Assembly: GCA_001800285.1 (NCBI GenBank) | Contig: MGVC01000013.1 | Span: 1 to 64,000 of the forward strand | Direction: 5' to 3' | DNA: 64,000 nucleotides | From: Elusimicrobia bacterium RIFOXYA2_FULL_39_19 | GTDB lineage: Bacteria > Elusimicrobiota > Endomicrobiia > CG1-02-37-114 > XYA2-FULL-39-19 | Part shown: positions 1-64,000 of the stretch, in pieces | Numbering within the stretch: the first letter of the stretch is position 1 | How the letters are laid out: every line of letters begins with the position of its first letter | Notes under the pieces: generated by a model | What the model saw: only the letters and a program-made list of their open reading frames with translations | What the model was told of the DNA's origin: nothing | Databases searched by the model: none | Program-made: the position numbers and the translations under genes

Positions 1-169
1 AAGCCACGAATAACAGTAAGTTGCCTTTTTAGTGTTTGCTTTTTGAATGGCAAAGAATTTTGCTTAATTTGCATTTGTGCTTGACATTAACATAACAGCG
101 TCCCGATCACATCTGGTAAAAGAAAAACATCGGGTCTTCCGTTAGTAAACCACTAATATTTATCAGTAA

Positions 170-802
170 TCACTCTTTTGCACTACTTAGTTGCTTTTTC
201 ACTTTATCCAGCAACTGAGCATAACCGTCTTTCCCGAGAAAATCAATAATTTCATTTTTGCAGGTTTTATAAATAGGCGGTGAGTTTTTGTTTTTTGCGT
301 CATTAAGGCAGGGCAGTTTATCCCATTTATACACAACCAGCCTGTTACCAATAAGGTCAATAGGAAAAGACCAGCACCCGTCTGGTTTTAACACATACTT
401 AACATTGTGTTTTGCAGCATATTTTTGCAGTACACAACCACCGGAATCATCATAAGCAAGAAACACACACCTGTTTTTACATACCCGTATATAATGATGC
501 ACATGGCCCTGGTTAAGGTCAAAACGTGAATATATAGAATCAAGATGAAACCCTTTTCTTTTAACTAAAGCCACCGCTTCCTGGCGCATCATGGGAAACA
601 GTTTAGGGAGATGTTTTTTAATTTCTTTTATACGCTTAGTACCAACTAAAGCGCCCTGGTGGCAGCAGGCATGTTTACAGGCATGTAAATCACATTGGGA
701 GAATTTTTTACTAATAATCTCCTTTGCTATGCGTATTCCCTTTACAATTATGACAGAGCTGGAAAGCCCGGTGTTTCTTTTCTTCTTAACAGCATTTTTC
801 AT
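170..802 (-). CDS. Cysteine-cluster protein, DUF3109/YkgJ-like
   Basis: The protein is about 210 residues with ten cysteines in a clustered pattern: C-x4-C-x3-CC near residues 39-49, C-x3-C near 110-114, then single cysteines near 125, 145, 167 and 183. This spacing suits a zinc- or iron-binding cysteine cluster and resembles the DUF3109/YkgJ-like family, whose function is unknown. The N-terminal 15 residues are very basic. There is no signal peptide or membrane segment. Two start codons lie six bases apart. The ribosome binding site AAAGGA touches the first one (808) but sits six bases from the second, so I start at 802. The gene stands alone, with gaps on both sides. The family call is from memory of the cysteine pattern and is moderate. 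Confidence 0.6.
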   Translation of the reverse strand: MKNAVKKKRNTGLSSSVIIVKGIRIAKEIISKKFSQCDLHACKHACCHQGALVGTKRIKEIKKHLPKLFPMMRQEAVALVKRKGFHLDSIYSRFDLNQGHVHHYIRVCKNRCVFLAYDDSGGCVLQKYAAKHNVKYVLKPDGCWSFPIDLIGNRLVVYKWDKLPCLNDAKNKNSPPIYKTCKNEIIDFLGKDGYAQLLDKVKKQLSSAKE

Positions 803-908
803 TTTCATTCCTTTAACAATTTTAGTTAATTGATAACTTTATTTTCAGCGCAACAACAAACCTGGATGGATTACCGTGAAGAGTATTAAATAAATACTAT
901 TTATTCTT

Positions 909-1487
909 TTACGGTTTTCCTCCTACTTCTTTGCCGGCAGAAAACGCACTCCCCAGATTTTCACCAATAGCATAATATTTACGGGTGGCGGGGTCATAAA
1001 TAAGCGGGTTAATCTTTTTTATTTCGGGTTTCCCTTCACTATTTAGCATATCATCATCTATTTTAACATCCTTAATTTCACCTATAAACATTGTGTGCAG
1101 GCCTATTTTCAAGTGCTGTAACAAGGCACACTCCAATACAAAAGGAAATTCCTTAACATAAGGTGCATTTACAATATCACTTTTTACATAGTTCAGCCCC
1201 GAACCGGTAAACTTATCATTTGTTTTACCGGAAACAATGCCAAAATAATCTGCTTCTTTCATATATTTTTCTGACGGAATGCTGATAGTAAAAGCTTTTT
1301 GTTCCAGAATGCTGCTATGGGTATAGGTAGCTTCCCTCAAAGAGATGTTTACACACGGCGGTTTTGAACAGCAAATCCCGCCCCATGCCGCTGCCATAAC
1401 ATTTGGCTTGCCGGATTTATCAAAAGTGCCTACCACAAAAACCGGCGTAGGAAAAACAATAGTAACTGCCCCAATAGATTTTTTCAT
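909..1487 (-). CDS. Flavin reductase-like FMN-binding protein
   Basis: This 192-residue protein matches the flavin reductase-like domain family, which binds FMN in a split beta-barrel. The family includes reductases that pass electrons from NAD(P)H to flavin and many members without known substrates. Support comes from the N-terminal stretch with [16 protein letters not shown], the conserved NVMAAAWGG segment, and the later [10 protein letters not shown] region typical of this family. It is cytoplasmic, with no signal peptide. An in-frame ATG lies 21 bases upstream (1508), but the codons between encode LFGGGI and consist mostly of a nine-G run that acts as the ribosome binding site for the ATG at 1487. 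The shorter start is therefore preferred. Its neighbours give no clue to a substrate. Confidence 0.8.
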
Positions 1488-1490
1488 AAT

Positions 1491-1499
1491 CCCCCCCCC
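1491..1499 (-). repeat. Run of nine G just upstream of a start codon
   Basis: On the coding strand nine consecutive G residues end three bases before the ATG of the flavin reductase-like gene. The run must serve as its Shine-Dalgarno region because nothing else purine-rich lies nearby. Homopolymer tracts like this change length easily by slippage, which would alter the spacing to the start codon. Confidence 0.8.
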
Positions 1500-1537
1500 A
1501 AATAGCATAGCTGCTTATTAGAATATTTTTAGTGTTC

Positions 1538-1870
1538 TTATCTCTGTTTATTTATGAAATGGCTGGCTAAAAAAAGTGCGCCAATTAAAAATGGCGGGGC
1601 GCTGATAATCAACGTTTGCAGATTGAACCGGATAATAAACAAAAAAACAATCCCCATTAAAATATATAGCATTCCGCCAAACAACTCTTTTTTCCAGGCA
1701 ATCACAAGAATAATTATTAATAGGTAGGCAGGAATTAAATGAATAAAAAAACCCGCTAAAGCTTTTATAAAGGGAGTATGCGCGTCAAACACATCAAGCG
1801 CAAAAAGGCTGATAAATAATATAAACAAAATTCCTAAGACTCTTGGTATCCAGTACAATGTTTTTTTCAT
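1538..1870 (-). CDS. Small four-helix membrane protein of unknown function
   Basis: The 110-residue product is almost entirely hydrophobic, with four likely membrane segments at about residues 8-26, 35-58, 65-82 and 86-105. A KK pair and short polar turns separate them. The basic N-terminus (MKKT) and the basic C-terminus (NKQR) suggest both ends are cytoplasmic. Small four-helix proteins of this look are common near flavin- or redox-related genes, but I do not recognise a characterised family. It lies 38 bases upstream (in transcription) of nothing obvious: the flavin reductase-like gene follows after a gap of about 50 bases, so the two might be co-transcribed. Confidence 0.6.
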   Translation of the reverse strand: MKKTLYWIPRVLGILFILFISLFALDVFDAHTPFIKALAGFFIHLIPAYLLIIILVIAWKKELFGGMLYILMGIVFLFIIRFNLQTLIISAPPFLIGALFLASHFINKQR

Positions 1871-1908
1871 TTTACTCGCTTTCGCAGAATGGCCTCTATG
1901 CTCAATAC

Positions 1909-3072
1909 TTAAAGAGACGTGCCTTCATTTAACAGGTCAATATATTCCTTGAAGTAGTACTTTCTATCTCTCTTCTTACCGGACTTCTCTGTAAGCAGAT
2001 TCAGCCCTTCTAATGTTTTTATTATACTTTTTGCAGCATTATAGGAAATATCGCACAATTCACTTGCTTTATTAACGGTAATTACAGGATGAACATATAG
2101 TTTCTCCAGCAAGTCCATCATATTGATTGATGACCTGCGCATGGATTTCCGGACCAATTCTTCCTTGCTCTTTTTCAGGTCAAGGATTTTGTTTGATAAT
2201 CCAACAACATTCTCAGACGTTTCAGATATTCCTTTCAGGAAGAATTTCAACCAGCCTTCCCAATTCCCGTCAACCCTTACACTCATTAGTTTTTCATAAT
2301 AGGCTTGCTTATTCTTTTTAAAATAGTAGCTAAGATACAATAAAGGTTGAGCTATCACTCCGCCGGTGCAAAGCAAAAACGTTATCAATAATCTGCCTAT
2401 CCTGCCGTTACCGTCTAAAAATGGATGGATAGTTTCAAACTGGGCATGGATAAGCCCGCATTCTATCAAAGCCGGATAAACCTTTTGCGCATGCAGGTAT
2501 TTTTCAAGTTCTCCCAAGGCTTCATTCATTTCATGGACCGGCGGAGGAACATAAGCAGCTTCCGCCAGCTTGCAGCCTTGAGGCCCAACCCAGTTTTGTC
2601 CAATCCTGAATTCCCCCGGTTCTTTTTCATGTCCACGGACATTTACCAGTAACCGTTGATGAATCTCCCTTATAAGCCGCAGGGAAAGCGGGAATTTTTT
2701 TATTCTTTCCATCCCATAGTTCATAGCATTAATATAATTCAATGTCGCGATGACATCATTACTCTTTTCTCCAGAGAGAATATCTTCTTCTTTGTCCAAT
2801 ATATCAGAAAGAGAGGCCTGCGTGCCTTCTATTTGAGAACTCAGCACAGCTTCTTTCTTAACATACATCATCACAAATAAATCGGGATTGGGAATATTAT
2901 TTAATACACCATCCAACCTGCCGATTGCCCTATCAGCTTCGGAAAGCAGATTCGTTAATTCCGAATCAAATTTTATAGGTGGATTAGGAGGTAAAGGTTT
3001 TGGAATGAAGGCATTATAAGATAAATCTCCATTCAATTGATTTATGTAAATCCCGGCTCTATCATTGCTCAT
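1909..3072 (-). CDS. Fic family protein with winged-helix C-terminus
   Basis: Fic proteins transfer AMP or related groups from nucleotides onto hydroxyl side chains of target proteins. This 387-residue protein carries the intact active-site motif HPFLDGNGRIGR at residues 216-227, including the catalytic histidine and the phosphate-binding arginine. It also has the inhibitory helix motif SxxxEG at residues 78-83, N-terminal to the Fic core, which marks a class II, self-inhibited enzyme. Residues about 315-375 look like a winged helix, common in this subfamily. The start is supported by GGAGG a few bases upstream. No separate antitoxin gene is adjacent, as expected for class II. Palindromic sites upstream (3093-3150) suggest autoregulation by the winged helix, which is inference. 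Confidence 0.9.
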   Translation of the reverse strand: MSNDRAGIYINQLNGDLSYNAFIPKPLPPNPPIKFDSELTNLLSEADRAIGRLDGVLNNIPNPDLFVMMYVKKEAVLSSQIEGTQASLSDILDKEEDILSGEKSNDVIATLNYINAMNYGMERIKKFPLSLRLIREIHQRLLVNVRGHEKEPGEFRIGQNWVGPQGCKLAEAAYVPPPVHEMNEALGELEKYLHAQKVYPALIECGLIHAQFETIHPFLDGNGRIGRLLITFLLCTGGVIAQPLLYLSYYFKKNKQAYYEKLMSVRVDGNWEGWLKFFLKGISETSENVVGLSNKILDLKKSKEELVRKSMRRSSINMMDLLEKLYVHPVITVNKASELCDISYNAAKSIIKTLEGLNLLTEKSGKKRDRKYYFKEYIDLLNEGTSL

Positions 3073-3092
3073 AATATCCTCCGTTTACAGCT

Positions 3093-3150
3093 ATTGCAAA
3101 ATACTACACAATACTGCAATAAACATTTAGTTATTGCACGATACTGCAAT
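3093..3150 (-). promoter_or_regulatory. Candidate operator sites upstream of the Fic gene
   Basis: Two related palindromes stand just upstream of the Fic gene. The distal one (3133-3150) is ATTGCA-N6-TGCAAT, and the proximal one (3093-3120) has the same two half-sites, wider apart, with an extra internal copy of the core. On the gene strand the shared core reads ATTGCAGTAT. The repeats sit about 20 to 80 bases before the start codon, where a repressor would block transcription. The winged helix of the Fic protein itself is the obvious candidate binder, but this is inference. Confidence 0.55.
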
Positions 3151-3328
3151 AATCCTAAAATTGTTTCATTTAACAATCTCATAATGCATTAATGACTTGT
3201 TTATTGCATATAAACCAATAAAATATCAATAACTATACTATAAAATACAAAAATTAAAACCTATAGTCAAGGTATTTTGGTAGAATCACCATAATTATGG
3301 AAAGGATGTTTTGACACAGGATGGTATA

Positions 3329-3565
3329 CTATTTGCCTTGTGACTTTATAAAGCACTCAAGAGATCTATCGTAAGTGCTCTCTGCGTACTTCCTCTTTAT
3401 TAAACACGAATAAGTGCAATTACAATTCTTTATGTTTTGCGCAAACTCGCGTAAATAGGTTTTTCGTAGTGGCAGAGCTTGGCTAGCAACTTCAGCCGGA
3501 GTCTTGCCTGTCATTGCATGGCAGAGCTTGCTGTGCTTAAATAAAGGTGCTGGCCATAATGACAA
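3329..3565 (-). pseudogene. Possible remnant of a SPASM radical SAM C-terminus
   Basis: A 78-codon open frame is present, but its first half is encoded by repeat DNA (GGCAGAGCTTG copies at 3457-3484 and 3521-3536). The second half contains NCNCTYSC followed by a basic tail. It loosely resembles the C-terminal end of SPASM-type radical SAM proteins such as the one at 40243-41319, which ends with a GCFCTFEC segment. No N-terminal part is found upstream. It could be the last piece of a decayed gene or a chance frame. There is no convincing ribosome binding site. Confidence 0.25.
3457..3536. repeat. GCAGAGCTTG repeat copies
   Basis: Two copies of a short repeat lie here, at 3471-3480 and 3521-3536. 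The second is a near-perfect inverted repeat, GCAGAGC-TT-GCTGTGC. The stretch 3457-3484 matches 5765-5794, including the flank AGGTTTTT and GTAGTGGC. This marks a dispersed palindromic element with at least three copies in the first 6 kb. Confidence 0.7.
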
Positions 3566-3612
3566 TTATATGAACATTCAAATATCCAGGAATTTATAAC
3601 TCAGTACACTAT

Positions 3613-3639
3613 CAACATATGTTTCCGGTTCATAAATGG
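3613..3639. repeat. 27-bp direct repeat, copy 1
   Basis: This stretch contains ACATATGTTTCCGGTT and recurs at 4949-4975 with a single C/T difference. Both copies are in the same orientation, and together they bracket the HEPN/nucleotidyltransferase module. The copy sits in a roughly 220-base gap that otherwise shows nothing recognisable. Confidence 0.8.
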
Positions 3640-3791
3640 TAAAAATCCTTCTATTCTTCTTCAATCAAAGATTCTTTTGTATATATTCTTCCTGCAACCC
3701 GCAATCTTTTGCAATAAAAATATTACCTTAATAAGCTCGTCACATTGACTCCGTTATGCAAAATCTAATTTCTCAATCTTATTCATGATAA

Positions 3792-4259
3792 TTAAATTTT
3801 GAATTTCAGTTCCAATTGCGGGTTCTTTGCTTTAACTTCGTTTAAAATCCCCTGAACAAGATCAATAGCATCGTGAAAGGCCTGATTACTTTCCGTAAAA
3901 GTAACAAAAGCACCTGATTCATATGTCAACAAATTGCGTTTCTTTCTCATTCTTTCAAAATGAGCCGTAACTTTTTCAAATTTCTGTCCTAATATCGATG
4001 TTGTAACTTCAACAACAGTCCTGTGTTGGGCACCATCATCAGGTACATAGCCTTTAAATAAAAGCAAAGCCCTGCCGGCTTTAAGCATGGCATTATAAGC
4101 CATAATATAAGTTGCTTCCTCAACAATTTCTTGAATTTTTGAAGCTTGCGTAAGGTTATGCATCGAACTGATTAATAATTGTTCAATCTGAATTATTCCT
4201 GCTTCCTGTTTTTTGAGTTTATTTTCCTTTAATAGTTTTTGAATCAACTTGTCAGGCAT
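3792..4259 (-). CDS. HEPN-domain protein, partner of nucleotidyltransferase
   Basis: HEPN proteins are small all-helical proteins, many of which are RNases that act as toxins. This 155-residue protein has the helical make-up of the family and a motif RKKRNLLTYE at about residues 105-114. That corresponds to the usual R-x4-6-H active site, but a tyrosine stands where histidine is expected, so RNase activity is doubtful. In the HepT group the corresponding tyrosine is the residue modified by the nucleotidyltransferase partner. The start codon overlaps the end of the nucleotidyltransferase gene by eight bases, so the two are translationally coupled. The HEPN/MNT pair call rests on motif, size and gene arrangement. 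Confidence 0.75.
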   Translation of the reverse strand: MPDKLIQKLLKENKLKKQEAGIIQIEQLLISSMHNLTQASKIQEIVEEATYIMAYNAMLKAGRALLLFKGYVPDDGAQHRTVVEVTTSILGQKFEKVTAHFERMRKKRNLLTYESGAFVTFTESNQAFHDAIDLVQGILNEVKAKNPQLELKFKI

Positions 4260-4821
4260 TTGGGTCTCCCGTGATAGGAATTATTTTTTCCTTAAGGAGC
4301 AATTCAACAAATCCCCCTTTTTGTTTCCGTTTATTCTTAAATTCTTCACTACTGAAAAGCGTATAGTTTATCTCTCTTTGAAGCTTAGTTTCAAGTTTAT
4401 GCACTGATTTTATTAATTCATAATTATCAACTTTACCTACTACACAAAGGTCAATATCGCTTTTTTCATTCTCATTACCTTTTGCAAAAGACCCGTAAAT
4501 AAAAGCTATTTCGATACCATTAATATGCGAAAGGCCAGCTTTAAACAAACCAGAAATGCCTACTGTTTTTGTAACCATGCTTTTTAGTTCATTGTAGAGA
4601 TGAAATTTCTTATTCAGGCGAAAGAAAACCAGATTACCTTTAGCAGAAGAATAGAAAAGGCCGATTTTTTCAAACTTTTTTAGCTGGCGACGGATGTTGC
4701 CAACGGAATGGTGTAGTGATTTCTCTAATTCTCGCAGATAGAATTCTTTATCAGCATTTGCGAAATAGAATCCTAACAAATCTCTTGTTAGTTTTGACCT
4801 TGAGACGTTTAGTATATCCAT
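4252..4821 (-). CDS. Winged-helix/MNT nucleotidyltransferase
   Basis: The 189-residue protein has an N-terminal winged helix (about residues 10-75) fused to a minimal nucleotidyltransferase domain. The catalytic signature is GSFAKG at 110-115 followed by SDIDL at 121-125, which supplies two metal-binding aspartates. A later NYTLFS segment is typical of this subgroup. Such enzymes pair with HEPN proteins and can transfer AMP to them, silencing a toxin. The winged helix may let this protein bind its own promoter, which carries a matching palindrome (4837-4850). The ribosome binding site AGAGGA is six bases before the ATG. It is the first gene of a two-gene operon. Confidence 0.85.
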   Translation of the reverse strand: MDILNVSRSKLTRDLLGFYFANADKEFYLRELEKSLHHSVGNIRRQLKKFEKIGLFYSSAKGNLVFFRLNKKFHLYNELKSMVTKTVGISGLFKAGLSHINGIEIAFIYGSFAKGNENEKSDIDLCVVGKVDNYELIKSVHKLETKLQREINYTLFSSEEFKNKRKQKGGFVELLLKEKIIPITGDPNA

Positions 4822-4833
4822 TTGTAGTCCTCT

Positions 4834-4871
4834 TTGACTACAATTGTAGTATTACTTGACTACAATGTCAA
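4834..4871 (-). promoter_or_regulatory. Promoter with overlapping palindromic operator for HEPN/MNT operon
   Basis: On the minus strand TTGACA (4866-4871) and TACAAT (4843-4848) are separated by exactly 17 bases, a near-consensus sigma70 promoter. The -10 box lies inside the perfect palindrome ACTACAATTGTAGT (4837-4850). The ten-base core TTGTAGTCAA occurs twice, 22 bases apart, at 4834-4843 and 4856-4865, i.e. on the same face of the helix. A third half-site borders the start codon. This is the layout expected for an autorepressed toxin-antitoxin promoter. Confidence 0.75.
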
Positions 4872-4948
4872 CAGGAACCCTTTCCTATCAACCTGGTAGG
4901 ATTAGCGGACTTGTGAGCGTAATAATTTATCAGCACATTAGTATAAAG

Positions 4949-4975
4949 CAACATATGTTTCCGGTTTATAAATGG
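4949..4975. repeat. 27-bp direct repeat, copy 2
   Basis: Near-identical to 3613-3639 (one C/T difference) and in the same orientation. It lies just beyond the 3' end of the YdeI-family gene and about 80 bases upstream of the HEPN/MNT promoter. Confidence 0.8.
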
Positions 4976-5001
4976 CCCTGGCTATGGCCTCTGCTGCACA
5001 T

Positions 5002-5574
5002 TTATATTTTTACAAAACCAAACTTTTTGTTATTTGCGGTCTTTTTAATAAAGTAATCCAGGCTCTTATTAAACAGATCCTGCCCATGCCTGCGCCTGCT
5101 TTCAAGATACCCGATACGGGTCCGCTTATAAACCTCAGGAAATTTTTGGAAATACTTCCAGGCGTCTTGGTTGGCTTGTAATGGTTTCAGAATATCAGGC
5201 GCAATTTTAAATTCAGCTAACTTCTCTTTTGTAGGGTTAAATACGTGGGCCACAGCAGCCAACCCGGCTTTTGTCATCTTTTTATTAGCTATCAGCTTTA
5301 AAAGCCTTTCCCTGTTTGCCTGCGAAAGCACGCTGGTGTTTCTTCTTGGTGTGAACCTCTGGGCAAATCTTTCATTGTCAATTTTCTTTATTGTAGAATC
5401 TATCCAGCCGTAACAAAGAGCCTCTTCAACAGCGTCATTATATTCAATCCTGGGCTTGCCGGTTCCCTTGCGGTAATATATTAACCACACTTCGTGCTTC
5501 TTTTTATAGTTTTTTATCAGCCACGCCCGCCAGGCTTTTCTGGTTTTCAGATATAGTGGATTATTTATTTTCAT
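5002..5574 (-). CDS. YdeI/OmpD-associated family protein
   Basis: The 190-residue protein matches the YdeI/OmdA family, sometimes called bacteriocin-protection proteins. Characteristic segments are WLxKNYxKKxEVWLIYYRKGTGKP near the N-terminus, EALCYGWIDS at about residues 51-60, and RFTPRRNTSVLSQANRERL at about 73-91, followed by a helical C-terminal part. The biochemical role of the family is not settled. It is cytoplasmic and stands alone between repeat-rich gaps. Upstream lies a 240-base stretch packed with inverted repeats, so its promoter is not obvious. Confidence 0.85.
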   Translation of the reverse strand: MKINNPLYLKTRKAWRAWLIKNYKKKHEVWLIYYRKGTGKPRIEYNDAVEEALCYGWIDSTIKKIDNERFAQRFTPRRNTSVLSQANRERLLKLIANKKMTKAGLAAVAHVFNPTKEKLAEFKIAPDILKPLQANQDAWKYFQKFPEVYKRTRIGYLESRRRHGQDLFNKSLDYFIKKTANNKKFGFVKI

Positions 5575-5580
5575 GGTTTT

Positions 5581-5735
5581 GCCGCGAATTTAGCGCGAAT
5601 TTAGCGCGAGATTAATCTCGCAGAGGGCGCGAATTTAATATTTTTACCGTCTGAAGATAAATTCGCGGTTATTCACGCGGTATTCTCGCGCCCTAAAGCC
5701 GCGAGAATACCGCGAAAATAGGCGCGCGAATAAGG
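5581..5735. repeat. Cluster of CGCG-rich inverted repeats
   Basis: The gap is dense in short palindromes. GCGAGATTAATCTCGC (5606-5621) is a perfect 16-base palindrome. CGCGGTATTCTCGCG (5676-5690) and its exact complement (5700-5714) form a 15-bp stem with a nine-base loop. GCGCGAATT recurs several times around them. The much higher GC content than the neighbouring genes marks it as a separate element. Neither strand has a U-run after the stem, so a rho-independent terminator is unlikely. Confidence 0.8.
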
Positions 5736-5764
5736 GTTGCTGCAGCGGTAGGGCTTGAATCTTC

Positions 5765-5794
5765 AGGTTTTTGTAGTGGCAGAGCTTGCTCTGC
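5765..5794. repeat. Dispersed palindrome GCAGAGC-TT-GCTCTGC
   Basis: Positions 5779-5794 form the perfect inverted repeat GCAGAGCTTGCTCTGC. With its 5' flank it matches 3457-3484. It lies right after the stop codon of the broken membrane/winged-helix gene. Confidence 0.75.
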
Positions 5795-5813
5795 ATAAAC
5801 AAATCTTAAAACA

Positions 5814-6149
5814 TCACTTTTCCACATACATCCGGTTCCTGCCGGCCCCAACAGGTTTCAAAACACCCTGCTTTTCCAGCTTATTGAGCAACCGGTATGC
5901 CTGATCTTTGCTTAAAGAGAACTCTTTCTGGCAAAAATCGTTATCAATAGAGCCATTTTTCTTAGCACACTCAAGCGCCTGCGCACCGTAGCTCATAGCG
6001 TTTGATTCCGTATCTATAGTTTGTTTTGTGTTTTTCTGTTTAAGGTATTTTGAAACGCTGGTACCAAAATATATGGCAAAAACTTCACCAAGAGTGTAAA
6101 GTAACGGCGCCGGCACCGCTGTCATCAGCTTTAACTGCCAAAGAAACAC
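5814..6149 (-). pseudogene. C-terminal part of a broken membrane/winged-helix protein
   Basis: This 111-codon frame opens only with a GTG and has no clear ribosome binding site. It encodes a membrane segment (about residues 12-30, with PAPLLYTLGEVFAIYFG) and then a winged-helix-like C-terminus (about 55-110). The preceding frame at 6179-6577 ends abruptly with sequence unlike a natural terminus. Proteins I recall with the same parts have one continuous chain: two membrane helices, an RGE-x-W motif, a third helix, then a DNA-binding domain. The simplest reading is one gene of about 254 codons broken by one or more indels between 6150 and 6240, or an assembly error there. Confidence 0.5.
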
Positions 6150-6178
6150 CGTTGCCCTGGCAAGAAGCGCCCGCTATC

Positions 6179-6577
6179 CTATTTAGTGCAGCAAGCCAGA
6201 TTATAGGATAATCTTTGCTGCCAACTGCCTACTATCAGCTCTCCGCGCGAAAACTTTTTCTGCATTATAACGCTTACTTCTTCATTATCTTTTGCGCTAA
6301 CCAGCCATCTGCGGAACTCTTTTTCACCTACATACGCCGCAAGCATAGCCAGGTAGATGTTGCCCATAGTCATAGAGGATTCCATAGGAAGCTTCAGCAC
6401 TTTCCCAAAAGCTGCTAAATAGTATTGGCCGAATACATCCATTAATACCGCAACAAAATGAAGCACCCCGAAAAACAAAGCCAACCCATACATAAATTCC
6501 GACCACTTCTCGCGTACCTGCCCTGCAGTTACCGGCTTTTGATTGCTTGCTTGATTGTTTTCATTCTTTTCTGGCAT
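6179..6577 (-). pseudogene. N-terminal part of a broken membrane/winged-helix protein
   Basis: The 132-codon frame starts with a polar 35-residue tail. Two membrane segments follow (about 28-48 and 62-83, the second reading MTMGNIYLAMLAAYVGEKEFRRW), then an RGELIVGSW motif near 110-118. After that the frame runs into QQRLSYNLACCTK and stops, while a hydrophobic continuation is visible in another frame (KDYPIIWLAAL). The C-terminal part of the expected protein lies in the next frame at 5814-6149. It is most likely the front half of a disrupted gene. Function is unknown; membrane-linked regulation is suggested only by the winged helix in the other half. Confidence 0.5.
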
Positions 6578-6626
6578 TTTATTACTCCTGATTAAATTTT
6601 GTCTCCTATTATCAGTATCGTATTAT

Positions 6627-6941
6627 TTAACTCTTTCCTAAAAAATTCTTTTGAATAACTGTTTTAGTTGTTATATAGCCATCTTTCAAAAAAGGAATTT
6701 CAAATGTCACAACAGTAACCATTAATGAAAGTTGAAAAATAATACCCAATATAAAATCATTATTATGTGAATATCCAATAGACAAAACAGATAAAATAAA
6801 TAGAGTTAGGGATATAGAATATATTTCATTTTCTATATCTGAGGCAATATAATTATATTTCTTATATATGTTCTCTCTGAATTTGAATAGAAATGTGTGG
6901 ACATTTATTAAAGTAAAATACAAACCTATAAAAAATCGCAT
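6627..6941 (-). CDS. Small membrane protein at the end of the restriction island
   Basis: The 104-residue product has a hydrophobic N-terminus (about residues 2-18), a polar stretch that looks cytoplasmic (20-42), and two membrane segments (about 43-58 and 64-84). I do not recognise a family. It begins nine bases after the stop of hsdR, so it is the last gene of the island and is probably read from the same transcript. It could contribute to restriction, immunity or nothing at all; the sequence gives no basis to choose. Confidence 0.5.
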   Translation of the reverse strand: MRFFIGLYFTLINVHTFLFKFRENIYKKYNYIASDIENEIYSISLTLFILSVLSIGYSHNNDFILGIIFQLSLMVTVVTFEIPFLKDGYITTKTVIQKNFLGKS

Positions 6942-6950
6942 TTTTAACTC

Positions 6951-9251
6951 CTAAATATACAAATTTCTTTGGAAATCAAAAAAGGCGGAGCGGATTTTGT
7001 CTATATCGCCTAATTGGTTCATAGCATCTGCAATAGAATGGTATTTCAAGTTAATAAGAATAGGCAGTTTTTCTTCATCAAGCTCTTCCACACCCTTTTC
7101 CTCATACTTCAACAAAACAAAACCTATAAACTCCTTCTCTTTCTCATCTAACCCGCTGTAAATCTTAGTTTTAGCCTGCTCTACCCTTTCTATCCTTGAA
7201 ATTGGCGGAGTCAAAAAAGAAACATACATCAAAACATCAAACAAATCGCTCTTCTCTGCATTAATCATTGTCTGCAATGTTTCTAATTGGCCTTTACCAA
7301 ACCCAAGCGCATCTATCTTTTCTAAAAATGCTTTTCTGGTTACCGGATTAGACCATATCTTTCGTAATTCAGCTTCATTTTTAAAGAATTCAGGCAGGGT
7401 GCCAAACATATTGTCCATAAATTCCTGCACTGACATTGGCTTGCCATCAGCGCTCCAAAACGATGTCTGTACCATGTGCTGAATTTCGCGCTCCTTACCA
7501 TCACGAAGTTTAATTTTTAATATTTTCTTGGTTTCTTTTATTTCTTCAGGAATATAACCGACAATATCATTTTCTGCCATCTCAACATTTCTGTGTTTTT
7601 CTTCATCATTTTTTGTTGTTTTATCTATCGGTTCGCCATCCCATTCAGGGTCATTAAAATGCTTATAAGCATCTACAAAATCGTAAATGGTAAAGTATTC
7701 TTTCCCATCAAACAGCCTGGTACCGCGCCCGATTATCTGTTTAAACTCAATCATTGTGTTTATCGGCCGCATTAAAACAATGTTACGGATATTGCGCGCA
7801 TCCACGCCGGTTGAAAGTTTCTGGGAAGTGGTTAATATTGTAGGAATAGTTTTCTCATTATCCTGGAAGTCACTTAAAAACAGGTCGCCCCGGGCGCCGT
7901 CATTTGCTGTTACACGCACACAATAATTCGGCTCTTTGCTTTCCTTATATTGATTAACTAAATCCCGTACTGCAGCTGCATGGGCCTGATTGGCGCAAAA
8001 TATGATTGTTTTTTCTTTCTGATTAATTTCACTTAATAATATTTTTACTCGTTTTGCTTCGCGCTCCCTGATTTCAATTATTTTATTAAAGTCTTCCTCT
8101 ACATAAATTTTGCCTTCTTCAACTTCGCCTTCAATTATCTGGTCATCAGAAGTATAGACATAATCATCAAGAGTGGTTTTAACCCGCTTTACTTTAAAAG
8201 GTGTTAAAAACCCGTCATTTACTCCCTCTTTTAATGAATAAATATAAACCGGCTCTCCAAAATATCTATAAGTATCTACATTTTCTTTTCTTTTTGGCGT
8301 AGCGGTAAGCCCCAGTTGAACAGCGGGCGAGAAGTGTTCCATAATACTTCTCCAATTGCCTTCATCATTGGCACCGCCTCTATGGCACTCATCTATAATA
8401 ACCAAATCAAAAAAGTCCTTCGGATATTCTCCAAAATAGGGAGTATTCTCTGGCCCACTCATAAAAGTCTGAAATATTGTAAAGAAGACAGTTCCGCTCA
8501 TTGGCACGCCTTTTTTGCGAATATCAAACGGATTTATGCGCACTAAAGCATCTTCTTGAAAGGCAGAAAAGTCATTCATGGCCTGACCTGCCAGATAATT
8601 TCTATCAGTTAAAAATAAAATGCGGGGCCTGCGGCCGCCATCCCGTTTTAAATTCCACCTGGCTTGAAATAGTTTCCAGGCAATTTGAAAAGCAATGAAT
8701 GTTTTTCCAGTTCCTGTAGCAAGAGTAAGCAATATACGCTGTTTTTCTAAGGAGACAGCGTTAAGCACATTATTGATGGCTATTTCCTGATAATATCTGG
8801 GTTTCTTACCGGCTGATTCGCCATAAGGGATTAGCGAAAAGTTTTCCTGCCATTGGTTAAAGTCCGAAAAGGTTTTTTTCCATAATTCTTCCGGAGTTGG
8901 GAAGCGGTCAACATCGCCCTCTTTACCGGTTTTTGTTGAAATTTGGTAAATACCTCTGCCGTTTGTGGAGTAGGTGTAATCTATATGCATTTTTGCGGCA
9001 TAAGCTTTGGCCTGGGTTACGCCTTCGCCAACAGGAGAGCTTTCGGGTTTGGCTTCAACTACTGCTATTTTGTGGTTTTTGTATATTAATATATAATCAG
9101 CGATGTCGGCTTTAGCGCGTGTGCCTCCAGCCTGGATGCGGCCTTCGGTAATGCGGTATTCCCGCAATACTCGCGAATCCTCTACAACACCCCACCCGCT
9201 CTCCTTCAGTTTAGGGTCTATCAGTTCCGCTCTCGTTTCGGCTTCGTTCAT
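6951..9251 (-). CDS. hsdR: Type I restriction enzyme, R (endonuclease/translocase) subunit
   Basis: HsdR cuts unmodified DNA after ATP-driven translocation and works in a complex with HsdM and HsdS. The 766-residue chain has a PD-(D/E)xK-type nuclease domain near the N-terminus (D52 with E66-A-K68). A superfamily 2 helicase core follows, with Walker A ATGTGKT at 178-184, Walker B DECH at 287-290 and TATP at 316-319. The C-terminal region resembles the EcoEI-type R subunit tail, and the length suits that subtype. The start codon overlaps the stop of the AlbA_2 gene (ATGA), so translation is coupled. The reading frame is intact and all motifs are present. Confidence 0.93.
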   Translation of the reverse strand: MNEAETRAELIDPKLKESGWGVVEDSRVLREYRITEGRIQAGGTRAKADIADYILIYKNHKIAVVEAKPESSPVGEGVTQAKAYAAKMHIDYTYSTNGRGIYQISTKTGKEGDVDRFPTPEELWKKTFSDFNQWQENFSLIPYGESAGKKPRYYQEIAINNVLNAVSLEKQRILLTLATGTGKTFIAFQIAWKLFQARWNLKRDGGRRPRILFLTDRNYLAGQAMNDFSAFQEDALVRINPFDIRKKGVPMSGTVFFTIFQTFMSGPENTPYFGEYPKDFFDLVIIDECHRGGANDEGNWRSIMEHFSPAVQLGLTATPKRKENVDTYRYFGEPVYIYSLKEGVNDGFLTPFKVKRVKTTLDDYVYTSDDQIIEGEVEEGKIYVEEDFNKIIEIREREAKRVKILLSEINQKEKTIIFCANQAHAAAVRDLVNQYKESKEPNYCVRVTANDGARGDLFLSDFQDNEKTIPTILTTSQKLSTGVDARNIRNIVLMRPINTMIEFKQIIGRGTRLFDGKEYFTIYDFVDAYKHFNDPEWDGEPIDKTTKNDEEKHRNVEMAENDIVGYIPEEIKETKKILKIKLRDGKEREIQHMVQTSFWSADGKPMSVQEFMDNMFGTLPEFFKNEAELRKIWSNPVTRKAFLEKIDALGFGKGQLETLQTMINAEKSDLFDVLMYVSFLTPPISRIERVEQAKTKIYSGLDEKEKEFIGFVLLKYEEKGVEELDEEKLPILINLKYHSIADAMNQLGDIDKIRSAFFDFQRNLYI

Positions 9252-10684
9252 TTTTTAGTATCTCCTGGTTTTACAGAATAATACTTCTGTTTTGGACTTG
9301 TAAGTTTGTCTGGAATAGTCGGGTGAAGCAAACCCTGCTCAAGCAATGGATTTAATATTTCTTTTCTGAAATAATCCCTATTTGCAATACCAATAAACTT
9401 TTGCAATTCTTCTCTATTTCGTGGTATTTCACAAAACTCTACAATTTTTCTTACCCGTTTATCTTGCGCGGTAGCTTGCATGGTAGCTTGCATGGTAGCT
9501 TGCATGGTAGAGTAAGGAGTTAATGGAATAATTGTCTTAAAAATATCCTCTTCCAATAGTTTAGGTTCGGTTCCAGAATATATTTTGGTATACTTAAAAA
9601 GTTTCCTGACACCTGAACCAAGCTCATCAGCCCGTCCGATTTCTTTAAATACTTTAGCTATTACAGGATTTTTTGGAAATGGTGTAAAATTTGCGGGATT
9701 AATGAAGCCGTGTCCATGGGGTTTATTGCTGTTTTCAATATAAACACGGTTCTGTTCAATTATAAATTTTGCAGGAAACGGATTAGTATATTCTCTGTGA
9801 ATAAGAATATTACCGGCAACTTCTCTGAAAATGTGGTCCCTGAGGCTAATTCTTTGGTCTTTTTCAATATAAAATTTATCAGGGAGGTGCTTTTCAACAA
9901 AGGCCATAATCCGGTCATAGCTTTCAATCAGATTTGTCCTTATATCATCCCTGTCGTCATACCTGTCAAGGTTCTCTTTTCTTAAAATAGCATCAGTGCG
10001 TAAATGAGGCAAAACAGATAAGATTACATTATCTTTTCCAAAAAGCAAAATCCCTGCCAGGGTAAAACCTTTCTTTCCGCTTTGGTAATCTTTCAGATAA
10101 AGCTGCGCGCTTTTTAGCAATTCAAAGTCATCCATTTCACCCCAAGGGTGCCCGGGCTTCTGATTTACTGCCAATTTCCTGACCCTTTTAATCAAATCTT
10201 TTCTTAAATCACTGATTTTCACAAAAGGGTAGATTTTATTCTCAGAGTAGGCTGCTTGCTTTCGTATATACAAAGTGGTTACAAGATTGGAATTATCAGT
10301 AATATTAAAATCTCCATCTTCGTTGCGGTCAAATATCTTTCCGTTACATCTGTGAACCTGAGAACTTTCAGGAACATTTACATAAAAAATAATTTTGCCG
10401 TTAAGTACAAACTCTTCAGCGGTAAGATATACTGTCGGATTTAGTTTCTGAATGTTGTTTACAGTGGTAGCAAAATCCTTTTTTATCTGTTCCGCACAGG
10501 CCTGGTCAACCCCTGAAATATCACCATTGTCCTTTACGCCTAATAACAACTCCCCGCCAAAACGATTTAAAAATGCGCACACTGTTTCAAAAACATCTTT
10601 GCTAAGTTTAGTTTTGCACTCTTTAAACTCAATTCTTATGCCTTCACCCTGTTTAATAATTTCTTTAATTTTTGATTTATGCAT
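9248..10684 (-). CDS. AlbA_2 / HATPase-like / winged-helix protein in restriction island
   Basis: This 478-residue protein has three parts. An N-terminal AlbA_2 (Schlafen-like) domain carries GIRIEFKE and NRFGGELLLGVKDNG near residues 15-60. A GHKL-type ATPase region of the COG2865 class follows (about 280-395, with REVAGNILIHREY and ELGSGVRKL). A C-terminal winged helix (about 415-470) closes the chain. A hinge made of MQAT repeats (encoded at 9470-9510) joins the last two. COG2865 proteins often sit in type I restriction loci, and their role is unclear. A GTG lies 15 bases upstream, but GGGGA is correctly spaced for the ATG at 10684. It overlaps hsdR by four bases. Confidence 0.85.
   Translation of the reverse strand: MHKSKIKEIIKQGEGIRIEFKECKTKLSKDVFETVCAFLNRFGGELLLGVKDNGDISGVDQACAEQIKKDFATTVNNIQKLNPTVYLTAEEFVLNGKIIFYVNVPESSQVHRCNGKIFDRNEDGDFNITDNSNLVTTLYIRKQAAYSENKIYPFVKISDLRKDLIKRVRKLAVNQKPGHPWGEMDDFELLKSAQLYLKDYQSGKKGFTLAGILLFGKDNVILSVLPHLRTDAILRKENLDRYDDRDDIRTNLIESYDRIMAFVEKHLPDKFYIEKDQRISLRDHIFREVAGNILIHREYTNPFPAKFIIEQNRVYIENSNKPHGHGFINPANFTPFPKNPVIAKVFKEIGRADELGSGVRKLFKYTKIYSGTEPKLLEEDIFKTIIPLTPYSTMQATMQATMQATAQDKRVRKIVEFCEIPRNREELQKFIGIANRDYFRKEILNPLLEQGLLHPTIPDKLTSPKQKYYSVKPGDTKK
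9470..9510. repeat. 12-bp tandem repeat (about 3.4 copies) inside the AlbA_2 gene
   Basis: The unit GGTAGCTTGCAT is repeated three times exactly, followed by a partial copy. On the coding strand it encodes the tetrapeptide MQAT repeated in frame. Because the unit is 12 bases, gain or loss of copies changes hinge length without breaking the frame. Confidence 0.9.
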
Positions 10685-10703
10685 TTTATAATTCCCCACA
10701 TAA

Positions 10704-10733
10704 CGTCATATTCGGGCCTGACCCGGATATCCA
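10704..10733. repeat. Degenerate CGGGCNTGACCCGG palindromic repeat
   Basis: The gap between hsdS and the AlbA_2 gene holds TTCGGGCCTGACCCGGAT, an imperfect inverted repeat (CGGG / CCCG). It looks like a worn copy of the GC-rich CCGGGCTTGACCCGG repeat that I know from many bacterial genomes. It has no U-run and is not a terminator. Confidence 0.5.
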
Positions 10734-10739
10734 TATTAT

Positions 10740-11960
10740 TTACAATTCCCCTGAAAATGCTTTTTTCAGAATACTCTTTTTCAGCTCTTCCAAATCCGCC
10801 AGCTTTTGCTCATAAATCCCTTCCAACTTCTTCGTCTCACTTGAAAGTGCATCTAACTTCTCAACAATCGCTTTTTGCTCATTCATATTTGGAAATGAAA
10901 ATTCAATTTGCTTCAATATTTTTACTGCCACAACATTCTGAATAGCTGCTCCTTGAGAATACTTCTTTAAACTTTCTTGAAAACTATTACTTTCAATCCA
11001 ATATTTTAAGAAATTACTTAATAATTCTTTTTTTACCGTAAGTTTTAATAATGCTTGGTTTATAATTCCCTTTTTTATTTCATTTGGAGCTATAGCAATT
11101 TTACCCATCGTTCCAGAGCAACTCATTATCAAGTCTCCTGGAAACAACTCAAATCGTTTCATCTCTTGAAACTTTTCCTTATCAATAAAATACCTTATAT
11201 TGGTAAATTGATTATATATAGCATGTTGTTGCTCATATACCGCAAAACCCTGTGCTTTGAAAATATTTTTTTTCAGGCTTCCACCAAAGGGGCCTCTCAC
11301 AAAAACGCAAACTTCCACCAATCTTTTCTTTTTCCAATCTTTACCCGGTTTCTCAAAAACATTCTGCAAATAGGATTCAAAAAGCTCTTTGGCATTTTTC
11401 AGATTCTTCTCAGCATTCTCTCTTGCCTTCTCAATCCCCCCAAAAACCTCATCCAAATTCTTCACAATCCGGCGTTGTTCGGGAAGCGGTGGGATAGGTA
11501 CATCAATATTTTTATACAACTTGGAATCAAGGTTTCTTATTCCTGTCGAATGACTCTGCATTGCCTCGGTTATTCCAGATATGTATGAATAAAACAGGTA
11601 CATATGCAGATAATTAAAATCAATTTGATTTGTTTTTTTTATTCGTATTACAGATGTAAAATTACTAAAAGAATAATCGCCATCTTTTTTGTCAAATATA
11701 ATTACCCGACCAACTGGCTGCTTTGGCCCTCCTCCTGATTTTTCAAGAATAATATCTCCGTAAACCAGTTTTCGTTTTACGAATTGTTTTTTTTCAACAT
11801 CTAAATATGCTATATCAGAATCGTTTAGTTTTCCGTCTTTCGATATATTAGTGTTTCTAATCACACCAACATTTATGTATGGTGGCTCCTTGCCCTTCCA
11901 TAGCCCATTAAGGAAATCACAAGCCTCACCAAGTTTTTTTGTTTGCCAATTAGTTTTCAT
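10740..11960 (-). CDS. hsdS: Type I restriction-modification specificity subunit
   Basis: HsdS reads the DNA target and holds the methylase and nuclease subunits together. The 406-residue chain shows the classic two-fold layout. The first target recognition domain covers about residues 1-150. A helical spacer follows that begins IPPLPEQRRIV and continues as a long charged coil to about 205. A second recognition domain covers 210-350, and a second helical segment starts at NEQKAIVEKL and ends with ILKKAFSGEL. Both halves are intact, so the target should be a bipartite sequence. The ribosome binding site is weak. The gene follows the IS-disrupted membrane gene after nine bases, so its expression may have depended on the transcript now interrupted by the IS. 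Confidence 0.92.
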   Translation of the reverse strand: MKTNWQTKKLGEACDFLNGLWKGKEPPYINVGVIRNTNISKDGKLNDSDIAYLDVEKKQFVKRKLVYGDIILEKSGGGPKQPVGRVIIFDKKDGDYSFSNFTSVIRIKKTNQIDFNYLHMYLFYSYISGITEAMQSHSTGIRNLDSKLYKNIDVPIPPLPEQRRIVKNLDEVFGGIEKARENAEKNLKNAKELFESYLQNVFEKPGKDWKKKRLVEVCVFVRGPFGGSLKKNIFKAQGFAVYEQQHAIYNQFTNIRYFIDKEKFQEMKRFELFPGDLIMSCSGTMGKIAIAPNEIKKGIINQALLKLTVKKELLSNFLKYWIESNSFQESLKKYSQGAAIQNVVAVKILKQIEFSFPNMNEQKAIVEKLDALSSETKKLEGIYEQKLADLEELKKSILKKAFSGEL

Positions 11961-11969
11961 TTCTTTTTA

Positions 11970-12356
11970 TCATAATAGATACCAAGGTTTATTTATGTCT
12001 TGCTCTATTTTATTAATATATTTATTTACTGAAACAAGCACATTATTACATCCATCTAAACGTTCTTGAAAAAATGATAAATAAATTGTTGACAGCGGAG
12101 ACAATCTATTAGAATTCATATTATTCCAATCATTAAGTACATTAACTTTCAAATTATTAATATGTTCATCACAATCCAAGTCCGTGTAATGTATCAAAAG
12201 GGGACGATTAATATTCTCGAAATACGATAAATCAAAGATAATTTTTCTAAAATCAATTCCAGGTTTCCTTTCTATAAAAGTTTTAAAGTAATTAGATTGC
12301 ATTTCTCTAAAAGAATTTTCAGCTTTTTCTGTCCCTCTTTGAATAAGTCTTAGATA
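11970..12356 (-). pseudogene. 3' part of membrane-anchored protein gene split by an IS
   Basis: This piece runs from the IS target duplication to a stop codon nine bases before hsdS. It encodes about 126 residues of a soluble, charged, mostly helical domain (with IERKPGIDFRKIIFDLSYF and ending NKPWYLL). An internal ATG at 12302 could allow translation of a 110-residue fragment, but the frame continues open upstream to the IS edge. When the IS and one TAGATA copy are removed, the frame joins exactly to 13911-14108. The family is unknown. Confidence 0.85.
12351..12356. repeat. IS target-site duplication, left copy (TAGATA)
   Basis: TAGATA directly precedes the left terminal inverted repeat and is repeated at 13911-13916 directly after the right one. 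Confidence 0.85.
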
Positions 12357-12419
12357 GTTGCTCCTGAAAAAGTCATATAGTTTATTAAAATATAATCAGA
12401 CGATAGTAATGTATAACAT

Positions 12420-12480
12420 CGTCGGTAAACAGTTTGACAACAGCTGCTTTCGGTGGTATAATATAGCCATCTTACCGACG
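12420..12480 (+). promoter_or_regulatory. Inverted repeat flanking the transposase promoter
   Basis: CGTCGGTAA (12420-12428) and its exact complement TTACCGACG (12472-12480) flank the promoter, and the right arm touches the GGAGGAG ribosome binding site. A transcript from the element's own promoter would start after the left arm and stay unfolded. A transcript reading in from outside would contain both arms and could form a hairpin next to the ribosome binding site. This resembles the protection against read-through expression known in IS10 and IS50. Confidence 0.5.
12434..12462 (+). promoter_or_regulatory. Consensus sigma70 promoter of the transposase gene
   Basis: TTGACA (12434-12439) and TATAAT (12457-12462) are both perfect matches to consensus and are separated by exactly 17 bases. 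The start of transcription would be near 12469, about 20 bases before the transposase ATG. Confidence 0.85.
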
Positions 12481-12489
12481 GAGGAGTCC

Positions 12490-13815
12490 ATGCTTCGCAT
12501 ACGCGCTAAAAGCCCCGAACTCTTTGACAGCCTATTACCAGAAGAACTGCGTAAACTGCCAGAAGAACTTGAGCGGGTAAATGAACTGCTTGATAATCCA
12601 GCAATAGTTGAACCATTCATAAAACGATTCAATGTACTCATGGGCAGGCCGTGTGTTCCTATTGAAACTTATGTGCGGCTTATGTACTTAAAATTCCGTC
12701 ATCAGCTTGGCTATGAAACGCTTGTTGCCGAAGTCTCAGATTCCTACGCCTGGCGGCGGTTCTGCGGTATCGGATACAATGACCGGATGCCGGACTCAAC
12801 CACGCTTATTAAGCTGACACACAAATACGGCGAAGAAACAATTAAAGAACTGCACAACGCCCTCATTGCCGGGCTCAAAGCAAAAAGACTAATCCGCGGG
12901 CGCAAGATACGCATGGACACTACCGTTGTGGAAGCTAATGTCCATTATCCCACAGACGCTTCCGTATTAACAGACGGCTTACGGCGCATGTATAAGCAAA
13001 TGGGACATATTGCCAAAAGCGGGTTGCGCCTTGGCCGCAGCTACAAGAAAGTCAAAAAGCTTTTATTTTCAATATCACAGCATTTGCGAAAAAGAAGCAA
13101 TGCTTCACAGGATAAAGTCCGTAAAATTAATAAAAATATCATTAGTATCGCCAACGCTGTTATATCAAAAGTCCGGGATGTTATAAAAAACAAAAAAGGT
13201 ATCAGCAAACACAGAAAAAACATTATCAGCAACACAGCTTCCATAACCCAGCAAGTTGCCGCACAAAGTCTTGAACGGATGGATGGCATAAAACCCCAGT
13301 ACCGAATAGTAAGTATTCATGACCCTGAGGCCCGTCCAATAGTCAAAGGTAAACTTGACAAGCCTGTCCAGTTCGGGCGCATAGCAGCTATAGTCCAGGA
13401 CGAAAGCGGATATATCACAGTTGCTCAAGCGCACCAGGGCAACCCTGCTGAAGTTAATATGACACAGCAGCTTGTCAATGAACATCAGGATGTTTGTTCC
13501 TGTAAAGTTAAGGCCATTGCTGCAGACACGGGTTTTAGTTCAGATGAAAATATCCAAGCGCTGGCACGTTCCGGCATAAAACATATCGGTATACCTGCAA
13601 GAGGTAAACCCATGCCGGAAGTCCGAAAGAAACAAAAACAAACCTGGTTCAAAAAGCTTCGTGCGTTCAGGGCAGGTATTGAAGGTGTTATCAGTTTCCT
13701 TAAACGCTCTTTTGGTTTTGGCCGCAGCATGTTAAGAGGCAATACTGGCACTTCTGTATGGGTTAGCTGGGCTGTTATTACTGCTAACCTTTACAGGTTT
13801 GGCAAAAATATCTGA
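12490..13815 (+). CDS. DDE transposase
   Basis: The 441-residue enzyme catalyses cut-and-paste or copy movement of its insertion sequence. The N-terminal 120 residues match the DUF772 domain of IS5/IS1182-type transposases (PIETYVRLMYLKFRHQLGYE). The DDE core is visible as MDTTVVEANV (first Asp), AIAADTGFSSDEN (second Asp) and FRAGIEGVISFLKR (Glu), followed by the GRSMLRG tail typical of the group. A long basic insertion sits between the first and second Asp. Open frame extends 44 codons upstream to a TTG in the terminal repeat. The ATG at 12490 is preferred because GGAGGAG lies correctly before it and it follows the promoter. The frame is intact. Confidence 0.92.
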   Translation: MLRIRAKSPELFDSLLPEELRKLPEELERVNELLDNPAIVEPFIKRFNVLMGRPCVPIETYVRLMYLKFRHQLGYETLVAEVSDSYAWRRFCGIGYNDRMPDSTTLIKLTHKYGEETIKELHNALIAGLKAKRLIRGRKIRMDTTVVEANVHYPTDASVLTDGLRRMYKQMGHIAKSGLRLGRSYKKVKKLLFSISQHLRKRSNASQDKVRKINKNIISIANAVISKVRDVIKNKKGISKHRKNIISNTASITQQVAAQSLERMDGIKPQYRIVSIHDPEARPIVKGKLDKPVQFGRIAAIVQDESGYITVAQAHQGNPAEVNMTQQLVNEHQDVCSCKVKAIAADTGFSSDENIQALARSGIKHIGIPARGKPMPEVRKKQKQTWFKKLRAFRAGIEGVISFLKRSFGFGRSMLRGNTGTSVWVSWAVITANLYRFGKNI

Positions 13816-13910
13816 CCTTATCCACAGAAAGTAGTCCGTTCAAAGATCTTTTGGCAACTTTATTAACAATATTTTACGCTTTTATGAAAAATGACTTTTT
13901 CAGGAGCAAC

Positions 13911-13916
13911 TAGATA
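13911..13916. repeat. IS target-site duplication, right copy (TAGATA)
   Basis: Directly follows the right terminal inverted repeat and matches 12351-12356. Confidence 0.85.
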
Positions 13917-14108
13917 GTTTAAAACAGTACGTTTTTCTTGTCTTAATATATTTTTTTGATTAAACTTATATGCAAAAAAAGCACCCAAAAATACAGCTAC
14001 AAATGGTATTATCCCTTTTCCTATTAATATTATGGTTTCATTCGTAATAATTTTTAAATATTTTAGTACGTAATTCCCAAATACTTCTACGATGGTAGAA
14101 AAATTCAT
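13911..14108 (-). pseudogene. 5' part of membrane-anchored protein gene split by an IS
   Basis: The fragment holds the natural start (ATG at 14108, overlapping the stop of the hsdM-tail remnant as ATGA) and 66 codons up to the IS edge. It encodes a short amphipathic N-terminus and one membrane helix (about residues 28-48, GKGIIPFVAVFLGAFFAYKF), then a basic stretch. Joined to 12350 downward, it gives a 192-residue protein with a single N-terminal anchor and a cytoplasmic helical domain. Read-through into the IS would add 15 foreign residues before a stop. The gene belongs to the restriction island but its function is unknown. Confidence 0.85.
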
Positions 14109-14164
14109 AATTTCCCTTTAATATTATCCAATATACTTTTACTTTCTTCGTCCAGCTTTTTCAT
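14105..14164 (-). pseudogene. Remnant duplicate of the hsdM 3' end
   Basis: On the minus strand this stretch reads MKKLDEESKSILDNIKGKL and a stop. The intact hsdM gene (16009-17460) ends MKKLDAEAEKILNSIKSKL and a stop. At DNA level 19 bases in a row are identical (TCCAGCTTTTTCATTGCTT, at 14151 and at 16049). The stop overlaps the ATG of the next gene. So the membrane gene once followed hsdM directly with ATGA coupling, and the two genes now between them were inserted with duplication or replacement of the hsdM end. An independent tiny peptide gene is less likely. Confidence 0.7.
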
Positions 14165-14481
14165 TGCTTTGGGAATCGTCCCTGAATCGCGGAGGACGGC
14201 ATTGGTTCCCACATGTCCCTGTACGCATAAACATACTCAACCACTACGGACGGATTCATTTTATAATAATATCTGCAAAGCTTCTTGAATAGTTTAAGCA
14301 TGTTTTCATCAAAACAAAAATCAAGCATCCCATCAAGAGTATGCTCAATACGCTGTTTGTCCCGGCAGTTAGAAGCAATAATTTTATCGACTTCCGGAGA
14401 ATATTCAGTCACAGCACATATAGCAAGCGCATGAATACTTTTCGCCAACTGCTTGATTTTTTGGAAATGATTATTTTTCAT
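14161..14481 (-). CDS. Small helical protein of the restriction island
   Basis: The frame encodes 106 residues. The body (residues 1-90) is helical, with paired hydrophobic and charged positions and three cysteines; I recall similar proteins near type I restriction genes, but no function is known. It starts inside the DUF4062 gene, overlapping its end by 11 bases, so translation is coupled. The last 17 residues (after AYRDMWE) are encoded by a REP-like palindrome (14171-14210) and look foreign, so the native C-terminus was probably lost when that repeat arrived. The stop overlaps the ATG of the hsdM-tail remnant. Confidence 0.6.
   Translation of the reverse strand: MKNNHFQKIKQLAKSIHALAICAVTEYSPEVDKIIASNCRDKQRIEHTLDGMLDFCFDENMLKLFKKLCRYYYKMNPSVVVEYVYAYRDMWEPMPSSAIQGRFPKQ
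14171..14210. repeat. REP-like imperfect hairpin
   Basis: GGGAA-T-CGTCC at 14171-14181 pairs with GGACG and TTCCC at 14194-14198 and 14206-14210, leaving a small bulge and a 12-base loop. It is GC-rich compared with its surroundings and lies within the last codons of the 106-residue frame, next to the hsdM-tail remnant. It may be the footprint of the rearrangement there. Confidence 0.5.
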
Positions 14482-15976
14482 GTATCTTAATCTTAAAGCT
14501 ACCCTTGGATGTAATACGATACTTCTGCATTCTGCTTGACGGTTTACTTGGAATAGTATGCTTAATTAATCCTGCCTTTAAAGCTGGATGCAGATAATTT
14601 TTCCTAAAGGTTGGACGATGTTTAACTCCTAGGGATGCCCTTAATTCACCTGAAGATAATTCCTGTTTTTTCAATAAATTCAAAAGACGCACGACTGGGT
14701 CGGGCGACTGGGTCGGCGACTGGGTCGGCGACTGGGTCGGTATTACGATTACTGCCTCTGGTTGGGGTTGTTTTCTCCAGATGGTAAGTATAAAAGTACC
14801 GGAGTCAAGGCGAAATACAGGGGGTTTTATTCCGGCTTTTCTACAATTTTCATATATGTCTATAGTACCGGAACCGGCTTTTTCTATATATTTTGTTAAA
14901 AACAAAGGTTCTGCGATAAGCGGATTTCCAGGATGTGACGAATGAGGTTTCCGAAGTTTTTTAATTGTTAAGGGCGGGTGAAGGGTTCCCGGATTCCATA
15001 TTTCAAGCCTGTCTGAAAATAGCATTATTTCCACGCTTGCATTACTTGTATAATCCCTGTGGGCTATAGCATTGACTATTCCTTCAGATACTACCTCTTG
15101 AGGAATATCATATTCAACAGGCGCCTGCGGGCCGAATCTACGGGTTCCAACGAAACGGTTTAATTTGGACATTACAAAATCAACAGCCTGGTCAACCAAA
15201 TCAAAAATAGTCCCCTTGTAAATCTGATAAGACGGGATAGGTTTTAGTTTTTGTGTACCGTGAAAGTGCATACATTTTACTTCTGATGAAATCACAAAAC
15301 GTTGCGGAGCTTTCCCGAACAAAAGAATGCCTGCATGGTTAATCCGGTTGTGTTCAATAAGATTTAGATGCGATAGGACATCTTTAACCGAAGTGTTTTC
15401 TGATAAAGCATAATCGCGGGCAATACGAGAGCGAGATAAAAACCATTTGATCTTATCATTTGAAATATCTTTAATGCTGGCGTTATGGCAGATTGTTGCA
15501 TCAAAGGGGCCCGTTAGCAGTTTTCCGGCGTCATGAAGATATTGTATTAAACTTGCATAAACAACAGACAGCAGTTCCGGGGTTGTGTTGAATCGCCGGC
15601 GAATGAGTGCATTGCCAGCCAGCCGGATTAATGTTTTTATTTTTTCATGCCTGTTCTTATCTTCATTGCCTTTTATATAAATAAACCTGGTATTGCCAGC
15701 TTTTGAAGCTGTACTAAATTCTTTATGTGTTGAAGACAGGCCATTCTTATCCGTTGTGCCATATTCATTTCCAAATAATCCTATATAAATGGGGCAGTTT
15801 TTGGCTTTTTCAAGGTATACATTATCTGTCCGCCTGTCAGATGCCGGCATATCTTCAAAGAGAAAAACTTCAAAGAAATGCCGTAAAAGAGCATCACCAT
15901 GCACAAAATCTCGAATCGCTTTGCGTTCCTCAATAAATTCCTTTTGTACACTGCTGACAAAAATACAAAGTTTCAT
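14471..15976 (-). CDS. DUF4062 / HATPase-like / winged-helix protein in restriction island
   Basis: The 501-residue protein joins an N-terminal DUF4062 domain (about residues 1-145, with IFVSSVQKEFIEER and CPIYIGLFGNEYG) to a COG2865-type middle and ATPase region. The latter spans about 165-400, with AGILLFGKAP, EGIVNAIAHRDY at 299-309 and EKAGSGTIDI near 365-374. A repetitive hinge PTQSPTQSPTQS at 413-424 and a winged helix (about 428-490) follow. DUF4062 is often found in NTPase-type defence proteins. The rest is laid out like the AlbA_2 protein at 9248-10684, with only the N-terminal sensor domain exchanged. It follows hsdM after 32 bases and overlaps the next small gene. Confidence 0.85.
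   Translation of the reverse strand: MKLCIFVSSVQKEFIEERKAIRDFVHGDALLRHFFEVFLFEDMPASDRRTDNVYLEKAKNCPIYIGLFGNEYGTTDKNGLSSTHKEFSTASKAGNTRFIYIKGNEDKNRHEKIKTLIRLAGNALIRRRFNTTPELLSVVYASLIQYLHDAGKLLTGPFDATICHNASIKDISNDKIKWFLSRSRIARDYALSENTSVKDVLSHLNLIEHNRINHAGILLFGKAPQRFVISSEVKCMHFHGTQKLKPIPSYQIYKGTIFDLVDQAVDFVMSKLNRFVGTRRFGPQAPVEYDIPQEVVSEGIVNAIAHRDYTSNASVEIMLFSDRLEIWNPGTLHPPLTIKKLRKPHSSHPGNPLIAEPLFLTKYIEKAGSGTIDIYENCRKAGIKPPVFRLDSGTFILTIWRKQPQPEAVIVIPTQSPTQSPTQSPDPVVRLLNLLKKQELSSGELRASLGVKHRPTFRKNYLHPALKAGLIKHTIPSKPSSRMQKYRITSKGSFKIKIHEK
14693..14740. repeat. 12-bp tandem repeat in the DUF4062 gene, last copy out of frame
   Basis: GACTGGGTCGGC is repeated about four times. Three copies encode PTQS in frame. 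The copy nearest 14693 has one extra G (13 bases), so its coding sequence is read in another frame as PDPVV. Without that base the frame would reach a TGA four codons later, before the winged helix. Confidence 0.85.
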
Positions 15977-16008
15977 TGCGAAGAATTCCTTTTTAATTAT
16001 GAGATATT

Positions 16009-17460
16009 TTACAATTTTGATTTAATAGAATTCAATATCTTTTCGGCTTCGGCATCCAGCTTTTTCATTGCTTCCAGAATTAATTTTGGATTGCGAAGAG
16101 CAGCTTCTTCGGCTTTATTTGGGTTCTTTGCGGACAAATCAAAAGTTTCCTGATCAATATTTGCAACATCAACAGTCCAGGAATTGGCAGACTTTGCTTT
16201 AGTTTTTTGAAGTTTTACAAACTCTTCCAAATCCTTTTCATTGAGCGGATTGGTCTTCCCTAAATTCCTATCCAAATTAAGCTGATAAAACCAAACCTTT
16301 TTTGTAGCAACACCCTTTTCAAAAAACAACACAACCGTCTTTACACCTGCCCCCGCAAAAGTACCACCCGGTAAATCCAGCACGGTATGTAAATTACAGC
16401 TTTCCAAAAGCAGTTTACGCAAACTAACAGAGGCATTATCTGTATTAGAAAGAAAAGTATTTTTAATAACCACACCCGCTTTCCCGCCGGCTTTCAAAAT
16501 CTTAATAAAATGCTGCAAAAAAAGAAATGCAGTCTCACCTGTTTTAATTGGGAAATTCTGCTGAATTTCGCGCCCAATACCCGCGCCAAAAGGCGGATTG
16601 GCAAGCACAACATCATAACGGTCTTTTTCCTGAATATCATTAATATTTTCAGAAAGCGTATTCATATGCCTGATATTCGGCGCTTCAATACCATGCAGAA
16701 TCATATTCATGATGCCAATTATATAAGCAAGAGACTTAATCTCTTTGCCGTAAAAGGTTGTATTTTGAAGTTTTTCCATCTGGTTGGAGGATAGTTTGGC
16801 TTTGTTTTGCGTAAGATAATTATAGGATTCCACCAAAAACCCGGCAGACCCGCAGGCCCCGTCATAAATCTTATCACCTATTTCAGGAGCTACTACATTA
16901 ACTATAGTCCTGATAAGCGGGCGGGGCGTGTAATATTCACCGCCATTTCTGCCGGCATTACCCATATTTTTGATTTTGGCTTCATAAAGGTGAGAAAGCT
17001 CATGCTTTTCTTCATGCAGGCGGAAGTGCATACTATCAACAATATTTAAAATCTCGCGCAGCTTATAACCGCTGGAAATTTTATTTTTTAGTTCACTAAA
17101 TATTTCCCCTATTTTGTATTCAATAGTGTTAGGTTCTTCGGCTTTGAATTTCTTCAGATAAGGAAATAGCTTGAGGTTAACAAAATCTTTAAGGTCATCG
17201 CCATCCAGGGCTTTGTTATGGTCTAATTTGCCATCTTTGGTCTTTGGACAAGCCCAGGTATCCCACCGGTATTGCGGGTCAAGAATATAGTTGTATTTTT
17301 TCCCGGCAAGCGCGGCTTCGCCCTTTTTGGTTTCATCTAAATCATCAAGGTATTTTAAGAAAAGAATCCAGGAGGTTTGTTCTACATAGTCCAGTTCTGT
17401 GGCTGAGCCGGCATCGGTGTGAAGAATGTCATCAATATTTTTAAACGCTTGTTCAAACAT
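16009..17460 (-). CDS. hsdM: Type I DNA methyltransferase (N6-adenine), M subunit
   Basis: HsdM methylates adenine in the target recognised by HsdS and protects host DNA from HsdR. The 483-residue protein has the helical HsdM N-terminal domain (about 1-130), the conserved GEYYTPR at 174-180, an AdoMet-binding motif DGACGSAGFLVE at 200-211, and the catalytic NPPF at 288-291 of N6-adenine methylases. The frame is intact. It is the first gene of the island, preceded by its own promoter at 17499-17527. The GGAG ribosome binding site lies 12 bases before the ATG, a rather long spacing. The C-terminal 20 residues recur as a remnant at 14105-14164. Confidence 0.95.
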   Translation of the reverse strand: MFEQAFKNIDDILHTDAGSATELDYVEQTSWILFLKYLDDLDETKKGEAALAGKKYNYILDPQYRWDTWACPKTKDGKLDHNKALDGDDLKDFVNLKLFPYLKKFKAEEPNTIEYKIGEIFSELKNKISSGYKLREILNIVDSMHFRLHEEKHELSHLYEAKIKNMGNAGRNGGEYYTPRPLIRTIVNVVAPEIGDKIYDGACGSAGFLVESYNYLTQNKAKLSSNQMEKLQNTTFYGKEIKSLAYIIGIMNMILHGIEAPNIRHMNTLSENINDIQEKDRYDVVLANPPFGAGIGREIQQNFPIKTGETAFLFLQHFIKILKAGGKAGVVIKNTFLSNTDNASVSLRKLLLESCNLHTVLDLPGGTFAGAGVKTVVLFFEKGVATKKVWFYQLNLDRNLGKTNPLNEKDLEEFVKLQKTKAKSANSWTVDVANIDQETFDLSAKNPNKAEEAALRNPKLILEAMKKLDAEAEKILNSIKSKL

Positions 17461-17476
17461 GGTGTTTATTTACTCC

Positions 17477-17527
17477 TTGTGATTGTTTAATATCACAAAT
17501 TATACCTCTTTATGAATTTTTGGGCAA
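17477..17527 (-). promoter_or_regulatory. Promoter and inverted repeat upstream of hsdM
   Basis: On the minus strand TTGCCC (17522-17527) and a perfect TATAAT (17499-17504) are 17 bases apart. Directly downstream TTGTGAT (17477-17483) and ATCACAA (17492-17498) form a 7-bp inverted repeat with an eight-base gap, covering the expected transcription start. It could be an operator or a leader hairpin next to the ribosome binding site. Confidence 0.6.
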
Positions 17528-17547
17528 AGGATTTTTCAATCAATATC

Positions 17548-18060
17548 CTACCAACAGGCTTCTATGTAGTCCGTGGGTTCCTGTTCGTTGTAGTATTTCC
17601 AGTTTTCTATTCTTCTTATTTTGGTAACTTTTAGTTTTTTTTGGATTTTGTTTGAAAAGTTGTTTGATACTCTTGCGTGAAGTGAAATTTGGGTGATGTT
17701 TCTTTTTTGCAGTTCCAAAATTAGGGTTTGCACTAAGGCAGAAAAGCCGTTTTTCCCGCAGTAGTCAGGCAGGATAGATACTATTTCTATGTAGTAGGTG
17801 GAATCTGTGTTTTTTATAAGTTTATCATCATCTTTAAGTTCTGTTACTGCAGTATTGTGCGGTATTGCGTGCAGGTAGCCTATTTTTTTTCCTTCAATTG
17901 TCAGGAAAATACTGATGTTTTGATTATCTTTCAGCATTTGGGTGTAGTAGTTTTCTTCATCGGTTGGCCGCCAACCTGCAGGAAATGATGCGCGGTTTAT
18001 TGAAACTATTTGTTTTACTGTGTTTTTATCCGGGTTGGTTACAAATTCTGTTTGAAACAT
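17548..18060 (-). CDS. GNAT family N-acetyltransferase
   Basis: The 170-residue protein fits the GNAT fold, whose members move an acetyl group from acetyl-CoA to amines. Visible features are an N-terminal region with NRASFPAGWRPTDEENYYTQML, a central beta region (IFLTIEGKKIGYLHAIPH) and the acetyl-CoA site region (YIEIVSILPDYCGKNGFSALVQTLI at about 90-114). In the last, the usual RxxGxG/A loop is replaced by DYCGKNGFS, so cofactor binding may be atypical. C-terminal strands include ISLHARVSNNFSNKI. The substrate is unknown. It stands between the restriction island and the polysaccharide block, with a TATAAT-containing candidate promoter at 18096-18125. Confidence 0.75.
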   Translation of the reverse strand: MFQTEFVTNPDKNTVKQIVSINRASFPAGWRPTDEENYYTQMLKDNQNISIFLTIEGKKIGYLHAIPHNTAVTELKDDDKLIKNTDSTYYIEIVSILPDYCGKNGFSALVQTLILELQKRNITQISLHARVSNNFSNKIQKKLKVTKIRRIENWKYYNEQEPTDYIEACW

Positions 18061-18095
18061 TAAATGTTCCTTTTTTCGGTGTGATAAACAGGTAT

Positions 18096-18125
18096 ATTAT
18101 ACTAAGATTTGGGCAGAATGGGCAA
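18096..18125 (-). promoter_or_regulatory. Candidate promoter of the GNAT gene
   Basis: TATAAT (18096-18101) is preceded at 18 bases by TTGCCC (18120-18125) on the minus strand. It has the same -35 variant and perfect -10 as the hsdM promoter. The spacing is one base over optimum. Confidence 0.4.
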
Positions 18126-18155
18126 GAAAAAACATGTTTTATTAACTCCCCAAGA

Positions 18156-18174
18156 CCCTCTTTAAAAAAGAGGG
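18156..18174. repeat. CCCTCTTT hairpin repeat
   Basis: CCCTCTTT and AAAGAGGG form an 8-bp stem around AAA. AAAGAGGGATT follows a few bases on. It lies after the last gene of the polysaccharide operon. Neither strand has a proper U-run after the stem, so it looks like a dispersed repeat rather than a classical terminator. Confidence 0.55.
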
Positions 18175-18234
18175 GTTATACAAAGAGGGATTGCTTTGTT
18201 ACGCTTGGAGTGCTCGAAGAGTAAGATGGATTGG

Positions 18235-19914
18235 TTAATTCAGTTTGTAGATTTTTATTGCGGGGCCGGGGCTGAAGGCGTTTTTGGGGGTAATTTCTTT
18301 TATTAGTTGTGCTTTGTTTGGCAGTTGGGTGTAAAAATCTATCAATGGTGCATTTTTAGAAGCTAAACCGCTTTCTATGTCTATGCTGTCAGCTATAAAG
18401 TAGGTTATGCCTGCTTTTTTTAATGCACTAAATCCAACGGTAATATCTATCAAATCCTGCACTTTCTGTGCTTCTTTTACCATTTCTATGGTGCCGCTTA
18501 TTTCATTTGCGGGCCTTAATATTCTGTAAAGTTCATAGCCGTAGGGTTTATCCTTTACTGGGTAGGTATCCAGCTGAAGTTTCAGGTATTCTTTTTTATA
18601 GTGGTTTAGTTTTACTGCTTCGTTATACAGCCGTGCCAGCTGGGCTTTGGTTTCTTTTAACGGCGGGCAGTGCGGGTACATATCTACCAGTACTTTTGAG
18701 CCGAAAGAAATATTGTTTTCCACCCATTCTTTGCTAATGGTGCGGGTATCTTTCTGCGTGTAGGCATAATCAAGTTTTACGCAAAATATTACAGAAGGGA
18801 TAAGCGCAGTTATCAGCAAGGCGGTAACAAGATTTTTATACCGGTTGTTTGATATTTTATCTACAAAGCCCGCGCCGGCAAGTATAAAAAACGGAAATGC
18901 CGGAAATAAATAGCCCGGCCCTGCCGCATGGTAAAAAATAACAGGCAGTGTAAATAAAATAATGGCAGATAGCACCAGCAGTTCTTCTGTTTTTTTGTTT
19001 TTTAAGATGCTTAAAACACCCAGAAAACATATCGCGCCTATCAGCGGAATACCGGCATTTGGGTTTACGTGGCCTTTGTTTGCTATATAAAGGTAGTGGC
19101 CGGTTATGCTTTTTATGCTGTGCCACGGGTTTAAATGTACGCCAACGCTGTGGCCGGAAAAATCTTTGATAAACGCTTTGTAATCCAGTAAAGCGTAAGG
19201 TGTGCCGATAAGGAAAAATACCGCCACGAGCAATAATCCTGAAAAAAGCGCTATAGATAACGGTCTGCTTTTATTTTTCAGCCAGTAAACTACCGGCAGT
19301 AATAAAAAAAGAGGCAAAGCGTTATAAAAAGTGCTGAAGGCAATACCTAAAAAGCCGGCTGATAAATAAAACGCGGTGTTTTTCCCTTTTTGGTAGTAAT
19401 CAATAAGGTAGTAAAACGAAATTAGCACAAATAGCATGCTGGGTAAGGCGGGTTGTATAAGGTGCGATGACTGAATAATAGAAGGAATAAAGCAAAACAT
19501 TAAAGCGGCCATAAGGCCGGTTTTTGCGTTAAATGCTTTTTTTCCTACGGCATAAATAAAATAGAGTATCGCGGTGGACCACAGCACAGAAAAAAACCTT
19601 AAAATCAGGTAGATGTTTGTAGGGTTTTGAATAAAGGAGTAGGCAAAGTCATGAGCATTTGCAAATATTCCAAATATTTTGCCTATTACAAAGTAAATAC
19701 CTGAAATGATAAGCGTAAAGTAAAGATAAAATGACGGGTAATTGAAAAAGTGCGGGTTTAAATCCCCTGCGCCCATTTTTAGCGCGTAGTTAACGGTTTT
19801 GTATTCTTCGGTAGTGTAAAGGTGCGGCAGGTCAAACCAGATGCCCCAGAAACGTATAAAGAAACCAATAATAAGTATAGAAAATAAAAGTAAAGTTGTT
19901 TTTTTGTTATTCAT
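18235..19914 (-). CDS. GT39-like membrane glycosyltransferase (ArnT/PMT type)
   Basis: These GT-C enzymes transfer a sugar from a polyprenyl-phosphate donor on the outer face of the membrane. The 559-residue protein starts with a membrane helix (residues 6-24). Its first external loop carries the acidic pair E36-E37, the position of the catalytic acid in this fold, and about ten further hydrophobic segments run to residue 370. A soluble C-terminal domain of roughly 180 residues follows. The frame has ordinary length for the family. It is the last gene of the operon that begins at 32290. A strong palindrome (19961-20018) separates it from the radical SAM gene before it. The acceptor is unknown. 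Confidence 0.85.
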   Translation of the reverse strand: MNNKKTTLLLFSILIIGFFIRFWGIWFDLPHLYTTEEYKTVNYALKMGAGDLNPHFFNYPSFYLYFTLIISGIYFVIGKIFGIFANAHDFAYSFIQNPTNIYLILRFFSVLWSTAILYFIYAVGKKAFNAKTGLMAALMFCFIPSIIQSSHLIQPALPSMLFVLISFYYLIDYYQKGKNTAFYLSAGFLGIAFSTFYNALPLFLLLPVVYWLKNKSRPLSIALFSGLLLVAVFFLIGTPYALLDYKAFIKDFSGHSVGVHLNPWHSIKSITGHYLYIANKGHVNPNAGIPLIGAICFLGVLSILKNKKTEELLVLSAIILFTLPVIFYHAAGPGYLFPAFPFFILAGAGFVDKISNNRYKNLVTALLITALIPSVIFCVKLDYAYTQKDTRTISKEWVENNISFGSKVLVDMYPHCPPLKETKAQLARLYNEAVKLNHYKKEYLKLQLDTYPVKDKPYGYELYRILRPANEISGTIEMVKEAQKVQDLIDITVGFSALKKAGITYFIADSIDIESGLASKNAPLIDFYTQLPNKAQLIKEITPKNAFSPGPAIKIYKLN

Positions 19915-19960
19915 AAATGGCTAAAGATTTTTTGTTTTATAAAAATCTTGTGTGAGACAT

Positions 19961-20018
19961 TTACCCCTGCTCTAGTTTTCATAATTGTTTATTTATGAAA
20001 ACTGCACGGGGTGTTTAA
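19961..20018 (+). repeat. Dispersed palindromic repeat, copy 1
   Basis: AGTTTTCATAA (19974-19984) and TTATGAAAACT (19993-20003) form a perfect 11-bp stem with an eight-base loop. It is extended outward by TGC/GCA and ACCCC/GGGGT with small bulges. The whole element aligns with the reverse complement of 35643-35696. Base changes in the stem occur in pairs that keep the pairing. Confidence 0.75.
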
Positions 20019-21163
20019 GTTAAAAAAAGGTTTTTTAGGAAATAGCCAAATAATTTTGTGGAATAAACAAAGTTAGATACTATGTCACACTCTACCCAGC
20101 AGCCGGCGCAGTGTTTTACTTCTTTATTTCTGAAATCATCGGCTTTTTTTGAGTACCAGAAATCAGAAAATTTGTCTTTTTTCAGGTTGCCCATTACTAC
20201 TGGTTTTAGCGTGCAGGGCATTACGTCACCGTTGGGCATAAGCCTGAAATACAAAAATGCCGCCTGGCACGGTACGTTAAGGTAGGGCGGTTTTTTTAAG
20301 GCGCGCTGTTTAGAGCCTTCCCAAAGAAACTTTTCTACCAGATACCAGAGAAAATTTATGTCAGTAATACCTTTAAACTTTCTTTGTGATTTAGATATTG
20401 AGGCAATACTGTCATAAAGGTTATGTATTTCATTTTCATTGAAATCTGATGCCAGTGAATATTCAAAGGTTTTTTTGCCTTCAGAAAGTATGGTGCTTTC
20501 ATGGGAATTAACAGCTATGTATATTTTGTGTTCCAGGTTCATTTCCCGCATAAGTGCATTCATAGGTTGTATTTCATTTAAGTTTTCCCTCAATATTGTC
20601 TGGTTTACGCCGGCTATCAGGTTGGGCATTTCTGTTTTGGCAGTTTTCAGAATGTTCAGTGTTTCAAGGGCTTTTTTGCTTAAGCCCGGGATGGCGCGGA
20701 TTTTATCATTTATTTCACTTAACGCATCAAAGGATACCTGAATGTTTAACTTTATATCTTCGTTTTTAAAAAATTCCAGAAATGCTTTTACTTTTTCCGG
20801 CAGGGACCCGTTGGTGGTAATGTAAAATATTTTAGGATTGGCGGTTCTATAAATAGCGTCAATTGTTTGCGTGAAATCACTTTTCAGGAAAGGTTCCCCG
20901 CCGGTAAAACGTATTAAGTCAAGCGAGTTAAGGGCCGGGTCTTTGAAAGCGGTTTCTATGTCTGCGGCAGTAAGTTCGTTTGCAGGGTTTTTTGCAGATT
21001 CCGGCATTGTCTGCAAACCGCACATGGGGCATTTGGCGTTACAGCGCCAGGTGACGCTATAAGCAATTACTTTTGGTTTTATGGGTTTGTTATACAGGCG
21101 GTTTGTTTTTGCTTTTAGAACCGTAGAGATGCCGTTTACTACACTGCTGTTATTTAGGTTCAT
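20015..21163 (-). CDS. Radical SAM protein with SPASM-type C-terminus
   Basis: Radical SAM enzymes split S-adenosylmethionine at a [4Fe-4S] cluster to start radical chemistry. The cluster motif CNAKCPMC sits at about residues 41-48 of this 382-residue protein, followed by the GGEP-type motif (RFTGGEPFL). The C-terminus carries further cysteines (PCQAAF, MPCTL, HCAGCWVEC) as in SPASM domains that bind extra clusters. The substrate is unknown. Homologues in polysaccharide loci are thought to modify sugars, lipids or peptides. An ATG 57 bases upstream would overlap the preceding GT2 gene. I prefer the ATG at 21163, just after the GT2 stop, though no strong ribosome binding site supports either. 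Confidence 0.8.
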   Translation of the reverse strand: MNLNNSSVVNGISTVLKAKTNRLYNKPIKPKVIAYSVTWRCNAKCPMCGLQTMPESAKNPANELTAADIETAFKDPALNSLDLIRFTGGEPFLKSDFTQTIDAIYRTANPKIFYITTNGSLPEKVKAFLEFFKNEDIKLNIQVSFDALSEINDKIRAIPGLSKKALETLNILKTAKTEMPNLIAGVNQTILRENLNEIQPMNALMREMNLEHKIYIAVNSHESTILSEGKKTFEYSLASDFNENEIHNLYDSIASISKSQRKFKGITDINFLWYLVEKFLWEGSKQRALKKPPYLNVPCQAAFLYFRLMPNGDVMPCTLKPVVMGNLKKDKFSDFWYSKKADDFRNKEVKHCAGCWVECDIVSNFVYSTKLFGYFLKNLFLT

Positions 21164-21170
21164 GGTATTT

Positions 21171-21878
21171 TTAGAACTGTTTTGTTTTGATAAGCCACCA
21201 GATTCTGACCATTTCTGCAATGGTTATCAAGGTGTTTTTTGGAAGCAATGATGTTGATCTTCCGTGCAGCCTGGGGTAAGACCTCATGGGAACGGCGGCA
21301 ATTCTATGCCCCATATTTGCCAGTTTCAGTATTATTTCTGCAGGGGCAAAGGGACCATTGCAGGTAATGTGTATTTTATTTACAGAGGCTCTTCTTACGA
21401 CCCGCAACGCTGTCCCCATATCTTTAAAGTTTACGCCGTAAAGCGTTCTGATAGCAAGGTTATAGAAAAAAGAAATAATTTTGCGTAGCGTGCTATTTGC
21501 GTTAAATTCGCGGAAACCGATAACCATGTCATTGCCTTCAAGAAGCGGCAGCATTTTCTTAAAGTCATTAACGTCATACTGGTTATCGCCATCCGTAAAA
21601 AGCACGTATTCAAACCTGTTGGCATGTTTAAAACCGTCCTGCAAAGCAGCGCCGTAACCCAAATTGGTTTTATGATGAATTACATGGACTTTATTGTATT
21701 TTTTAGCCAGGGCGTCTGCTACTTCCCCTGTTTTGTCCGGACTGCCGTCATTGATTACAAATATTTCATAATCAACAGCAATTTCATTAAGCAGATTTAT
21801 AGCTTTTTCTACAACCAGAGTAATGTTTTTTTCGTCGTAATAGGCAGGGCAGAAAAAAGAGTAACTATTTTTCTTCAT
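21171..21878 (-). CDS. GT2 family glycosyltransferase (DPM1/polyprenyl-phosphate type)
   Basis: The 235-residue soluble enzyme has the GT-A fold motifs of dolichyl-phosphate-mannose-synthase-like GT2 proteins: SFFCPAYYDEKNI at the start, VINDGSPDKT near 40-49, and the metal-binding TDGDNQYD near 95-102. It lacks C-terminal membrane helices. Such enzymes load a sugar onto polyprenyl phosphate and thus supply the GT39 enzymes that abound here, including the one two genes downstream. Its start overlaps the end of the B12-binding radical SAM gene by 14 bases, so the two are coupled. Donor sugar and exact acceptor cannot be told. Confidence 0.85.
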   Translation of the reverse strand: MKKNSYSFFCPAYYDEKNITLVVEKAINLLNEIAVDYEIFVINDGSPDKTGEVADALAKKYNKVHVIHHKTNLGYGAALQDGFKHANRFEYVLFTDGDNQYDVNDFKKMLPLLEGNDMVIGFREFNANSTLRKIISFFYNLAIRTLYGVNFKDMGTALRVVRRASVNKIHITCNGPFAPAEIILKLANMGHRIAAVPMRSYPRLHGRSTSLLPKNTLITIAEMVRIWWLIKTKQF

Positions 21879-23373
21879 TGGATTTTATGTCTTCTTTATC
21901 TGTGCTGAAGTCTATGAATATCTTTACAAAGGAAAGAAACACGGTTAATACAAATACCGTAAAGTGGTATATTTCTTTGGGGTTTAAGTACCATCTTTTA
22001 GGAAGTGAAAACCAGCCCACGGGGCCCACTCGCCGTAAAACAAGCTGTATTACCCGTTTAGGCCGTAATGAAAAAAAGAGGTTCATTTTAAGTATATCTG
22101 CCCTAAGTTCTTTTTCTGTGGTAGTAAGGGGGACATATGCCAGACTGGTTCTGACAAATGGGTTTTCTACAAGGGTGGCGCAGGCGTTTAGATTTTCCCA
22201 TTTGCCTACTATGTTTAGTCGGTTTTCTTTTTTTGCCATTTCATACAGTTCAGTGCCTGGATATGGAGTGGCATTGTTAAACCTAACGTAATCAAGGTCC
22301 AGTTCTTTGGCAAGTTTATAGGATTGCCAACGTTCCTTCTTTGTTTCTGTAGGTAACCCGATAATGAAAGTGCCGGATACATGAAAGCCGAGGCTTTTTG
22401 TCATTTTTACGGCTTTAATTATTTCTTCTACGGTTTCACCTTTGTTTATTATTTTCATTACCCGTTCAGAAGCAGTTTCAATACCGTAATCTATGGCGCG
22501 GAAACCGCTGCTTTTCATTAAAATAAGTATTTCTTCTGTTACTGTGTCGCTGCGGGTCTGGAAATCAAAGCAGGCCTTTTCATGGAATTTATTTTCCTGA
22601 ATAAGCCGGCAGAGTATTTTGGTACGTTCTTTGTTTACTATAAAATCATCATCAACAAAGGTAATGAATTTATGGCCGTATTTATTTATCAAAAGGTCCA
22701 TCATCTCTATTACTTTTTCCGGAGGCATAAAGCGGTACTTTCTGCCGGATATAGAGCGCTGACTGCAGAAAATGCAGTTAAAAGGGCAGCCTCTGGAGCT
22801 GGCTATAAAGCCGAGGTTGTAGCGTTCTTTATGTTCTTCAAATAGATGGTACGGAAATTTTGGAATGGTATTTATATCGGGTAGTTTTGCGGCCGGGTTG
22901 TGCACTATAGTTCCAGAACTGTCTTTGTATGATATGCCGTCAAGTTTGGTATAGTCAGTGTTGTTTTTAATGGTTTCATAAAGTGAAAGCAGGGTTTCTT
23001 CGCCTTCGCCCTTGACAACTATATCTACGTTAGGGTTTTGGAGGGTTTCATCCGGCAGTACGGTAGGATGTATGCCGCCTAAAATAACTTTTGAATCAGG
23101 ATATTTGGTTTTAAGGATGTCTGAAATTTCGTGGGCTCTTTTTATGCCGCCTGTTACGGAGGTAATACCGAAGATGTATGGTTTGGTAAGTTTTTCTGCT
23201 AACTGTGTTACAGATTCCGAAGTAATAGGCGTGATATTTTCATCTACTAAAACTACGTTTTTATTTTTGGATTGCAGATAGCCGGCAAGGTTGCCCAGAC
23301 CGATAGGCGGACTCATAGGCACATATCTGAAAAACTTACCTAATTTCTGTACCTTGGGGTTGATTAAAAGCAT
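21865..23373 (-). CDS. B12-binding domain radical SAM protein (1 of 5)
   Basis: The 502-residue protein has an N-terminal cobalamin-binding-like Rossmann domain (about 1-135, with ILGGIHPTVLPDE and VKGEGEETL). A radical SAM domain follows with the cluster motif C196-x3-C200-x2-C203 (SSRGCPFNCIFCS). The family includes methyltransferases acting on unreactive carbons and enzymes for hopanoids, pigments and antibiotics. The C-terminal part ends in a hydrophobic helix (FTVFVLTVFLSFVKIFI), suggesting membrane association and perhaps a lipid-linked substrate. It abuts the paralogous membrane gene at 23374 with no gap. The reaction is unknown. Confidence 0.85.
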   Translation of the reverse strand: MLLINPKVQKLGKFFRYVPMSPPIGLGNLAGYLQSKNKNVVLVDENITPITSESVTQLAEKLTKPYIFGITSVTGGIKRAHEISDILKTKYPDSKVILGGIHPTVLPDETLQNPNVDIVVKGEGEETLLSLYETIKNNTDYTKLDGISYKDSSGTIVHNPAAKLPDINTIPKFPYHLFEEHKERYNLGFIASSRGCPFNCIFCSQRSISGRKYRFMPPEKVIEMMDLLINKYGHKFITFVDDDFIVNKERTKILCRLIQENKFHEKACFDFQTRSDTVTEEILILMKSSGFRAIDYGIETASERVMKIINKGETVEEIIKAVKMTKSLGFHVSGTFIIGLPTETKKERWQSYKLAKELDLDYVRFNNATPYPGTELYEMAKKENRLNIVGKWENLNACATLVENPFVRTSLAYVPLTTTEKELRADILKMNLFFSLRPKRVIQLVLRRVGPVGWFSLPKRWYLNPKEIYHFTVFVLTVFLSFVKIFIDFSTDKEDIKSNEEK

Positions 23374-23928
23374 TTAGCCGCCCGGCTCAAGTTTGAGAAA
23401 TTCTTTTAGAAATCTGGATAATTTTCCAAGCAGGTTGCCTTTTGCGGTATTTCTGTAATAACCGTCTTCAAGGACCATACATTTTGAATCCAGCAGGTGT
23501 TGGAGGCGCCTTTTAAATACCATTTCCGGAGAATAGATGGCTTTTAGCTGGTCAACGGTTAATTTTTTGTCTTTGGCTATATCCAGCTCAATTATCATTC
23601 TGCCGGATATGGTTCTATCAATGAAAAAGTAAAACTGGCAGTAACCCATCCATAAAAACACAAACAAGCCGTATCCGGTAAGAAAGTTTATTACTCTGGA
23701 TATGTTTATAGATGTCTGGCTGGTCAGCAGAGGGTCTGCTGGAATAAGGACCAGTATGTTTTCCCTGACAAACATATAAACAACTATATAAAGAATGGTA
23801 GAAAGCCAGAAAAACTTTTTGATTACGCCGAATCTTTCATAAATACTGGGTTTTACATTAAATACTATAAGATGACCTACCAGAAAAAACAAAAATGAAA
23901 ATAATCCTAAAACAAGTGCTTTTATCAT
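23374..23928 (-). CDS. Membrane protein with winged-helix-like tail, paralogue A
   Basis: This 184-residue protein has four membrane helices (about 3-25, 37-54, 60-75 with a LIPADP segment, and 80-103). A basic cytoplasmic tail follows (110-184), with TVDQLKAIYSPEMVFKRRLQHLLDSKC that looks like a winged helix. It ends in PGG. The next gene upstream (23984-24535) encodes a clear paralogue sharing LIPADP, the FYFxxDRxxSxRMxxEL segment, the YSPexVxxRRxxHLxxSxC segment and the terminal PGG. I do not recognise the family. Its neighbours make envelope polysaccharide, so a role in sensing or assembly is possible but unproven. Confidence 0.7.
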   Translation of the reverse strand: MIKALVLGLFSFLFFLVGHLIVFNVKPSIYERFGVIKKFFWLSTILYIVVYMFVRENILVLIPADPLLTSQTSINISRVINFLTGYGLFVFLWMGYCQFYFFIDRTISGRMIIELDIAKDKKLTVDQLKAIYSPEMVFKRRLQHLLDSKCMVLEDGYYRNTAKGNLLGKLSRFLKEFLKLEPGG

Positions 23929-23983
23929 ATTCCCCTCAGTTTATTAATCTCAAATTTCAATTTTCAAATCTCTATTTTCTATT

Positions 23984-24535
23984 CTATCCACCTGGCCAAA
24001 CCTGCAGGATTTTCTTTGAAATAGTAAAAATCCAGGAAAGCGCATTGCCCTTGGGAGTGTTTGTATAATAACCGTTTGTTTCTATACTGCAGCCGGATTC
24101 TACTAAATGCTTGAACCGGCGGGCATAGACTTCATCCGGCGAATATACTTTTTTAAGTTCATCATAGGTTACTTTGTTTTGTTTGGATAGTTCAACCATC
24201 ATTCTGACAGATAAGGATCTGTCTAAAATAAAATAAAACTGGCCGTAACACATAAAAAGAAATACGTACAGCATAAATCCGATGGTGAAATTCAGTACTT
24301 TTGAGAGATTGATAATAAATTGCGAGGTAGAGTTTGGGTCTGCGGGTATAAGCAGCAGGCTTTCTCTGGGAATGTAGGCATAAAGTATGATGTAAAGCGG
24401 TATTAAAGCAAAGAAGATATTGCGAATCATGCGAAACCGTTTTTTGATTTCGGTTTTTTTAAAGTGAAATATAACAACGTGAAGAATGAGAAATAAAACA
24501 AAACAAAACAATCCGACAAATAAACCTTTTAACAT
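23984..24535 (-). CDS. Membrane protein with winged-helix-like tail, paralogue B
   Basis: A 183-residue tandem paralogue of the protein at 23374-23928, with the same four membrane helices, the same LIPADP loop, the same basic tail (TYDELKKVYSPDEVYARRFKHLVESGC) and the same C-terminal PGG. By eye about two fifths of residues agree, so the duplication is old, yet both copies keep complete frames. The first helix of each begins with a run like GLFxFxLFLxxHxxxF. Function unknown. It sits 24 bases after the deoxyhypusine-synthase-like gene and 55 bases before paralogue A. Confidence 0.7.
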   Translation of the reverse strand: MLKGLFVGLFCFVLFLILHVVIFHFKKTEIKKRFRMIRNIFFALIPLYIILYAYIPRESLLLIPADPNSTSQFIINLSKVLNFTIGFMLYVFLFMCYGQFYFILDRSLSVRMMVELSKQNKVTYDELKKVYSPDEVYARRFKHLVESGCSIETNGYYTNTPKGNALSWIFTISKKILQVWPGG

Positions 24536-24559
24536 CGTTTTCCCTTTCGATAATGAATT

Positions 24560-25534
24560 CTATTTTTTGAGATTTGTCAGCAGATAATGCAATGACGGTA
24601 TGCTTTCAGCGTGTTTCATGTTGAAGTAGAAACTGCCGCCGCCGTTTGATACAGTTCTGACCAGAAGTGTTTTCCAGGGCCTGAAGTAGTACCTGGGGTC
24701 TGTTTTCCGGGCTTCCCTGCCGTATTTACTGTCTATATTATACAAATCAAACACCGCAGTTGTAAAGTTATTTACCGGCTTACGGGTTTTCTTTGATACG
24801 TTCCTTGCCATAGAAAGAGCTTTAAGGAATACTTCCGGGCCCATGACAGCGGACCCAAAACATAAAAGTACGCCTTTTTCTAAATTAGTTATAGTATTTG
24901 CAAATATCAGGAAGTCCCGGTAAGACGTATCTCCCAGAGCGGCGCCGCTGCAGTTTGGGTGTTCGTGAATGATGTCATAACCGATACCAACGTGTACAGT
25001 AACGGGTACCTTTAATCTATATCCTGCTTCCAGAATACTAAGGTTTTTATATTTGTAATTGCTGTTATTAATGTGTTTGCCTATGGCTTCGCCAAGGCCT
25101 ATTTTGTTTTGATAGGCTTTATTTATAATGTCATTTATTTCACCGGTTTCTTTCCAAAGACCGAACTGGCCGGATTTTATATATTTTGCCACGCTTTCTG
25201 TGGTTTTGCCGAATCGGGTAAGCTCAAAATCGTGTATTGGTCCGGCGCCGTTCATGGCTATGTGCGTAATAAAGCCTTTTTCCATTAAATCTATGATTAA
25301 TGGCGACACACCGGAGCGGATTACGTGTGCACCCATCATTAGAACTACGGAGGCATTATTTTTCTTTGCTTCAATAATAAGCCGGGATAAATCAGTTAGA
25401 TTTTTGTTTTTTAGATGCTTTTGTACCGGTTTTGTTTCAGGAAAAGTGTGAAGGGACAGGTCTGATACTCTTTTGTCAAACGGAAACAGGGTGATTTTAG
25501 AGCGGTCAAATGTTTTGTATTGGGACTTTGGCAT
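24560..25534 (-). CDS. Deoxyhypusine-synthase-like protein in heptose operon
   Basis: The 324-residue protein resembles the deoxyhypusine synthase fold, an NAD-binding Rossmann-like family. Segments supporting this are MGAHVIRSGVSPLIIDLM and THIAMNGAGPIHDFEL at about 67-105, then a glycine-rich GIGYDIIHEHP at about 185-195. The C-terminal stretch with NGGGSFYFNMKHAES carries a lysine near where the true enzyme has its active lysine. Bacteria of this kind have no hypusine pathway, and the gene overlaps gmhA by one base (TAATG). A sugar-phosphate substrate tied to heptose synthesis is therefore more likely than a protein one. Fold assignment is from memory of conserved segments, and function is open. 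Confidence 0.6.
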   Translation of the reverse strand: MPKSQYKTFDRSKITLFPFDKRVSDLSLHTFPETKPVQKHLKNKNLTDLSRLIIEAKKNNASVVLMMGAHVIRSGVSPLIIDLMEKGFITHIAMNGAGPIHDFELTRFGKTTESVAKYIKSGQFGLWKETGEINDIINKAYQNKIGLGEAIGKHINNSNYKYKNLSILEAGYRLKVPVTVHVGIGYDIIHEHPNCSGAALGDTSYRDFLIFANTITNLEKGVLLCFGSAVMGPEVFLKALSMARNVSKKTRKPVNNFTTAVFDLYNIDSKYGREARKTDPRYYFRPWKTLLVRTVSNGGGSFYFNMKHAESIPSLHYLLTNLKK

Positions 25535-26094
25535 TATTTTTCAATTTCCATGAAGTAGTAAGCAATGGCATGGCAGATGAGGGTTTGGATATCTTCTACG
25601 TGGCCGTAATGTTTTGACGGTATAATTAGGCAGAGGTCAGACAGTTTTATCAGCTGGCCGTTATGGTCACCTACAATGGCGGCAGTTTTTAAACCGGACT
25701 GCTTGGCTTTTTTGAACGCTTCTACAAGGTTTGGTGAATTACCGCTGACGCTTATGGCTATAAGCAAGTCATCTTTTTTGCAGAAGTTTTCAATTTGTTG
25801 GGAGAATATTTTATCGTAGCCATTGTCGTTACCTATGGCAGTAAGCCAGGGAATTTCGTTTGAAGGGCAGAAAACTTTGAATTTCTTTGATTTGTTAGTT
25901 GAAGCGCCTTTACCCAGGTCTACCTGTAAATGTGCTGCGCAGGTGGCACTGCCTCCGTTACCGATAATAAAAATCTGGTTATCAGTATCGCGGGTTGCTT
26001 TGACTATTTTCAGGAGTTCTGCGATTTTTTTGCTTTCAAGGAGGTTAACTATGTCTTTATGCGTTGAAAGGTATTTGCTTAAAAAGTTTTCCAT
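25534..26094 (-). CDS. gmhA: Sedoheptulose-7-phosphate isomerase
   Basis: GmhA converts sedoheptulose-7-phosphate into D-glycero-D-manno-heptose-7-phosphate, the first committed step towards nucleotide-heptose. The 186-residue protein is a SIS-domain enzyme with GNGGSA at 46-51, AHLQVDLGKG at 54-63, the serine-rich phosphate loop SVSGNSPN at 115-122 and HVEDIQTLICHAI at 165-177. The last bears the histidines and glutamate typical of the GmhA active site. Length is normal. Its neighbours, an HldE-like enzyme upstream and a split transketolase further up, fit the same pathway. The short gap to the hldE-like gene (37 bases) and the overlap with the next gene mark a single operon. Confidence 0.88.
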   Translation of the reverse strand: MENFLSKYLSTHKDIVNLLESKKIAELLKIVKATRDTDNQIFIIGNGGSATCAAHLQVDLGKGASTNKSKKFKVFCPSNEIPWLTAIGNDNGYDKIFSQQIENFCKKDDLLIAISVSGNSPNLVEAFKKAKQSGLKTAAIVGDHNGQLIKLSDLCLIIPSKHYGHVEDIQTLICHAIAYYFMEIEK

Positions 26095-26131
26095 GAGAGT
26101 TACCGGACCTTATACAAAAGATATGAAGGTG

Positions 26132-27664
26132 TTATTTCATGAAACTTTGAATGAGTTTTGTGAGATCGCCGTAATCAATGGTCTCTTTGTTTCCTAAATA
26201 CTGCACTGCCAGCGCGCCTGCGCAGTTTCCTATGAATGATACTATTTCCGGATCTGTGTCAAGGAATGTCAGTGGCGATGTAAGAGCAAGCACTGCATCA
26301 CCTGCGCCGATGGTATCAATTACTTTCCAGGAGAAAGCAGGGACTCTGTGGAACTTCCCTTTTTTATAGTAAAGAGTGCCTTCATGGCCCAGTGTGGTAT
26401 TTAAGCACGGGCAATGAAGCTGTTTGGAAATCTTTTTTACCATAGGTTCAAACTCACCGTGCTGTTCGTGGCAGGCAAGGCGTGTTTCTACGTGGTCAAT
26501 GACTATATAATCGGCCCTATTGTATTTGGTGATTAAATTGTAGCCTAAGTTTGCGCTGTTTGACTGGGTCATGGCTACAAGATAGGGTGATTTGGTGCAC
26601 AATTGGTTTACAATATTTTTGGTTATAAACCCGTGGCCGAAATCTGCCGCTATAACCATGTCATATTTTCCGAAAAGTTTGCTGAGCAATGCCATTACTT
26701 TTTTTTCTGTAGCAGTGTTGATAGGATAATCGTTAAAATGGCATACCTCAAACATTTTCTGCATGAAGACACCTTCAAGGTACCTGCGTTTGGTTACCGT
26801 AGGGCCGTCTTCGCGGTAGCACGGGAATAATTTTACGTTTGGTTTTATATGTGACCTGATAAATTTTTCGTGTGAGTTTTCCCTGCCCAACATGCCTACA
26901 AGGCCTACTTCATCAACAAAACCTGCCAGGTGGTTTGCTACGCATAACGCGCCGCCGGCATAAAGTTCCTTGGATTGGAAAAGAGTGGAAACGGTAGTAG
27001 ATTTTGATGCTCTTTGCATCAAGTGGCAGAAATTATATTCGTCAATAATGGGTTCGCCGATAATCAGAACTTTGAGTTTCTGAATTTTGCTTAAAGCTTT
27101 TGTTACTTCGTTTACGTCATGTCTTTTATTAAAATCCTGAAGAAACTGTTTGATATGTTTAGGCATAATATCAAAGTTTTCTTTAATTATTTTTGTGGAG
27201 GAGAACACTTCATCAGAAGTGAACTCCATTCTTCCGCCTACTGATTTTACGGCTTTTTCTTCCAGTGAAAGGCGGCCGGTAGGGTCTGATTCTACGGAGC
27301 CAAAATCAGAACCTTTTACATATACGTTAGGTTTAATAAGTGTTATGGTTTCTGTGGCAGTAGGAGTGTTGTTTATGGAAACGTAATCTACGCAGTCAAG
27401 GGCGGCTATGGCTTCTGCGCGGTGAATCTCGTTAAATACCGGCCTGCCGGGGCCTCTTTTGACGTAACGGTCAGGGGTAATAGTAACCACCAGAATATCT
27501 CCTTTGCGTTTTGCTGACTGGAGATACTTTATGTGGCCAATATGCATTAAATCAAAACAACCGTGACAATGAACTACTGATTTGCCGTGTTTTTTGAGGT
27601 TTTCTACTATTTTTATGAGGTGTTGCAGGTCTGCTATTTTGGTTGAATCGTCATTTTTTGTCAT
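26132..27664 (-). CDS. hldE: Bifunctional heptose nucleotidyltransferase/kinase, domains in reversed order
   Basis: HldE phosphorylates heptose-7-phosphate at C1 and later couples heptose-1-phosphate to a nucleotide. This 510-residue protein contains both activities but in the opposite order to E. coli HldE. The cytidylyltransferase-type domain is N-terminal (HGCFDLMHIGHIKYL at 34-48, with HxGH, and FSSTKII at 154-160). A PfkB-type sugar kinase is C-terminal (about 195-505, GGALCVANHLAG near 237-248 and DTIGAGDAVLAL near 450, which carries the catalytic Asp). Whether the nucleotide is ATP, GTP or CTP cannot be read from the sequence. It overlaps the HD gene by four bases and sits directly before gmhA. 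Confidence 0.88.
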   Translation of the reverse strand: MTKNDDSTKIADLQHLIKIVENLKKHGKSVVHCHGCFDLMHIGHIKYLQSAKRKGDILVVTITPDRYVKRGPGRPVFNEIHRAEAIAALDCVDYVSINNTPTATETITLIKPNVYVKGSDFGSVESDPTGRLSLEEKAVKSVGGRMEFTSDEVFSSTKIIKENFDIMPKHIKQFLQDFNKRHDVNEVTKALSKIQKLKVLIIGEPIIDEYNFCHLMQRASKSTTVSTLFQSKELYAGGALCVANHLAGFVDEVGLVGMLGRENSHEKFIRSHIKPNVKLFPCYREDGPTVTKRRYLEGVFMQKMFEVCHFNDYPINTATEKKVMALLSKLFGKYDMVIAADFGHGFITKNIVNQLCTKSPYLVAMTQSNSANLGYNLITKYNRADYIVIDHVETRLACHEQHGEFEPMVKKISKQLHCPCLNTTLGHEGTLYYKKGKFHRVPAFSWKVIDTIGAGDAVLALTSPLTFLDTDPEIVSFIGNCAGALAVQYLGNKETIDYGDLTKLIQSFMK

Positions 27665-28266
27665 GCGTATAGTTTCCCCATGTCTGCAGTTTTAAAATTA
27701 TTGCATATGCTATGAAATTTGCCCATGAATTTATGAACATTTGTTGCCAGTTTTTTCCCTGATTTCGTATAAAACCGGTTATAGAAAAAAACTTCGTACT
27801 TTTCTGAGCGTTCAACTAACGGAAACATGTCAATCTTTTTTCCGGTTAAAACACAAAAACGGATTATGCGCGTAAATCCCAAGGGGCCTACAAGCTGAAG
27901 CTTATCAGCATCCCAGAGAATTTTGGCTTCTGTGGTTTTTTTAAAAGAACCTTTGTTATGCTGGGCTATGCAGTAACATACTTTTTTAATAAATGTTTTC
28001 GGAGCTTTGATTTTTTGAAGATATATTCTGGCAAGTTTTGCCCCTACTACACCGTGCTTTTTACGGAATTTGTCTGCAGCTATATCGTGCAGGTAAGCTG
28101 ATACCGTGCAAAGTTCCATGTCAGCTTTTTCCTTTATTGCCAGAAACTGTGCTATTTTTACGGTGAGGTTTATATGGTCAAACTTATGGTCAAAACCGTT
28201 TGTTTTACAATTATTTTTTGAATAAGCAATGATTTGCTTTAATTGTTTATAAGAAAGAACATTCAT
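27661..28266 (-). CDS. HD-domain hydrolase in heptose operon
   Basis: The 201-residue protein has the metal-binding residues of the HD superfamily: H31, H60-D61 (AYLHDIAAD) and D119 (LWDADKL), with further histidines at 71 and 103. The family hydrolyses phosphate esters and nucleotides. It is soluble, and both its borders overlap neighbours by four bases (ATGA), so it is tightly coupled to the hldE-like gene. The heptose pathway normally needs a phosphatase (GmhB, HAD family) between the two HldE steps, and no GmhB is seen here. This protein could take that role, but that is inference. Confidence 0.75.
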   Translation of the reverse strand: MNVLSYKQLKQIIAYSKNNCKTNGFDHKFDHINLTVKIAQFLAIKEKADMELCTVSAYLHDIAADKFRKKHGVVGAKLARIYLQKIKAPKTFIKKVCYCIAQHNKGSFKKTTEAKILWDADKLQLVGPLGFTRIIRFCVLTGKKIDMFPLVERSEKYEVFFYNRFYTKSGKKLATNVHKFMGKFHSICNNFKTADMGKLYA

Positions 28267-29732
28267 TTAGCTTTTACTTTTTCTGCGGTATGCCTGAAGA
28301 CTTCCTGTTTTAAACTGCGCCAGTAAATCCTGAGGGATTCCATTGGCGTAGTTTTAGTGACGTATATTCTGTTGCGTATGATATACATTTTTACAAGCCA
28401 GTAAAGGAAAATATAGAATCTGTTGTGTTTTAGCCAGATGAGATGATTTACAATAAGGTTGCGCAAAAAAGGAAGCGTAGTAGCTACAGCGCCTAACTCT
28501 GCAATGTTTTGCTGGGCGTTTTTTTCTTTTTCGTTGAAACAGTTTAATTCCGAGCGGTACATGTAGGAAGTATGCATTTTTTCATAATTCGGAGTGTACA
28601 GGCCCATATTAATTGTCTGTTCCCCCAGTTCAGTTCTCGGGTAAGGATAAAAAATAAGAAATTCAGACCAGGTAACTTTGCTTTTGATGCAGATGTCTAT
28701 GGATTCAATATCCTGCTCTATCTTTGTGTTTGGCAGACCTATGATGCAGTTTGTGAACGTGTAGATGCCGTACTTATCGCAGAGCCTGTGGGCGCGGATA
28801 ATGTCATCGCTGGACATGTTGCGTTTCAGCTGGGTATTGCGCACATCAACATTTCCGGCTTCAATTGACATGCTGATAGTTCTGCAACCGGATGCTTTTA
28901 GAAGCTTTATCATGTCTTCGTTAAGCAAGTCTGCGCGGGTTAAGATAAAGTAAGGCAGGTTAATCTCTTTTTTATACTTCTTTGCAAATTCTTCAAGCCA
29001 TTCATCGGCACGGTAGCTGAAAATGTCATCGTAAAACTTTACTGTTGATAAAGGCCATTTTTCGCGGACTTTTACAATGTTTTCAATGGTTTTATCTACA
29101 GACATTCTGCGTACTATTTTACCTTTTCCCTGGTACATTTTGTTCCAGGACGGGTTAAAACAGTAAGTGCATTTGTAAGGGCAGCCGCGTGAAACCATAA
29201 AGGATTTCAGCGGTGATTTACCCATGGGTGTATTGTCATACATTAAACCGTAATCTGGGATAGGCAGGCAATCAAGGTCTTCTACCAGGTTTCTGATATC
29301 ATAGGTTTTGGTGTTTTTTGTCATTAAGTTCTGAATGCCTTCTATGGGTTTACCTGCGGAAAAAGCTCTTAAAAAATCGCGGAACGCTTCATCGCTTTCA
29401 CCTATAAATATGGCATCTAGGGTACTGTCATGTATGAGCTCCGAAAAAAACGTAGGATGTGGGCCGCCCATAATAGTGAATATGTTCGGGTGTTTTTCTT
29501 TTATTGTTTTGTTTAAGTGAAAATAATGTTTTGATTCACCGGTAGAAGAGCTGTAAGCTATTATATCCGGTTTTATCTTTTCAATTTTTTCAAAAGGGTC
29601 TTCATTGTTTATTTCGCAAAGAAAGCTCTGGTGGCCTTCCTGTTTGGCAATGGCCGATATATACATCGGACCAATGTTGGCAATGAAGTTTTCCATCTTG
29701 AAAATGAAAAGAATTTTTAAAGAATCTTTCAT
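28263..29732 (-). CDS. B12-binding domain radical SAM protein (2 of 5)
   Basis: The 489-residue protein has an N-terminal cobalamin-binding-like domain (about 1-130, with IMGGPHPTFFSELI and IFIGESDEAF) and a radical SAM core with C184-x3-C188-x2-C191 (VSRGCPYKCTYCF). The C-terminal 100 residues are rich in aromatic and basic residues and contain a hydrophobic stretch (RFYIFLYWLVKMYIIRNRIYV). It overlaps the transketolase subunit gene by one base and the HD gene by four. Being inside the heptose operon, it might act on a heptose-containing or lipid-linked intermediate; the sequence itself does not show the substrate. Confidence 0.85.
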   Translation of the reverse strand: MKDSLKILFIFKMENFIANIGPMYISAIAKQEGHQSFLCEINNEDPFEKIEKIKPDIIAYSSSTGESKHYFHLNKTIKEKHPNIFTIMGGPHPTFFSELIHDSTLDAIFIGESDEAFRDFLRAFSAGKPIEGIQNLMTKNTKTYDIRNLVEDLDCLPIPDYGLMYDNTPMGKSPLKSFMVSRGCPYKCTYCFNPSWNKMYQGKGKIVRRMSVDKTIENIVKVREKWPLSTVKFYDDIFSYRADEWLEEFAKKYKKEINLPYFILTRADLLNEDMIKLLKASGCRTISMSIEAGNVDVRNTQLKRNMSSDDIIRAHRLCDKYGIYTFTNCIIGLPNTKIEQDIESIDICIKSKVTWSEFLIFYPYPRTELGEQTINMGLYTPNYEKMHTSYMYRSELNCFNEKEKNAQQNIAELGAVATTLPFLRNLIVNHLIWLKHNRFYIFLYWLVKMYIIRNRIYVTKTTPMESLRIYWRSLKQEVFRHTAEKVKAK

Positions 29733-30661
29733 TATTTCCCCAATTCATTTTTCACTATTTTTGTAACATTTTCGGCATCAATTCCGATTAAACCGTGTAA
29801 GTAATCGCGAGTGCCGTATCTTCTGCAATAATCATCCGGAAGGCCGATTTTTCTTAAAGGTTTGCTTATGCGGTTTTCTACAAGCAGGTCAGATATAATG
29901 CTGCCTACGCCGCCGATAATGCTGTGTTCTTCAAGGGTGAAAATCTCCTTTGACTGGTTGATTACATCAATCATAAGTTCCGTGTTTAAGGGTTTGATTC
30001 TATAAAGGTCAACTACGCTAACATCGATGGAATGCTGTTTTTTAAGGGTTTCCGCTGCCTTAAGCGCTGTTACTACCATTTTGCCGGTAGCAATTATCAC
30101 GGCGCTGCCGTTGCCTTTACGAAGCACGTTAAGGCCTTTCTTGAAATCTTCTTCTTTTGCGTTTGGATAAACCAGAGGCTGGCCGTATCTTTCAAGACGG
30201 ACATATACAGGGCCCGGGATATCATAAGAAAGCTTTGCAAACAGTTTACCGGTCACTTCATCTGACGGGCTAAGAATGGTAAGGCCCGGAAGAGTTCTCA
30301 TAACAGCTATATCTTCGTGTGCGTGATGTGTAGGGCCAAGAGTACAATAATCAAGGCCGGCACCAACACCGATAGCTTTTACGTTTAAGTTTGTTGCGCA
30401 TACATCAACTCTGTAATGTTCAAAACACCTGAGCGTAACAAACGGGATAATGGCATACACATACACGGTTTTTCCGCATAGCGCCAATCCGGCAGCAACG
30501 CTTATCATATTCAGTTCTGCTATACCCACGTTGATACATCTGCTGGCTATGGTTTTTCTTACATCGTCTAATACCAGAGCACCGGTATCAGAGGTAAGAA
30601 GTACTACATCATCATCTTTTTTTAATACTTCATGTAATCCTTGAAAGAAATCCGCTCTCAT
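29732..30661 (-). CDS. Transketolase, C-terminal subunit
   Basis: Split transketolases move two-carbon units between sugar phosphates using thiamine diphosphate; one product is sedoheptulose-7-phosphate, the substrate of GmhA. This 309-residue subunit holds the pyrimidine-binding domain with INVGIAELNMISVAAGLAL (about 42-60, containing the glutamate that activates the cofactor), the FVTLRCFEHYRVD segment, and the C-terminal transketolase domain (about 190-305). The N-terminal subunit is the gene just upstream, 23 bases away. The pair may also serve a DXS-like or TktAB-like reaction, but sitting with gmhA and an hldE-like gene favours supply of heptose precursor. Confidence 0.9.
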   Translation of the reverse strand: MRADFFQGLHEVLKKDDDVVLLTSDTGALVLDDVRKTIASRCINVGIAELNMISVAAGLALCGKTVYVYAIIPFVTLRCFEHYRVDVCATNLNVKAIGVGAGLDYCTLGPTHHAHEDIAVMRTLPGLTILSPSDEVTGKLFAKLSYDIPGPVYVRLERYGQPLVYPNAKEEDFKKGLNVLRKGNGSAVIIATGKMVVTALKAAETLKKQHSIDVSVVDLYRIKPLNTELMIDVINQSKEIFTLEEHSIIGGVGSIISDLLVENRISKPLRKIGLPDDYCRRYGTRDYLHGLIGIDAENVTKIVKNELGK

Positions 30662-30684
30662 TTTAGGTCTCCTTTTTTAGTTAT

Positions 30685-31551
30685 TTATTTCTTTTTGGTG
30701 CATTTGCAGAATTTTGCTTCATATTCATCGCCGTGCAGTTCTTTTCTGGCTTTCTCTACTTCGTCTCCCACCGGGATTCTGAAGTGCCATATGGCCTTGT
30801 TTTCCATGAATGATACGCCTTTACCTTTTGTGGTATTGGCTATTATGCACAGAGGTTTGGATGATTTTCTGTTTCTGAAAGTTTTAAATAAAGGAATCAT
30901 TTCGTCATAAGAGTGGCCGTTAACTTCCTTAACGTCAAATCCGAAGGCTTCGAATTTGCCTCTTAACGGTTCCAGCCCCATGGCTTCTTCAGTGAAATCA
31001 ATGGCCTGCAGTTTGTTTCTGTCAACTATAACTATAAGGTTGTTCAGTTTATGCTGAGATGCGAACATGGCGGCTTCCCAGTTTGAACCTTCCTGTAATT
31101 CGCCGTCACCTACAAGGACTACGGTGACAAAATCCTTTTTATCCATTTTAGCGGCTAATGCCATACCGGCGCCTATGGGAAATCCGTGGCCTAATGATCC
31201 GGTGAAAGCTTCTACGCCTACTACATTGGATTCTGAGTGGCCTCCAAGCTTGCTTCCCTTCTGGCAGTATGTATTAAGTTCTGAAACAGGAAAATAACCC
31301 ATATCAGCAAGTATAGCATACTGAGCGGCACATGACTGGCCTTTTGAAAGAATGAACATGTCACGGCCCTTCATCTTAGGGTTTTTCGGGTCTACTCTAA
31401 GCACCCCGCCCTGATATAATGCTACTAAAATGTCCGTGCAAGAATATGCCGGAGCTACGTGGCCTGCTCCTGCGCAAAGAGCCATTTCAAGCACTGTTTG
31501 TCTTACCCATCTGGCTTTTTTCTCTAAATCCGCAAATTTACTTTTTTTCAT
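30685..31551 (-). CDS. Transketolase, N-terminal subunit
   Basis: This 288-residue subunit carries the diphosphate-binding domain of transketolase. The thiamine-diphosphate motif is VGDGELQEGSNWEAAMFASQHKLNNLIVIVDRN region at about 152-184, shown here by its GDGELQEG start and N-rich end. GHVAPAYSCTDILVALY near 30-46 and GSLGHGFPIGAG near 117-128 are also family hallmarks. The C-terminus ends in a short cysteine- and lysine-rich tail (FCKCTKKK). An AAAGGAG ribosome binding site precedes the ATG. It pairs with the C-terminal subunit at 29732-30661 and follows the GT2 gene after 16 bases. Confidence 0.9.
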   Translation of the reverse strand: MKKSKFADLEKKARWVRQTVLEMALCAGAGHVAPAYSCTDILVALYQGGVLRVDPKNPKMKGRDMFILSKGQSCAAQYAILADMGYFPVSELNTYCQKGSKLGGHSESNVVGVEAFTGSLGHGFPIGAGMALAAKMDKKDFVTVVLVGDGELQEGSNWEAAMFASQHKLNNLIVIVDRNKLQAIDFTEEAMGLEPLRGKFEAFGFDVKEVNGHSYDEMIPLFKTFRNRKSSKPLCIIANTTKGKGVSFMENKAIWHFRIPVGDEVEKARKELHGDEYEAKFCKCTKKK

Positions 31552-31567
31552 CTGCTTTCATCTCCTT

Positions 31568-32290
31568 TTAAAGGGTTTTTGATTCTTTTCTGAAATGTAT
31601 TTGAAAAAAAACTCTTAAGAATTCCCTTGCAACCCTGACAGCTGATTTTAATGAGGTTGCTTTGGATTTACCGTGAGTCCTTTTTTTTAGCAATACGGGT
31701 ACTTCTGCGTATGTAAAACCGGCTTTTACTGCTTTAGTAAGGCATTCTGTCTGGTAAAAAAAGCCGTTTGAAATATTCTGTATTTTTTTAAAAATCTCTG
31801 TTTTGTAAAGAACGTTGCCGTTAGTATAATGAAATGATGTACCAAAGGCTGTATTTACAATAAATAAGTATGTTTTTGATAGTATTCTTCTTGAAAGAGG
31901 CCTTTCATTGAAATTGATTACATAGGGATTGGCTATATCAGTATGTTCTAAAATTGAAAGGTACTTTATGATTTCATAGGGTTCATTTTCCCCGTCACCA
32001 GGTAGCCAGGCAACGGCTTTCTTGGTAGCTTTCTGGGTCCCCTCTCTGAAACAGCTGCCCAAACCCATGGGCTTGCTGTGGTGAATTACAGTTACATTCT
32101 TTTCTGTTTTGCCCAAATTATCGGCAATATTGCCTGTTTTGTCTGTGCTGCCGTCATCAATCAATATGATTTCGCCGTCAATCGAATGGTTTTTAAATGT
32201 TTCAAGGATCTCTTTCACAGTGCTTTCAACGGACTTTTCTTCGTTAAGCGCGGGAACAATGATAGAAACTGAGTTAAATGATGATTGCAT
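31568..32290 (-). CDS. GT2 family glycosyltransferase, first gene of heptose operon
   Basis: A 240-residue soluble GT-A enzyme with the motifs SIIVPALNEEKSVE (9-22), ILIDDGSTDKT (about 42-52) and WLPGDGENEPYE in place of the DxD motif region. It resembles polyprenyl-phosphate sugar transferases (DPM1-like without membrane helices). It begins the operon that runs to 18235, with a candidate promoter directly upstream (32325-32351). Donor and acceptor are unknown. GPGDGE-type variants of the metal motif are shared with the GT2 at 45107-45808 (FIPGDGQIPPEE), so these two may be functionally close. Confidence 0.82.
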   Translation of the reverse strand: MQSSFNSVSIIVPALNEEKSVESTVKEILETFKNHSIDGEIILIDDGSTDKTGNIADNLGKTEKNVTVIHHSKPMGLGSCFREGTQKATKKAVAWLPGDGENEPYEIIKYLSILEHTDIANPYVINFNERPLSRRILSKTYLFIVNTAFGTSFHYTNGNVLYKTEIFKKIQNISNGFFYQTECLTKAVKAGFTYAEVPVLLKKRTHGKSKATSLKSAVRVAREFLRVFFQIHFRKESKTL

Positions 32291-32324
32291 TAAATTTCCA
32301 CTTTTTGAAAGTTAAGACCTATAA

Positions 32325-32351
32325 ATTATCAAAAAAACGGTTTATTGTCAA
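32325..32351 (-). promoter_or_regulatory. Candidate promoter of the heptose operon
   Basis: On the minus strand TTGACA (32346-32351) is followed after 15 bases by GATAAT (32325-32330). The spacing is short by two bases; a second -10-like TTTATA follows at 20 bases. The -35 box lies within a small TTATTGT/ACAATAA hairpin (32342-32358), which could also serve as a weak terminator for the gene before it because seven T follow on the same strand. Confidence 0.45.
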
Positions 32352-32364
32352 ACAATAATAATAA

Positions 32365-33468
32365 TTAATAATTATTTTTAACGAATTCTTTAACCTTGCT
32401 TATTACATAATCCTGCTGTTTTTTTGTCAATTCCTGGAAAACCGGCAGGCTGAGTATGGTATCTGCCTGTTTTTCTGCAACTGGGAAATCTCCTCTTTTG
32501 TTCCCTAGGGGTTTTGCTGCTTCCTGAAGATGAATAGATATGGGGTAGTGAATTTTGGTTTCAATACCGTTTTTAAGCAGGTAGGCTTGTAGTTCATCCC
32601 GTTTTTCAATTTGAATGACAAATGTGTGATAAGCCGGCTTTTCGTAAGGCATTTCCGTTGGGACTTTTACGAAATCTATTAAATTATTACGGTAATAAGC
32701 CGCTATTTTTCTTCTTGAGGCAATCCATTTATCAAGATGTTTTAATTTTAAGTTTAAAATTGCCGCCTGAATTGAATCAAGTCTGCTGTTATAACCCCAG
32801 TACTGAACTTCATTTCTGGTTTTCATGCCGATATTTCTTAGTTTTGATAGTTTTATATAAAGTGATTCGTCGTTTGTTGTTAAAAACCCACCGTCTCCGC
32901 AGGCGTTTAGTGTTTTTAGCGGATGAAGACTGAAACAGTTTATATGGCCGAAAGAACCGGCTTTCTTCCCTTTGTAAATCGCACCTATAGCCTGGGCAGA
33001 ATCTTCAATAACGGAGAGTTTGTATTTCTTTGCAATACTTAAAATTCTATCCATTTCACAAATTTTGCCGGTCAGGTTAACGGGAAGAATTGCTTTTGTT
33101 TTATTTGTTATTTTTCCTTCAATCAGGTTTGTGTCTATGTTCATGTCATCACATACATCGACAAATACGGGTGTTGCACCTGCAGTTACAATGCAGGAAG
33201 CGGAAGCAACAAAAGAATTAGGTACGGTTATGACTTCATCTCCGGGGCCGATGTCTAATGCTTTTAAGGCAAGAAATAATGCGTCAGTTCCTGAATTTAA
33301 GCCTAAGGCGTATTTTGTCTCGCAATATTTGGCAATATTATGTTCGAATATTTTCACTTCATCGCCAAGGACAAAGTTGGCCGTATCAAGGACTTTTGAT
33401 ACCGCCTGTAAGATCTGTTTTTTTAGTATTTTGTGTTCTTGTTTCAGGTTGATGTATGAAATTCTCAT
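32365..33468 (-). CDS. DegT/DnrJ/EryC1 aminotransferase (1 of 4)
   Basis: These PLP enzymes transfer an amino group onto keto-sugars bound to nucleotides. The 367-residue protein has the SGTDAL phosphate loop at 59-64, the cofactor aspartate in VIEDSAQA at 153-160 and the Schiff-base lysine K185 in SLHPLKTLNACGDGG. Length is typical. It overlaps the epimerase gene by four bases, and a second DegT gene lies on the other side of the epimerase. The three form a small amino-sugar unit with its own promoter at 35752-35780. The sugar cannot be named. Confidence 0.9.
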   Translation of the reverse strand: MRISYINLKQEHKILKKQILQAVSKVLDTANFVLGDEVKIFEHNIAKYCETKYALGLNSGTDALFLALKALDIGPGDEVITVPNSFVASASCIVTAGATPVFVDVCDDMNIDTNLIEGKITNKTKAILPVNLTGKICEMDRILSIAKKYKLSVIEDSAQAIGAIYKGKKAGSFGHINCFSLHPLKTLNACGDGGFLTTNDESLYIKLSKLRNIGMKTRNEVQYWGYNSRLDSIQAAILNLKLKHLDKWIASRRKIAAYYRNNLIDFVKVPTEMPYEKPAYHTFVIQIEKRDELQAYLLKNGIETKIHYPISIHLQEAAKPLGNKRGDFPVAEKQADTILSLPVFQELTKKQQDYVISKVKEFVKNNY

Positions 33469-34457
33469 TTAAATCCTATCGTTTTCATCTTTTTTACGTT
33501 GTAGTAATTTATATCATCCCAGTTTTTGATTTCGCCTGTTTCAAAAGCATTTTTTATGTCTAATACGGCATCTCTGATGGTTTTTTTAGGAGCAAGGCCC
33601 AGTTCTTTCTGAATTTTTGCAGAAGATATGTGGTATGACCTGTTGTCGTCGCTGGGAACGGTATCTATCGGTATATCTTTTCCCAGTGCTTCTTTTACTA
33701 TTTCAGCAATCTGGCTGACCGTATGGTTCTCGTAACCAGCGTTGAATATATTACCTGCTATTTTTTCTTTAGGCATATCAAGCAGGGCTATGTAATAATC
33801 TACAATGTCATCAATATGAATGTTCGGGCGTTTCTGGTTTCCGCCGAAAACTGTGATTTTGTTCTTGTTTATTGCATGAGCGGTAAGAATGTTTACCGTA
33901 AGATCAAGGCGCAGCCTGGGAGAGTAACCGCAAACAGTTGCAGGGCGCAGAATAACTGAAGTCATTTGCGGGATTTGTTCTTTTAGGAGCAACTCTTCGC
34001 AAAGCGCTTTGTATTTTGAGTAGTCTGTCAAAGGTTCTAATGAAAGATTTTCGGTAACATTTTCTGTTTCTTTTACACCGTATACGCTGGAACTGGAAGC
34101 AAAGATAAATTTGCTGACTCCAGATTTCTTAGATATATCAAGAATGTCAACAAAGGCATCGTAATTAATTGTTTTACTCAGATCCGGGTTTAATTCATAA
34201 CTGGGGTCATTTGAAATGCACGCAAGGTGAATTACAGTGTCAGAGCCAGGGATAGATGTTTCTAATAGGGCTCTATCGCGTATATCACCTTTGAATAGTT
34301 TAAAATTTGATTTCTGCAGAGTGTCACCCAGTACTTCTTCCCCATAGATGCAAAGGTCAATTACTTTTACATCATGTCCTAATGCAACAAGTTTTTTTGT
34401 GAGAACGGTTCCTACATAACCTGCTCCGCCGGTAATTAAAATATTGTGTTTAATCAT
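33465..34457 (-). CDS. NAD-dependent sugar epimerase/dehydratase
   Basis: An extended short-chain dehydrogenase of 330 residues. It has the NAD-binding TGGAGYVGT at 9-17, the catalytic serine region ASSSSVYG near 121-128, and YSKYK near 149-153 with the catalytic Tyr and Lys. Enzymes of this class rearrange nucleotide sugars (4-epimerases, 4,6-dehydratases, reductases); the motif set does not say which. It lies between two DegT aminotransferase genes and overlaps the downstream one. A plausible role is making or reshaping the keto-sugar that they aminate. The fold is certain, the reaction is not. Confidence 0.88.
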   Translation of the reverse strand: MIKHNILITGGAGYVGTVLTKKLVALGHDVKVIDLCIYGEEVLGDTLQKSNFKLFKGDIRDRALLETSIPGSDTVIHLACISNDPSYELNPDLSKTINYDAFVDILDISKKSGVSKFIFASSSSVYGVKETENVTENLSLEPLTDYSKYKALCEELLLKEQIPQMTSVILRPATVCGYSPRLRLDLTVNILTAHAINKNKITVFGGNQKRPNIHIDDIVDYYIALLDMPKEKIAGNIFNAGYENHTVSQIAEIVKEALGKDIPIDTVPSDDNRSYHISSAKIQKELGLAPKKTIRDAVLDIKNAFETGEIKNWDDINYYNVKKMKTIGFK

Positions 34458-34475
34458 TTTTACCTCTTTTTAAAA

Positions 34476-35591
34476 TTACTTTTTATAAAACTTTCTTACG
34501 TTTTCAATAGTAAAATCAACCTGCTCTTGTGTTAAATGCTGATGTACTGGAAGTGAAATGATTTCTTTGCACTGCTGTTCGCAAATAGGAAAATCCCCTT
34601 CTTTGTACTTAAGTCCATGGTTTTTGCTGCAATTCTGCAAGTGAAGAGGAATTGGATAATGTACTTTTGCTTCTACGCCTTTTTCAATGAGGTAATTAAG
34701 TAGTTTATCGCGGTCTTTTACGCGAATTATGTACAGGTGATATACATGGCGTATATTTTTCTTTCTTTCGGGAATCGTAATGAATTCTTTCAGGTCAGAA
34801 AGGCCTTTATCAATACAAAGGGCATTTTTTATACGGGTATTTGTAATAAATTCTGCCTGACTGATGAGATTTAATCCGACGATGGCATGTATTGTATCCA
34901 GCCTGCTGTTATAACCGAATATTTCTACTTCGTCTCTGTTTTTTAATCCGTGGTTGCGTAAAAGAATAAGTTTTTCTTTGTGTTCCTGTGAGTTTGTTAC
35001 TACTAAACCGCCATCACCCCAGACGTTCAGGTTTTTAAGCGGGTGTAAACTGAATCCTGCCATTGAGCCGAAGTTTCCAACTATTTTTTCATCAATCGCG
35101 GCGCTGATAGCCTGGCAGGCATCTTCAACTACTGGAATGTTATGCTTCTTTGATATTTCAAGAACTTTTGCCATATTTGCAGGGCTGCCTGCATAATGTA
35201 CCGGCATGAGGGCTTTTGTTTTAGGTGTGATAGCTTTTTCAATTTGGTCGGCATCAATATTAAATTGTTCGTTATCAATTTCTACAAAAACAGGTTTTGC
35301 TCCGGAAGCTACAATGGCACCTACTGTGGCTATGAATGTATTTGGTGCGGTTATTACTTCATCACCCGGGCCTACGCCAAGGGCTTTTAGGCTTAAAAAC
35401 AGTGCGTCGGTTCCTGATGCTACACCAACTGCGTATTTTGCCCCGCATAAAGCGGCAAATTTCTTTTCAAACTCTTCAACCTGAGGCCCGAGAGTTAGGT
35501 TGGCTTTTTTGGTGATTTCTTCCCTGATATCACAGAGGATTTTGTCAGGATTTGCGAACTGGTCCAGCAGATAAGAATAAGGTACTTTCAT
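34476..35591 (-). CDS. DegT/DnrJ/EryC1 aminotransferase (2 of 4)
   Basis: The 371-residue PLP enzyme shows SGTDAL at 59-64, VVEDACQA at 154-161 and the lysine K186 in SLHPLKNLNVWGDGG. It is closely similar to the DegT protein at 32365-33468 over its whole length (same LKALxxGPGDEVIT block), suggesting an old duplication within this unit. It is the first gene after the promoter at 35752-35780 and has an unusually long leader (about 150 bases) that contains the second copy of the dispersed palindrome. GGAG precedes the ATG at a normal distance. Confidence 0.9.
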   Translation of the reverse strand: MKVPYSYLLDQFANPDKILCDIREEITKKANLTLGPQVEEFEKKFAALCGAKYAVGVASGTDALFLSLKALGVGPGDEVITAPNTFIATVGAIVASGAKPVFVEIDNEQFNIDADQIEKAITPKTKALMPVHYAGSPANMAKVLEISKKHNIPVVEDACQAISAAIDEKIVGNFGSMAGFSLHPLKNLNVWGDGGLVVTNSQEHKEKLILLRNHGLKNRDEVEIFGYNSRLDTIHAIVGLNLISQAEFITNTRIKNALCIDKGLSDLKEFITIPERKKNIRHVYHLYIIRVKDRDKLLNYLIEKGVEAKVHYPIPLHLQNCSKNHGLKYKEGDFPICEQQCKEIISLPVHQHLTQEQVDFTIENVRKFYKK

Positions 35592-35642
35592 TGATTGTCT
35601 CCAATTTTTAAGTTAATTTCCAAATATTTTAGCAGTAAATTT

Positions 35643-35696
35643 TTAACCACTTACAGTTTTCAAATAAAACAAATTTGAAAACTAACGCTGAGGTAA
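35643..35696 (-). repeat. Dispersed palindromic repeat, copy 2
   Basis: AGTTTTCAAAT (35655-35665) and ATTTGAAAACT (35673-35683) make a perfect 11-bp stem with a seven-base loop. Read on the minus strand, the element lines up with 19961-20018 over its full length, including TTACC-C-GC at one end. It lies in the leader between the promoter and the DegT gene. Confidence 0.75.
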
Positions 35697-35751
35697 AAAG
35701 GAAACATTCATTTATCTATCAGTAATACCGTATATAAATGATACTTTTATA

Positions 35752-35780
35752 ATTATTTCAAATATACCATTTAATGTCAA
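35752..35780 (-). promoter_or_regulatory. Promoter of the DegT-epimerase-DegT unit
   Basis: On the minus strand TTGACA (35775-35780) is followed after exactly 17 bases by AATAAT (35752-35757). The -35 box overlaps the stop codon of the GT39-like gene before it. Transcription would start near 35745, leaving a leader of about 150 bases. Confidence 0.65.
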
Positions 35781-37249
35781 GAGTTCTTCTTGTACAATTT
35801 GTACATTTTACCTTGAAATAACAGTTTATAATCTTTGCTGATTGTTTTAATGATATGTTTATAAATTACTATATTTTCTCGTTCTTGTAATCTGAATGCT
35901 TTCTCATACTCACTATCTGTTATTATATATTGCGTAGGTTCCTTGCTGTAGTAACAAAGAGTGTGATCAGCTATAGTATTAGTAAATCCAAGAGTGAAAA
36001 AAGTTTCAAGCGGCGCGTTAATTATTTTATTTGGTTCCAATATTTTTTTAATTTCCACCATGTCCGGAGTGTATTTATTGCGGTATTCATTTCTTTTCAG
36101 CCTGTAGATGTTAACACCGGATGAAAGTAGTGCGATTATTACAATCAAAACCAAAAAAGAATTTCGTGCAATTTTATTCCTTGTTTCGTTCCATAATATT
36201 GCAACACAAACCGCATATAACGGGGTTATGTGGCAAAGATAGATGGTCCATTTATGACTTACAAGGAACATGAGCAAAAAGAAATATATGAAAGTTAATA
36301 TGAATATGGGCCTTATTTTAGGATTGCTTTTAAATTTTAAGCCTAATAAAACAAATGAAGAAAAATAAGTACCAATTATTAGCACAAGCAGTTTTGCATA
36401 CCTGGGAAAATCGTCAGAATGACCATAAGCAAATAAATATCTGTTCATTATTTCAGTTTGTATTGTTTTCCAGCTGAATCCGGATTGAGACGGATAATAA
36501 ACGCCAAAAACATTTCCTAAAAACTGATATCTAAAAGCTTCCAGATCCTGCAGGATATAAATTCCCCAAAGGATTGTGCAGGTTAAATATGGAAGGATTG
36601 TTAAAAGAACTTTTTTAAAGTTCAACTGTTTTCTATCATAGTAAATTATTAAAAACCATAACCCGCAGAATCCTAAAATACCGTTAGGATGAGTCATTCC
36701 TGCAATAGCTGTGAGGGTATTGGCAAAAACTATTGCTTTTACTAATGATTTTTCCCGCAAATACAAGTAGACAGCCCAGCTGGAAAATGCCAAAGATGCT
36801 GACATAATGTCAAACAACCTGCCGTTTGTGGCTTGTCTGTTGTAAATAAAATCAATGCTTATTAATAAAGTACTCAAAAAAATGACTTTTTCATTAAAAT
36901 CCAGTTTTTTTAAGATTATAAACCAGGACAATAAACCTATAAAACCAAAACTTACGGCTAAAAGCCTGAGCTGTAATAAACCAATACCAAAAATTTTAAA
37001 CCATAATGCTTCGGTTAATATAGCTGTTGGCGGTTGAGCATAAAAATGTTTATCAAGGCCTTTCCACCAGGGCACGTACTCAACAGGAATTACATTTTTG
37101 ACCCAAGGCATGCCGATATAACCGTTTTGGATCAGGTTTATGGCTAGATTGGGTTGAATCATTTCATCTTGATGCGGTTTTTGGACATTTATAAGAATGA
37201 AGGTAAAGAAAAGGTAGGCAATAAAAGGAATGACAAATATTTTTTTCAT
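35777..37249 (-). CDS. GT39-like membrane glycosyltransferase
   Basis: The 490-residue protein has an N-terminal membrane helix (3-21), the acidic pair D28-E29 in the first external loop as in PMT/ArnT enzymes, and about ten more hydrophobic segments up to residue 370. A C-terminal soluble portion of about 110 residues follows. It lies 28 bases after the B12-binding radical SAM gene. Its own end carries the promoter for the next unit. Its GC content is a little lower than the radical SAM gene before it. It should use a polyprenyl-phosphate sugar; the acceptor is unknown. Confidence 0.82.
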   Translation of the reverse strand: MKKIFVIPFIAYLFFTFILINVQKPHQDEMIQPNLAINLIQNGYIGMPWVKNVIPVEYVPWWKGLDKHFYAQPPTAILTEALWFKIFGIGLLQLRLLAVSFGFIGLLSWFIILKKLDFNEKVIFLSTLLISIDFIYNRQATNGRLFDIMSASLAFSSWAVYLYLREKSLVKAIVFANTLTAIAGMTHPNGILGFCGLWFLIIYYDRKQLNFKKVLLTILPYLTCTILWGIYILQDLEAFRYQFLGNVFGVYYPSQSGFSWKTIQTEIMNRYLFAYGHSDDFPRYAKLLVLIIGTYFSSFVLLGLKFKSNPKIRPIFILTFIYFFLLMFLVSHKWTIYLCHITPLYAVCVAILWNETRNKIARNSFLVLIVIIALLSSGVNIYRLKRNEYRNKYTPDMVEIKKILEPNKIINAPLETFFTLGFTNTIADHTLCYYSKEPTQYIITDSEYEKAFRLQERENIVIYKHIIKTISKDYKLLFQGKMYKLYKKNS

Positions 37250-37277
37250 TGTTTGAGATCAGTTTATGGATAAATGA

Positions 37278-38702
37278 TTACTTATGCGGTATATACTTTG
37301 GAAAAAATGTCTGAAGAAAATAGTATATGTCACGGTGAATGGACATTCTAAACAGACTTCTGAAAAATCTTCTGATAATATATCTGGGATTAAAATAGAA
37401 TTTCCGGTAAAATATATTGTAATACTTTTCCATGGTTTCAAAACTTAAATTCGGATGCGTATAGACATCTCCTGCCCTGTGAAAATTGTATTTTTTCCAG
37501 TCTCTGGTTTTTATGGCATTTGCTTTTTCATACTGATCGAACAGTTTAGTTCCAGGAAAAGGCATGGTTATGGTGACTTTTGCCAGGTCAGGTAAAAGCT
37601 TTGTGGCAAACTTTATAGTTTTATTTAAAGATTCCTCAGTATCAGCTGGCAGGCCGAACATGAAAAAACCTATGCTTTCAATACCAGCTTTTTTTACTAT
37701 TTCCATACATCTTACTGATTGTTCAAGTGTAATGTCTTTGTCAATACTGTCTAATGATTTCTGATCACCGCTTTCAAAACCTATGCCTACCTGATAACAG
37801 CCTGCTCTTTTAGCAAGCTTTAGCAATTCCAAATCAGCATTATTAACTCTTATACCGGCGGCTAAACTCCAGGGAAACTTCAAATTATTTTTTAAAATAA
37901 GTTCGCATATTTCTCTGGCGTGCTTTTTATCAGCGCAGAACTGGTCGTCAATAACTCTTATTTCTTTATAACCCAGCTGTAAGGTGAGCTTAATTTCTTC
38001 TAAAACTCTTTGGGCGGATTTTATTCTATAACGTCTGCCTGAAATATTCTTGTTACAAAAACTGCATTTTGCCGGACAGCCGCGGCTGGTTTCCATATTG
38101 GTAACAGGTGATTTTCTGCTCATGGATTTTGAGCACATATAACGGCTTACGTCGTATAAATCAAGTGCCGGCAAAGGCAGATCATCCATGTTTTTTATAG
38201 TTTCTCTGGCAGAATTTGAATAAACATTACCGTCTTTTTTATAGCTTATACCGGCTATCTGTTCAAAAGATTTCCCGTCCCAGATTTCTGAAAGGGTTAC
38301 TTCTCCTTCACCGATAACGGCTATATCAAATTCTGACTCTTTTAATGCTTCTTCAGGTATGGCAGATGCGTGAGGGCCGCCAATAACAAGCAAGACATCT
38401 TTTCCTAATAGTTTTCTGGCAATACGGCTGATTTCTGCGGCTTCATGAAAAAGAGGAGTTGTGCAGGTAACTCCGATAAATCCGGGTTTAAATTCCTGTA
38501 TAGTTGGTATTAATTTGTAAAAAGTACCGTATATACCTAAATCAAGAATTTTTACTTCAGCGCCTTTTTGTCTTAATACTGCGGCAAGGTTGGCATAAGC
38601 TAAAAGCGGATAGATCTGGATACCTGCGTGTAGTTTTGAGCCTGCGTAGGCATTAAATGCTGACGGAACATTGATAAAAAGTGCTGAGTTATTTTTTGGC
38701 AT
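37278..38702 (-). CDS. B12-binding domain radical SAM protein (3 of 5)
   Basis: A 474-residue member with an N-terminal cobalamin-binding-like domain (about 1-140, VIGGPHASAIPEE and VIGEGEVTL). The cluster motif is C209-x3-C213-x2-C216 (TSRGCPAKCSFC), followed by SGRRYRI as in the protein at 21865-23373. The C-terminal tail has FYFNPRYIIRRFFRSLF, an aromatic/basic helix found in slightly different form in the proteins at 49418 and 61769. It lies three bases after the stop of the GT39-like gene at 38706. The shared tail suggests a common partner or lipid acceptor, which is inference. Confidence 0.86.
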   Translation of the reverse strand: MPKNNSALFINVPSAFNAYAGSKLHAGIQIYPLLAYANLAAVLRQKGAEVKILDLGIYGTFYKLIPTIQEFKPGFIGVTCTTPLFHEAAEISRIARKLLGKDVLLVIGGPHASAIPEEALKESEFDIAVIGEGEVTLSEIWDGKSFEQIAGISYKKDGNVYSNSARETIKNMDDLPLPALDLYDVSRYMCSKSMSRKSPVTNMETSRGCPAKCSFCNKNISGRRYRIKSAQRVLEEIKLTLQLGYKEIRVIDDQFCADKKHAREICELILKNNLKFPWSLAAGIRVNNADLELLKLAKRAGCYQVGIGFESGDQKSLDSIDKDITLEQSVRCMEIVKKAGIESIGFFMFGLPADTEESLNKTIKFATKLLPDLAKVTITMPFPGTKLFDQYEKANAIKTRDWKKYNFHRAGDVYTHPNLSFETMEKYYNIFYRKFYFNPRYIIRRFFRSLFRMSIHRDIYYFLQTFFPKYIPHK

Positions 38703-38705
38703 TAT

Positions 38706-40241
38706 TTATTTGTAACTTTGAACTTCGTAAATTTTTGTAATACATTTACTTTGTTTTAGAAATGCAAAATAACCGGGCCCGAAATATCTGTCTTCTATTG
38801 TCCCTGTTAGTTCACAGTTGGTTTTCAAAAACGGCTTGATATTGCTTTTCAGTTGTCCCTGATTCCAGTAAAAGAAACCATCGTCTACTATTATGTATTT
38901 TACTTTGTTTTTTCTTACTACATCCGTAAATGTTCTGCTTTGTATAACCATGTCTTCTTTCGGGTTATAGTAACGGTAGTACCCGAAGTAATCTGTAAAA
39001 TACTGCCTGTCTTTTATAAATCCGAACCAATATGTCGGCTGGCCCATTACAGGCTGGCCGTCATCTGGAATATAGTTTTTAAGCTGTTTTATAAATCCTT
39101 TATAGTCTGCCTGGCGGAAGTTTTTTAGAATGTAAATATCTTCAACACTAATTAAAAAAAGTATAGCGGTTAAGGATATAAAACCTAAATATTTTAAATG
39201 TTTATTGCTCTGCTCAATGAACGTTAAGATTGATTCTGAAGCCAATATTATAAAAAAAGGAAAGATAAAAATCAAATAAAAGTCTGTTTTGCTAGGCACT
39301 ACAAAGGTGAAACAAAAAAGGCATCCTGCCAGGGTTAACAGCAGGAGTTTTCTTCCCGGGTTTGATTTTATTGATAAATGAACAAATGAAATTAAAATGG
39401 GTACGGCAAGTATAAGATTTCTATGAAATCTGCCTTCCCAAAAAAATGAATAATATCTTTTTGTTTCATTGGCAATCATGATAAATACGTTTTTTTCAGC
39501 CAAGGGCGGTTTTTCCCATAGCCAGTAGTTTTTCCATTGGTAAAAAAAGGTTGCTGTGTCTGGGGCAACGTGCCATAACAGCCACCAGACGCCGCCCAAG
39601 CCGATACCTGTCAAAGCTAAAAGGACGTTTAATTTACTAATTTTTTTAAAATGTAACAGTAATAATGTGAAAAGTGCAAAAATTGCTACAACACCCGGGG
39701 GATGGATATCAACTGTCAGAGCAGAAACAAAACCTGTTAAAAGAAATAACGGGGCTGACTGTTTTTCAAATGATACCAAAAATAAGTAGATTGTCATGAA
39801 TATAAACATTGAAACCACAATGTCAGGCCTGGCCATATGTGATCTTACAATAAAAATATAAGACAGCGAAAGTAAAAAAACTGAAAGAAGTGCTGTTTTT
39901 TCACTTAAAATTCTTTTTGATATTTTAAATACAAAAAACAAAAGCAATAAACCCGATATAAAAGGAAACAATCTTGCCTGAAAAGGTCCTAATCCTAATA
40001 ATTTGATAGAAACGGCGTTTGCCGTTGAATACAAACGGCCGTAAACTACATGAGTTTTCTCAAAACCAAAATCCGGATTACAGAGCCTTGAACTGAAGTC
40101 ACCATATTTTATCAGAGACCAGGACAACTCTGTTGAATGAACATCATCCCACCAGATAAGAGGATATTTATCTAAATAAAATAGGTTAATGCCAATGTAA
40201 CAAACGAGAAATCCAATAAACAAAGTTCTTATAGTTTTCAT
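38706..40241 (-). CDS. GT39-like membrane glycosyltransferase
   Basis: A 511-residue multi-spanning protein. The first helix (4-22) leads into an external loop with the acidic pair D32-D33 (WWDDVHSTELS), the catalytic position of the GT-C fold. About ten hydrophobic segments follow to residue 355. The C-terminal domain (about 155 residues) contains RNKVKYIIVDDGF. It is directly adjacent to the SPASM radical SAM gene (one base apart) and to the B12 radical SAM gene (three bases), so the three are surely co-transcribed. Confidence 0.85.
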   Translation of the reverse strand: MKTIRTLFIGFLVCYIGINLFYLDKYPLIWWDDVHSTELSWSLIKYGDFSSRLCNPDFGFEKTHVVYGRLYSTANAVSIKLLGLGPFQARLFPFISGLLLLFFVFKISKRILSEKTALLSVFLLSLSYIFIVRSHMARPDIVVSMFIFMTIYLFLVSFEKQSAPLFLLTGFVSALTVDIHPPGVVAIFALFTLLLLHFKKISKLNVLLALTGIGLGGVWWLLWHVAPDTATFFYQWKNYWLWEKPPLAEKNVFIMIANETKRYYSFFWEGRFHRNLILAVPILISFVHLSIKSNPGRKLLLLTLAGCLFCFTFVVPSKTDFYLIFIFPFFIILASESILTFIEQSNKHLKYLGFISLTAILFLISVEDIYILKNFRQADYKGFIKQLKNYIPDDGQPVMGQPTYWFGFIKDRQYFTDYFGYYRYYNPKEDMVIQSRTFTDVVRKNKVKYIIVDDGFFYWNQGQLKSNIKPFLKTNCELTGTIEDRYFGPGYFAFLKQSKCITKIYEVQSYK

Positions 40242-40242
40242 T

Positions 40243-41319
40243 CTATTTAAACCTCGAAATTAATTTTAGTATTTGAAGCGGATTATAAGCAATACTGTTC
40301 ATTGTAGCGCATTCAAAAGTACAAAAACATCCGGTTTTCTTAATAAATCCAAGCAAAGAAGCAAACACATTAGATTTTCTTAATGCATGAATATCAAAAT
40401 CATATTCCCTTAAATTAGGAAATACAAATGCTTTATCAGGGAAAGTTTGTGTAAGCATTTCACAGGGAAGTACGTTTCCAGTCTCACTGATAACTATCAT
40501 GTTTTTACCGGCCACACAATTTAAGACTTTTTTATTTTCTTCTAAAATCTTGTAAGTTATGTCATAAACTCTGAAAATCACATTATCTAAAATCCTGAAA
40601 TATCCGTTAGTCTCATTTCTTTGTTTATACCTTGTTTTTATATGGGTTACAGCATCAAGATATTCCTGTGGTTTTATGTTTTTTGAGTTATTGTTTCTAG
40701 GATCTCCTCTTATAATGCCGATATTCACCGGCAATCCAAAATCAGCACTAATCCGGTCAATAATGGTTTTTATATTGTCTTTGTTATAACTGCAATATGT
40801 AAGATTTATCCGGAGTTCAAGATTTTTATTTATTTTAGCGATTTCTTTTATCAATGCAATTGTGCTGGTTAACTTTTCATAATTTCCTTTAACACCGCGT
40901 ATTTCATCATGTTTTTCACCTAATTCATCAATAGAAACTGACAGCTTAAGTTTCAATTCCGGGTTTTCACTAATTATGGCCTTTACAGTTTGCACACATT
41001 TTTCCGGCAACAGTCCATTTGTGGTTAAACCCAAAGACCTGGTACGGCAATTTTTATAAAACATGTGTGCTATTTCAGGAAGGTCATTTCGTAAAAGTGG
41101 TTCCCCGCCGGTGAAAGAAACATGAAATAAACTTTTCCATTTTTTGGTAAGTTTTTCATATTCCTGAGTAGTTAATTCCTGAGGGCTGCCTGATTCTGAG
41201 TTTTTCCAGTAAAAACAGGTTTTGCATTTTGAATTGCATTTAGCGGTTACAAAAATAATGGCATAACCAATTTCTCCGGCCACATAAGCTTTAAGCAGTT
41301 TTGAAATTTGTGATATCAT
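40243..41319 (-). CDS. Radical SAM protein with SPASM-like tail
   Basis: The 358-residue protein binds its [4Fe-4S] cluster through C28-x3-C32-x2-C35 (CNSKCKTC) and has SFTGGEPLL near 68-76. The C-terminal region carries further cysteines (NCVAGKN, LPCEML and GCFCTFEC) for one or more auxiliary clusters. The beginning (LLKAYVAGEIGYAIIFVTAKCNSKC) and overall plan match the protein at 20015-21163 only loosely. The substrate is unknown. It lies between a GT39-like and a GT2 gene, eight bases from the latter. Confidence 0.82.
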   Translation of the reverse strand: MISQISKLLKAYVAGEIGYAIIFVTAKCNSKCKTCFYWKNSESGSPQELTTQEYEKLTKKWKSLFHVSFTGGEPLLRNDLPEIAHMFYKNCRTRSLGLTTNGLLPEKCVQTVKAIISENPELKLKLSVSIDELGEKHDEIRGVKGNYEKLTSTIALIKEIAKINKNLELRINLTYCSYNKDNIKTIIDRISADFGLPVNIGIIRGDPRNNNSKNIKPQEYLDAVTHIKTRYKQRNETNGYFRILDNVIFRVYDITYKILEENKKVLNCVAGKNMIVISETGNVLPCEMLTQTFPDKAFVFPNLREYDFDIHALRKSNVFASLLGFIKKTGCFCTFECATMNSIAYNPLQILKLISRFK

Positions 41320-41327
41320 AATTTAAT

Positions 41328-42341
41328 TTATAGCTTTTTGCGAAATTTAGATTTTAAAAATATTTTTGAAAAAGTATAAACATTTTTTATATTCCCCAGC
41401 CCTTTAAAAGCACCGGCAATCCATAAATAGTTTCTCGCAAAGGTGATAAGATATGTTTTTAATACAGCTGATATTGAATGTTTTTCACCAGAATAAACAT
41501 ATTTTAGAAAAGAAAGATTCATGAAAAACAGGGCCACTAAACTTAAGAGTATTAATAGAATACTTATTACAGGTTTAAAAAATGTCAAGACTATAAAAAA
41601 CAATATTGAAATTTGTGTAAAAAGTTGAAATATTAAGGGGCCTCTTTTGGTGGGCCATTTAAAATCAAGGGTTGCAGGATATTTTAAATGAACGTCCATA
41701 ATGTTCTGCAACCAAGAAAATTGTTGTTTTAAATAATCTCTCACCTTTGTTTTACAGAAATGAGAAACAGTTAGTTCGGGTACAAGTAAAATATCTACAC
41801 CTATTTGAAACAGGTTATGGCCGAAAACGAGGTCTTCAGCTATTCTTCTATCTCCGAATCCGCCTGATTTAAAAAATGTTTCCTTTCGGCACATCAGATT
41901 GTTTGAACTGGAATGGTTCACGAAGGATTTTTCTCTGAAAATATGAAAAGAAGATTCGTACATGCGGTACTTTGATATAAATTGCGGATTCAGGCTTACT
42001 GAATACTTGCCGGCAGCTGCATCAACTGATTTGTCTTTGAATATTTCATCAATCAGGGATAGCCAGTTTTCAGGGACTACGCAATCACTGTCAGTGAATG
42101 CCAGTATATCACCATTAGTATATTTTACAGCCATGTTTCTGCCAACACCTGGGCCTTTATTGACTTCTGAACGTACAATTATACAGCCGTATGATTCAGC
42201 TACTATTATCGAATTGTCTGTTGAACAATCATCGTAAACTACAACTTCAAAATTACCGGTATACGTGCACGCGAAGATTGATTTTAGGCAGGCCTTAAGG
42301 TTTAATTCATCGTTATATACGGGAATAATTACTGATATCAT
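41328..42341 (-). CDS. GT2 family glycosyltransferase with membrane tail
   Basis: The 337-residue enzyme has a GT-A domain with SVIIPVYNDELNL (3-15), VYDDCSTDNS (about 35-44) and the metal-binding TDSDCVVP (about 97-104), plus the acceptor-side RIAEDLVFG region near 163-171. Two hydrophobic segments at about 230-277 anchor it to the membrane. The plan matches mycofactocin- or exopolysaccharide-type GT2 enzymes that add sugars at the inner membrane face. It is placed after the GT39-like gene at 42363 with a 21-base gap. Confidence 0.87.
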   Translation of the reverse strand: MISVIIPVYNDELNLKACLKSIFACTYTGNFEVVVYDDCSTDNSIIVAESYGCIIVRSEVNKGPGVGRNMAVKYTNGDILAFTDSDCVVPENWLSLIDEIFKDKSVDAAAGKYSVSLNPQFISKYRMYESSFHIFREKSFVNHSSSNNLMCRKETFFKSGGFGDRRIAEDLVFGHNLFQIGVDILLVPELTVSHFCKTKVRDYLKQQFSWLQNIMDVHLKYPATLDFKWPTKRGPLIFQLFTQISILFFIVLTFFKPVISILLILLSLVALFFMNLSFLKYVYSGEKHSISAVLKTYLITFARNYLWIAGAFKGLGNIKNVYTFSKIFLKSKFRKKL

Positions 42342-42362
42342 TGTATATGTAAGAAGAGGTGG

Positions 42363-44030
42363 TTACTTCTTCCTTTTATAAATTATAATTTCCGGATTTG
42401 GAATCAGCCAGTCTGACGGCGGATAGTTTTTAACAAAGTTAAACCCTAAAAATTCAGCTTGTTTATTAAAAACTGCTATTTTTTCATATTTTGCAGGATT
42501 ATTCATTATCTTTTCTAAAGCAGCATAATGCTCAGGGAACATTTCCTGGGATATTTTCGGGTATGTAAAATCCCTGTATTCAAATTCAGAAATTACTACA
42601 TAATCAGCTTTACCTGCAATTTTTTCAAGCCCGATTATGGCATCTGTAAGGTTAGATTGTATATCTCCTCCCATTAAAAGCCTGAAAGGCGGATTATACT
42701 GTCTTAAAATACCAGGTGTCCAGAAATAACTGCGGGCAATTGCTACGGTTTGTTTTGTATCTACATTGTTCTTAATCCAGCCCGAAGCAAGCTCTCTGGT
42801 ATTTGCAGAAGTATAAAGTTTTAAATAAGCAAAAGTATTGACGGCAGTGCCAAATACAATTGATATTAAAACTGCAAAAAAGATAATTTTACCGGTCAGT
42901 TTATTAAATGCCTTTATTTCAGATATTGTTTCCATTAATTTTGCAGTAAACAAAATAAAAAACGGCAATACCGGAAGAGTATACCAGGCTGCCTGATTCT
43001 TTGTGCCGGCAATAACATAGTAAACAATAACTGTAGATGTTAAGAAAAGTATATCAAAAACATTTCTTCTTTCTTTGAAAGCCAGGTTTTTAATAAACAG
43101 GTAAACAAAGCCTGAAATACCGGTAATAACCAGCGTAAATCCTGCCCCATGAGGTAGATAATACGTTAAATAACTTATCCACCCTTTTCCGTGCAGTAAT
43201 AATTCTATAGGGTGTGTGGTTGCATTTGAAAACTTGAAATTCATATCCATGTAATAAAGAAATGTTTTATAATCAAAAACAGAATAAGGGCATCCGATAA
43301 AAAACCCTAAAGCGCCGGCGCCTAAATAAATCCATAGCTTCCTGGCAAACGCTTTTTTAATATAACTGTTCCCGGGAACAAGAAAATGGGCAACAAAAGG
43401 AACAATACCGTATACAGCTCCGCTAAGCTTAGTTGCTGTGCCTAACCCGATAAATATACCTGCAAGCAGGTAGTTACCTGTGGTGTTTTCGCCGGATAGT
43501 ATTTTAACAGCAAAATATACTGACAAACTGACAAAAAATAACATTATTACATCCGGCCGTACATAAAATGAATTAATGACATGTATTCCTGTAATTGATA
43601 ATAACCCGGCAGAAATTAATCCGGTTGTTTTGTTATAAGCTTTTTTTACAGTTAGGTATAGTATAAGTATTGTGGCAGTGCCGAAAAAAACTGATAGCAG
43701 CCTTCCAATAATGTAAAGTTTATCAGCTTCGCGGAGGTTTGCTATAAGAAAATCTCTTGAGGCAGGGTTTACAATACCAAGTAACTGAGATAGTTTAAGA
43801 AAAAAACCTACAATATATACACTGAATCCTCCCCAAAGAAATGCTCTTTTGGGGCTGAAATCCAGTTTTGACGGGTTCATGGCTTCAAGTGAATATATGG
43901 TAAGAGGTTCGTCCGGGTTATATGTGGTAAGTGCCTGGTTTTTTGAAGGAAGGCCGAAGTTTATGCCCGATAATCTTAATATTAAACCTATTAGCAGGAT
44001 AGCAGTTATTATGAAAGTGTTTTTTTTCAT
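42363..44030 (-). CDS. GT39-like membrane glycosyltransferase
   Basis: A 555-residue GT-C enzyme. The first helix (7-22) is followed by a loop with D40-E41 (NPDEPLTIYSLEAM), the textbook position of the catalytic acid. About eleven hydrophobic segments extend to residue 410. The C-terminal soluble domain holds NYPPSDWLIPNPEIIIYKRKK. It shares size and layout with the enzyme at 18235-19914 and could be its distant paralogue. It abuts the Gfo/Idh/MocA gene without a gap (44030/44031). Confidence 0.86.
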   Translation of the reverse strand: MKKNTFIITAILLIGLILRLSGINFGLPSKNQALTTYNPDEPLTIYSLEAMNPSKLDFSPKRAFLWGGFSVYIVGFFLKLSQLLGIVNPASRDFLIANLREADKLYIIGRLLSVFFGTATILILYLTVKKAYNKTTGLISAGLLSITGIHVINSFYVRPDVIMLFFVSLSVYFAVKILSGENTTGNYLLAGIFIGLGTATKLSGAVYGIVPFVAHFLVPGNSYIKKAFARKLWIYLGAGALGFFIGCPYSVFDYKTFLYYMDMNFKFSNATTHPIELLLHGKGWISYLTYYLPHGAGFTLVITGISGFVYLFIKNLAFKERRNVFDILFLTSTVIVYYVIAGTKNQAAWYTLPVLPFFILFTAKLMETISEIKAFNKLTGKIIFFAVLISIVFGTAVNTFAYLKLYTSANTRELASGWIKNNVDTKQTVAIARSYFWTPGILRQYNPPFRLLMGGDIQSNLTDAIIGLEKIAGKADYVVISEFEYRDFTYPKISQEMFPEHYAALEKIMNNPAKYEKIAVFNKQAEFLGFNFVKNYPPSDWLIPNPEIIIYKRKK

Positions 44031-45038
44031 TTACTGGTCAATTTTTATTATTTTCCCTTCCTGACGGGCAGAAGCTTCTGCTGCGGCAAGAATTTTTACT
44101 ACTCTTAGACCGAAAGCGGCGTCGCTTTTTGGAGCTTTTCTTTTTTGTATGCAATCAAGAAAATCACAACATTCTGCTTTAAGCGGTTCAATAGCCTGTA
44201 AATGAGGGCTAATAATATCACCTGATCTGTAAGACAACTGAAACTCACCGAAAGTTTCCGGGTTTCTAACTACGCCTTTATCAAATATCTTTATTTTCTC
44301 TGCAGGGTCAATATCATCATAGATAACCATTCTGTCGCTTCCTATAACAACGGTTCTTCTTAATTTGCTTGGAGCCAGCCAGCTGGTGTGGATATGCGCC
44401 AATACTTTGCTTTTGAAAAACAAGGTTATATAAGCCACTTCGTGAATATCTTTTCTAATGAATGACTGGGCATGGCAGCTTACATGGTCCGGCAGTTCAT
44501 CAAGCCAATAAGCTATTATGGAAACATCGTGGGGCGCCAGATCCCAGATAACGCTGACATCAGGCTGGAAAAGGCCTAAATTGACTCTTGATGAATCAAT
44601 ATAAAACACTTCACCCAGGTGTTTTCTATTTAGGATATTTTTCATTTCTATTACAGGAGGGCTGTACAAAAAGGTGTGGCTGATTAATATATTCCTATTT
44701 CGTTTTTTTGCCAGTTCTACCAGTTCTTTTGCCTGTTCTACTGAATTGCATAAAGGTTTTTCTACAAGCACATCTTTATAATGCTCAAGGGCTTCTTTAA
44801 CAAGTTTATAATGTGTTGAAACAGGTGTGGCAACAACAATACCGTTTATTTCTTTATCCTGCAGAATATCAAGATGGTTTTTTGTAACTATAGTGTCAGA
44901 ATAACGGGTTTTTGCATTATTAAGGTTCTTATCATTTAAATCACAGATATATTTAAGCTTACAGTCCTGTATTTCATGGAAATTCCTGGCAAGATTCGGG
45001 CCCCAGTAACCATATCCAATAACGCCTATCTGAATCAT
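44031..45038 (-). CDS. Gfo/Idh/MocA oxidoreductase, WlbA/WbpB-like
   Basis: The 335-residue NAD-dependent dehydrogenase has the Rossmann motif GVIGYGYWGPNLARNF at 5-20, VEKPLCNS near 92-99 and the catalytic HDVSII region near 170. The pattern and length match WlbA/WbpB enzymes, which oxidise the 3-position of UDP-GlcNAc-uronic acid. A DegT aminotransferase (45805) and a beta-helix N-acetyltransferase (46951) lie just upstream, and together these are the next two steps of that pathway. AAGGAG lies well spaced before the ATG, and it has its own promoter (45087-45115). Substrate assignment is inference from context. Confidence 0.82.
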   Translation of the reverse strand: MIQIGVIGYGYWGPNLARNFHEIQDCKLKYICDLNDKNLNNAKTRYSDTIVTKNHLDILQDKEINGIVVATPVSTHYKLVKEALEHYKDVLVEKPLCNSVEQAKELVELAKKRNRNILISHTFLYSPPVIEMKNILNRKHLGEVFYIDSSRVNLGLFQPDVSVIWDLAPHDVSIIAYWLDELPDHVSCHAQSFIRKDIHEVAYITLFFKSKVLAHIHTSWLAPSKLRRTVVIGSDRMVIYDDIDPAEKIKIFDKGVVRNPETFGEFQLSYRSGDIISPHLQAIEPLKAECCDFLDCIQKRKAPKSDAAFGLRVVKILAAAEASARQEGKIIKIDQ

Positions 45039-45086
45039 TTGAGCTCCTTTTTATACTGAGTGAATATTATTAGAAAACTGAATAAA

Positions 45087-45115
45087 ATTATACTACTTAA
45101 AACGTGCTATTTCAA
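45087..45115 (-). promoter_or_regulatory. Promoter upstream of the WlbA-like gene
   Basis: On the minus strand TTGAAA (45110-45115) and a perfect TATAAT (45087-45092) are separated by exactly 17 bases. The -35 box overlaps the last codons of the GT2 gene before it. Transcription would start near 45080, about 40 bases before the ATG at 45038. Confidence 0.65.
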
Positions 45116-45808
45116 TGGTTTTAAGACGAATAACCGTATCAGATCCAGCGCTGTTTTTAATATTACGCCTATATTGTTGCCAGTACCAGTACCATAAATT
45201 CTTGGTTGATGAGCTATTTCTACTTCAATGGATCTAAATTTGTTTCTTTTTACATAAATAAATATTTCTGCGTGAATGAACGCGCTTCTTGCAATAAAAC
45301 AGTGGTCAGCTAAAATTGAACGTTTGTACAATGCTACGCTGTCAACATCTGTTACTTTTTCGCCGGCAAGTATACTGATGACCGTATTATAAATTCTGGC
45401 GTTTAATCTTCTGATGAAATTATCCTTTCTGTGGGCTCTTTTTCCAAGGATAAAGTCAAAATCATGTGTTTTTGGAAGAAGTTTAAATATTTCTTCCGGC
45501 GGTATCTGGCCGTCACCAGGAATAAAAAAAACCCACTCTTTGGTAGGTTTTAAAAATACTTCTTTTAATGTCTGGGCAATACCCTGATTGGTTTGATGAT
45601 GGTATACTTTTATGCGGGGATTATTTTTTGCCAGCTCCCTGGCAACATTGCCTGTGTTATCAATACTACCGTCGTTTATTATTACAATTTCATAATCATC
45701 GGTAATTTTGTTTAGAACTTCAATGCTCTTCTCAACCACAAGAGGAATGTTTTTTTCCTCATTATAGGCAGGAATGCTGATGGTTACAGAGTTTAGTTTA
45801 GCTGTCAT
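45107..45808 (-). CDS. GT2 family glycosyltransferase
   Basis: The 233-residue soluble enzyme has SVTISIPAYNEEKNI (7-21), VIINDGSIDNT (about 42-52) and FIPGDGQIPPEE at the metal site. This PGDG variant is also seen in the GT2 at 31568-32290. It resembles polyprenyl-phosphate sugar transferases without membrane helices. The start codon overlaps the end of the DegT gene by four bases, so it is coupled to the diamino-uronic acid genes and may add that sugar to a carrier. Donor assignment is inference. Confidence 0.83.
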   Translation of the reverse strand: MTAKLNSVTISIPAYNEEKNIPLVVEKSIEVLNKITDDYEIVIINDGSIDNTGNVARELAKNNPRIKVYHHQTNQGIAQTLKEVFLKPTKEWVFFIPGDGQIPPEEIFKLLPKTHDFDFILGKRAHRKDNFIRRLNARIYNTVISILAGEKVTDVDSVALYKRSILADHCFIARSAFIHAEIFIYVKRNKFRSIEVEIAHQPRIYGTGTGNNIGVILKTALDLIRLFVLKPLK

Positions 45809-46929
45809 TTTTTATAGAAAGTGTTTATGTTTTCAGCAATAAATAGTATTTCTTCCTTTTTTAGTTCCGGAAAGTTTGGCAGAGAAAGCACGTTTTCAGC
45901 TAATTTTTCAGAAACCGGAAGGTCGCCTTTTTTATAACCAAGGAAATTAAATGCCGGCTGAAGGTGCAGAGGGATAGGATAATGAATGCCAGCACCTATT
46001 TCATTTTTTGAAAGGTGTTGCATTAACCCGTCCCTGTTGCTTACTTTAATTATAAATTGATGATAAATCGGTACCGAATAGCTTTCATTTGATAGATAAC
46101 TGACTTCTGGAGCCTTTATAGCATCTTTATACATTTTTACGTTATTACGTCGGTTTTCATTGTATTTATCAAGTTGTTTCAGTTTTATTCTAAGTACCGC
46201 TGCTTGAATGGTATCAAGCCTTTTGGTAAATCCGATTATATTGTGAAGATATTTTTCTGACCTGCCGCAATCACGCAAAAGACGGATTTTTTTATAAAGT
46301 TCTTCATTGTTTGTAGTAACCATACCGCCGTCGCCATAAGCGCCCAGGTTTTTTGCAGGATAAAAACTGAAACAACCGGTTTCGCCCATTGAGCCGGCTT
46401 TTACCCAAGATCCTGCTGTGTTTTTGTATAACGTACCGTGTGCCTGGCAGGCATCTTCTACCACTTTTACATTATATTTGCCGGCAATTTTCAGTATTTC
46501 ATCCATATTGGATGCATTTCCATATATATGTACCGGGAGAATGGCTTTAATAGTTTTATCTTTTTTCAGATACGCTTCAATCAATCCCGCGTTTATGTTG
46601 CCCGTTCCTTCTTCTACATCTACAAATACCGGCGTTGCTCCGGTATAACATACTGCTGTTGCAGTAGCGATAAATGTAAATGCAGGAACAAGGACTTTGT
46701 CACCCCTGCCTACATTTAGAGCAAGCAGAGATAATTCCAGGGCGCTTGTCCCGTTATCTACGCCAATGGCATATTTTGTACCGCAATAAGCGGCAAATTC
46801 TTTTTCAAAAAGTGTTACGTCTTCACCAAGTATGAAACTTGTGTTTTCAATTACTTTTGCTATGGCTTTTTCTACCTCTGTTTTGATTTCTTCGTGCTGT
46901 CTTTTTAGATTTACCAGGTCTACCTTCAT
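45805..46929 (-). CDS. DegT aminotransferase (3 of 4), WlbC/WbpE-like
   Basis: A 374-residue PLP enzyme with the NGTSAL phosphate loop at 59-64, VVEDACQA at 156-163 and lysine K193 in FYPAKNLGAYGDGG. The FYPAKNLGAYGDGG form is typical of WlbC/WbpE-like enzymes that aminate the 3-keto form of UDP-GlcNAc-uronic acid. It is 21 bases after the beta-helix acetyltransferase gene and overlaps the GT2 gene. With the WlbA-like dehydrogenase two genes on, it completes the aminating part of the pathway. The exact substrate is inferred from neighbours. Confidence 0.88.
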   Translation of the reverse strand: MKVDLVNLKRQHEEIKTEVEKAIAKVIENTSFILGEDVTLFEKEFAAYCGTKYAIGVDNGTSALELSLLALNVGRGDKVLVPAFTFIATATAVCYTGATPVFVDVEEGTGNINAGLIEAYLKKDKTIKAILPVHIYGNASNMDEILKIAGKYNVKVVEDACQAHGTLYKNTAGSWVKAGSMGETGCFSFYPAKNLGAYGDGGMVTTNNEELYKKIRLLRDCGRSEKYLHNIIGFTKRLDTIQAAVLRIKLKQLDKYNENRRNNVKMYKDAIKAPEVSYLSNESYSVPIYHQFIIKVSNRDGLMQHLSKNEIGAGIHYPIPLHLQPAFNFLGYKKGDLPVSEKLAENVLSLPNFPELKKEEILFIAENINTFYKK

Positions 46930-46950
46930 TTGCTCTCCTATTTAATTTGA

Positions 46951-47544
46951 TTATTTATACGGTTTATCAGTAAAATTAAACAAACATTTTAAATCTTTTA
47001 CTTTTTTAGCTGGTTTCGCAGGATTGCCGTAGGCAACAGAGTTTGGTGGAATATCTTTTGTTACCACGCTGCCGGAACCTATAAGTGAATTTTCACCAAT
47101 AGTTACAAAAGGCAGAATGGTCACATTTACACCTATCTGCACGCCTTTCTTTATTACCGGCCCCTTCATGCATTTTGAGGAAAAATTACAACCCGGATGA
47201 GGATCGTTTGCTATTGTTACTCCGGGCGCCATAAAAGCTCCGTCTTCTATAGTTGTATATTGCGCTATGTAGCAATTGCAATGTATTTTTACGTTGTTGC
47301 CTATTTTACAGCCGTAATCTATGACTGTATTGCTCCATACCTGAAAATTATCACCAATTTCATTTTCTTCTCTTATGACTACATTATGGCCGGTTTGTAG
47401 ATTTTTTCCTATTTTTGAATTTGAATACAGCATAGAGTTTGAACGAACATTAGCTCCGGGGCCTAATACTGTTTTTTTTGGTTTTTTTATTCTTGGTGTT
47501 ACTATTCCCACTCTTGCAGTTTTATCAATCTTGCAGTTTTTCAT
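46951..47544 (-). CDS. Left-handed beta-helix N-acetyltransferase, WlbB/WbpD-like
   Basis: The 197-residue protein consists of hexapeptide repeats (about residues 25-175, with periodic I/V at every sixth position) that fold into a left-handed beta-helix. The active-site loop carries NDPHPGCNF near 112-120, containing the histidine that acts as base. WlbB/WbpD enzymes with this plan acetylate the 3-amino group of UDP-GlcNAc3NA. Its genes before and after supply the amino sugar, so this is the likely third step. The start overlaps the end of the GT39-like gene by 20 bases. Confidence 0.85.
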   Translation of the reverse strand: MKNCKIDKTARVGIVTPRIKKPKKTVLGPGANVRSNSMLYSNSKIGKNLQTGHNVVIREENEIGDNFQVWSNTVIDYGCKIGNNVKIHCNCYIAQYTTIEDGAFMAPGVTIANDPHPGCNFSSKCMKGPVIKKGVQIGVNVTILPFVTIGENSLIGSGSVVTKDIPPNSVAYGNPAKPAKKVKDLKCLFNFTDKPYK

Positions 47545-48763
47545 GTTTTTTTCCTCTAAATATTATTTGTTTAGCTGTATAAGCAAAGAAAATCATTATA
47601 AAAGGTTCTATGGGTAAGCGGTAACGTGCTATAGGTGATATTAAGTTATGCATTAGCATAAAATATATGAAAAGAACTGTTAGAGGCATATATAATAATC
47701 GTTGTTCTTTTGATTTTATGAAACCATATAACGCAAAACCCAGCCAGCAGATATGAATTAAAGATATAAATTTTCCGATTATTACTGATTTTTTTGCCGC
47801 GAGTTCTTTTCCTACAGGCTGAAGCCAGAAACGAAAGAATTTTTTTACAGAAAGCTTTAAAAAACCAATAGGACTGGCTTTTATATTCTTTAATCCAAGG
47901 TTGAAAAGCAGCTTGTCCGATACTACAGGGTTTTTTACTTTATCTATTTCTGAGATTTTACGGAAATATTCAGCTTCCGAATCCAGCCATTTCCCATCCC
48001 AGGGCAAATAGGTGCCTGACCAGAACAATGCTCCGGAGCTGGTATTAATAAGCAAAAAATTGCCAAAAGCATAGTAATTTCTTACGGTCCAGGGGATTAC
48101 AGGTACTATGGTAATAAGCATAAAGAGTATCAAAGACCTTGCCAATTTATAGAATCCGTACTTTTTATTGTAAACCAGCAGTATTCCAGCTGATAGAAAG
48201 AACGGATAAAACACTAAAGTTGACCTGCAAAGATTTGCAATTCCAAGAATTATAGCGGCGGAAATGAGCAGAAAAACATTTTCATTTTTTACGCCTATGA
48301 TGATAGCATATATCACGGTAGTTAGCAAGAAAACAAAGAGCGTTTCAGAGCCGATTATCCCTGTATAAACTATCAATGGCGGATAAAAACACAAACATAA
48401 ACCGGTTATAAAGGCTACCCTCTTTTGAAACAAAATGTTTGCGGTCAAATAAACCACAATAACAGTAATAGAATCAAGAAAAGCATGGGCAATTTTAACA
48501 AAAAGGTGGCTATAACCGAAAACTGAATATATAAAAGCCAGGAACAGTGGATAAAGCGGCGGCCTGGTTGATGTAGGATGTCTGTTTGCTTCAAGAAAAC
48601 CATTTCCGGAAGCTATATTTCCTGCTACCGCATCCCAGGACACCGTGTCATCATAGCTTACCGGCCTTGGCGGTGACAAAAAAACGTATGTCAGCCGTAA
48701 GCTTAACGCAAGGATAAATAATAGAATTATTGCTTTTTTGTTTTCTATAATTTGTTTTAACAT
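47525..48763 (-). CDS. GT39-like membrane glycosyltransferase
   Basis: A 412-residue multi-spanning protein, shorter than the other GT39-like enzymes here because it lacks the C-terminal soluble domain. The first helix (11-29) is followed by D38-D39 (VSYDDTVSWDAVA) and by RPPLYPLFLAFIY near 67-79, a hallmark of the family. Nine or ten hydrophobic segments are visible. It overlaps the beta-helix acetyltransferase gene by 20 bases and is ten bases from the methyltransferase gene before it. Confidence 0.83.
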   Translation of the reverse strand: MLKQIIENKKAIILLFILALSLRLTYVFLSPPRPVSYDDTVSWDAVAGNIASGNGFLEANRHPTSTRPPLYPLFLAFIYSVFGYSHLFVKIAHAFLDSITVIVVYLTANILFQKRVAFITGLCLCFYPPLIVYTGIIGSETLFVFLLTTVIYAIIIGVKNENVFLLISAAIILGIANLCRSTLVFYPFFLSAGILLVYNKKYGFYKLARSLILFMLITIVPVIPWTVRNYYAFGNFLLINTSSGALFWSGTYLPWDGKWLDSEAEYFRKISEIDKVKNPVVSDKLLFNLGLKNIKASPIGFLKLSVKKFFRFWLQPVGKELAAKKSVIIGKFISLIHICWLGFALYGFIKSKEQRLLYMPLTVLFIYFMLMHNLISPIARYRLPIEPFIMIFFAYTAKQIIFRGKKHEKLQD

Positions 48764-48773
48764 GTTTAGTAAC

Positions 48774-49409
48774 TTAATTTGTTTTTCTATATCTGATAAT
48801 TTTCACTCCGGAAAGAAATGTCGGAAAATACCTGGGTAAATACAGTTTTTTTTCTGCTGTAAAACCCATAGCCGTAATAATTTTTTCTAAAGTGTATATA
48901 GTATGATGATGTTCCCCGGCGCCGGGACCGCCTTCTTCGGAAAATGTCCCTTTTAACATAAATCTACAAAGTTTATAGAAAAACGTTTCGGTTGGGCCTA
49001 CCACAATCAAAGAACCGTCATCTTTTAATACCCTGTGAATTTGTTTTATGGCAGGCTCACAGTTTTCTATGTGTTCGAGAGTGTCCATAGCAAAAACCAC
49101 ATCAAAGAATTTGTCTGCAAAAGTAAGCCTTGCAACATCAGAAACTTCAAAAGTACAATCCGGAATGGACAAGTTTTTTATATTTACGTTTGTATCTATT
49201 CCGTAACATTCGCAATTATGCCTGCGCTGTACTTCTTCAAGCAGGTACCCGATACCGCAGCCAACGTCAAGGATTTTATAACCGTTTTTTAGCCGGCCTA
49301 AGATTACCGAATATTTAATCCTGTCCCAGAAATATTTTTTTACAGGTATAAATCTGCTGTTATATTCCGGTACTATTTCATTAAGAGGTTTTTTAGATAT
49401 TGCGTTCAT
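48774..49409 (-). CDS. SAM-dependent methyltransferase
   Basis: The 211-residue class I methyltransferase has KILDVGCGIGYLLEEV at 45-60 (AdoMet-binding loop), YGIDTN near 70, and DVVFAMDTLEHIENCEPAIKQIHRVLKDDGSL in the middle, of which the LEHI part is typical of UbiG-like enzymes. The C-terminal region (GEHHHTIYTLEKI) suggests a small acceptor. Target unknown. It could methylate a sugar or a carrier lipid. It sits between a B12 radical SAM gene and a GT39-like gene. Confidence 0.82.
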   Translation of the reverse strand: MNAISKKPLNEIVPEYNSRFIPVKKYFWDRIKYSVILGRLKNGYKILDVGCGIGYLLEEVQRRHNCECYGIDTNVNIKNLSIPDCTFEVSDVARLTFADKFFDVVFAMDTLEHIENCEPAIKQIHRVLKDDGSLIVVGPTETFFYKLCRFMLKGTFSEEGGPGAGEHHHTIYTLEKIITAMGFTAEKKLYLPRYFPTFLSGVKIIRYRKTN

Positions 49410-49417
49410 TGTTTTTG

Positions 49418-50770
49418 TTACTTTCCGCGCTTTAAAAGATAATACGCATTTAATATGTTTTGTATAAACTCGTAAAAAGATCTTATTTTCATTAATCTGC
49501 CGATTAAATAGCCGGGCCTGAGATAAAAAGCAATTATTGCCTTCTGTTTTATTTTTTTAATTTCTTTTTGTGTAAGTTGTTTTGTGGACATAGCAACTTT
49601 CGTGCCGGATTGGTCCATAGTAATGAAATCATCTTTAATAAGGCCAAGGGATAATGCCTGTTCTCTAAGCTCAGTACCTGCCCTGGGTACTGCAACATTG
49701 AAAGATGCATAATCAAGGGGAAGGGTTTTTATAAACTGTAATGTTTCCTGCGCTGTTTCTGCGGTTTCATCAGGCAACCCGAAAATAAAAGTACCTACAG
49801 TACGAATTTTCAGTTTTTTGCATATCGCTAAAGTACGCAGGATATCTTCTTTTGTGTAGCCTTTTCTGTAACTTTCCAATATTTTTTCGCTGCCGGATTC
49901 TATGCCGAGAATCAGCGTATGGCATCCTGAAGTCTTCATTAACTTCAGCACTTCTTCGTTTAATACGTCTACTCTTGAAAACCCAAACCAGGAGATGCCC
50001 AGTTTGGTTTCAATCATATCTTTTAAAAGTTTGTTAGTTTTGTTCTTGTTTGCACCGAAAGTCTGATCCACAAAAAATACTTCTTTTACATTCAGTGACT
50101 TGATATATTTTAATTCTTCTATGATTTTTTCTTCCGGCCTGATTTTATATTTGATTTTCCCCATTATGCAGAAACTGCATTTGTAGGGACAACCAAATTC
50201 CGTAAGCACTGAACAGTATTTTTTTGATGTAGTAAAGGGGTATCTGTAACCGATTTTCAAGAATTCTTCATGATACGGGGTTCCGGCGAGGTCAAACGAA
50301 TTTGATGTGTCTGCATTCAGCAACAGTTTATCATTTCTATCTGACTCTATATAATCAATAACTGATTTTGATGTAAAATCTGTAATTATAGCATCAAAAA
50401 TACTTAGTTCTTTAAGATATTTGTCAGGATTTTCAAGCAGAATATCTCCTGAAGCCACAAGCTTGCAGTTTAGATTATTTTTTAGCGCTTTAAAAAATTC
50501 AACATCCTCATCCCAGGACACAGCACCAGTAAGAGTAATTATATAATCAGGGTTATAGTCTTTGATTTGCGCCAGCATTGTGTGTGCTGAATAATTTTGT
50601 ACTATACCGTCAATAAGTTTTATTTCACAGTTAATTTTACGCAGGTTAGCGCTTATGATTAATAAATCAATTGGTTGGCTTATATAATTTGCCTGGGATA
50701 TTTTACTGCAGTAATAATCCCTGATGTAAAGGTTTTTGCCCGGAGGATTTAGGAGAAGTATCTTTTTCAT
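49418..50770 (-). CDS. B12-binding domain radical SAM protein (4 of 5)
   Basis: The 450-residue protein has a cobalamin-binding-like N-terminal domain (ILLLNPPGKN at the start) and a cluster motif C194-x3-C198-x2-C201 (TEFGCPYKCSFC). The region before the motif differs from the other four: the usual GGPHP segment is missing and ASGDIL stands in its place. The C-terminal helix is AFYLRPGYLIGRLMKI. An ATG 60 bases upstream lies within the GT9 gene; the ATG at 50770 shares one base with the GT9 stop (TAATG) and is preferred. Substrate unknown. Confidence 0.83.
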   Translation of the reverse strand: MKKILLLNPPGKNLYIRDYYCSKISQANYISQPIDLLIISANLRKINCEIKLIDGIVQNYSAHTMLAQIKDYNPDYIITLTGAVSWDEDVEFFKALKNNLNCKLVASGDILLENPDKYLKELSIFDAIITDFTSKSVIDYIESDRNDKLLLNADTSNSFDLAGTPYHEEFLKIGYRYPFTTSKKYCSVLTEFGCPYKCSFCIMGKIKYKIRPEEKIIEELKYIKSLNVKEVFFVDQTFGANKNKTNKLLKDMIETKLGISWFGFSRVDVLNEEVLKLMKTSGCHTLILGIESGSEKILESYRKGYTKEDILRTLAICKKLKIRTVGTFIFGLPDETAETAQETLQFIKTLPLDYASFNVAVPRAGTELREQALSLGLIKDDFITMDQSGTKVAMSTKQLTQKEIKKIKQKAIIAFYLRPGYLIGRLMKIRSFYEFIQNILNAYYLLKRGK

Positions 50771-51942
50771 TAGTTTAAATGTTTTTTCAGCGTTTCCCAC
50801 ACCTCTTGCACCTTTATTTCTTCTAGGCAAAGAGGATAGTTTTTATGGCAATAGAATGTTTTATCTTCGTGAACGTTTATACAAGGGCTGCAGTCAATGT
50901 TTTTAAAGAAAACAGTATGAGGTTCTTTGCTGTGACCGTACAAAACGGGTGTTTCAGGTCCAAAAAATGATATTGTAGGCGTTTTTAAAGCAACAGCCAG
51001 ATGTAATGGACCGCTATCGTTTGAAACAAGCATTTTTGCATTTTTAATAATAATTATCAGTTCTGAAATAGTCATCTCACCTGACATGTTTATCACTCTG
51101 GGATCATTTATCTCAGAAAGTATAGCATCTGAGTTTATCCGTTCTTTTTTGCTTCCTACATATACTACTGTGTAGTTGGTATTAGTAAGAATTAGTTTTG
51201 TCAGTTCAATAAAATTTGTTTTTGGCCATTTTCTTGATAATGCCAATTCCCCGGCGTTTGGGTTTATACAGATATATTCTTTTGAAATCAGTTTATGTCT
51301 TCCCAGAAGTACCGGAGTTTCCACAACCTCGTTAAATAAAGGTTTAGGTTCCAATAATTCCAGGTTTTTATTTTCCGGGATACCCAGTACACTGGCAAGA
51401 TTATAGAAATTCTGTGTGACATGCCAGTACCTGTTAAAGGGCACACCAATAGTATGTAAATGGCCTCTCCAGACTTCCCAGGCCTTGAACCCTATTCTTT
51501 CCTTAGCGCCGCTTAAATAGGTAACAATAGCTGAAAACCGCGTAAAAAACTCAATATCAAATACAATGTCAAGTTTTAAACTGCGCATCTGATAAACAAT
51601 TCCAAAAAAACTTACTATGAACCCGGATATACCTTTATCTATGTTCAGGGTAATTATATTATCTACCGGTTCAAGCATCTGCACTATTTCCCTGTTTCTT
51701 GAAAGGGTGAGGTAATGAATTTTAGAGTCCGGATATTTTTCTTTTACTGCTTTTAGAAGCGGGGTTGATAGCAAAATACTGCCCATACCCCAGAACTTAA
51801 TAAAAAGGATATTTTTTACGTTTAGCGCATCAAGTTTCACAGGTTTATGAAATGTTTTGAAAAACAGTTCGAGCACAGAAAATAATGTGCATAAAAACCA
51901 TCCGGCATACTTATCAATCAGCTTCATGATTTGGAAATTCAT
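50770..51942 (-). CDS. GT9 heptosyltransferase-like glycosyltransferase
   Basis: GT9 enzymes transfer heptose from ADP-heptose to lipopolysaccharide core sugars. The 390-residue protein has the two-domain GT-B plan, with KFWGMGSILLSTPLLKAV near 48-65 in the first half, NPNAGELALSRKWP near 228-241, and SNDSGPLHLAVALKTP near 310-325 with the sugar-binding Asp/Ser. A cysteine-containing tail (CSPC and CHKNYPLC) near the C-terminus is common in this family. Presence of a heptose operon in the same block supports heptose as donor, though this is inference. Confidence 0.86.
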   Translation of the reverse strand: MNFQIMKLIDKYAGWFLCTLFSVLELFFKTFHKPVKLDALNVKNILFIKFWGMGSILLSTPLLKAVKEKYPDSKIHYLTLSRNREIVQMLEPVDNIITLNIDKGISGFIVSFFGIVYQMRSLKLDIVFDIEFFTRFSAIVTYLSGAKERIGFKAWEVWRGHLHTIGVPFNRYWHVTQNFYNLASVLGIPENKNLELLEPKPLFNEVVETPVLLGRHKLISKEYICINPNAGELALSRKWPKTNFIELTKLILTNTNYTVVYVGSKKERINSDAILSEINDPRVINMSGEMTISELIIIIKNAKMLVSNDSGPLHLAVALKTPTISFFGPETPVLYGHSKEPHTVFFKNIDCSPCINVHEDKTFYCHKNYPLCLEEIKVQEVWETLKKHLN

Positions 51943-51951
51943 AAGTTAACC

Positions 51952-53853
51952 TTAAACACCTTTATTATCTATATATACTTTATGCCACAACTCCAGCATA
52001 AGCAAAGCCCATATTCTGTACCCATGGTCGCTTTTTCCGGAAATATGGTCTTCTAAAAGATTTGACACTTCTTTCTTGTCAAAATATCCCCTGTTTAATG
52101 ACTTGGAATCCAGTAATACCTGCCGGGCATAATCTTTTAAATCATGTTTGAACCACTTGCCTACAGGGATACCAAACCCCTGTTTTCCTCTTTTTTGGAT
52201 TTGTTCAGGCAAGAGGTCTTTAAAAGTTTCTTTAAAAATGTATTTGGAAGTAAAGTTATGAAGTTTCCAGTTTGAAGGCAGTGTGGCTGTAAATTCTATA
52301 AGTTTATGATCTAAAAGCGGAGACCTGGTTTCAAGTGAATTTGCCATGCTGGCAATATCCATCTTTACCAGCAGGCATTCCGGCAGATAGGTCATAAGGT
52401 CTGTATAAAGAGTGCGGTCTATAGTGTCATTAGCCGGTGAATTTACAAATGTGTTTTCAAGATAATCATAAGCATCATCATCGGCAAAAAGTGCTTTCAT
52501 TTCTTTTGAGTATATGCGGTTCTTTGTTTCATTATCAAAATAACAGTGCCATATGGCATTTCTTCTTCCGGGTGTTTCAGCTAAAGCAGAAAACATTCTG
52601 TTCATATATCGGAATTTGCTTTTAGCATTTGCGCTTTCAGTGTGGGGTATTAAATTTGCAAGGTGCTTTGTCAGGTTTTTCCCCATTAACCTGAAAGGAA
52701 AACCAAAGTATGCAGAGCCTTTCATGGCTTTATGCCTGAGGTAGCCGGCAAAGTTTTCATCTCCACCGTCGCCGTTTAGGGCAACCGTAACGTGCTGACG
52801 GGTAACATTGGCCACGTAATATGATGGTAGCGATGAAGTGTCTGCAAAGGGCTGGTCATAATGCCAGACAATTTTTTCCAGAATATCTACGAAATGGGGT
52901 TCTACGGTAAATTCATGATGTTCTGTTTTATAATGGTCAGCCACAATTTTTGCATAAGGAAGCTCTGAGAATGTTTCTTCTTTAAAACCAATAGAAAATG
53001 TTTTTACAGGCTTGATTGACAGCTTGCTCATTAAGGCAACAATAATGCTTGAATCAAGCCCGCCGGATAAAAAAGCGCCAAGGGGTACATCAGAAATCAT
53101 TCTTAGCTTTGTTGCTTCAGTTAAAATTTCACGCAGCTGCATTTTAGCATCTTCAAAGGAAAGGCTGGTTTTCTTTGTGAAATCAATATTCCAATATTTT
53201 TGAATGTTTGTTCTTCCTGTTTTATCACAGGTTAACGTGTGCGCCGGCTGCAGACGCGCAATAGTTTTAAAAATAGTTCCGGGCCCGGGTATGTACTGGT
53301 AGGTAAGATAATTATGTATGGCGCTAAGGTTTATTTCAGGAGTTGCTTCTAAATGTTTTAAAATTGATTTCATTTCTGAAGCAAAAATAAATGAACCATT
53401 AATTACTGCATAAAAAAGTGGCTTTTTGCCTATTCTGTCCCTTGCGATAAATAACCTTTCTGCTTTTGTATCCCACAAAGCAAAAGCAAACATTCCACGC
53501 AGATAATCTACGCATTTCTCCTTGTATTCTTCATAAAGATGCACTATAACTTCTGTGTCTGAGTTTGTTGTAAATTTGTGTCCTTTATTTTGCAGTATTT
53601 CCCTTTGTTCCTGAAAATTATATATTTCCCCATTTAAAACTATCCAAATGGATTTATCTTCGTTGCAAATGGGCTGGTGGCCTGTTTTTAGATCAATAAT
53701 TGACAACCTGCGCATACCCAGGGAAATGTTTGATGCTGTAAAAATACCTTCATCATCCGGGCCCCGGTGCTTAATAACACTGCACATAGCCCTTACTGAT
53801 TCAGGATTTAATGGTTGTTTATTAAAATTAAATATTCCGCAAATTCCGCACAT
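51952..53853 (-). CDS. asnB: Glutamine-dependent asparagine-synthase-type amidotransferase
   Basis: The 633-residue enzyme has an N-terminal glutamine amidotransferase domain beginning MCGICGIF (Cys2 is the nucleophile once Met is removed). A synthetase domain follows with the ATP-binding SGGLDSS at about 263-269 and the DGGDENFAGY loop near 360. Length and motifs fit AsnB. In polysaccharide loci AsnB homologues often amidate a carboxyl group on a sugar (a uronamide) or an amino acid on the polymer. Here a diamino-uronic acid is likely made, so such a role fits, but plain asparagine synthesis cannot be excluded. Confidence 0.9.
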   Translation of the reverse strand: MCGICGIFNFNKQPLNPESVRAMCSVIKHRGPDDEGIFTASNISLGMRRLSIIDLKTGHQPICNEDKSIWIVLNGEIYNFQEQREILQNKGHKFTTNSDTEVIVHLYEEYKEKCVDYLRGMFAFALWDTKAERLFIARDRIGKKPLFYAVINGSFIFASEMKSILKHLEATPEINLSAIHNYLTYQYIPGPGTIFKTIARLQPAHTLTCDKTGRTNIQKYWNIDFTKKTSLSFEDAKMQLREILTEATKLRMISDVPLGAFLSGGLDSSIIVALMSKLSIKPVKTFSIGFKEETFSELPYAKIVADHYKTEHHEFTVEPHFVDILEKIVWHYDQPFADTSSLPSYYVANVTRQHVTVALNGDGGDENFAGYLRHKAMKGSAYFGFPFRLMGKNLTKHLANLIPHTESANAKSKFRYMNRMFSALAETPGRRNAIWHCYFDNETKNRIYSKEMKALFADDDAYDYLENTFVNSPANDTIDRTLYTDLMTYLPECLLVKMDIASMANSLETRSPLLDHKLIEFTATLPSNWKLHNFTSKYIFKETFKDLLPEQIQKRGKQGFGIPVGKWFKHDLKDYARQVLLDSKSLNRGYFDKKEVSNLLEDHISGKSDHGYRIWALLMLELWHKVYIDNKGV

Positions 53854-53858
53854 TGGTT

Positions 53859-55067
53859 TTAGGCCCTTAGTGTTTCTTTATACAGTGTTTCGAATTTTGA
53901 AGCAATAATTGGCCAGGAATAATTTTTTCTAATGATCTCAAGGCCGTTTCTGCTGATTTTTTCTATTAGTGGTTTATCCTGGATCAAGTTAACAACGGTT
54001 TTTGAAAAATCTGCAGGAGAATCTGCAACCAGTATGTTTTCCCCGTTTTTAATCTCCTCTATTCCCGCACAAGCAAAGTTAGTAGCTACAGTAGGTATAC
54101 CCATTGCCATAGATTCAATAATTTTAAATTTCATGCCGGTACCAATACGCATTGGGCAGATATTGACTGTTGCTTTGGCAATGTAGGGTCTGATATCTTC
54201 TACATAACCGGTTACGGTAACGCTTTTATCTGTAGCAAAACTCTTTATTTTATTTATTGGATTTTTGCCTACTATGTAAAGCCTGATATCCGGAAGCTTT
54301 TTCTTTATTAAAGGAAATATATTTTTATAAAAATGAATAATAGCGTCTGTATTTGGCTTGAAATCCATAATGCCCCTGAAAATAAGTGATGGGTTATCTT
54401 TTGGTGCTTCTTGGGGTGTAAAATATCCGGTATCTACTCCTATAGGAATTACAGTAATATCTGCCTGTTGCCCGGATCCTGCAAACAGGGCGCAAAGCCA
54501 GTCTTTATCAACCGAAGAAACTACTACCGTTTTATCAAACCGGGATATTATTTGTTTTTCGTACTTTGCTATTTTTTTCCATTGCTTAGAAAGATAGATT
54601 TTTTTAAAAAGATTTCGTTCTCTTTTTTTGTTGCGCAGAAAATGCAGTGACATAGCATCATAATTGCATAAAACTGCCGGTATACCTTCAGGTACTGCTT
54701 TTCTGTATCCTGATGTTGTAAAGAAATTAAAGTGCACCAGGTCAAACCTTTCTTTTTTTATTATATCATGCAATTTATCAAATGCTTCTTGTGCGTAAAA
54801 CTGGTTTATGTTATAAGGTATATTTTGAAAATACATATTCCAGAGCCTTAAAAATGCTGATTTTGGGAGTTTCTTATAACTTGTTTGTACGGTTTTACAA
54901 TATTTAAGGAGTTCAGGAATATAAATTGTGTCTGTATCTTTTTCAAGCAGGCTAAACAAATGTATTTCATGCCTGGCAGATAATTCTTTTATTAGATTAA
55001 AAGCCATTAGCTTTATACCTTCAGCTAGCGGATATGGAAAAGTATGCGTGAAAAACAGTATTTTCAA
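53859..55067 (-). CDS. GT4 family glycosyltransferase
   Basis: The 402-residue GT-B enzyme has an N-terminal domain with HTFPYPLAEGIKLMAFNLI (8-26) and a C-terminal GT1/GT4 domain. The latter has VIPIGVDTGYFTP near 211-223, LIFRGIMDFKPNTDAI near 229-244, and the sugar-nucleotide-binding segment GTGMKFKIIESMAMGIPTVAT near 324-344 (with the E-x7-E type glutamates). It is soluble or peripheral. It overlaps the next gene upstream by four bases (ATGA) and is five bases from asnB. Donor and acceptor unknown. Confidence 0.88.
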   Translation of the reverse strand: MKILFFTHTFPYPLAEGIKLMAFNLIKELSARHEIHLFSLLEKDTDTIYIPELLKYCKTVQTSYKKLPKSAFLRLWNMYFQNIPYNINQFYAQEAFDKLHDIIKKERFDLVHFNFFTTSGYRKAVPEGIPAVLCNYDAMSLHFLRNKKRERNLFKKIYLSKQWKKIAKYEKQIISRFDKTVVVSSVDKDWLCALFAGSGQQADITVIPIGVDTGYFTPQEAPKDNPSLIFRGIMDFKPNTDAIIHFYKNIFPLIKKKLPDIRLYIVGKNPINKIKSFATDKSVTVTGYVEDIRPYIAKATVNICPMRIGTGMKFKIIESMAMGIPTVATNFACAGIEEIKNGENILVADSPADFSKTVVNLIQDKPLIEKISRNGLEIIRKNYSWPIIASKFETLYKETLRA

Positions 55068-56059
55068 ATTATTCCTACTTCCTTATATAATAGCTCATAT
55101 TGCTTTCTTACTATATCATAGTCATAATTAGAAGCAATCAACAGCGCTTTTTGAGCATTTGTTTTCCTTAAAGCTGGATCTGCAAGGTATTTCTTTATAT
55201 TTTCAGCCAAATCGTGTGCATCATGGTTTTTATGAAAAAGTGCAGTGTTTTTAAAACAGTCAAAAGTACCATAATCCGGCACGCATAACGGCACCCCTGC
55301 AGAAGCGGCCTCAAATACTGCACTGCCCATAGCTTCGCCATCTTCATCTGAAGAATTTAAATACATGGTTGCCGCAACAAAGGCATCTAAAAAGTCAGTC
55401 CCTCTTAAATGCCCTGTAAATATTACGTTTTTAATATCTGCGGATATATTCTTGCCAACTTTAAAACCGCTATACACTTTATGGGCCTGTAAATTGTCTT
55501 TGTATCCTGCTATCAGGAGTTTAATACCGGCAATTTTACAAGCTTCTATAATAATTTCAGGGTTTTTATGGTAACTTGTTCCTATACTGAATGCAAAAGG
55601 TTCATCAGAGGCAAGGCCAAACCTTTTTCTGAATTCAGCACCGTTTCCTTTATTTTGTGAATAATATTTGTAATCTATAGGTAGTGGTATCAAAACCAGT
55701 TTTTCCGGTTTTATGCCCTGATTTGTATAGTTATTTAGTGCAAATTCGCTCTGAACTACTATTTTGTCATAATGGTTAAAAATAAACCTGCGGAGCATAG
55801 TTGCATACCATTTTTGGCCAATAAAATTATTATGAAATGTATATACAGAACGTTCGGCAAAAAAACAGGCTATTTGTGGAAATGGAAATCCCCTGCCATG
55901 TCCGTGTACATTCTGTTTCCAAATCTTCCAAATTAGCCCAATAAATGAATTTTTATCTATTGTTACTATTTCACCGTTAGTAATATCCGCACCAATTTTA
56001 AAGTAATCGGCTTTTTCTGTTGAAGCATAATGTGGGTAAAACGGCGCAATAATTTTCAT
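55064..56059 (-). CDS. GT4-like glycosyltransferase
   Basis: A 331-residue GT-B protein, smaller than a usual GT4 because the N-terminal domain is short (about 130 residues). The C-terminal domain shows VLIPLPIDYKYY near 142-153, FAFSIGTSYHKNPEI near 174-188, and the donor-site segment DGEAMGSAVFEAASAGVPLCVPDYG near 248-272. The DGEAMG start is a variant of the more usual sequence. It overlaps both neighbours by four bases. Donor and acceptor are unknown. Confidence 0.82.
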   Translation of the reverse strand: MKIIAPFYPHYASTEKADYFKIGADITNGEIVTIDKNSFIGLIWKIWKQNVHGHGRGFPFPQIACFFAERSVYTFHNNFIGQKWYATMLRRFIFNHYDKIVVQSEFALNNYTNQGIKPEKLVLIPLPIDYKYYSQNKGNGAEFRKRFGLASDEPFAFSIGTSYHKNPEIIIEACKIAGIKLLIAGYKDNLQAHKVYSGFKVGKNISADIKNVIFTGHLRGTDFLDAFVAATMYLNSSDEDGEAMGSAVFEAASAGVPLCVPDYGTFDCFKNTALFHKNHDAHDLAENIKKYLADPALRKTNAQKALLIASNYDYDIVRKQYELLYKEVGII

Positions 56060-56955
56060 TTTTTATCGTTTTTTGGGTGGTTTAAAAAAGCATAAAATAT
56101 ATTACTATTTCTAGAATACTTTAGTATTAAAAGTAAATTTGTAATTTTAATGAGTATTGCTAAAATAACTGCCTGTAAAAATCCGTTGTATTTCAAATAA
56201 TACTTAATAGTATCTTCATAGTAAATTTGAGAAACGCTTCTTATTCCTTCTTTTTCTACACTCTGTCTTACATAATGTGTTACATTTCCCTGGGGTATAT
56301 AAAATATTTTATGACCGGTCTTACGTATCTTGATACATATATCATTTTCAGTATAATAAAGTTTAAATCTATCATCGTACCCGTCTATCTGTCTGATTAT
56401 TTCCATTTTTGCCCACAGATTCGCATCACCGACTACTTCAACCTCTTTTAATTGATTACCAATGTCATTATTATACGTAAACTCATCATTCAATATTTTT
56501 TTTGTTTTTGGGAATAGTTTTCCTAAAAATGTATAATTCATTAAGGCTAGCTTATATGTATAATCCTTAGAATAAATAATCTGAAAAGATCCATCTGAAT
56601 TGTAAGTTTTACATGTAATAGCTCCTGACTCTTTGTTGTTTTCAAGAAACTTTACACATTCATCTATAGTTTTATCGTTTATTAATGTATCGGAATTTAA
56701 TATTAGTAAGTATTTGCCTTTCGCCTTATCAAAAGCCATATTGTGAGCTTTTGTTAGAAATTTATTTTCTTTGTTTGTTATTACTGTTACTTTTGGAAAT
56801 TTGCTTTTTACCATTTCTACACTATTGTCTTTAGAAGCATTGTCAATCACAAACACTTCTATGTCTAATGTTCCAGTATAATTGAAAATTGAGTTAAGAC
56901 ATGCTTCTAGTTTATCTTTTGTGTTAAAACTAACAATCGATATCGTTAAGTCCAT
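56056..56955 (-). CDS. GT2 family glycosyltransferase (rhamnosyltransferase type)
   Basis: The 299-residue enzyme has TISIVSFNTKDKLEACL (3-19), VFVIDNASKDNS (about 34-45) and LILNSDTLIN (about 82-91) with the metal-binding SDT. Downstream, DGYDDRFKLYYTENDICIKIRKTG is typical of WbbL-like rhamnosyltransferases. A hydrophobic segment near 262-280 may anchor it. Base composition is clearly more AT-rich than the genes to its left; a sampled 60-base line (56521-56580) has 13 G+C. This fits recent transfer. It overlaps the GT4-like gene by four bases. Confidence 0.86.
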   Translation of the reverse strand: MDLTISIVSFNTKDKLEACLNSIFNYTGTLDIEVFVIDNASKDNSVEMVKSKFPKVTVITNKENKFLTKAHNMAFDKAKGKYLLILNSDTLINDKTIDECVKFLENNKESGAITCKTYNSDGSFQIIYSKDYTYKLALMNYTFLGKLFPKTKKILNDEFTYNNDIGNQLKEVEVVGDANLWAKMEIIRQIDGYDDRFKLYYTENDICIKIRKTGHKIFYIPQGNVTHYVRQSVEKEGIRSVSQIYYEDTIKYYLKYNGFLQAVILAILIKITNLLLILKYSRNSNIFYAFLNHPKNDKK

Positions 56956-56957
56956 GT

Positions 56958-58079
56958 TCAGATTTTAACTGAAAACTCCTTTACAGTATTTATTACTTTT
57001 GAAATATCACTATCTGTCATGTCAGGGTATAATGGTAATGTAACAATTTCTTTCCATACACTTTCTGCTACTGGCAATTTTCTATAATATGGTTTGTAAA
57101 CATCATAAAGATGATTTGGAAAATAATGAACACTAGTAGATATATCTTTTGAAGCCAAGTATTCTGTAAAAGCATCTCTTTTATCTTTTGCAATTTTTAC
57201 TACGTAATTATGATTTGCACTATCAATACCGGCTTTTTCTATAGGTGTTTTTAACCAATGAATTGAAGCAAATTCCTTATTATATATCCGTGTTATTTCT
57301 TTACGTCTGCGGTTTGTATATTCCAATTTTTCCAATTGTACTAAGCCTAAGACAGCCATTATATCATTCATATGACATTTATAACCTATTTCTTCAACGG
57401 TGTAATACCATGAATATTTTTTATCAATTTCATTTCTACTCCAAGTGTCTTTATCTATACCAAGCCAACGAAGTGAACGTAATTTTTTTGCCCATTTATC
57501 GTCATTTAAAGTAATCATACCACCATCTCCACAGGCAAGATTTTTAACTGCATGAAAACTGAAACAACCAATGTTGCCAATTGAACCCAACATACGTTTT
57601 TTATAGGATCCGCCACATCCATGAGCACAATCTTCTATCACAACAATCCCTTTTGATGTTGCTATATTCATTATTTCATCCATATCACAAGAATGACCGC
57701 CGTAATGAACAACCAATATTGCTTTTGTTTTATTGGTAATTAATTTTTTAACGCTATTTGGATCGATATTTAGTGTATCTTGTTGTATGTCAGCAAAAAC
57801 AGGTGTAGCTTTTGAATACAATATAGCATGATTTGAAGAAACAAACGTCATTGGGGATGTTATAACTTCACTACCTTCAATATTGAGAATAGTTAATGCT
57901 AAATGTAAAGCAGCTGTACAGGAATTTACTCCAATCGAATGTTTTACTCCAATAAACTCTGAAAATTTATCTTCAAACTCCTTTGTCTTAGGACCTAATC
58001 CAATCCAGCCAAGTTTAAATATTTCCCTCAAAGCGTTAATTTCACGTTCATCATAAGATGGTTTGAATACTGGAATCAT
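56958..58079 (-). CDS. DegT/DnrJ/EryC1 aminotransferase (4 of 4)
   Basis: The 373-residue PLP enzyme has NSCTAALHL at 52-60, VVIEDCAHG at 146-154 and lysine K179 in SFHAVKNLACGDGG. It differs from the other three DegT proteins in several motifs (SCTAAL instead of SGTDAL, ACGDGG after the lysine), so it is from another branch and may act on a different sugar, with no dehydrogenase or epimerase next to it. It begins the AT-rich stretch together with the GT4 and beta-helix genes. The ribosome binding site AAGGAG is well placed. Confidence 0.88.
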   Translation of the reverse strand: MIPVFKPSYDEREINALREIFKLGWIGLGPKTKEFEDKFSEFIGVKHSIGVNSCTAALHLALTILNIEGSEVITSPMTFVSSNHAILYSKATPVFADIQQDTLNIDPNSVKKLITNKTKAILVVHYGGHSCDMDEIMNIATSKGIVVIEDCAHGCGGSYKKRMLGSIGNIGCFSFHAVKNLACGDGGMITLNDDKWAKKLRSLRWLGIDKDTWSRNEIDKKYSWYYTVEEIGYKCHMNDIMAVLGLVQLEKLEYTNRRRKEITRIYNKEFASIHWLKTPIEKAGIDSANHNYVVKIAKDKRDAFTEYLASKDISTSVHYFPNHLYDVYKPYYRKLPVAESVWKEIVTLPLYPDMTDSDISKVINTVKEFSVKI

Positions 58080-58094
58080 ATAAGTCTCCTTGGT

Positions 58095-59243
58095 TTATTG
58101 ATTTGTTTTATATTGTTTTAATAATAAATTATGCATATCTTTGATAATTGTTTCCCACAGAAATAGTTTTTCACATCTCAGTTTGGCGACCTCAGCAATT
58201 TTATTTCTTAAAATATCATTCTTTAGTATTATTCTTAATTTAGATGATAAATCTTCAATATTTTCAGATTTAAATAAAAATCCCGAATTACCATTATCAA
58301 GTATATATTGAGCACACCCTGCATCCGATGATACAATAGGAATACCTAAATACATAGCTTCTAATAATACTATTCCAAAACTTTCGTGTCTAGACGGAAA
58401 ACAAAACACCTCAGATTCAAGATACTTTTTTAGCAAATTATCTCCAGTCAAATGATTAGTAAATGTGACTCTATTTTCAAGTCCATGCTTTTTTATTAAA
58501 ACCTGTGTATTTTTATAATAATCTGAATCTAATAAATCCCCTATTGCCTCTATTCTCCATTCTGGAAATTCATTTTTTATTAAACTAAATGCTTTTATAA
58601 GTAAATCTATTCCCTTTCTTGGAATTATTTGACCTGCCATCATTATTTTTTTATGTTTTTTTATATTTTGTATATTAAATTTTGGTGTTAGTATTTCTGG
58701 ATTAATGCCATCGGGAATAATACTTATTTTACTTTTCATATATGGGTATTGTTTTAAAAGTCTTTCCGCAGATTCTGGAGATTCACTTATTAGAATATTA
58801 GCTGTGTGTGAAATTATTTTAGGTATCAATTTCAACTCACCTATTATTGGTTTATAAAGTTTAAATATTAATGGGACTTCAGGTGTCCATGTTCTTCCAG
58901 GATTATCAAGTTTAATCATAATAATGCTTTTTTTCGAAAAACAACGGTATATTAAAGACAATATAGCTGTATTTAGCGTCAAGTGATACATATAAAAACA
59001 ATCAATATTCTTTATATTTCTAATTATGTAAAAAAACAAACCAAAATAAATTGACAAAATATTAAATTTGGATTTTTTTATTACCTTAACACCATAAAAA
59101 TCATTGAAATATTTATTTGTTTCACAATTATTTGTTAATAGTGTCACATCATGACCCATTTTAACAAGCCAAGCTGGAATTTGACCCCCATCTTTTTGAA
59201 TACCAATACTCGGAAAATTTGGGAATAATAAAACTATCTTCAT
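58095..59243 (-). CDS. GT4 family glycosyltransferase
   Basis: The 382-residue GT-B enzyme has an N-terminal domain with FPNFPSIGIQKDGGQIPAWL region, ISIIPDGINPEIL near 173-185, KIMMAGQIIPRKGIDLLIKA near 198-217, and the donor-binding SRHESFGIVLLEAMYLGIPIVSSD near 283-306 with both glutamates. It is complete. The gene is strikingly AT-rich: two sampled 60-base lines (58621-58680 and 59041-59100) have only 11 G+C each, against about 20 in genes near 45 kb. It abuts the beta-helix acyltransferase gene without a gap. Confidence 0.9.
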   Translation of the reverse strand: MKIVLLFPNFPSIGIQKDGGQIPAWLVKMGHDVTLLTNNCETNKYFNDFYGVKVIKKSKFNILSIYFGLFFYIIRNIKNIDCFYMYHLTLNTAILSLIYRCFSKKSIIMIKLDNPGRTWTPEVPLIFKLYKPIIGELKLIPKIISHTANILISESPESAERLLKQYPYMKSKISIIPDGINPEILTPKFNIQNIKKHKKIMMAGQIIPRKGIDLLIKAFSLIKNEFPEWRIEAIGDLLDSDYYKNTQVLIKKHGLENRVTFTNHLTGDNLLKKYLESEVFCFPSRHESFGIVLLEAMYLGIPIVSSDAGCAQYILDNGNSGFLFKSENIEDLSSKLRIILKNDILRNKIAEVAKLRCEKLFLWETIIKDMHNLLLKQYKTNQ

Positions 59244-59927
59244 TTATTTCCTTTCTTTTATAACCTTTGCTGGAACACCTACGGCAATACTGTAAGGAGG
59301 AATACTTTTTACAATTACAGCACCAGCACCAATTACTGAACCTTTGCCTATTGTAACACCTGGACAAACAACCGCATTAGAACCTATCCATACATCATCT
59401 TCAATAATAACTTTTTCCATTTTTGCATTTTGTTCAATAATTAATTTATTTTTGTTTTCGTAATTGTGTTGATATGAAGTAACAATAACTCCAGGTGCTA
59501 TGAGGACATTGTTGCCAATAGTGATTTCTCCACATCCGTAAAAACAGCAATGATTATTTATATAAACGTCATTTCCTATGAATATTTTTGAAGTTTCAAA
59601 GTCGCCTGTAAAAAAAATACATCCTTGTCGTATCCATGTATTGTTTCCTATTTTGATCCCTTTGCCTTTTTTACCACTTTCAAAAGAGACATTTTTTTCT
59701 ATTACAATTTTATTTCCTAGTTCTATGTTAACCGGACATATTAAATTCATATTGCCATAATACATAATTCCTTTGCCTGTTTTCTTGATTAAAAAGCCAT
59801 AATAACCTTCTTTAATGAAAAAATACAATCTTTTCATAATTTTATTTGAGATAGTAATTTCTAATAATGATAAAAAATAACCTGCACCGTATAATAAATA
59901 ACTTACTATTATTTTAGATAAATTCAT
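59244..59927 (-). CDS. Left-handed beta-helix acyltransferase
   Basis: The 227-residue protein has a hydrophobic N-terminal helix (about 5-25) and then hexapeptide repeats over about 60-215. It carries VTSYQHNYENKN near 154-165, containing the catalytic histidine, and the family's closing segment GAGAVIVKSIPPYSIAVGVPAK near 200-221. Such enzymes O- or N-acetylate sugars. The class is that of WcaF/Maa-like acetyltransferases. It is not part of a recognisable amino-sugar pathway here, so O-acetylation of the polymer is the more likely role. It shares the AT-rich composition of its neighbours. Confidence 0.86.
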   Translation of the reverse strand: MNLSKIIVSYLLYGAGYFLSLLEITISNKIMKRLYFFIKEGYYGFLIKKTGKGIMYYGNMNLICPVNIELGNKIVIEKNVSFESGKKGKGIKIGNNTWIRQGCIFFTGDFETSKIFIGNDVYINNHCCFYGCGEITIGNNVLIAPGVIVTSYQHNYENKNKLIIEQNAKMEKVIIEDDVWIGSNAVVCPGVTIGKGSVIGAGAVIVKSIPPYSIAVGVPAKVIKERK

Positions 59928-59937
59928 ATCTCATACC

Positions 59938-60969
59938 TCATTTTTTTACTTCTGCCCAGATAATAATTGATGCTGTTTGCTTGAAAAAAGCTAAAACATA
60001 GCCTATCGGTATTAATATCAACCTAAGCACAGTATTTTTATCCGGGTCAAAATATTTTCTTAGTTTTGGATATTTGCATTTTGTTAAGTAATCCCAAAGA
60101 TATGGTGCAGTTGGGATAACCTTTCTTGGGTCAGCAGGATAAAGTTCTTTAACAACATTAAACCCATGTTTACGCAATGTGTTTTTTAAAAATTCAGGAG
60201 TAAAGTGGAAGTAATGCCTTGGCGGGTCCCATCCCAACCAATATTTACCTAGAATAATCCGCTCTAAACTGGAAACATTTGGCACATCAATGGTAATTAA
60301 TCCGCCTTTTTTAAGTATTCTTTTTGTTTCATTAAGGTTTTCAAAAAGATCAGGCAAGTGCTCTAAAACATGAGAGTAATTTACTATATCAAAATAATTA
60401 TCTGGGTATTTAGCTTCATTTAAATCACAGGATTTTATGTTTAATCCTACTTCTTTTGACCATTCTGATGCTTTTTGGCTTGGTTCAACACCATGTGTAT
60501 CAAACCCTAGCTCTTTTAGTTTATACAGAAGTGTTCCACTCCCGCAACCAACATCAAGCACTCTTCCATTACCCACAAAAGGCGGCAGATAGTACCCAAT
60601 TTGATGTTGAAATATTATTGCAATAAACTTAAGCAATGGTTTTATAATAGGAGTTTGAGGATAATCTGTTACATTGTAGCCATAGATTTCTTTCAAAACT
60701 GCTTTTTTTAATAGGTTTGTCAGTTTCTTTTTAAATGATTTAGAATTTGAGATAAAACTTGATGTATCAAAAGGCTGGTAGGAGTAATAATCTCCCGTAT
60801 AATATTTTCCTATTTCATCTTTTGATATTTGCGGGCATGTATAAATTATACCACAGGACGGACATTTAGCAATTTCAAAGTATTCGTTTTTAAATACCCT
60901 TTCTTTTATTCTGTGAATTATAACCGTTTTTGGGTCATTACAGTATTTACAGGTGATGTATTTTTTCAT
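59938..60969 (-). CDS. Zinc-ribbon SAM-dependent methyltransferase
   Basis: The 343-residue protein starts with a four-cysteine zinc ribbon (C7-x2-C10 ... C36-x2-C39) and then a class I methyltransferase domain (RVLDVGCGSGTLLYKL at 136-151, VNYSHVLEHLPDL near 210). The C-terminal part ends with a hydrophobic stretch (LILIPIGYVLAFF). This plan is common in polysaccharide loci where the enzyme methylates a sugar or acts with a radical SAM partner; the target is unknown. It overlaps the next methyltransferase gene by four bases. Confidence 0.85.
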   Translation of the reverse strand: MKKYITCKYCNDPKTVIIHRIKERVFKNEYFEIAKCPSCGIIYTCPQISKDEIGKYYTGDYYSYQPFDTSSFISNSKSFKKKLTNLLKKAVLKEIYGYNVTDYPQTPIIKPLLKFIAIIFQHQIGYYLPPFVGNGRVLDVGCGSGTLLYKLKELGFDTHGVEPSQKASEWSKEVGLNIKSCDLNEAKYPDNYFDIVNYSHVLEHLPDLFENLNETKRILKKGGLITIDVPNVSSLERIILGKYWLGWDPPRHYFHFTPEFLKNTLRKHGFNVVKELYPADPRKVIPTAPYLWDYLTKCKYPKLRKYFDPDKNTVLRLILIPIGYVLAFFKQTASIIIWAEVKK

Positions 60970-61772
60970 TTGGCACCTTTTTTTAATGCTTTAAATGTTA
61001 ATCCGCAGGCTAATCCGGGAAACAGCAGGCCTAACATTTGTGTAACTTTACTGCGTACTATAAGAGCAGGATAATCTTTTTTATAGGTGCTAAAAGTTAA
61101 TATTTTCAGCAAAAACTTTAATCCGGGATTTCCGCCATGAAAAAGTATACCTAACACCCGGAATAGTTTTTCAGAATTCATATACCAGCCGGTAGCAATG
61201 ACTCGAGTTACATCAAACCCATAATTTTTTAAAAGCCGATTCATGCTTCTTTTAGAAAACTGCCTTATATGCTCAAAATTGTAAGGATATTCAATAAAAC
61301 TGCATTGTAAACCAAATAACATTTCTATTCTTGACTTCAGGCAGAATAAATTAGGAATACCTATTATCACAAAACCGCCGATTTTTAATACTCTGTACAT
61401 CTCTTTTATAACGTTTTCCGGAAAAAAAAGGTGTTCCAGTACATCTGCGCATATTATGATGTCAAATGATGCATCCGGATAAGGCAACTCTTTTTCAATG
61501 TCACATTGTATTGCATCTACTTCGGCTTCTTTAGCTTTTTTTATGTTAGCCTCTGAAATATCTATACCTTTTATTTCGTCTCCTGGTAATCTGTATAATG
61601 TTGATACCCAGCCGTTGTTACAACCAATGTCCAGTATCTTCTGCCCGCCTTCTCTGCCAGCGTTCATCAGTTTAACAAAGCTTTCAAATTTATCGTGTGT
61701 TAGATAAACCTGTCTGCCCTGAGGGCTGTAAATATCCGCTGACTTTTCGTAATAGTTTTTAATTTCGGTCAT
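60966..61772 (-). CDS. SAM-dependent methyltransferase
   Basis: A 268-residue class I methyltransferase with KILDIGCNNGWVSTLYR at 45-61, KGIDISEANI near 68-77 and IIICADVLEHLFFPENVIKEMYRV near 110-133. A long C-terminal extension (about 90 residues) contains RGxPGLKFLLKILTF-like hydrophobic and basic stretches, suggesting membrane contact. It overlaps the B12 radical SAM gene before it and the zinc-ribbon methyltransferase after it by four bases each, so three possible modifying enzymes sit in a row. Target unknown. Confidence 0.84.
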   Translation of the reverse strand: MTEIKNYYEKSADIYSPQGRQVYLTHDKFESFVKLMNAGREGGQKILDIGCNNGWVSTLYRLPGDEIKGIDISEANIKKAKEAEVDAIQCDIEKELPYPDASFDIIICADVLEHLFFPENVIKEMYRVLKIGGFVIIGIPNLFCLKSRIEMLFGLQCSFIEYPYNFEHIRQFSKRSMNRLLKNYGFDVTRVIATGWYMNSEKLFRVLGILFHGGNPGLKFLLKILTFSTYKKDYPALIVRSKVTQMLGLLFPGLACGLTFKALKKGAK

Positions 61773-63169
61773 TTTTTATAAAAAAAATCAAATAAACTCA
61801 TTATTCCCATAAAGTTGCGTTTTATATCAAGTATGCTTTTAATAGTTTTTAACCTGCGCCATAAATAGCCCGGCCTGAAATAGAATTTCCGGTAAGACAG
61901 CTTGTGCGCTTTCATAAGAATTTCCTGAGACAACCCTTTTGGTATAAATACAGGAAACCATATAGTGTATTTTGACAGGTCTTTTATATTAAAATCACCA
62001 TATTGATTTACCACATCCCACAACTCTGTTCCTGGATAGGGCGTTAACAGCTGAAATTGGGCATAATCAGCGTTAATATCAACGGCAAGATTAATAGTAT
62101 CCATCATGCTTTCCCAGCTATCTTTAGGCAACCCCAGTATAAAAGTTCCCCTGGCTTCCATTCCTGCTTCATGGGTCCATTTAAAAGCATTTTTTATCTG
62201 TTCAATAGTAATTCCTTTTTTTATTTCATCTAAAACCATCTGATTTCCGGATTCTATGCCGTAGGATATATGCCAGCACCCGCTGTCTGCCATCTTTTTA
62301 ATTGTTTCTTTATCTACCAGGTTTACTCTCATCCAGCAGGACCACGATATTTTAAGAGGTTTAAGCATATCGCACAATTTAAACACCCAGGTTTTACTTA
62401 ATCCAAAGGTATCATCCCAGAACATTACTTCTTTTGCACTATACTTATCTTTTAAATGTGTTATTTCTGCTATTATATTTTCCGGTGTTCTTACAGTAAC
62501 GCGTTTTTTAAACACTTTTGAACATGAACAGAATGTACATTTATAGGGGCACCCTCTTCCGCACATAATAGAAAATGCCGGTAGATACTTATAATGCATT
62601 ACAGAAGGCTTATATATTTTCCAGTTCAGCAAATGCCTTGCAGGCAGAGGGAGGGCATTGAGATCCTGTATTCTTTCCTGAACAGGCGTAAATACGTGGG
62701 TTCCTTCTTTTTTGTAGACTATTCCTTTTACTGCTGAAATATCTGTCCCGGCTTCAAGGGCGGCCGTAAGCTCTACTATGGTTTTTTCCCCTTCGCCAAT
62801 TACTACAATATCAACATTTGTATCTGCAATTGAATCTTCAGGGCATGCAGTTGGGTGCGGACCGCCAAGTATAGTGGTTATCTTTGGGTTCAATTCTTTG
62901 GCTAATTTACATGTTGCCAGGGCACGGTAAAAGGTTGGGGTATAGGCAGTAATACCCAATATGTCCGGTTTCCATTCTGCCAAAGTCTTCTTAATATCAT
63001 CTATTGTTATATTAAGCGCGGCGCCGTCAATTATTTTCACTTCATGTTTATTTTCTAATACCGCGGCCAGATAAGCAAGACCTAAAGGAGGCAAATAAGA
63101 GCCTGCCCTGGCAAGTTTGCCGTATCTTTCTTCTCCCAACATTGGCGGAAACACAAGTAATATCCTCAT
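61769..63169 (-). CDS. B12-binding domain radical SAM protein (5 of 5)
   Basis: The 466-residue protein has a cobalamin-binding-like domain (RILLVFPPMLGEERYGKL at the start, ILGGPHPTACPED near 101-113, VIGEGEKTI near 123-131). The cluster motif is C207-x3-C211-x2-C214 (CGRGCPYKCTFC). The C-terminal helix is KFYFRPGYLWRRLKTIKS, matching those at 37278 and 49418. An ATG 21 bases upstream (63190) lies within the GT2 gene; the ATG at 63169 overlaps the GT2 stop as ATGA and has AAGGA before it, so it is preferred. Substrate unknown. Confidence 0.86.
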   Translation of the reverse strand: MRILLVFPPMLGEERYGKLARAGSYLPPLGLAYLAAVLENKHEVKIIDGAALNITIDDIKKTLAEWKPDILGITAYTPTFYRALATCKLAKELNPKITTILGGPHPTACPEDSIADTNVDIVVIGEGEKTIVELTAALEAGTDISAVKGIVYKKEGTHVFTPVQERIQDLNALPLPARHLLNWKIYKPSVMHYKYLPAFSIMCGRGCPYKCTFCSCSKVFKKRVTVRTPENIIAEITHLKDKYSAKEVMFWDDTFGLSKTWVFKLCDMLKPLKISWSCWMRVNLVDKETIKKMADSGCWHISYGIESGNQMVLDEIKKGITIEQIKNAFKWTHEAGMEARGTFILGLPKDSWESMMDTINLAVDINADYAQFQLLTPYPGTELWDVVNQYGDFNIKDLSKYTIWFPVFIPKGLSQEILMKAHKLSYRKFYFRPGYLWRRLKTIKSILDIKRNFMGIMSLFDFFYKK

Positions 63170-63867
63170 CTTATTTTCCTTAATCTCCATTTAAAAAGAT
63201 TTTTTAACATCTCAAATGATGCCAAAATGTTTATTTTTGATTTTCCTTCTTTTCTTTTTAAAAATGTTACGGGCACTTCTTTCATTTTACCTTTTAAAAC
63301 ACTTGTTTTGATAATAATTTCACTGTCTAAAAACCAGTCCTTTGATTCGGGTTGTATCCTTTCATACCAGGTTTTTTTAAATATTTTAGGATTACTGCCG
63401 TTATCTGTTATCGGCGAAGGAAATAAAATATGAAAAATAAAATGAAAGAACCTTGTGTTTAAAGTTCTTAATAAAGTGTCTTTTCTGTTTGTTCTTTTTC
63501 CCTGGCAGTATTCCAGGTCATTCATCCGGGCCTCGTTAAATACTTCATAAACATCATCCGCTGATATCTGCCGGTCTCCTACAGAATAACCTATAAAAAC
63601 ACCCTTTGCTGTTTTCAGGCCCTGAAGCACACCATGGCCATACCCCTGATTTACATCAACTTTAACTACTTTTATTTCCTTATTATTCTGCGACTGCCGG
63701 GCAAGAATTTCAGGGGTATTATCCTGTGATCCGTTGTTTACAGCTATCAATTCAAAGGTTAATTGCTTGTTTCTAAATGTATGAAGTATGTCATTGCATA
63801 CAAATTCTGCATTTTTTTCTTCGTTATAAAAGGGTATTACAAGTGAAAACTCTATATCAGGGTTCAT
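63166..63867 (-). CDS. GT2 family glycosyltransferase
   Basis: The 233-residue soluble enzyme has SLVIPFYNEEKNAE (8-21), VNNGSQDNT near 43-51 (with N in place of the usual D) and a SVGDRQISADD segment at the metal site in place of DxD. The tail (VPVTFLKRKEGKSKINILASFE) matches polyprenyl-phosphate GT2 enzymes. The altered metal-site residues are notable but not decisive. It shares four bases with the gene before it (ATGA) and with the radical SAM gene after it. Confidence 0.82.
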   Translation of the reverse strand: MNPDIEFSLVIPFYNEEKNAEFVCNDILHTFRNKQLTFELIAVNNGSQDNTPEILARQSQNNKEIKVVKVDVNQGYGHGVLQGLKTAKGVFIGYSVGDRQISADDVYEVFNEARMNDLEYCQGKRTNRKDTLLRTLNTRFFHFIFHILFPSPITDNGSNPKIFKKTWYERIQPESKDWFLDSEIIIKTSVLKGKMKEVPVTFLKRKEGKSKINILASFEMLKNLFKWRLRKIR

Positions 63868-64000
63868 GGTTTTGAAAACCTTATTTTGATAATTTCCATA
63901 ATGATTTTTAATGTGTGTGACCAGGGTTTCAGTTTTGTATCCATATCACAAGCCCATTGCACGGGAAATTCTTTGATTTTATAACCAAGTTTTTTTGCAT
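63864..64000 (-). CDS. GT2 glycosyltransferase, C-terminal end only (cut by window edge)
   Basis: The last 45 codons of a gene running in from beyond the right edge. The sequence GYKIKEFPVQWACDMDTKLK followed by a hydrophobic/basic helix and RFSKP is the usual tail of GT2 polyprenyl-phosphate sugar transferases. Its stop overlaps the ATG of the next gene (ATGA), so the operon continues past the window. The catalytic part is not visible. Confidence 0.65.
   Translation of the reverse strand, partial: AKKLGYKIKEFPVQWACDMDTKLKPWSHTLKIIMEIIKIRFSKP

Follow-up and report, generated by a model that had tools for sequence, protein, structure and literature searches.

The window analyzed here is a 64,000-nucleotide stretch of an Elusimicrobia genome (Elusimicrobia bacterium RIFOXYA2_FULL_39_19, contig MGVC01000013.1). 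Its interval 24560..25534 is filled by a single minus-strand open reading frame (25534..24560; 324 codons), the product of which we call X. X lies directly downstream of a gmhA-like gene in one minus-strand operon, and the A at position 25534 is common to the gmhA stop codon (TAA) and the ATG of X (TAATG, a 1-base overlap). The initial annotation was right about the single shared base, but had assigned it to the start of gmhA; on the minus strand it belongs to the stop. In 5′ to 3′ order, the operon comprises:

30685..31551, minus strand: split transketolase, N-terminal half (PF00456)
29732..30661, minus strand: split transketolase, C-terminal half (PF02779, PF02780)
28263..29732, minus strand: B12-binding radical SAM protein (PF04055, PF02310)
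27661..28266, minus strand: HD-domain hydrolase (PF01966, E = 1e-11)
26132..27664, minus strand: HldE-like bifunctional protein (PF01467 at 34-161, PF00294 at 199-492)
25534..26094, minus strand: gmhA-like sugar-phosphate isomerase (SIS domain, SIS_2)
24560..25534, minus strand: X, a GSU2086-family protein of 324 aa (predicted NAD fold of the deoxyhypusine synthase (DHS)/ArgZ type; group II, see below)

From the C-terminal transketolase half onward, most junctions overlap by 1–4 bases. The genes neighboring X in the window are sugar genes, in keeping with the initial annotation. The gmhA-like product scored 105 bits against TIGR00441, under the equivalog cut-off of 209, and the HldE-like protein scored 114 bits against TIGR02199 and 100 bits against TIGR02198. 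The domain order of the latter is reversed relative to E. coli HldE, with the nucleotidyltransferase (HldC-like) preceding the PfkB kinase (HldA-like). The cluster has no GmhB; the HD-domain hydrolase is a possible replacement phosphatase, and some related clusters carry gmhB at that place. The B12 radical SAM gene recurs in related clusters (similar proteins occur in loci L012, L030, and L036), and its product possibly modifies the heptose or a lipid or glycan. The split transketolase (29732–31551) beside heptose genes is a pattern found in approximately nine related clusters, archaeal ones included, and this enzyme could be the source of sedoheptulose 7-phosphate.

Directly downstream of X lie two tandem genes for similar membrane proteins of ~184 aa (23374–23928 and 23984–24535), the first without an NCBIfam match and the second without a Pfam match. 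Scans for promoters and terminators returned no more matches than in shuffled sequence.

Family, fold, and conserved residues of X

X belongs to NCBIfam NF052581, the GSU2086 family (385.2 bits over residues 9–316, cut-off 250). The initial annotation had suggested an unrecognized enzyme for a sugar phosphate, perhaps of a heptose branch. The family is in fact already catalogued, though without an assigned function; the placement in sugar-phosphate or heptose metabolism is supported by the linkage to heptose genes, and further by the mutual exclusion with HldD and the operon slot, all described below. The open-access literature searched on GSU2086, on DHS in connection with heptose or LPS, and on alternative heptose epimerases yielded no functional description; the sole mention of GSU2086 was as a hypothetical protein listed in a Tn-seq table (PMC5585712).

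Both segments that the initial annotation quoted as typical of the DHS fold are present in X (GAHVIRSG, residues 68–75; NGAGPIHDFE, residues 95–104). X scored 15.6 bits against Pfam DS (PF01916, E = 0.01) and 21.9 bits against ArgZ-like_C_2nd (PF21570, E = 1.5e-4), missing the gathering threshold of 27 in both cases, and had no match to TIGR02197 (HldD, heptose_epim) at E ≤ 0.001. A PDB sequence search with X as a single query returned nothing reliable; a profile of 56 X relatives weakly matched ArgZ and AgrE (E = 6e-4 to 3e-3), and profile–profile comparison of the X family with archaeal DHS gave a whole-length alignment (E = 2e-7, global, to 3e-5, local). The AlphaFold model of X, built on an alignment of relatives, reached a pLDDT of 94.8 and a pTM of 0.92. 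Foldseek matched this model to DHS (8put, E = 3.2e-9, probability 1.00, TM 0.53–0.55), to a LOR/SDH protein (3c2q, E = 8e-9), and to AgrE (6lrh, E = 1e-8); ArgZ was matched as well, and all these hits had a probability of 1.00 and a TM of about 0.5. The resemblance of X to DHS is beyond chance, yet remote by sequence. The predicted structure shows the fold of the NAD enzymes DHS and ArgZ/AgrE, and X itself is predicted to bind NAD. The DHS-like fold put forward in the initial annotation was thereby borne out, and membership of the DHS family was not.

The nearest sequence-level matches, namely the ArgZ/AgrE C-terminal domain and 3c2q, would favor an amino-acid enzyme of the ornithine cyclodeaminase or LOR/SDH type. 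We nevertheless regard such an activity as very improbable, given that X lies beneath the Pfam cut-off and that the family is linked to sugar genes throughout.

Invariant positions in 82 X relatives include R22, G68, H70, N95, H101, E104, E113, G122, F124, G125, T179, H181, G185, D187, D207, F208, E234, K238, D263, and R285. The basic residues among them (R22, H70, H101, H181, K238, and R285) would fit a phosphorylated substrate. The tree of X has two deep groups, and group I contains the LPS-type members and proteins in which X is fused to GmhA. The window copy falls in group II near L012 (an archaeon), L029 (Methanoperedens), L022/L023 (Nitrospirota), L030, and L036, with moderate support, and these tree neighbors come from clusters resembling its own. 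In the profile alignment, K288 of X is at or beside the catalytic lysine of DHS (SWGK segment). This residue is invariant in group II (45/45), whereas group I has K, E, Q, or T there, hence a DHS-type lysine step is not general to the X family.

The shared fold and the position of K288 are the points in favor of X being a true deoxyhypusine or homospermidine synthase. We consider this exceedingly unlikely: X is under the DS cut-off, the aligned lysine varies in group I, polyamine genes are missing among the recurrent neighbors, and X-bearing archaea also have a genuine DHS. No genuine DHS was found in the window genome at E ≤ 1e-10. A polyamine or hypusine role of X was rejected given its gene context, the family cut-offs, and the residues.

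Gene neighborhoods of the X family

The neighborhood survey covered 80 loci from the genome collection plus loci from the window's relatives, clustered by neighboring gene. The hosts were archaea, Planctomycetota, Bacillota, Chloroflexota, Acidobacteriota, Nitrospirota, Desulfobacterota, Omnitrophota, Elusimicrobiota, Poribacteria, and others. An HldA-like PfkB kinase was near X in 55 loci and was the adjacent gene in 41. GmhA was found near X in 21 loci, a HAD phosphatase in 20 (adjacent in 15), GmhB in 12, HldC in 10, transketolase halves in 7–9, KdsB in 7, and KdsA in 5; many group II clusters had no HldC nearby. Heptosyltransferases were also linked to X, as in an Omnitrophota operon with the order heptosyltransferases-X-HldA-KdsB-KdsA, and among Desulfobacterota, GmhA lay ≤1.5 kb from X in 79 of the 89 genomes that carry X. 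The linkage to gmhA first noticed in the window thus extends to heptose and Kdo genes elsewhere. No polyamine gene was among the recurrent neighbors of X in the 80 loci and the window's relatives. Neither a lack of fold similarity nor a consistent polyamine linkage, which the initial annotation had named as grounds against its proposal, was found.

In five proteins of 560–570 aa (L018, L063, L065, L066, and L070), from Bathyarchaeota, Brockarchaeota, Thermoproteota, and Chloroflexota, X is fused to a C-terminal GmhA domain. Such fusions, together with the tight coupling of the two genes, could also mean that X is not a main-route enzyme but a partner that assists or regulates GmhA or the kinase. 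However, the more than 30 invariant residues (H, K, R, D, and E among them) and the NAD-enzyme fold suggest catalysis, and a partner role leaves the exclusion with HldD unexplained; we think it improbable.

Two further arrangements were observed. Ornatilinea apprima (L018) has two X genes ~4.5 kb apart (3828–5528 and 9995–10966), one fused to GmhA and the other separate beside a HAD phosphatase and kinase. In Poribacteria (L079-L082, L091), X often directly follows an O-antigen-ligase-like (Wzy_C) gene and lacks the usual adjacent kinase.

Near-mutual exclusion of X and HldD

The presence of L-glycero-D-manno-heptose is characteristic of the LPS inner core, and textbooks ascribe the last step in making this sugar to HldD. 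Among 56 X genomes, a GmhA-like protein (E ≤ 1e-20) was present in 55 and HldD over its cut-off in one. We then used samples chosen irrespective of X from three phyla: 149 genomes of the window's phylum (≥90% complete), 148 of Desulfobacterota (the phylum of the Desulfobulbaceae genome G104), and 146 of Omnitrophota (the phylum of genome G106). HldD was called by TIGR02197 at E ≤ 1e-55, and the Desulfobacterota count was limited to matches over the cut-off. In the window's phylum, 16 of the 149 genomes had only X, 128 only HldD (17 of these calls being slightly under the curated cut-off), none both, and five neither. At the level of genera, 15 had X and 43 had HldD, with zero overlap. Both states occur, in different genera, within a single family (f19) and likewise within the window's own order. 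The best generic epimerases in the X genomes of this phylum scored ~154 bits or less.

The GmhA-positive Desulfobacterota genomes comprised 77 with X only, 30 with HldD only, nine with both, and 15 with neither. The 146 Omnitrophota genomes divided into 57, 77, six, and six, respectively (two of 83 HldD calls being slightly under the curated cut-off). Pooled over the three phyla (n = 443), X alone was found in 153 genomes, HldD alone in 237, both in 15, and neither in 38. Fisher tests in the three phyla gave p = 2e-17, 5e-11, and 2e-26, values that ignore shared ancestry and are descriptive only. The 15 genomes with both proteins speak against a replacement of HldD by X; in two of them (G137 and G182), X is located away from gmhA. 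X and HldD are nearly mutually exclusive in the three phyla.

The exclusion is matched by a swap in gene order. Among the HldD genomes of the window's phylum, the order HldD-HldA-KdsB occurs in 11, usually with KdsA or PyrG next, and GmhB-DUF3108-HldD in three. The X genomes include seven with the order GmhB-DUF3108-X-HldA-KdsB, which in some continues with PyrG and KdsA. X occupies the hldD slot in this phylum: gmhB-DUF3108-[hldD or X]-hldA-kdsB.

The exclusion and the operon swap were observed mostly with group I, whereas the window copy belongs to group II. The window genome encodes a second X (G000:C13:127970-129016; L011 7971-9017), which sits on the group I side of the tree on a long branch. 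This second copy (C13:127997) is likelier than the window copy to be the HldD stand-in for the LPS core. Because the window copy is a paralogue belonging to a second heptose cluster, its exact product is less certain, and its function is assigned from family membership and operon context rather than from the exclusion test. As to its surroundings, the second X adjoins a class III aminotransferase-like gene, a neighbor that recurs in the sister genome G001 (L009), and is near a full-length transketolase.

Proposed function and relation to known systems

We propose that the GSU2086 family is an NAD-dependent activated-heptose enzyme that substitutes for HldD (ADP-heptose 6-epimerase). We hold this to be fairly likely, with NAD binding, epimerase activity, substrate, and product all predicted from fold, gene context, and distribution. 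Between sedoheptulose 7-phosphate and ADP-heptose, every step but C6 epimerization can be assigned to a known enzyme encoded in or close to such clusters, which leaves this one step without an enzyme. Both DHS and AgrE, the latter in its ornithine cyclodeaminase domain, use NAD to oxidize and then re-reduce within a single catalytic cycle, and HldD performs an equivalent redox cycle on ADP-heptose, at C6, using bound NADP. Because these enzymes recycle their cofactor in one turnover, we propose that X likewise oxidizes C6 and returns the hydride. NAD bound to X would oxidize the C6 hydroxyl, the C6 ketone would either turn over or be attacked on its opposite side, and the hydride taken from C6 would be given back to that other face, probably converting D-glycero-manno-heptose to the L-glycero form. 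The compact operon in the window (split transketolase, GmhA-like, X, and HldE-like proteins) is predicted to provide another activated heptose, carried on a nucleotide and destined for a surface glycan.

The GmhA fusion and coupling suggest that the substrate of X is a sugar phosphate (sedoheptulose 7-phosphate or heptose 7-phosphate) and not ADP-heptose. X might then be an NAD-dependent C6 epimerase for sugar phosphates that forms a class of its own, built on the DHS fold and acting before nucleotide activation where HldD is absent, a version to which we give somewhat less than even chances. HldA divergence between X and HldD genomes is no greater than that of KdsB or KdsA, hence this comparison does not favor a substrate change before the kinase. 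Nor can gene order date the X step, as hldD itself adjoins hldA in relatives.

Alternatively, X could act in the heptose pathway but yield another heptose isomer or derivative where HldD organisms have L,D-heptose. X is also common in LPS-less lineages (archaea, Bacillota, and Chloroflexota), where it is accompanied by a kinase and a HAD phosphatase of its own, and window-type clusters have divergent GmhA, HldA, and HldC under the equivalog cut-offs. Yet, with the in-place swap for HldD and the near-perfect exclusion in LPS operons, and with the same HldA, KdsA, KdsB, and heptosyltransferase neighbors, equal function is the simplest explanation, and we rate a different product as unlikely.

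X is probably a second, previously unrecognized route to the heptose found in the outer membranes and surface sugars of bacteria; among the 390 sampled genomes with exactly one of X and HldD, ~40% have X. If replacement of HldD by X is correct, a gap in LPS pathway models would be closed for Geobacter relatives, Omnitrophota, and the window's phylum. Heptose activation would then also reach several archaea, Bacillota, and Planctomycetota, and the chemistry known for the DHS fold would come to include sugars. Should X act before activation, many bacteria and some archaea would make activated L-glycero-heptose with epimerization first.

Among known systems, DHS (PF01916, TIGR00321) resembles X in its full-length fold, the G-A-x...N-G-A...HD motif, and probable NAD use. 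It differs in that X is under the family cut-off, does not keep the lysine family-wide, and has a sugar rather than a polyamine context. The ArgZ/AgrE C-terminal domain and the archaeal LOR/SDH-like 3c2q share the fold and the HDxE motif with X; these proteins act on amino-acid substrates, and X is beneath the Pfam cut-off. Geobacter sulfurreducens GSU2086 is of the same family (NF052581) and also sits between gmhA and hldE, whereas the window copy is of group II and lies in a split-transketolase cluster. In a Tn-seq study of G. sulfurreducens on electrodes, log2 values were -3.1 for GSU2085 (hldE), -3.2 for GSU2086, and -3.7 for GSU2087 (gmhA) (PMC5585712); these similar defects speak for the proposed role, although they could reflect a polar effect within the operon. 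HldD is of another family (SDR-type epimerases) but resembles X, mostly its group I members, in proposed role, operon position, and mutually exclusive distribution.
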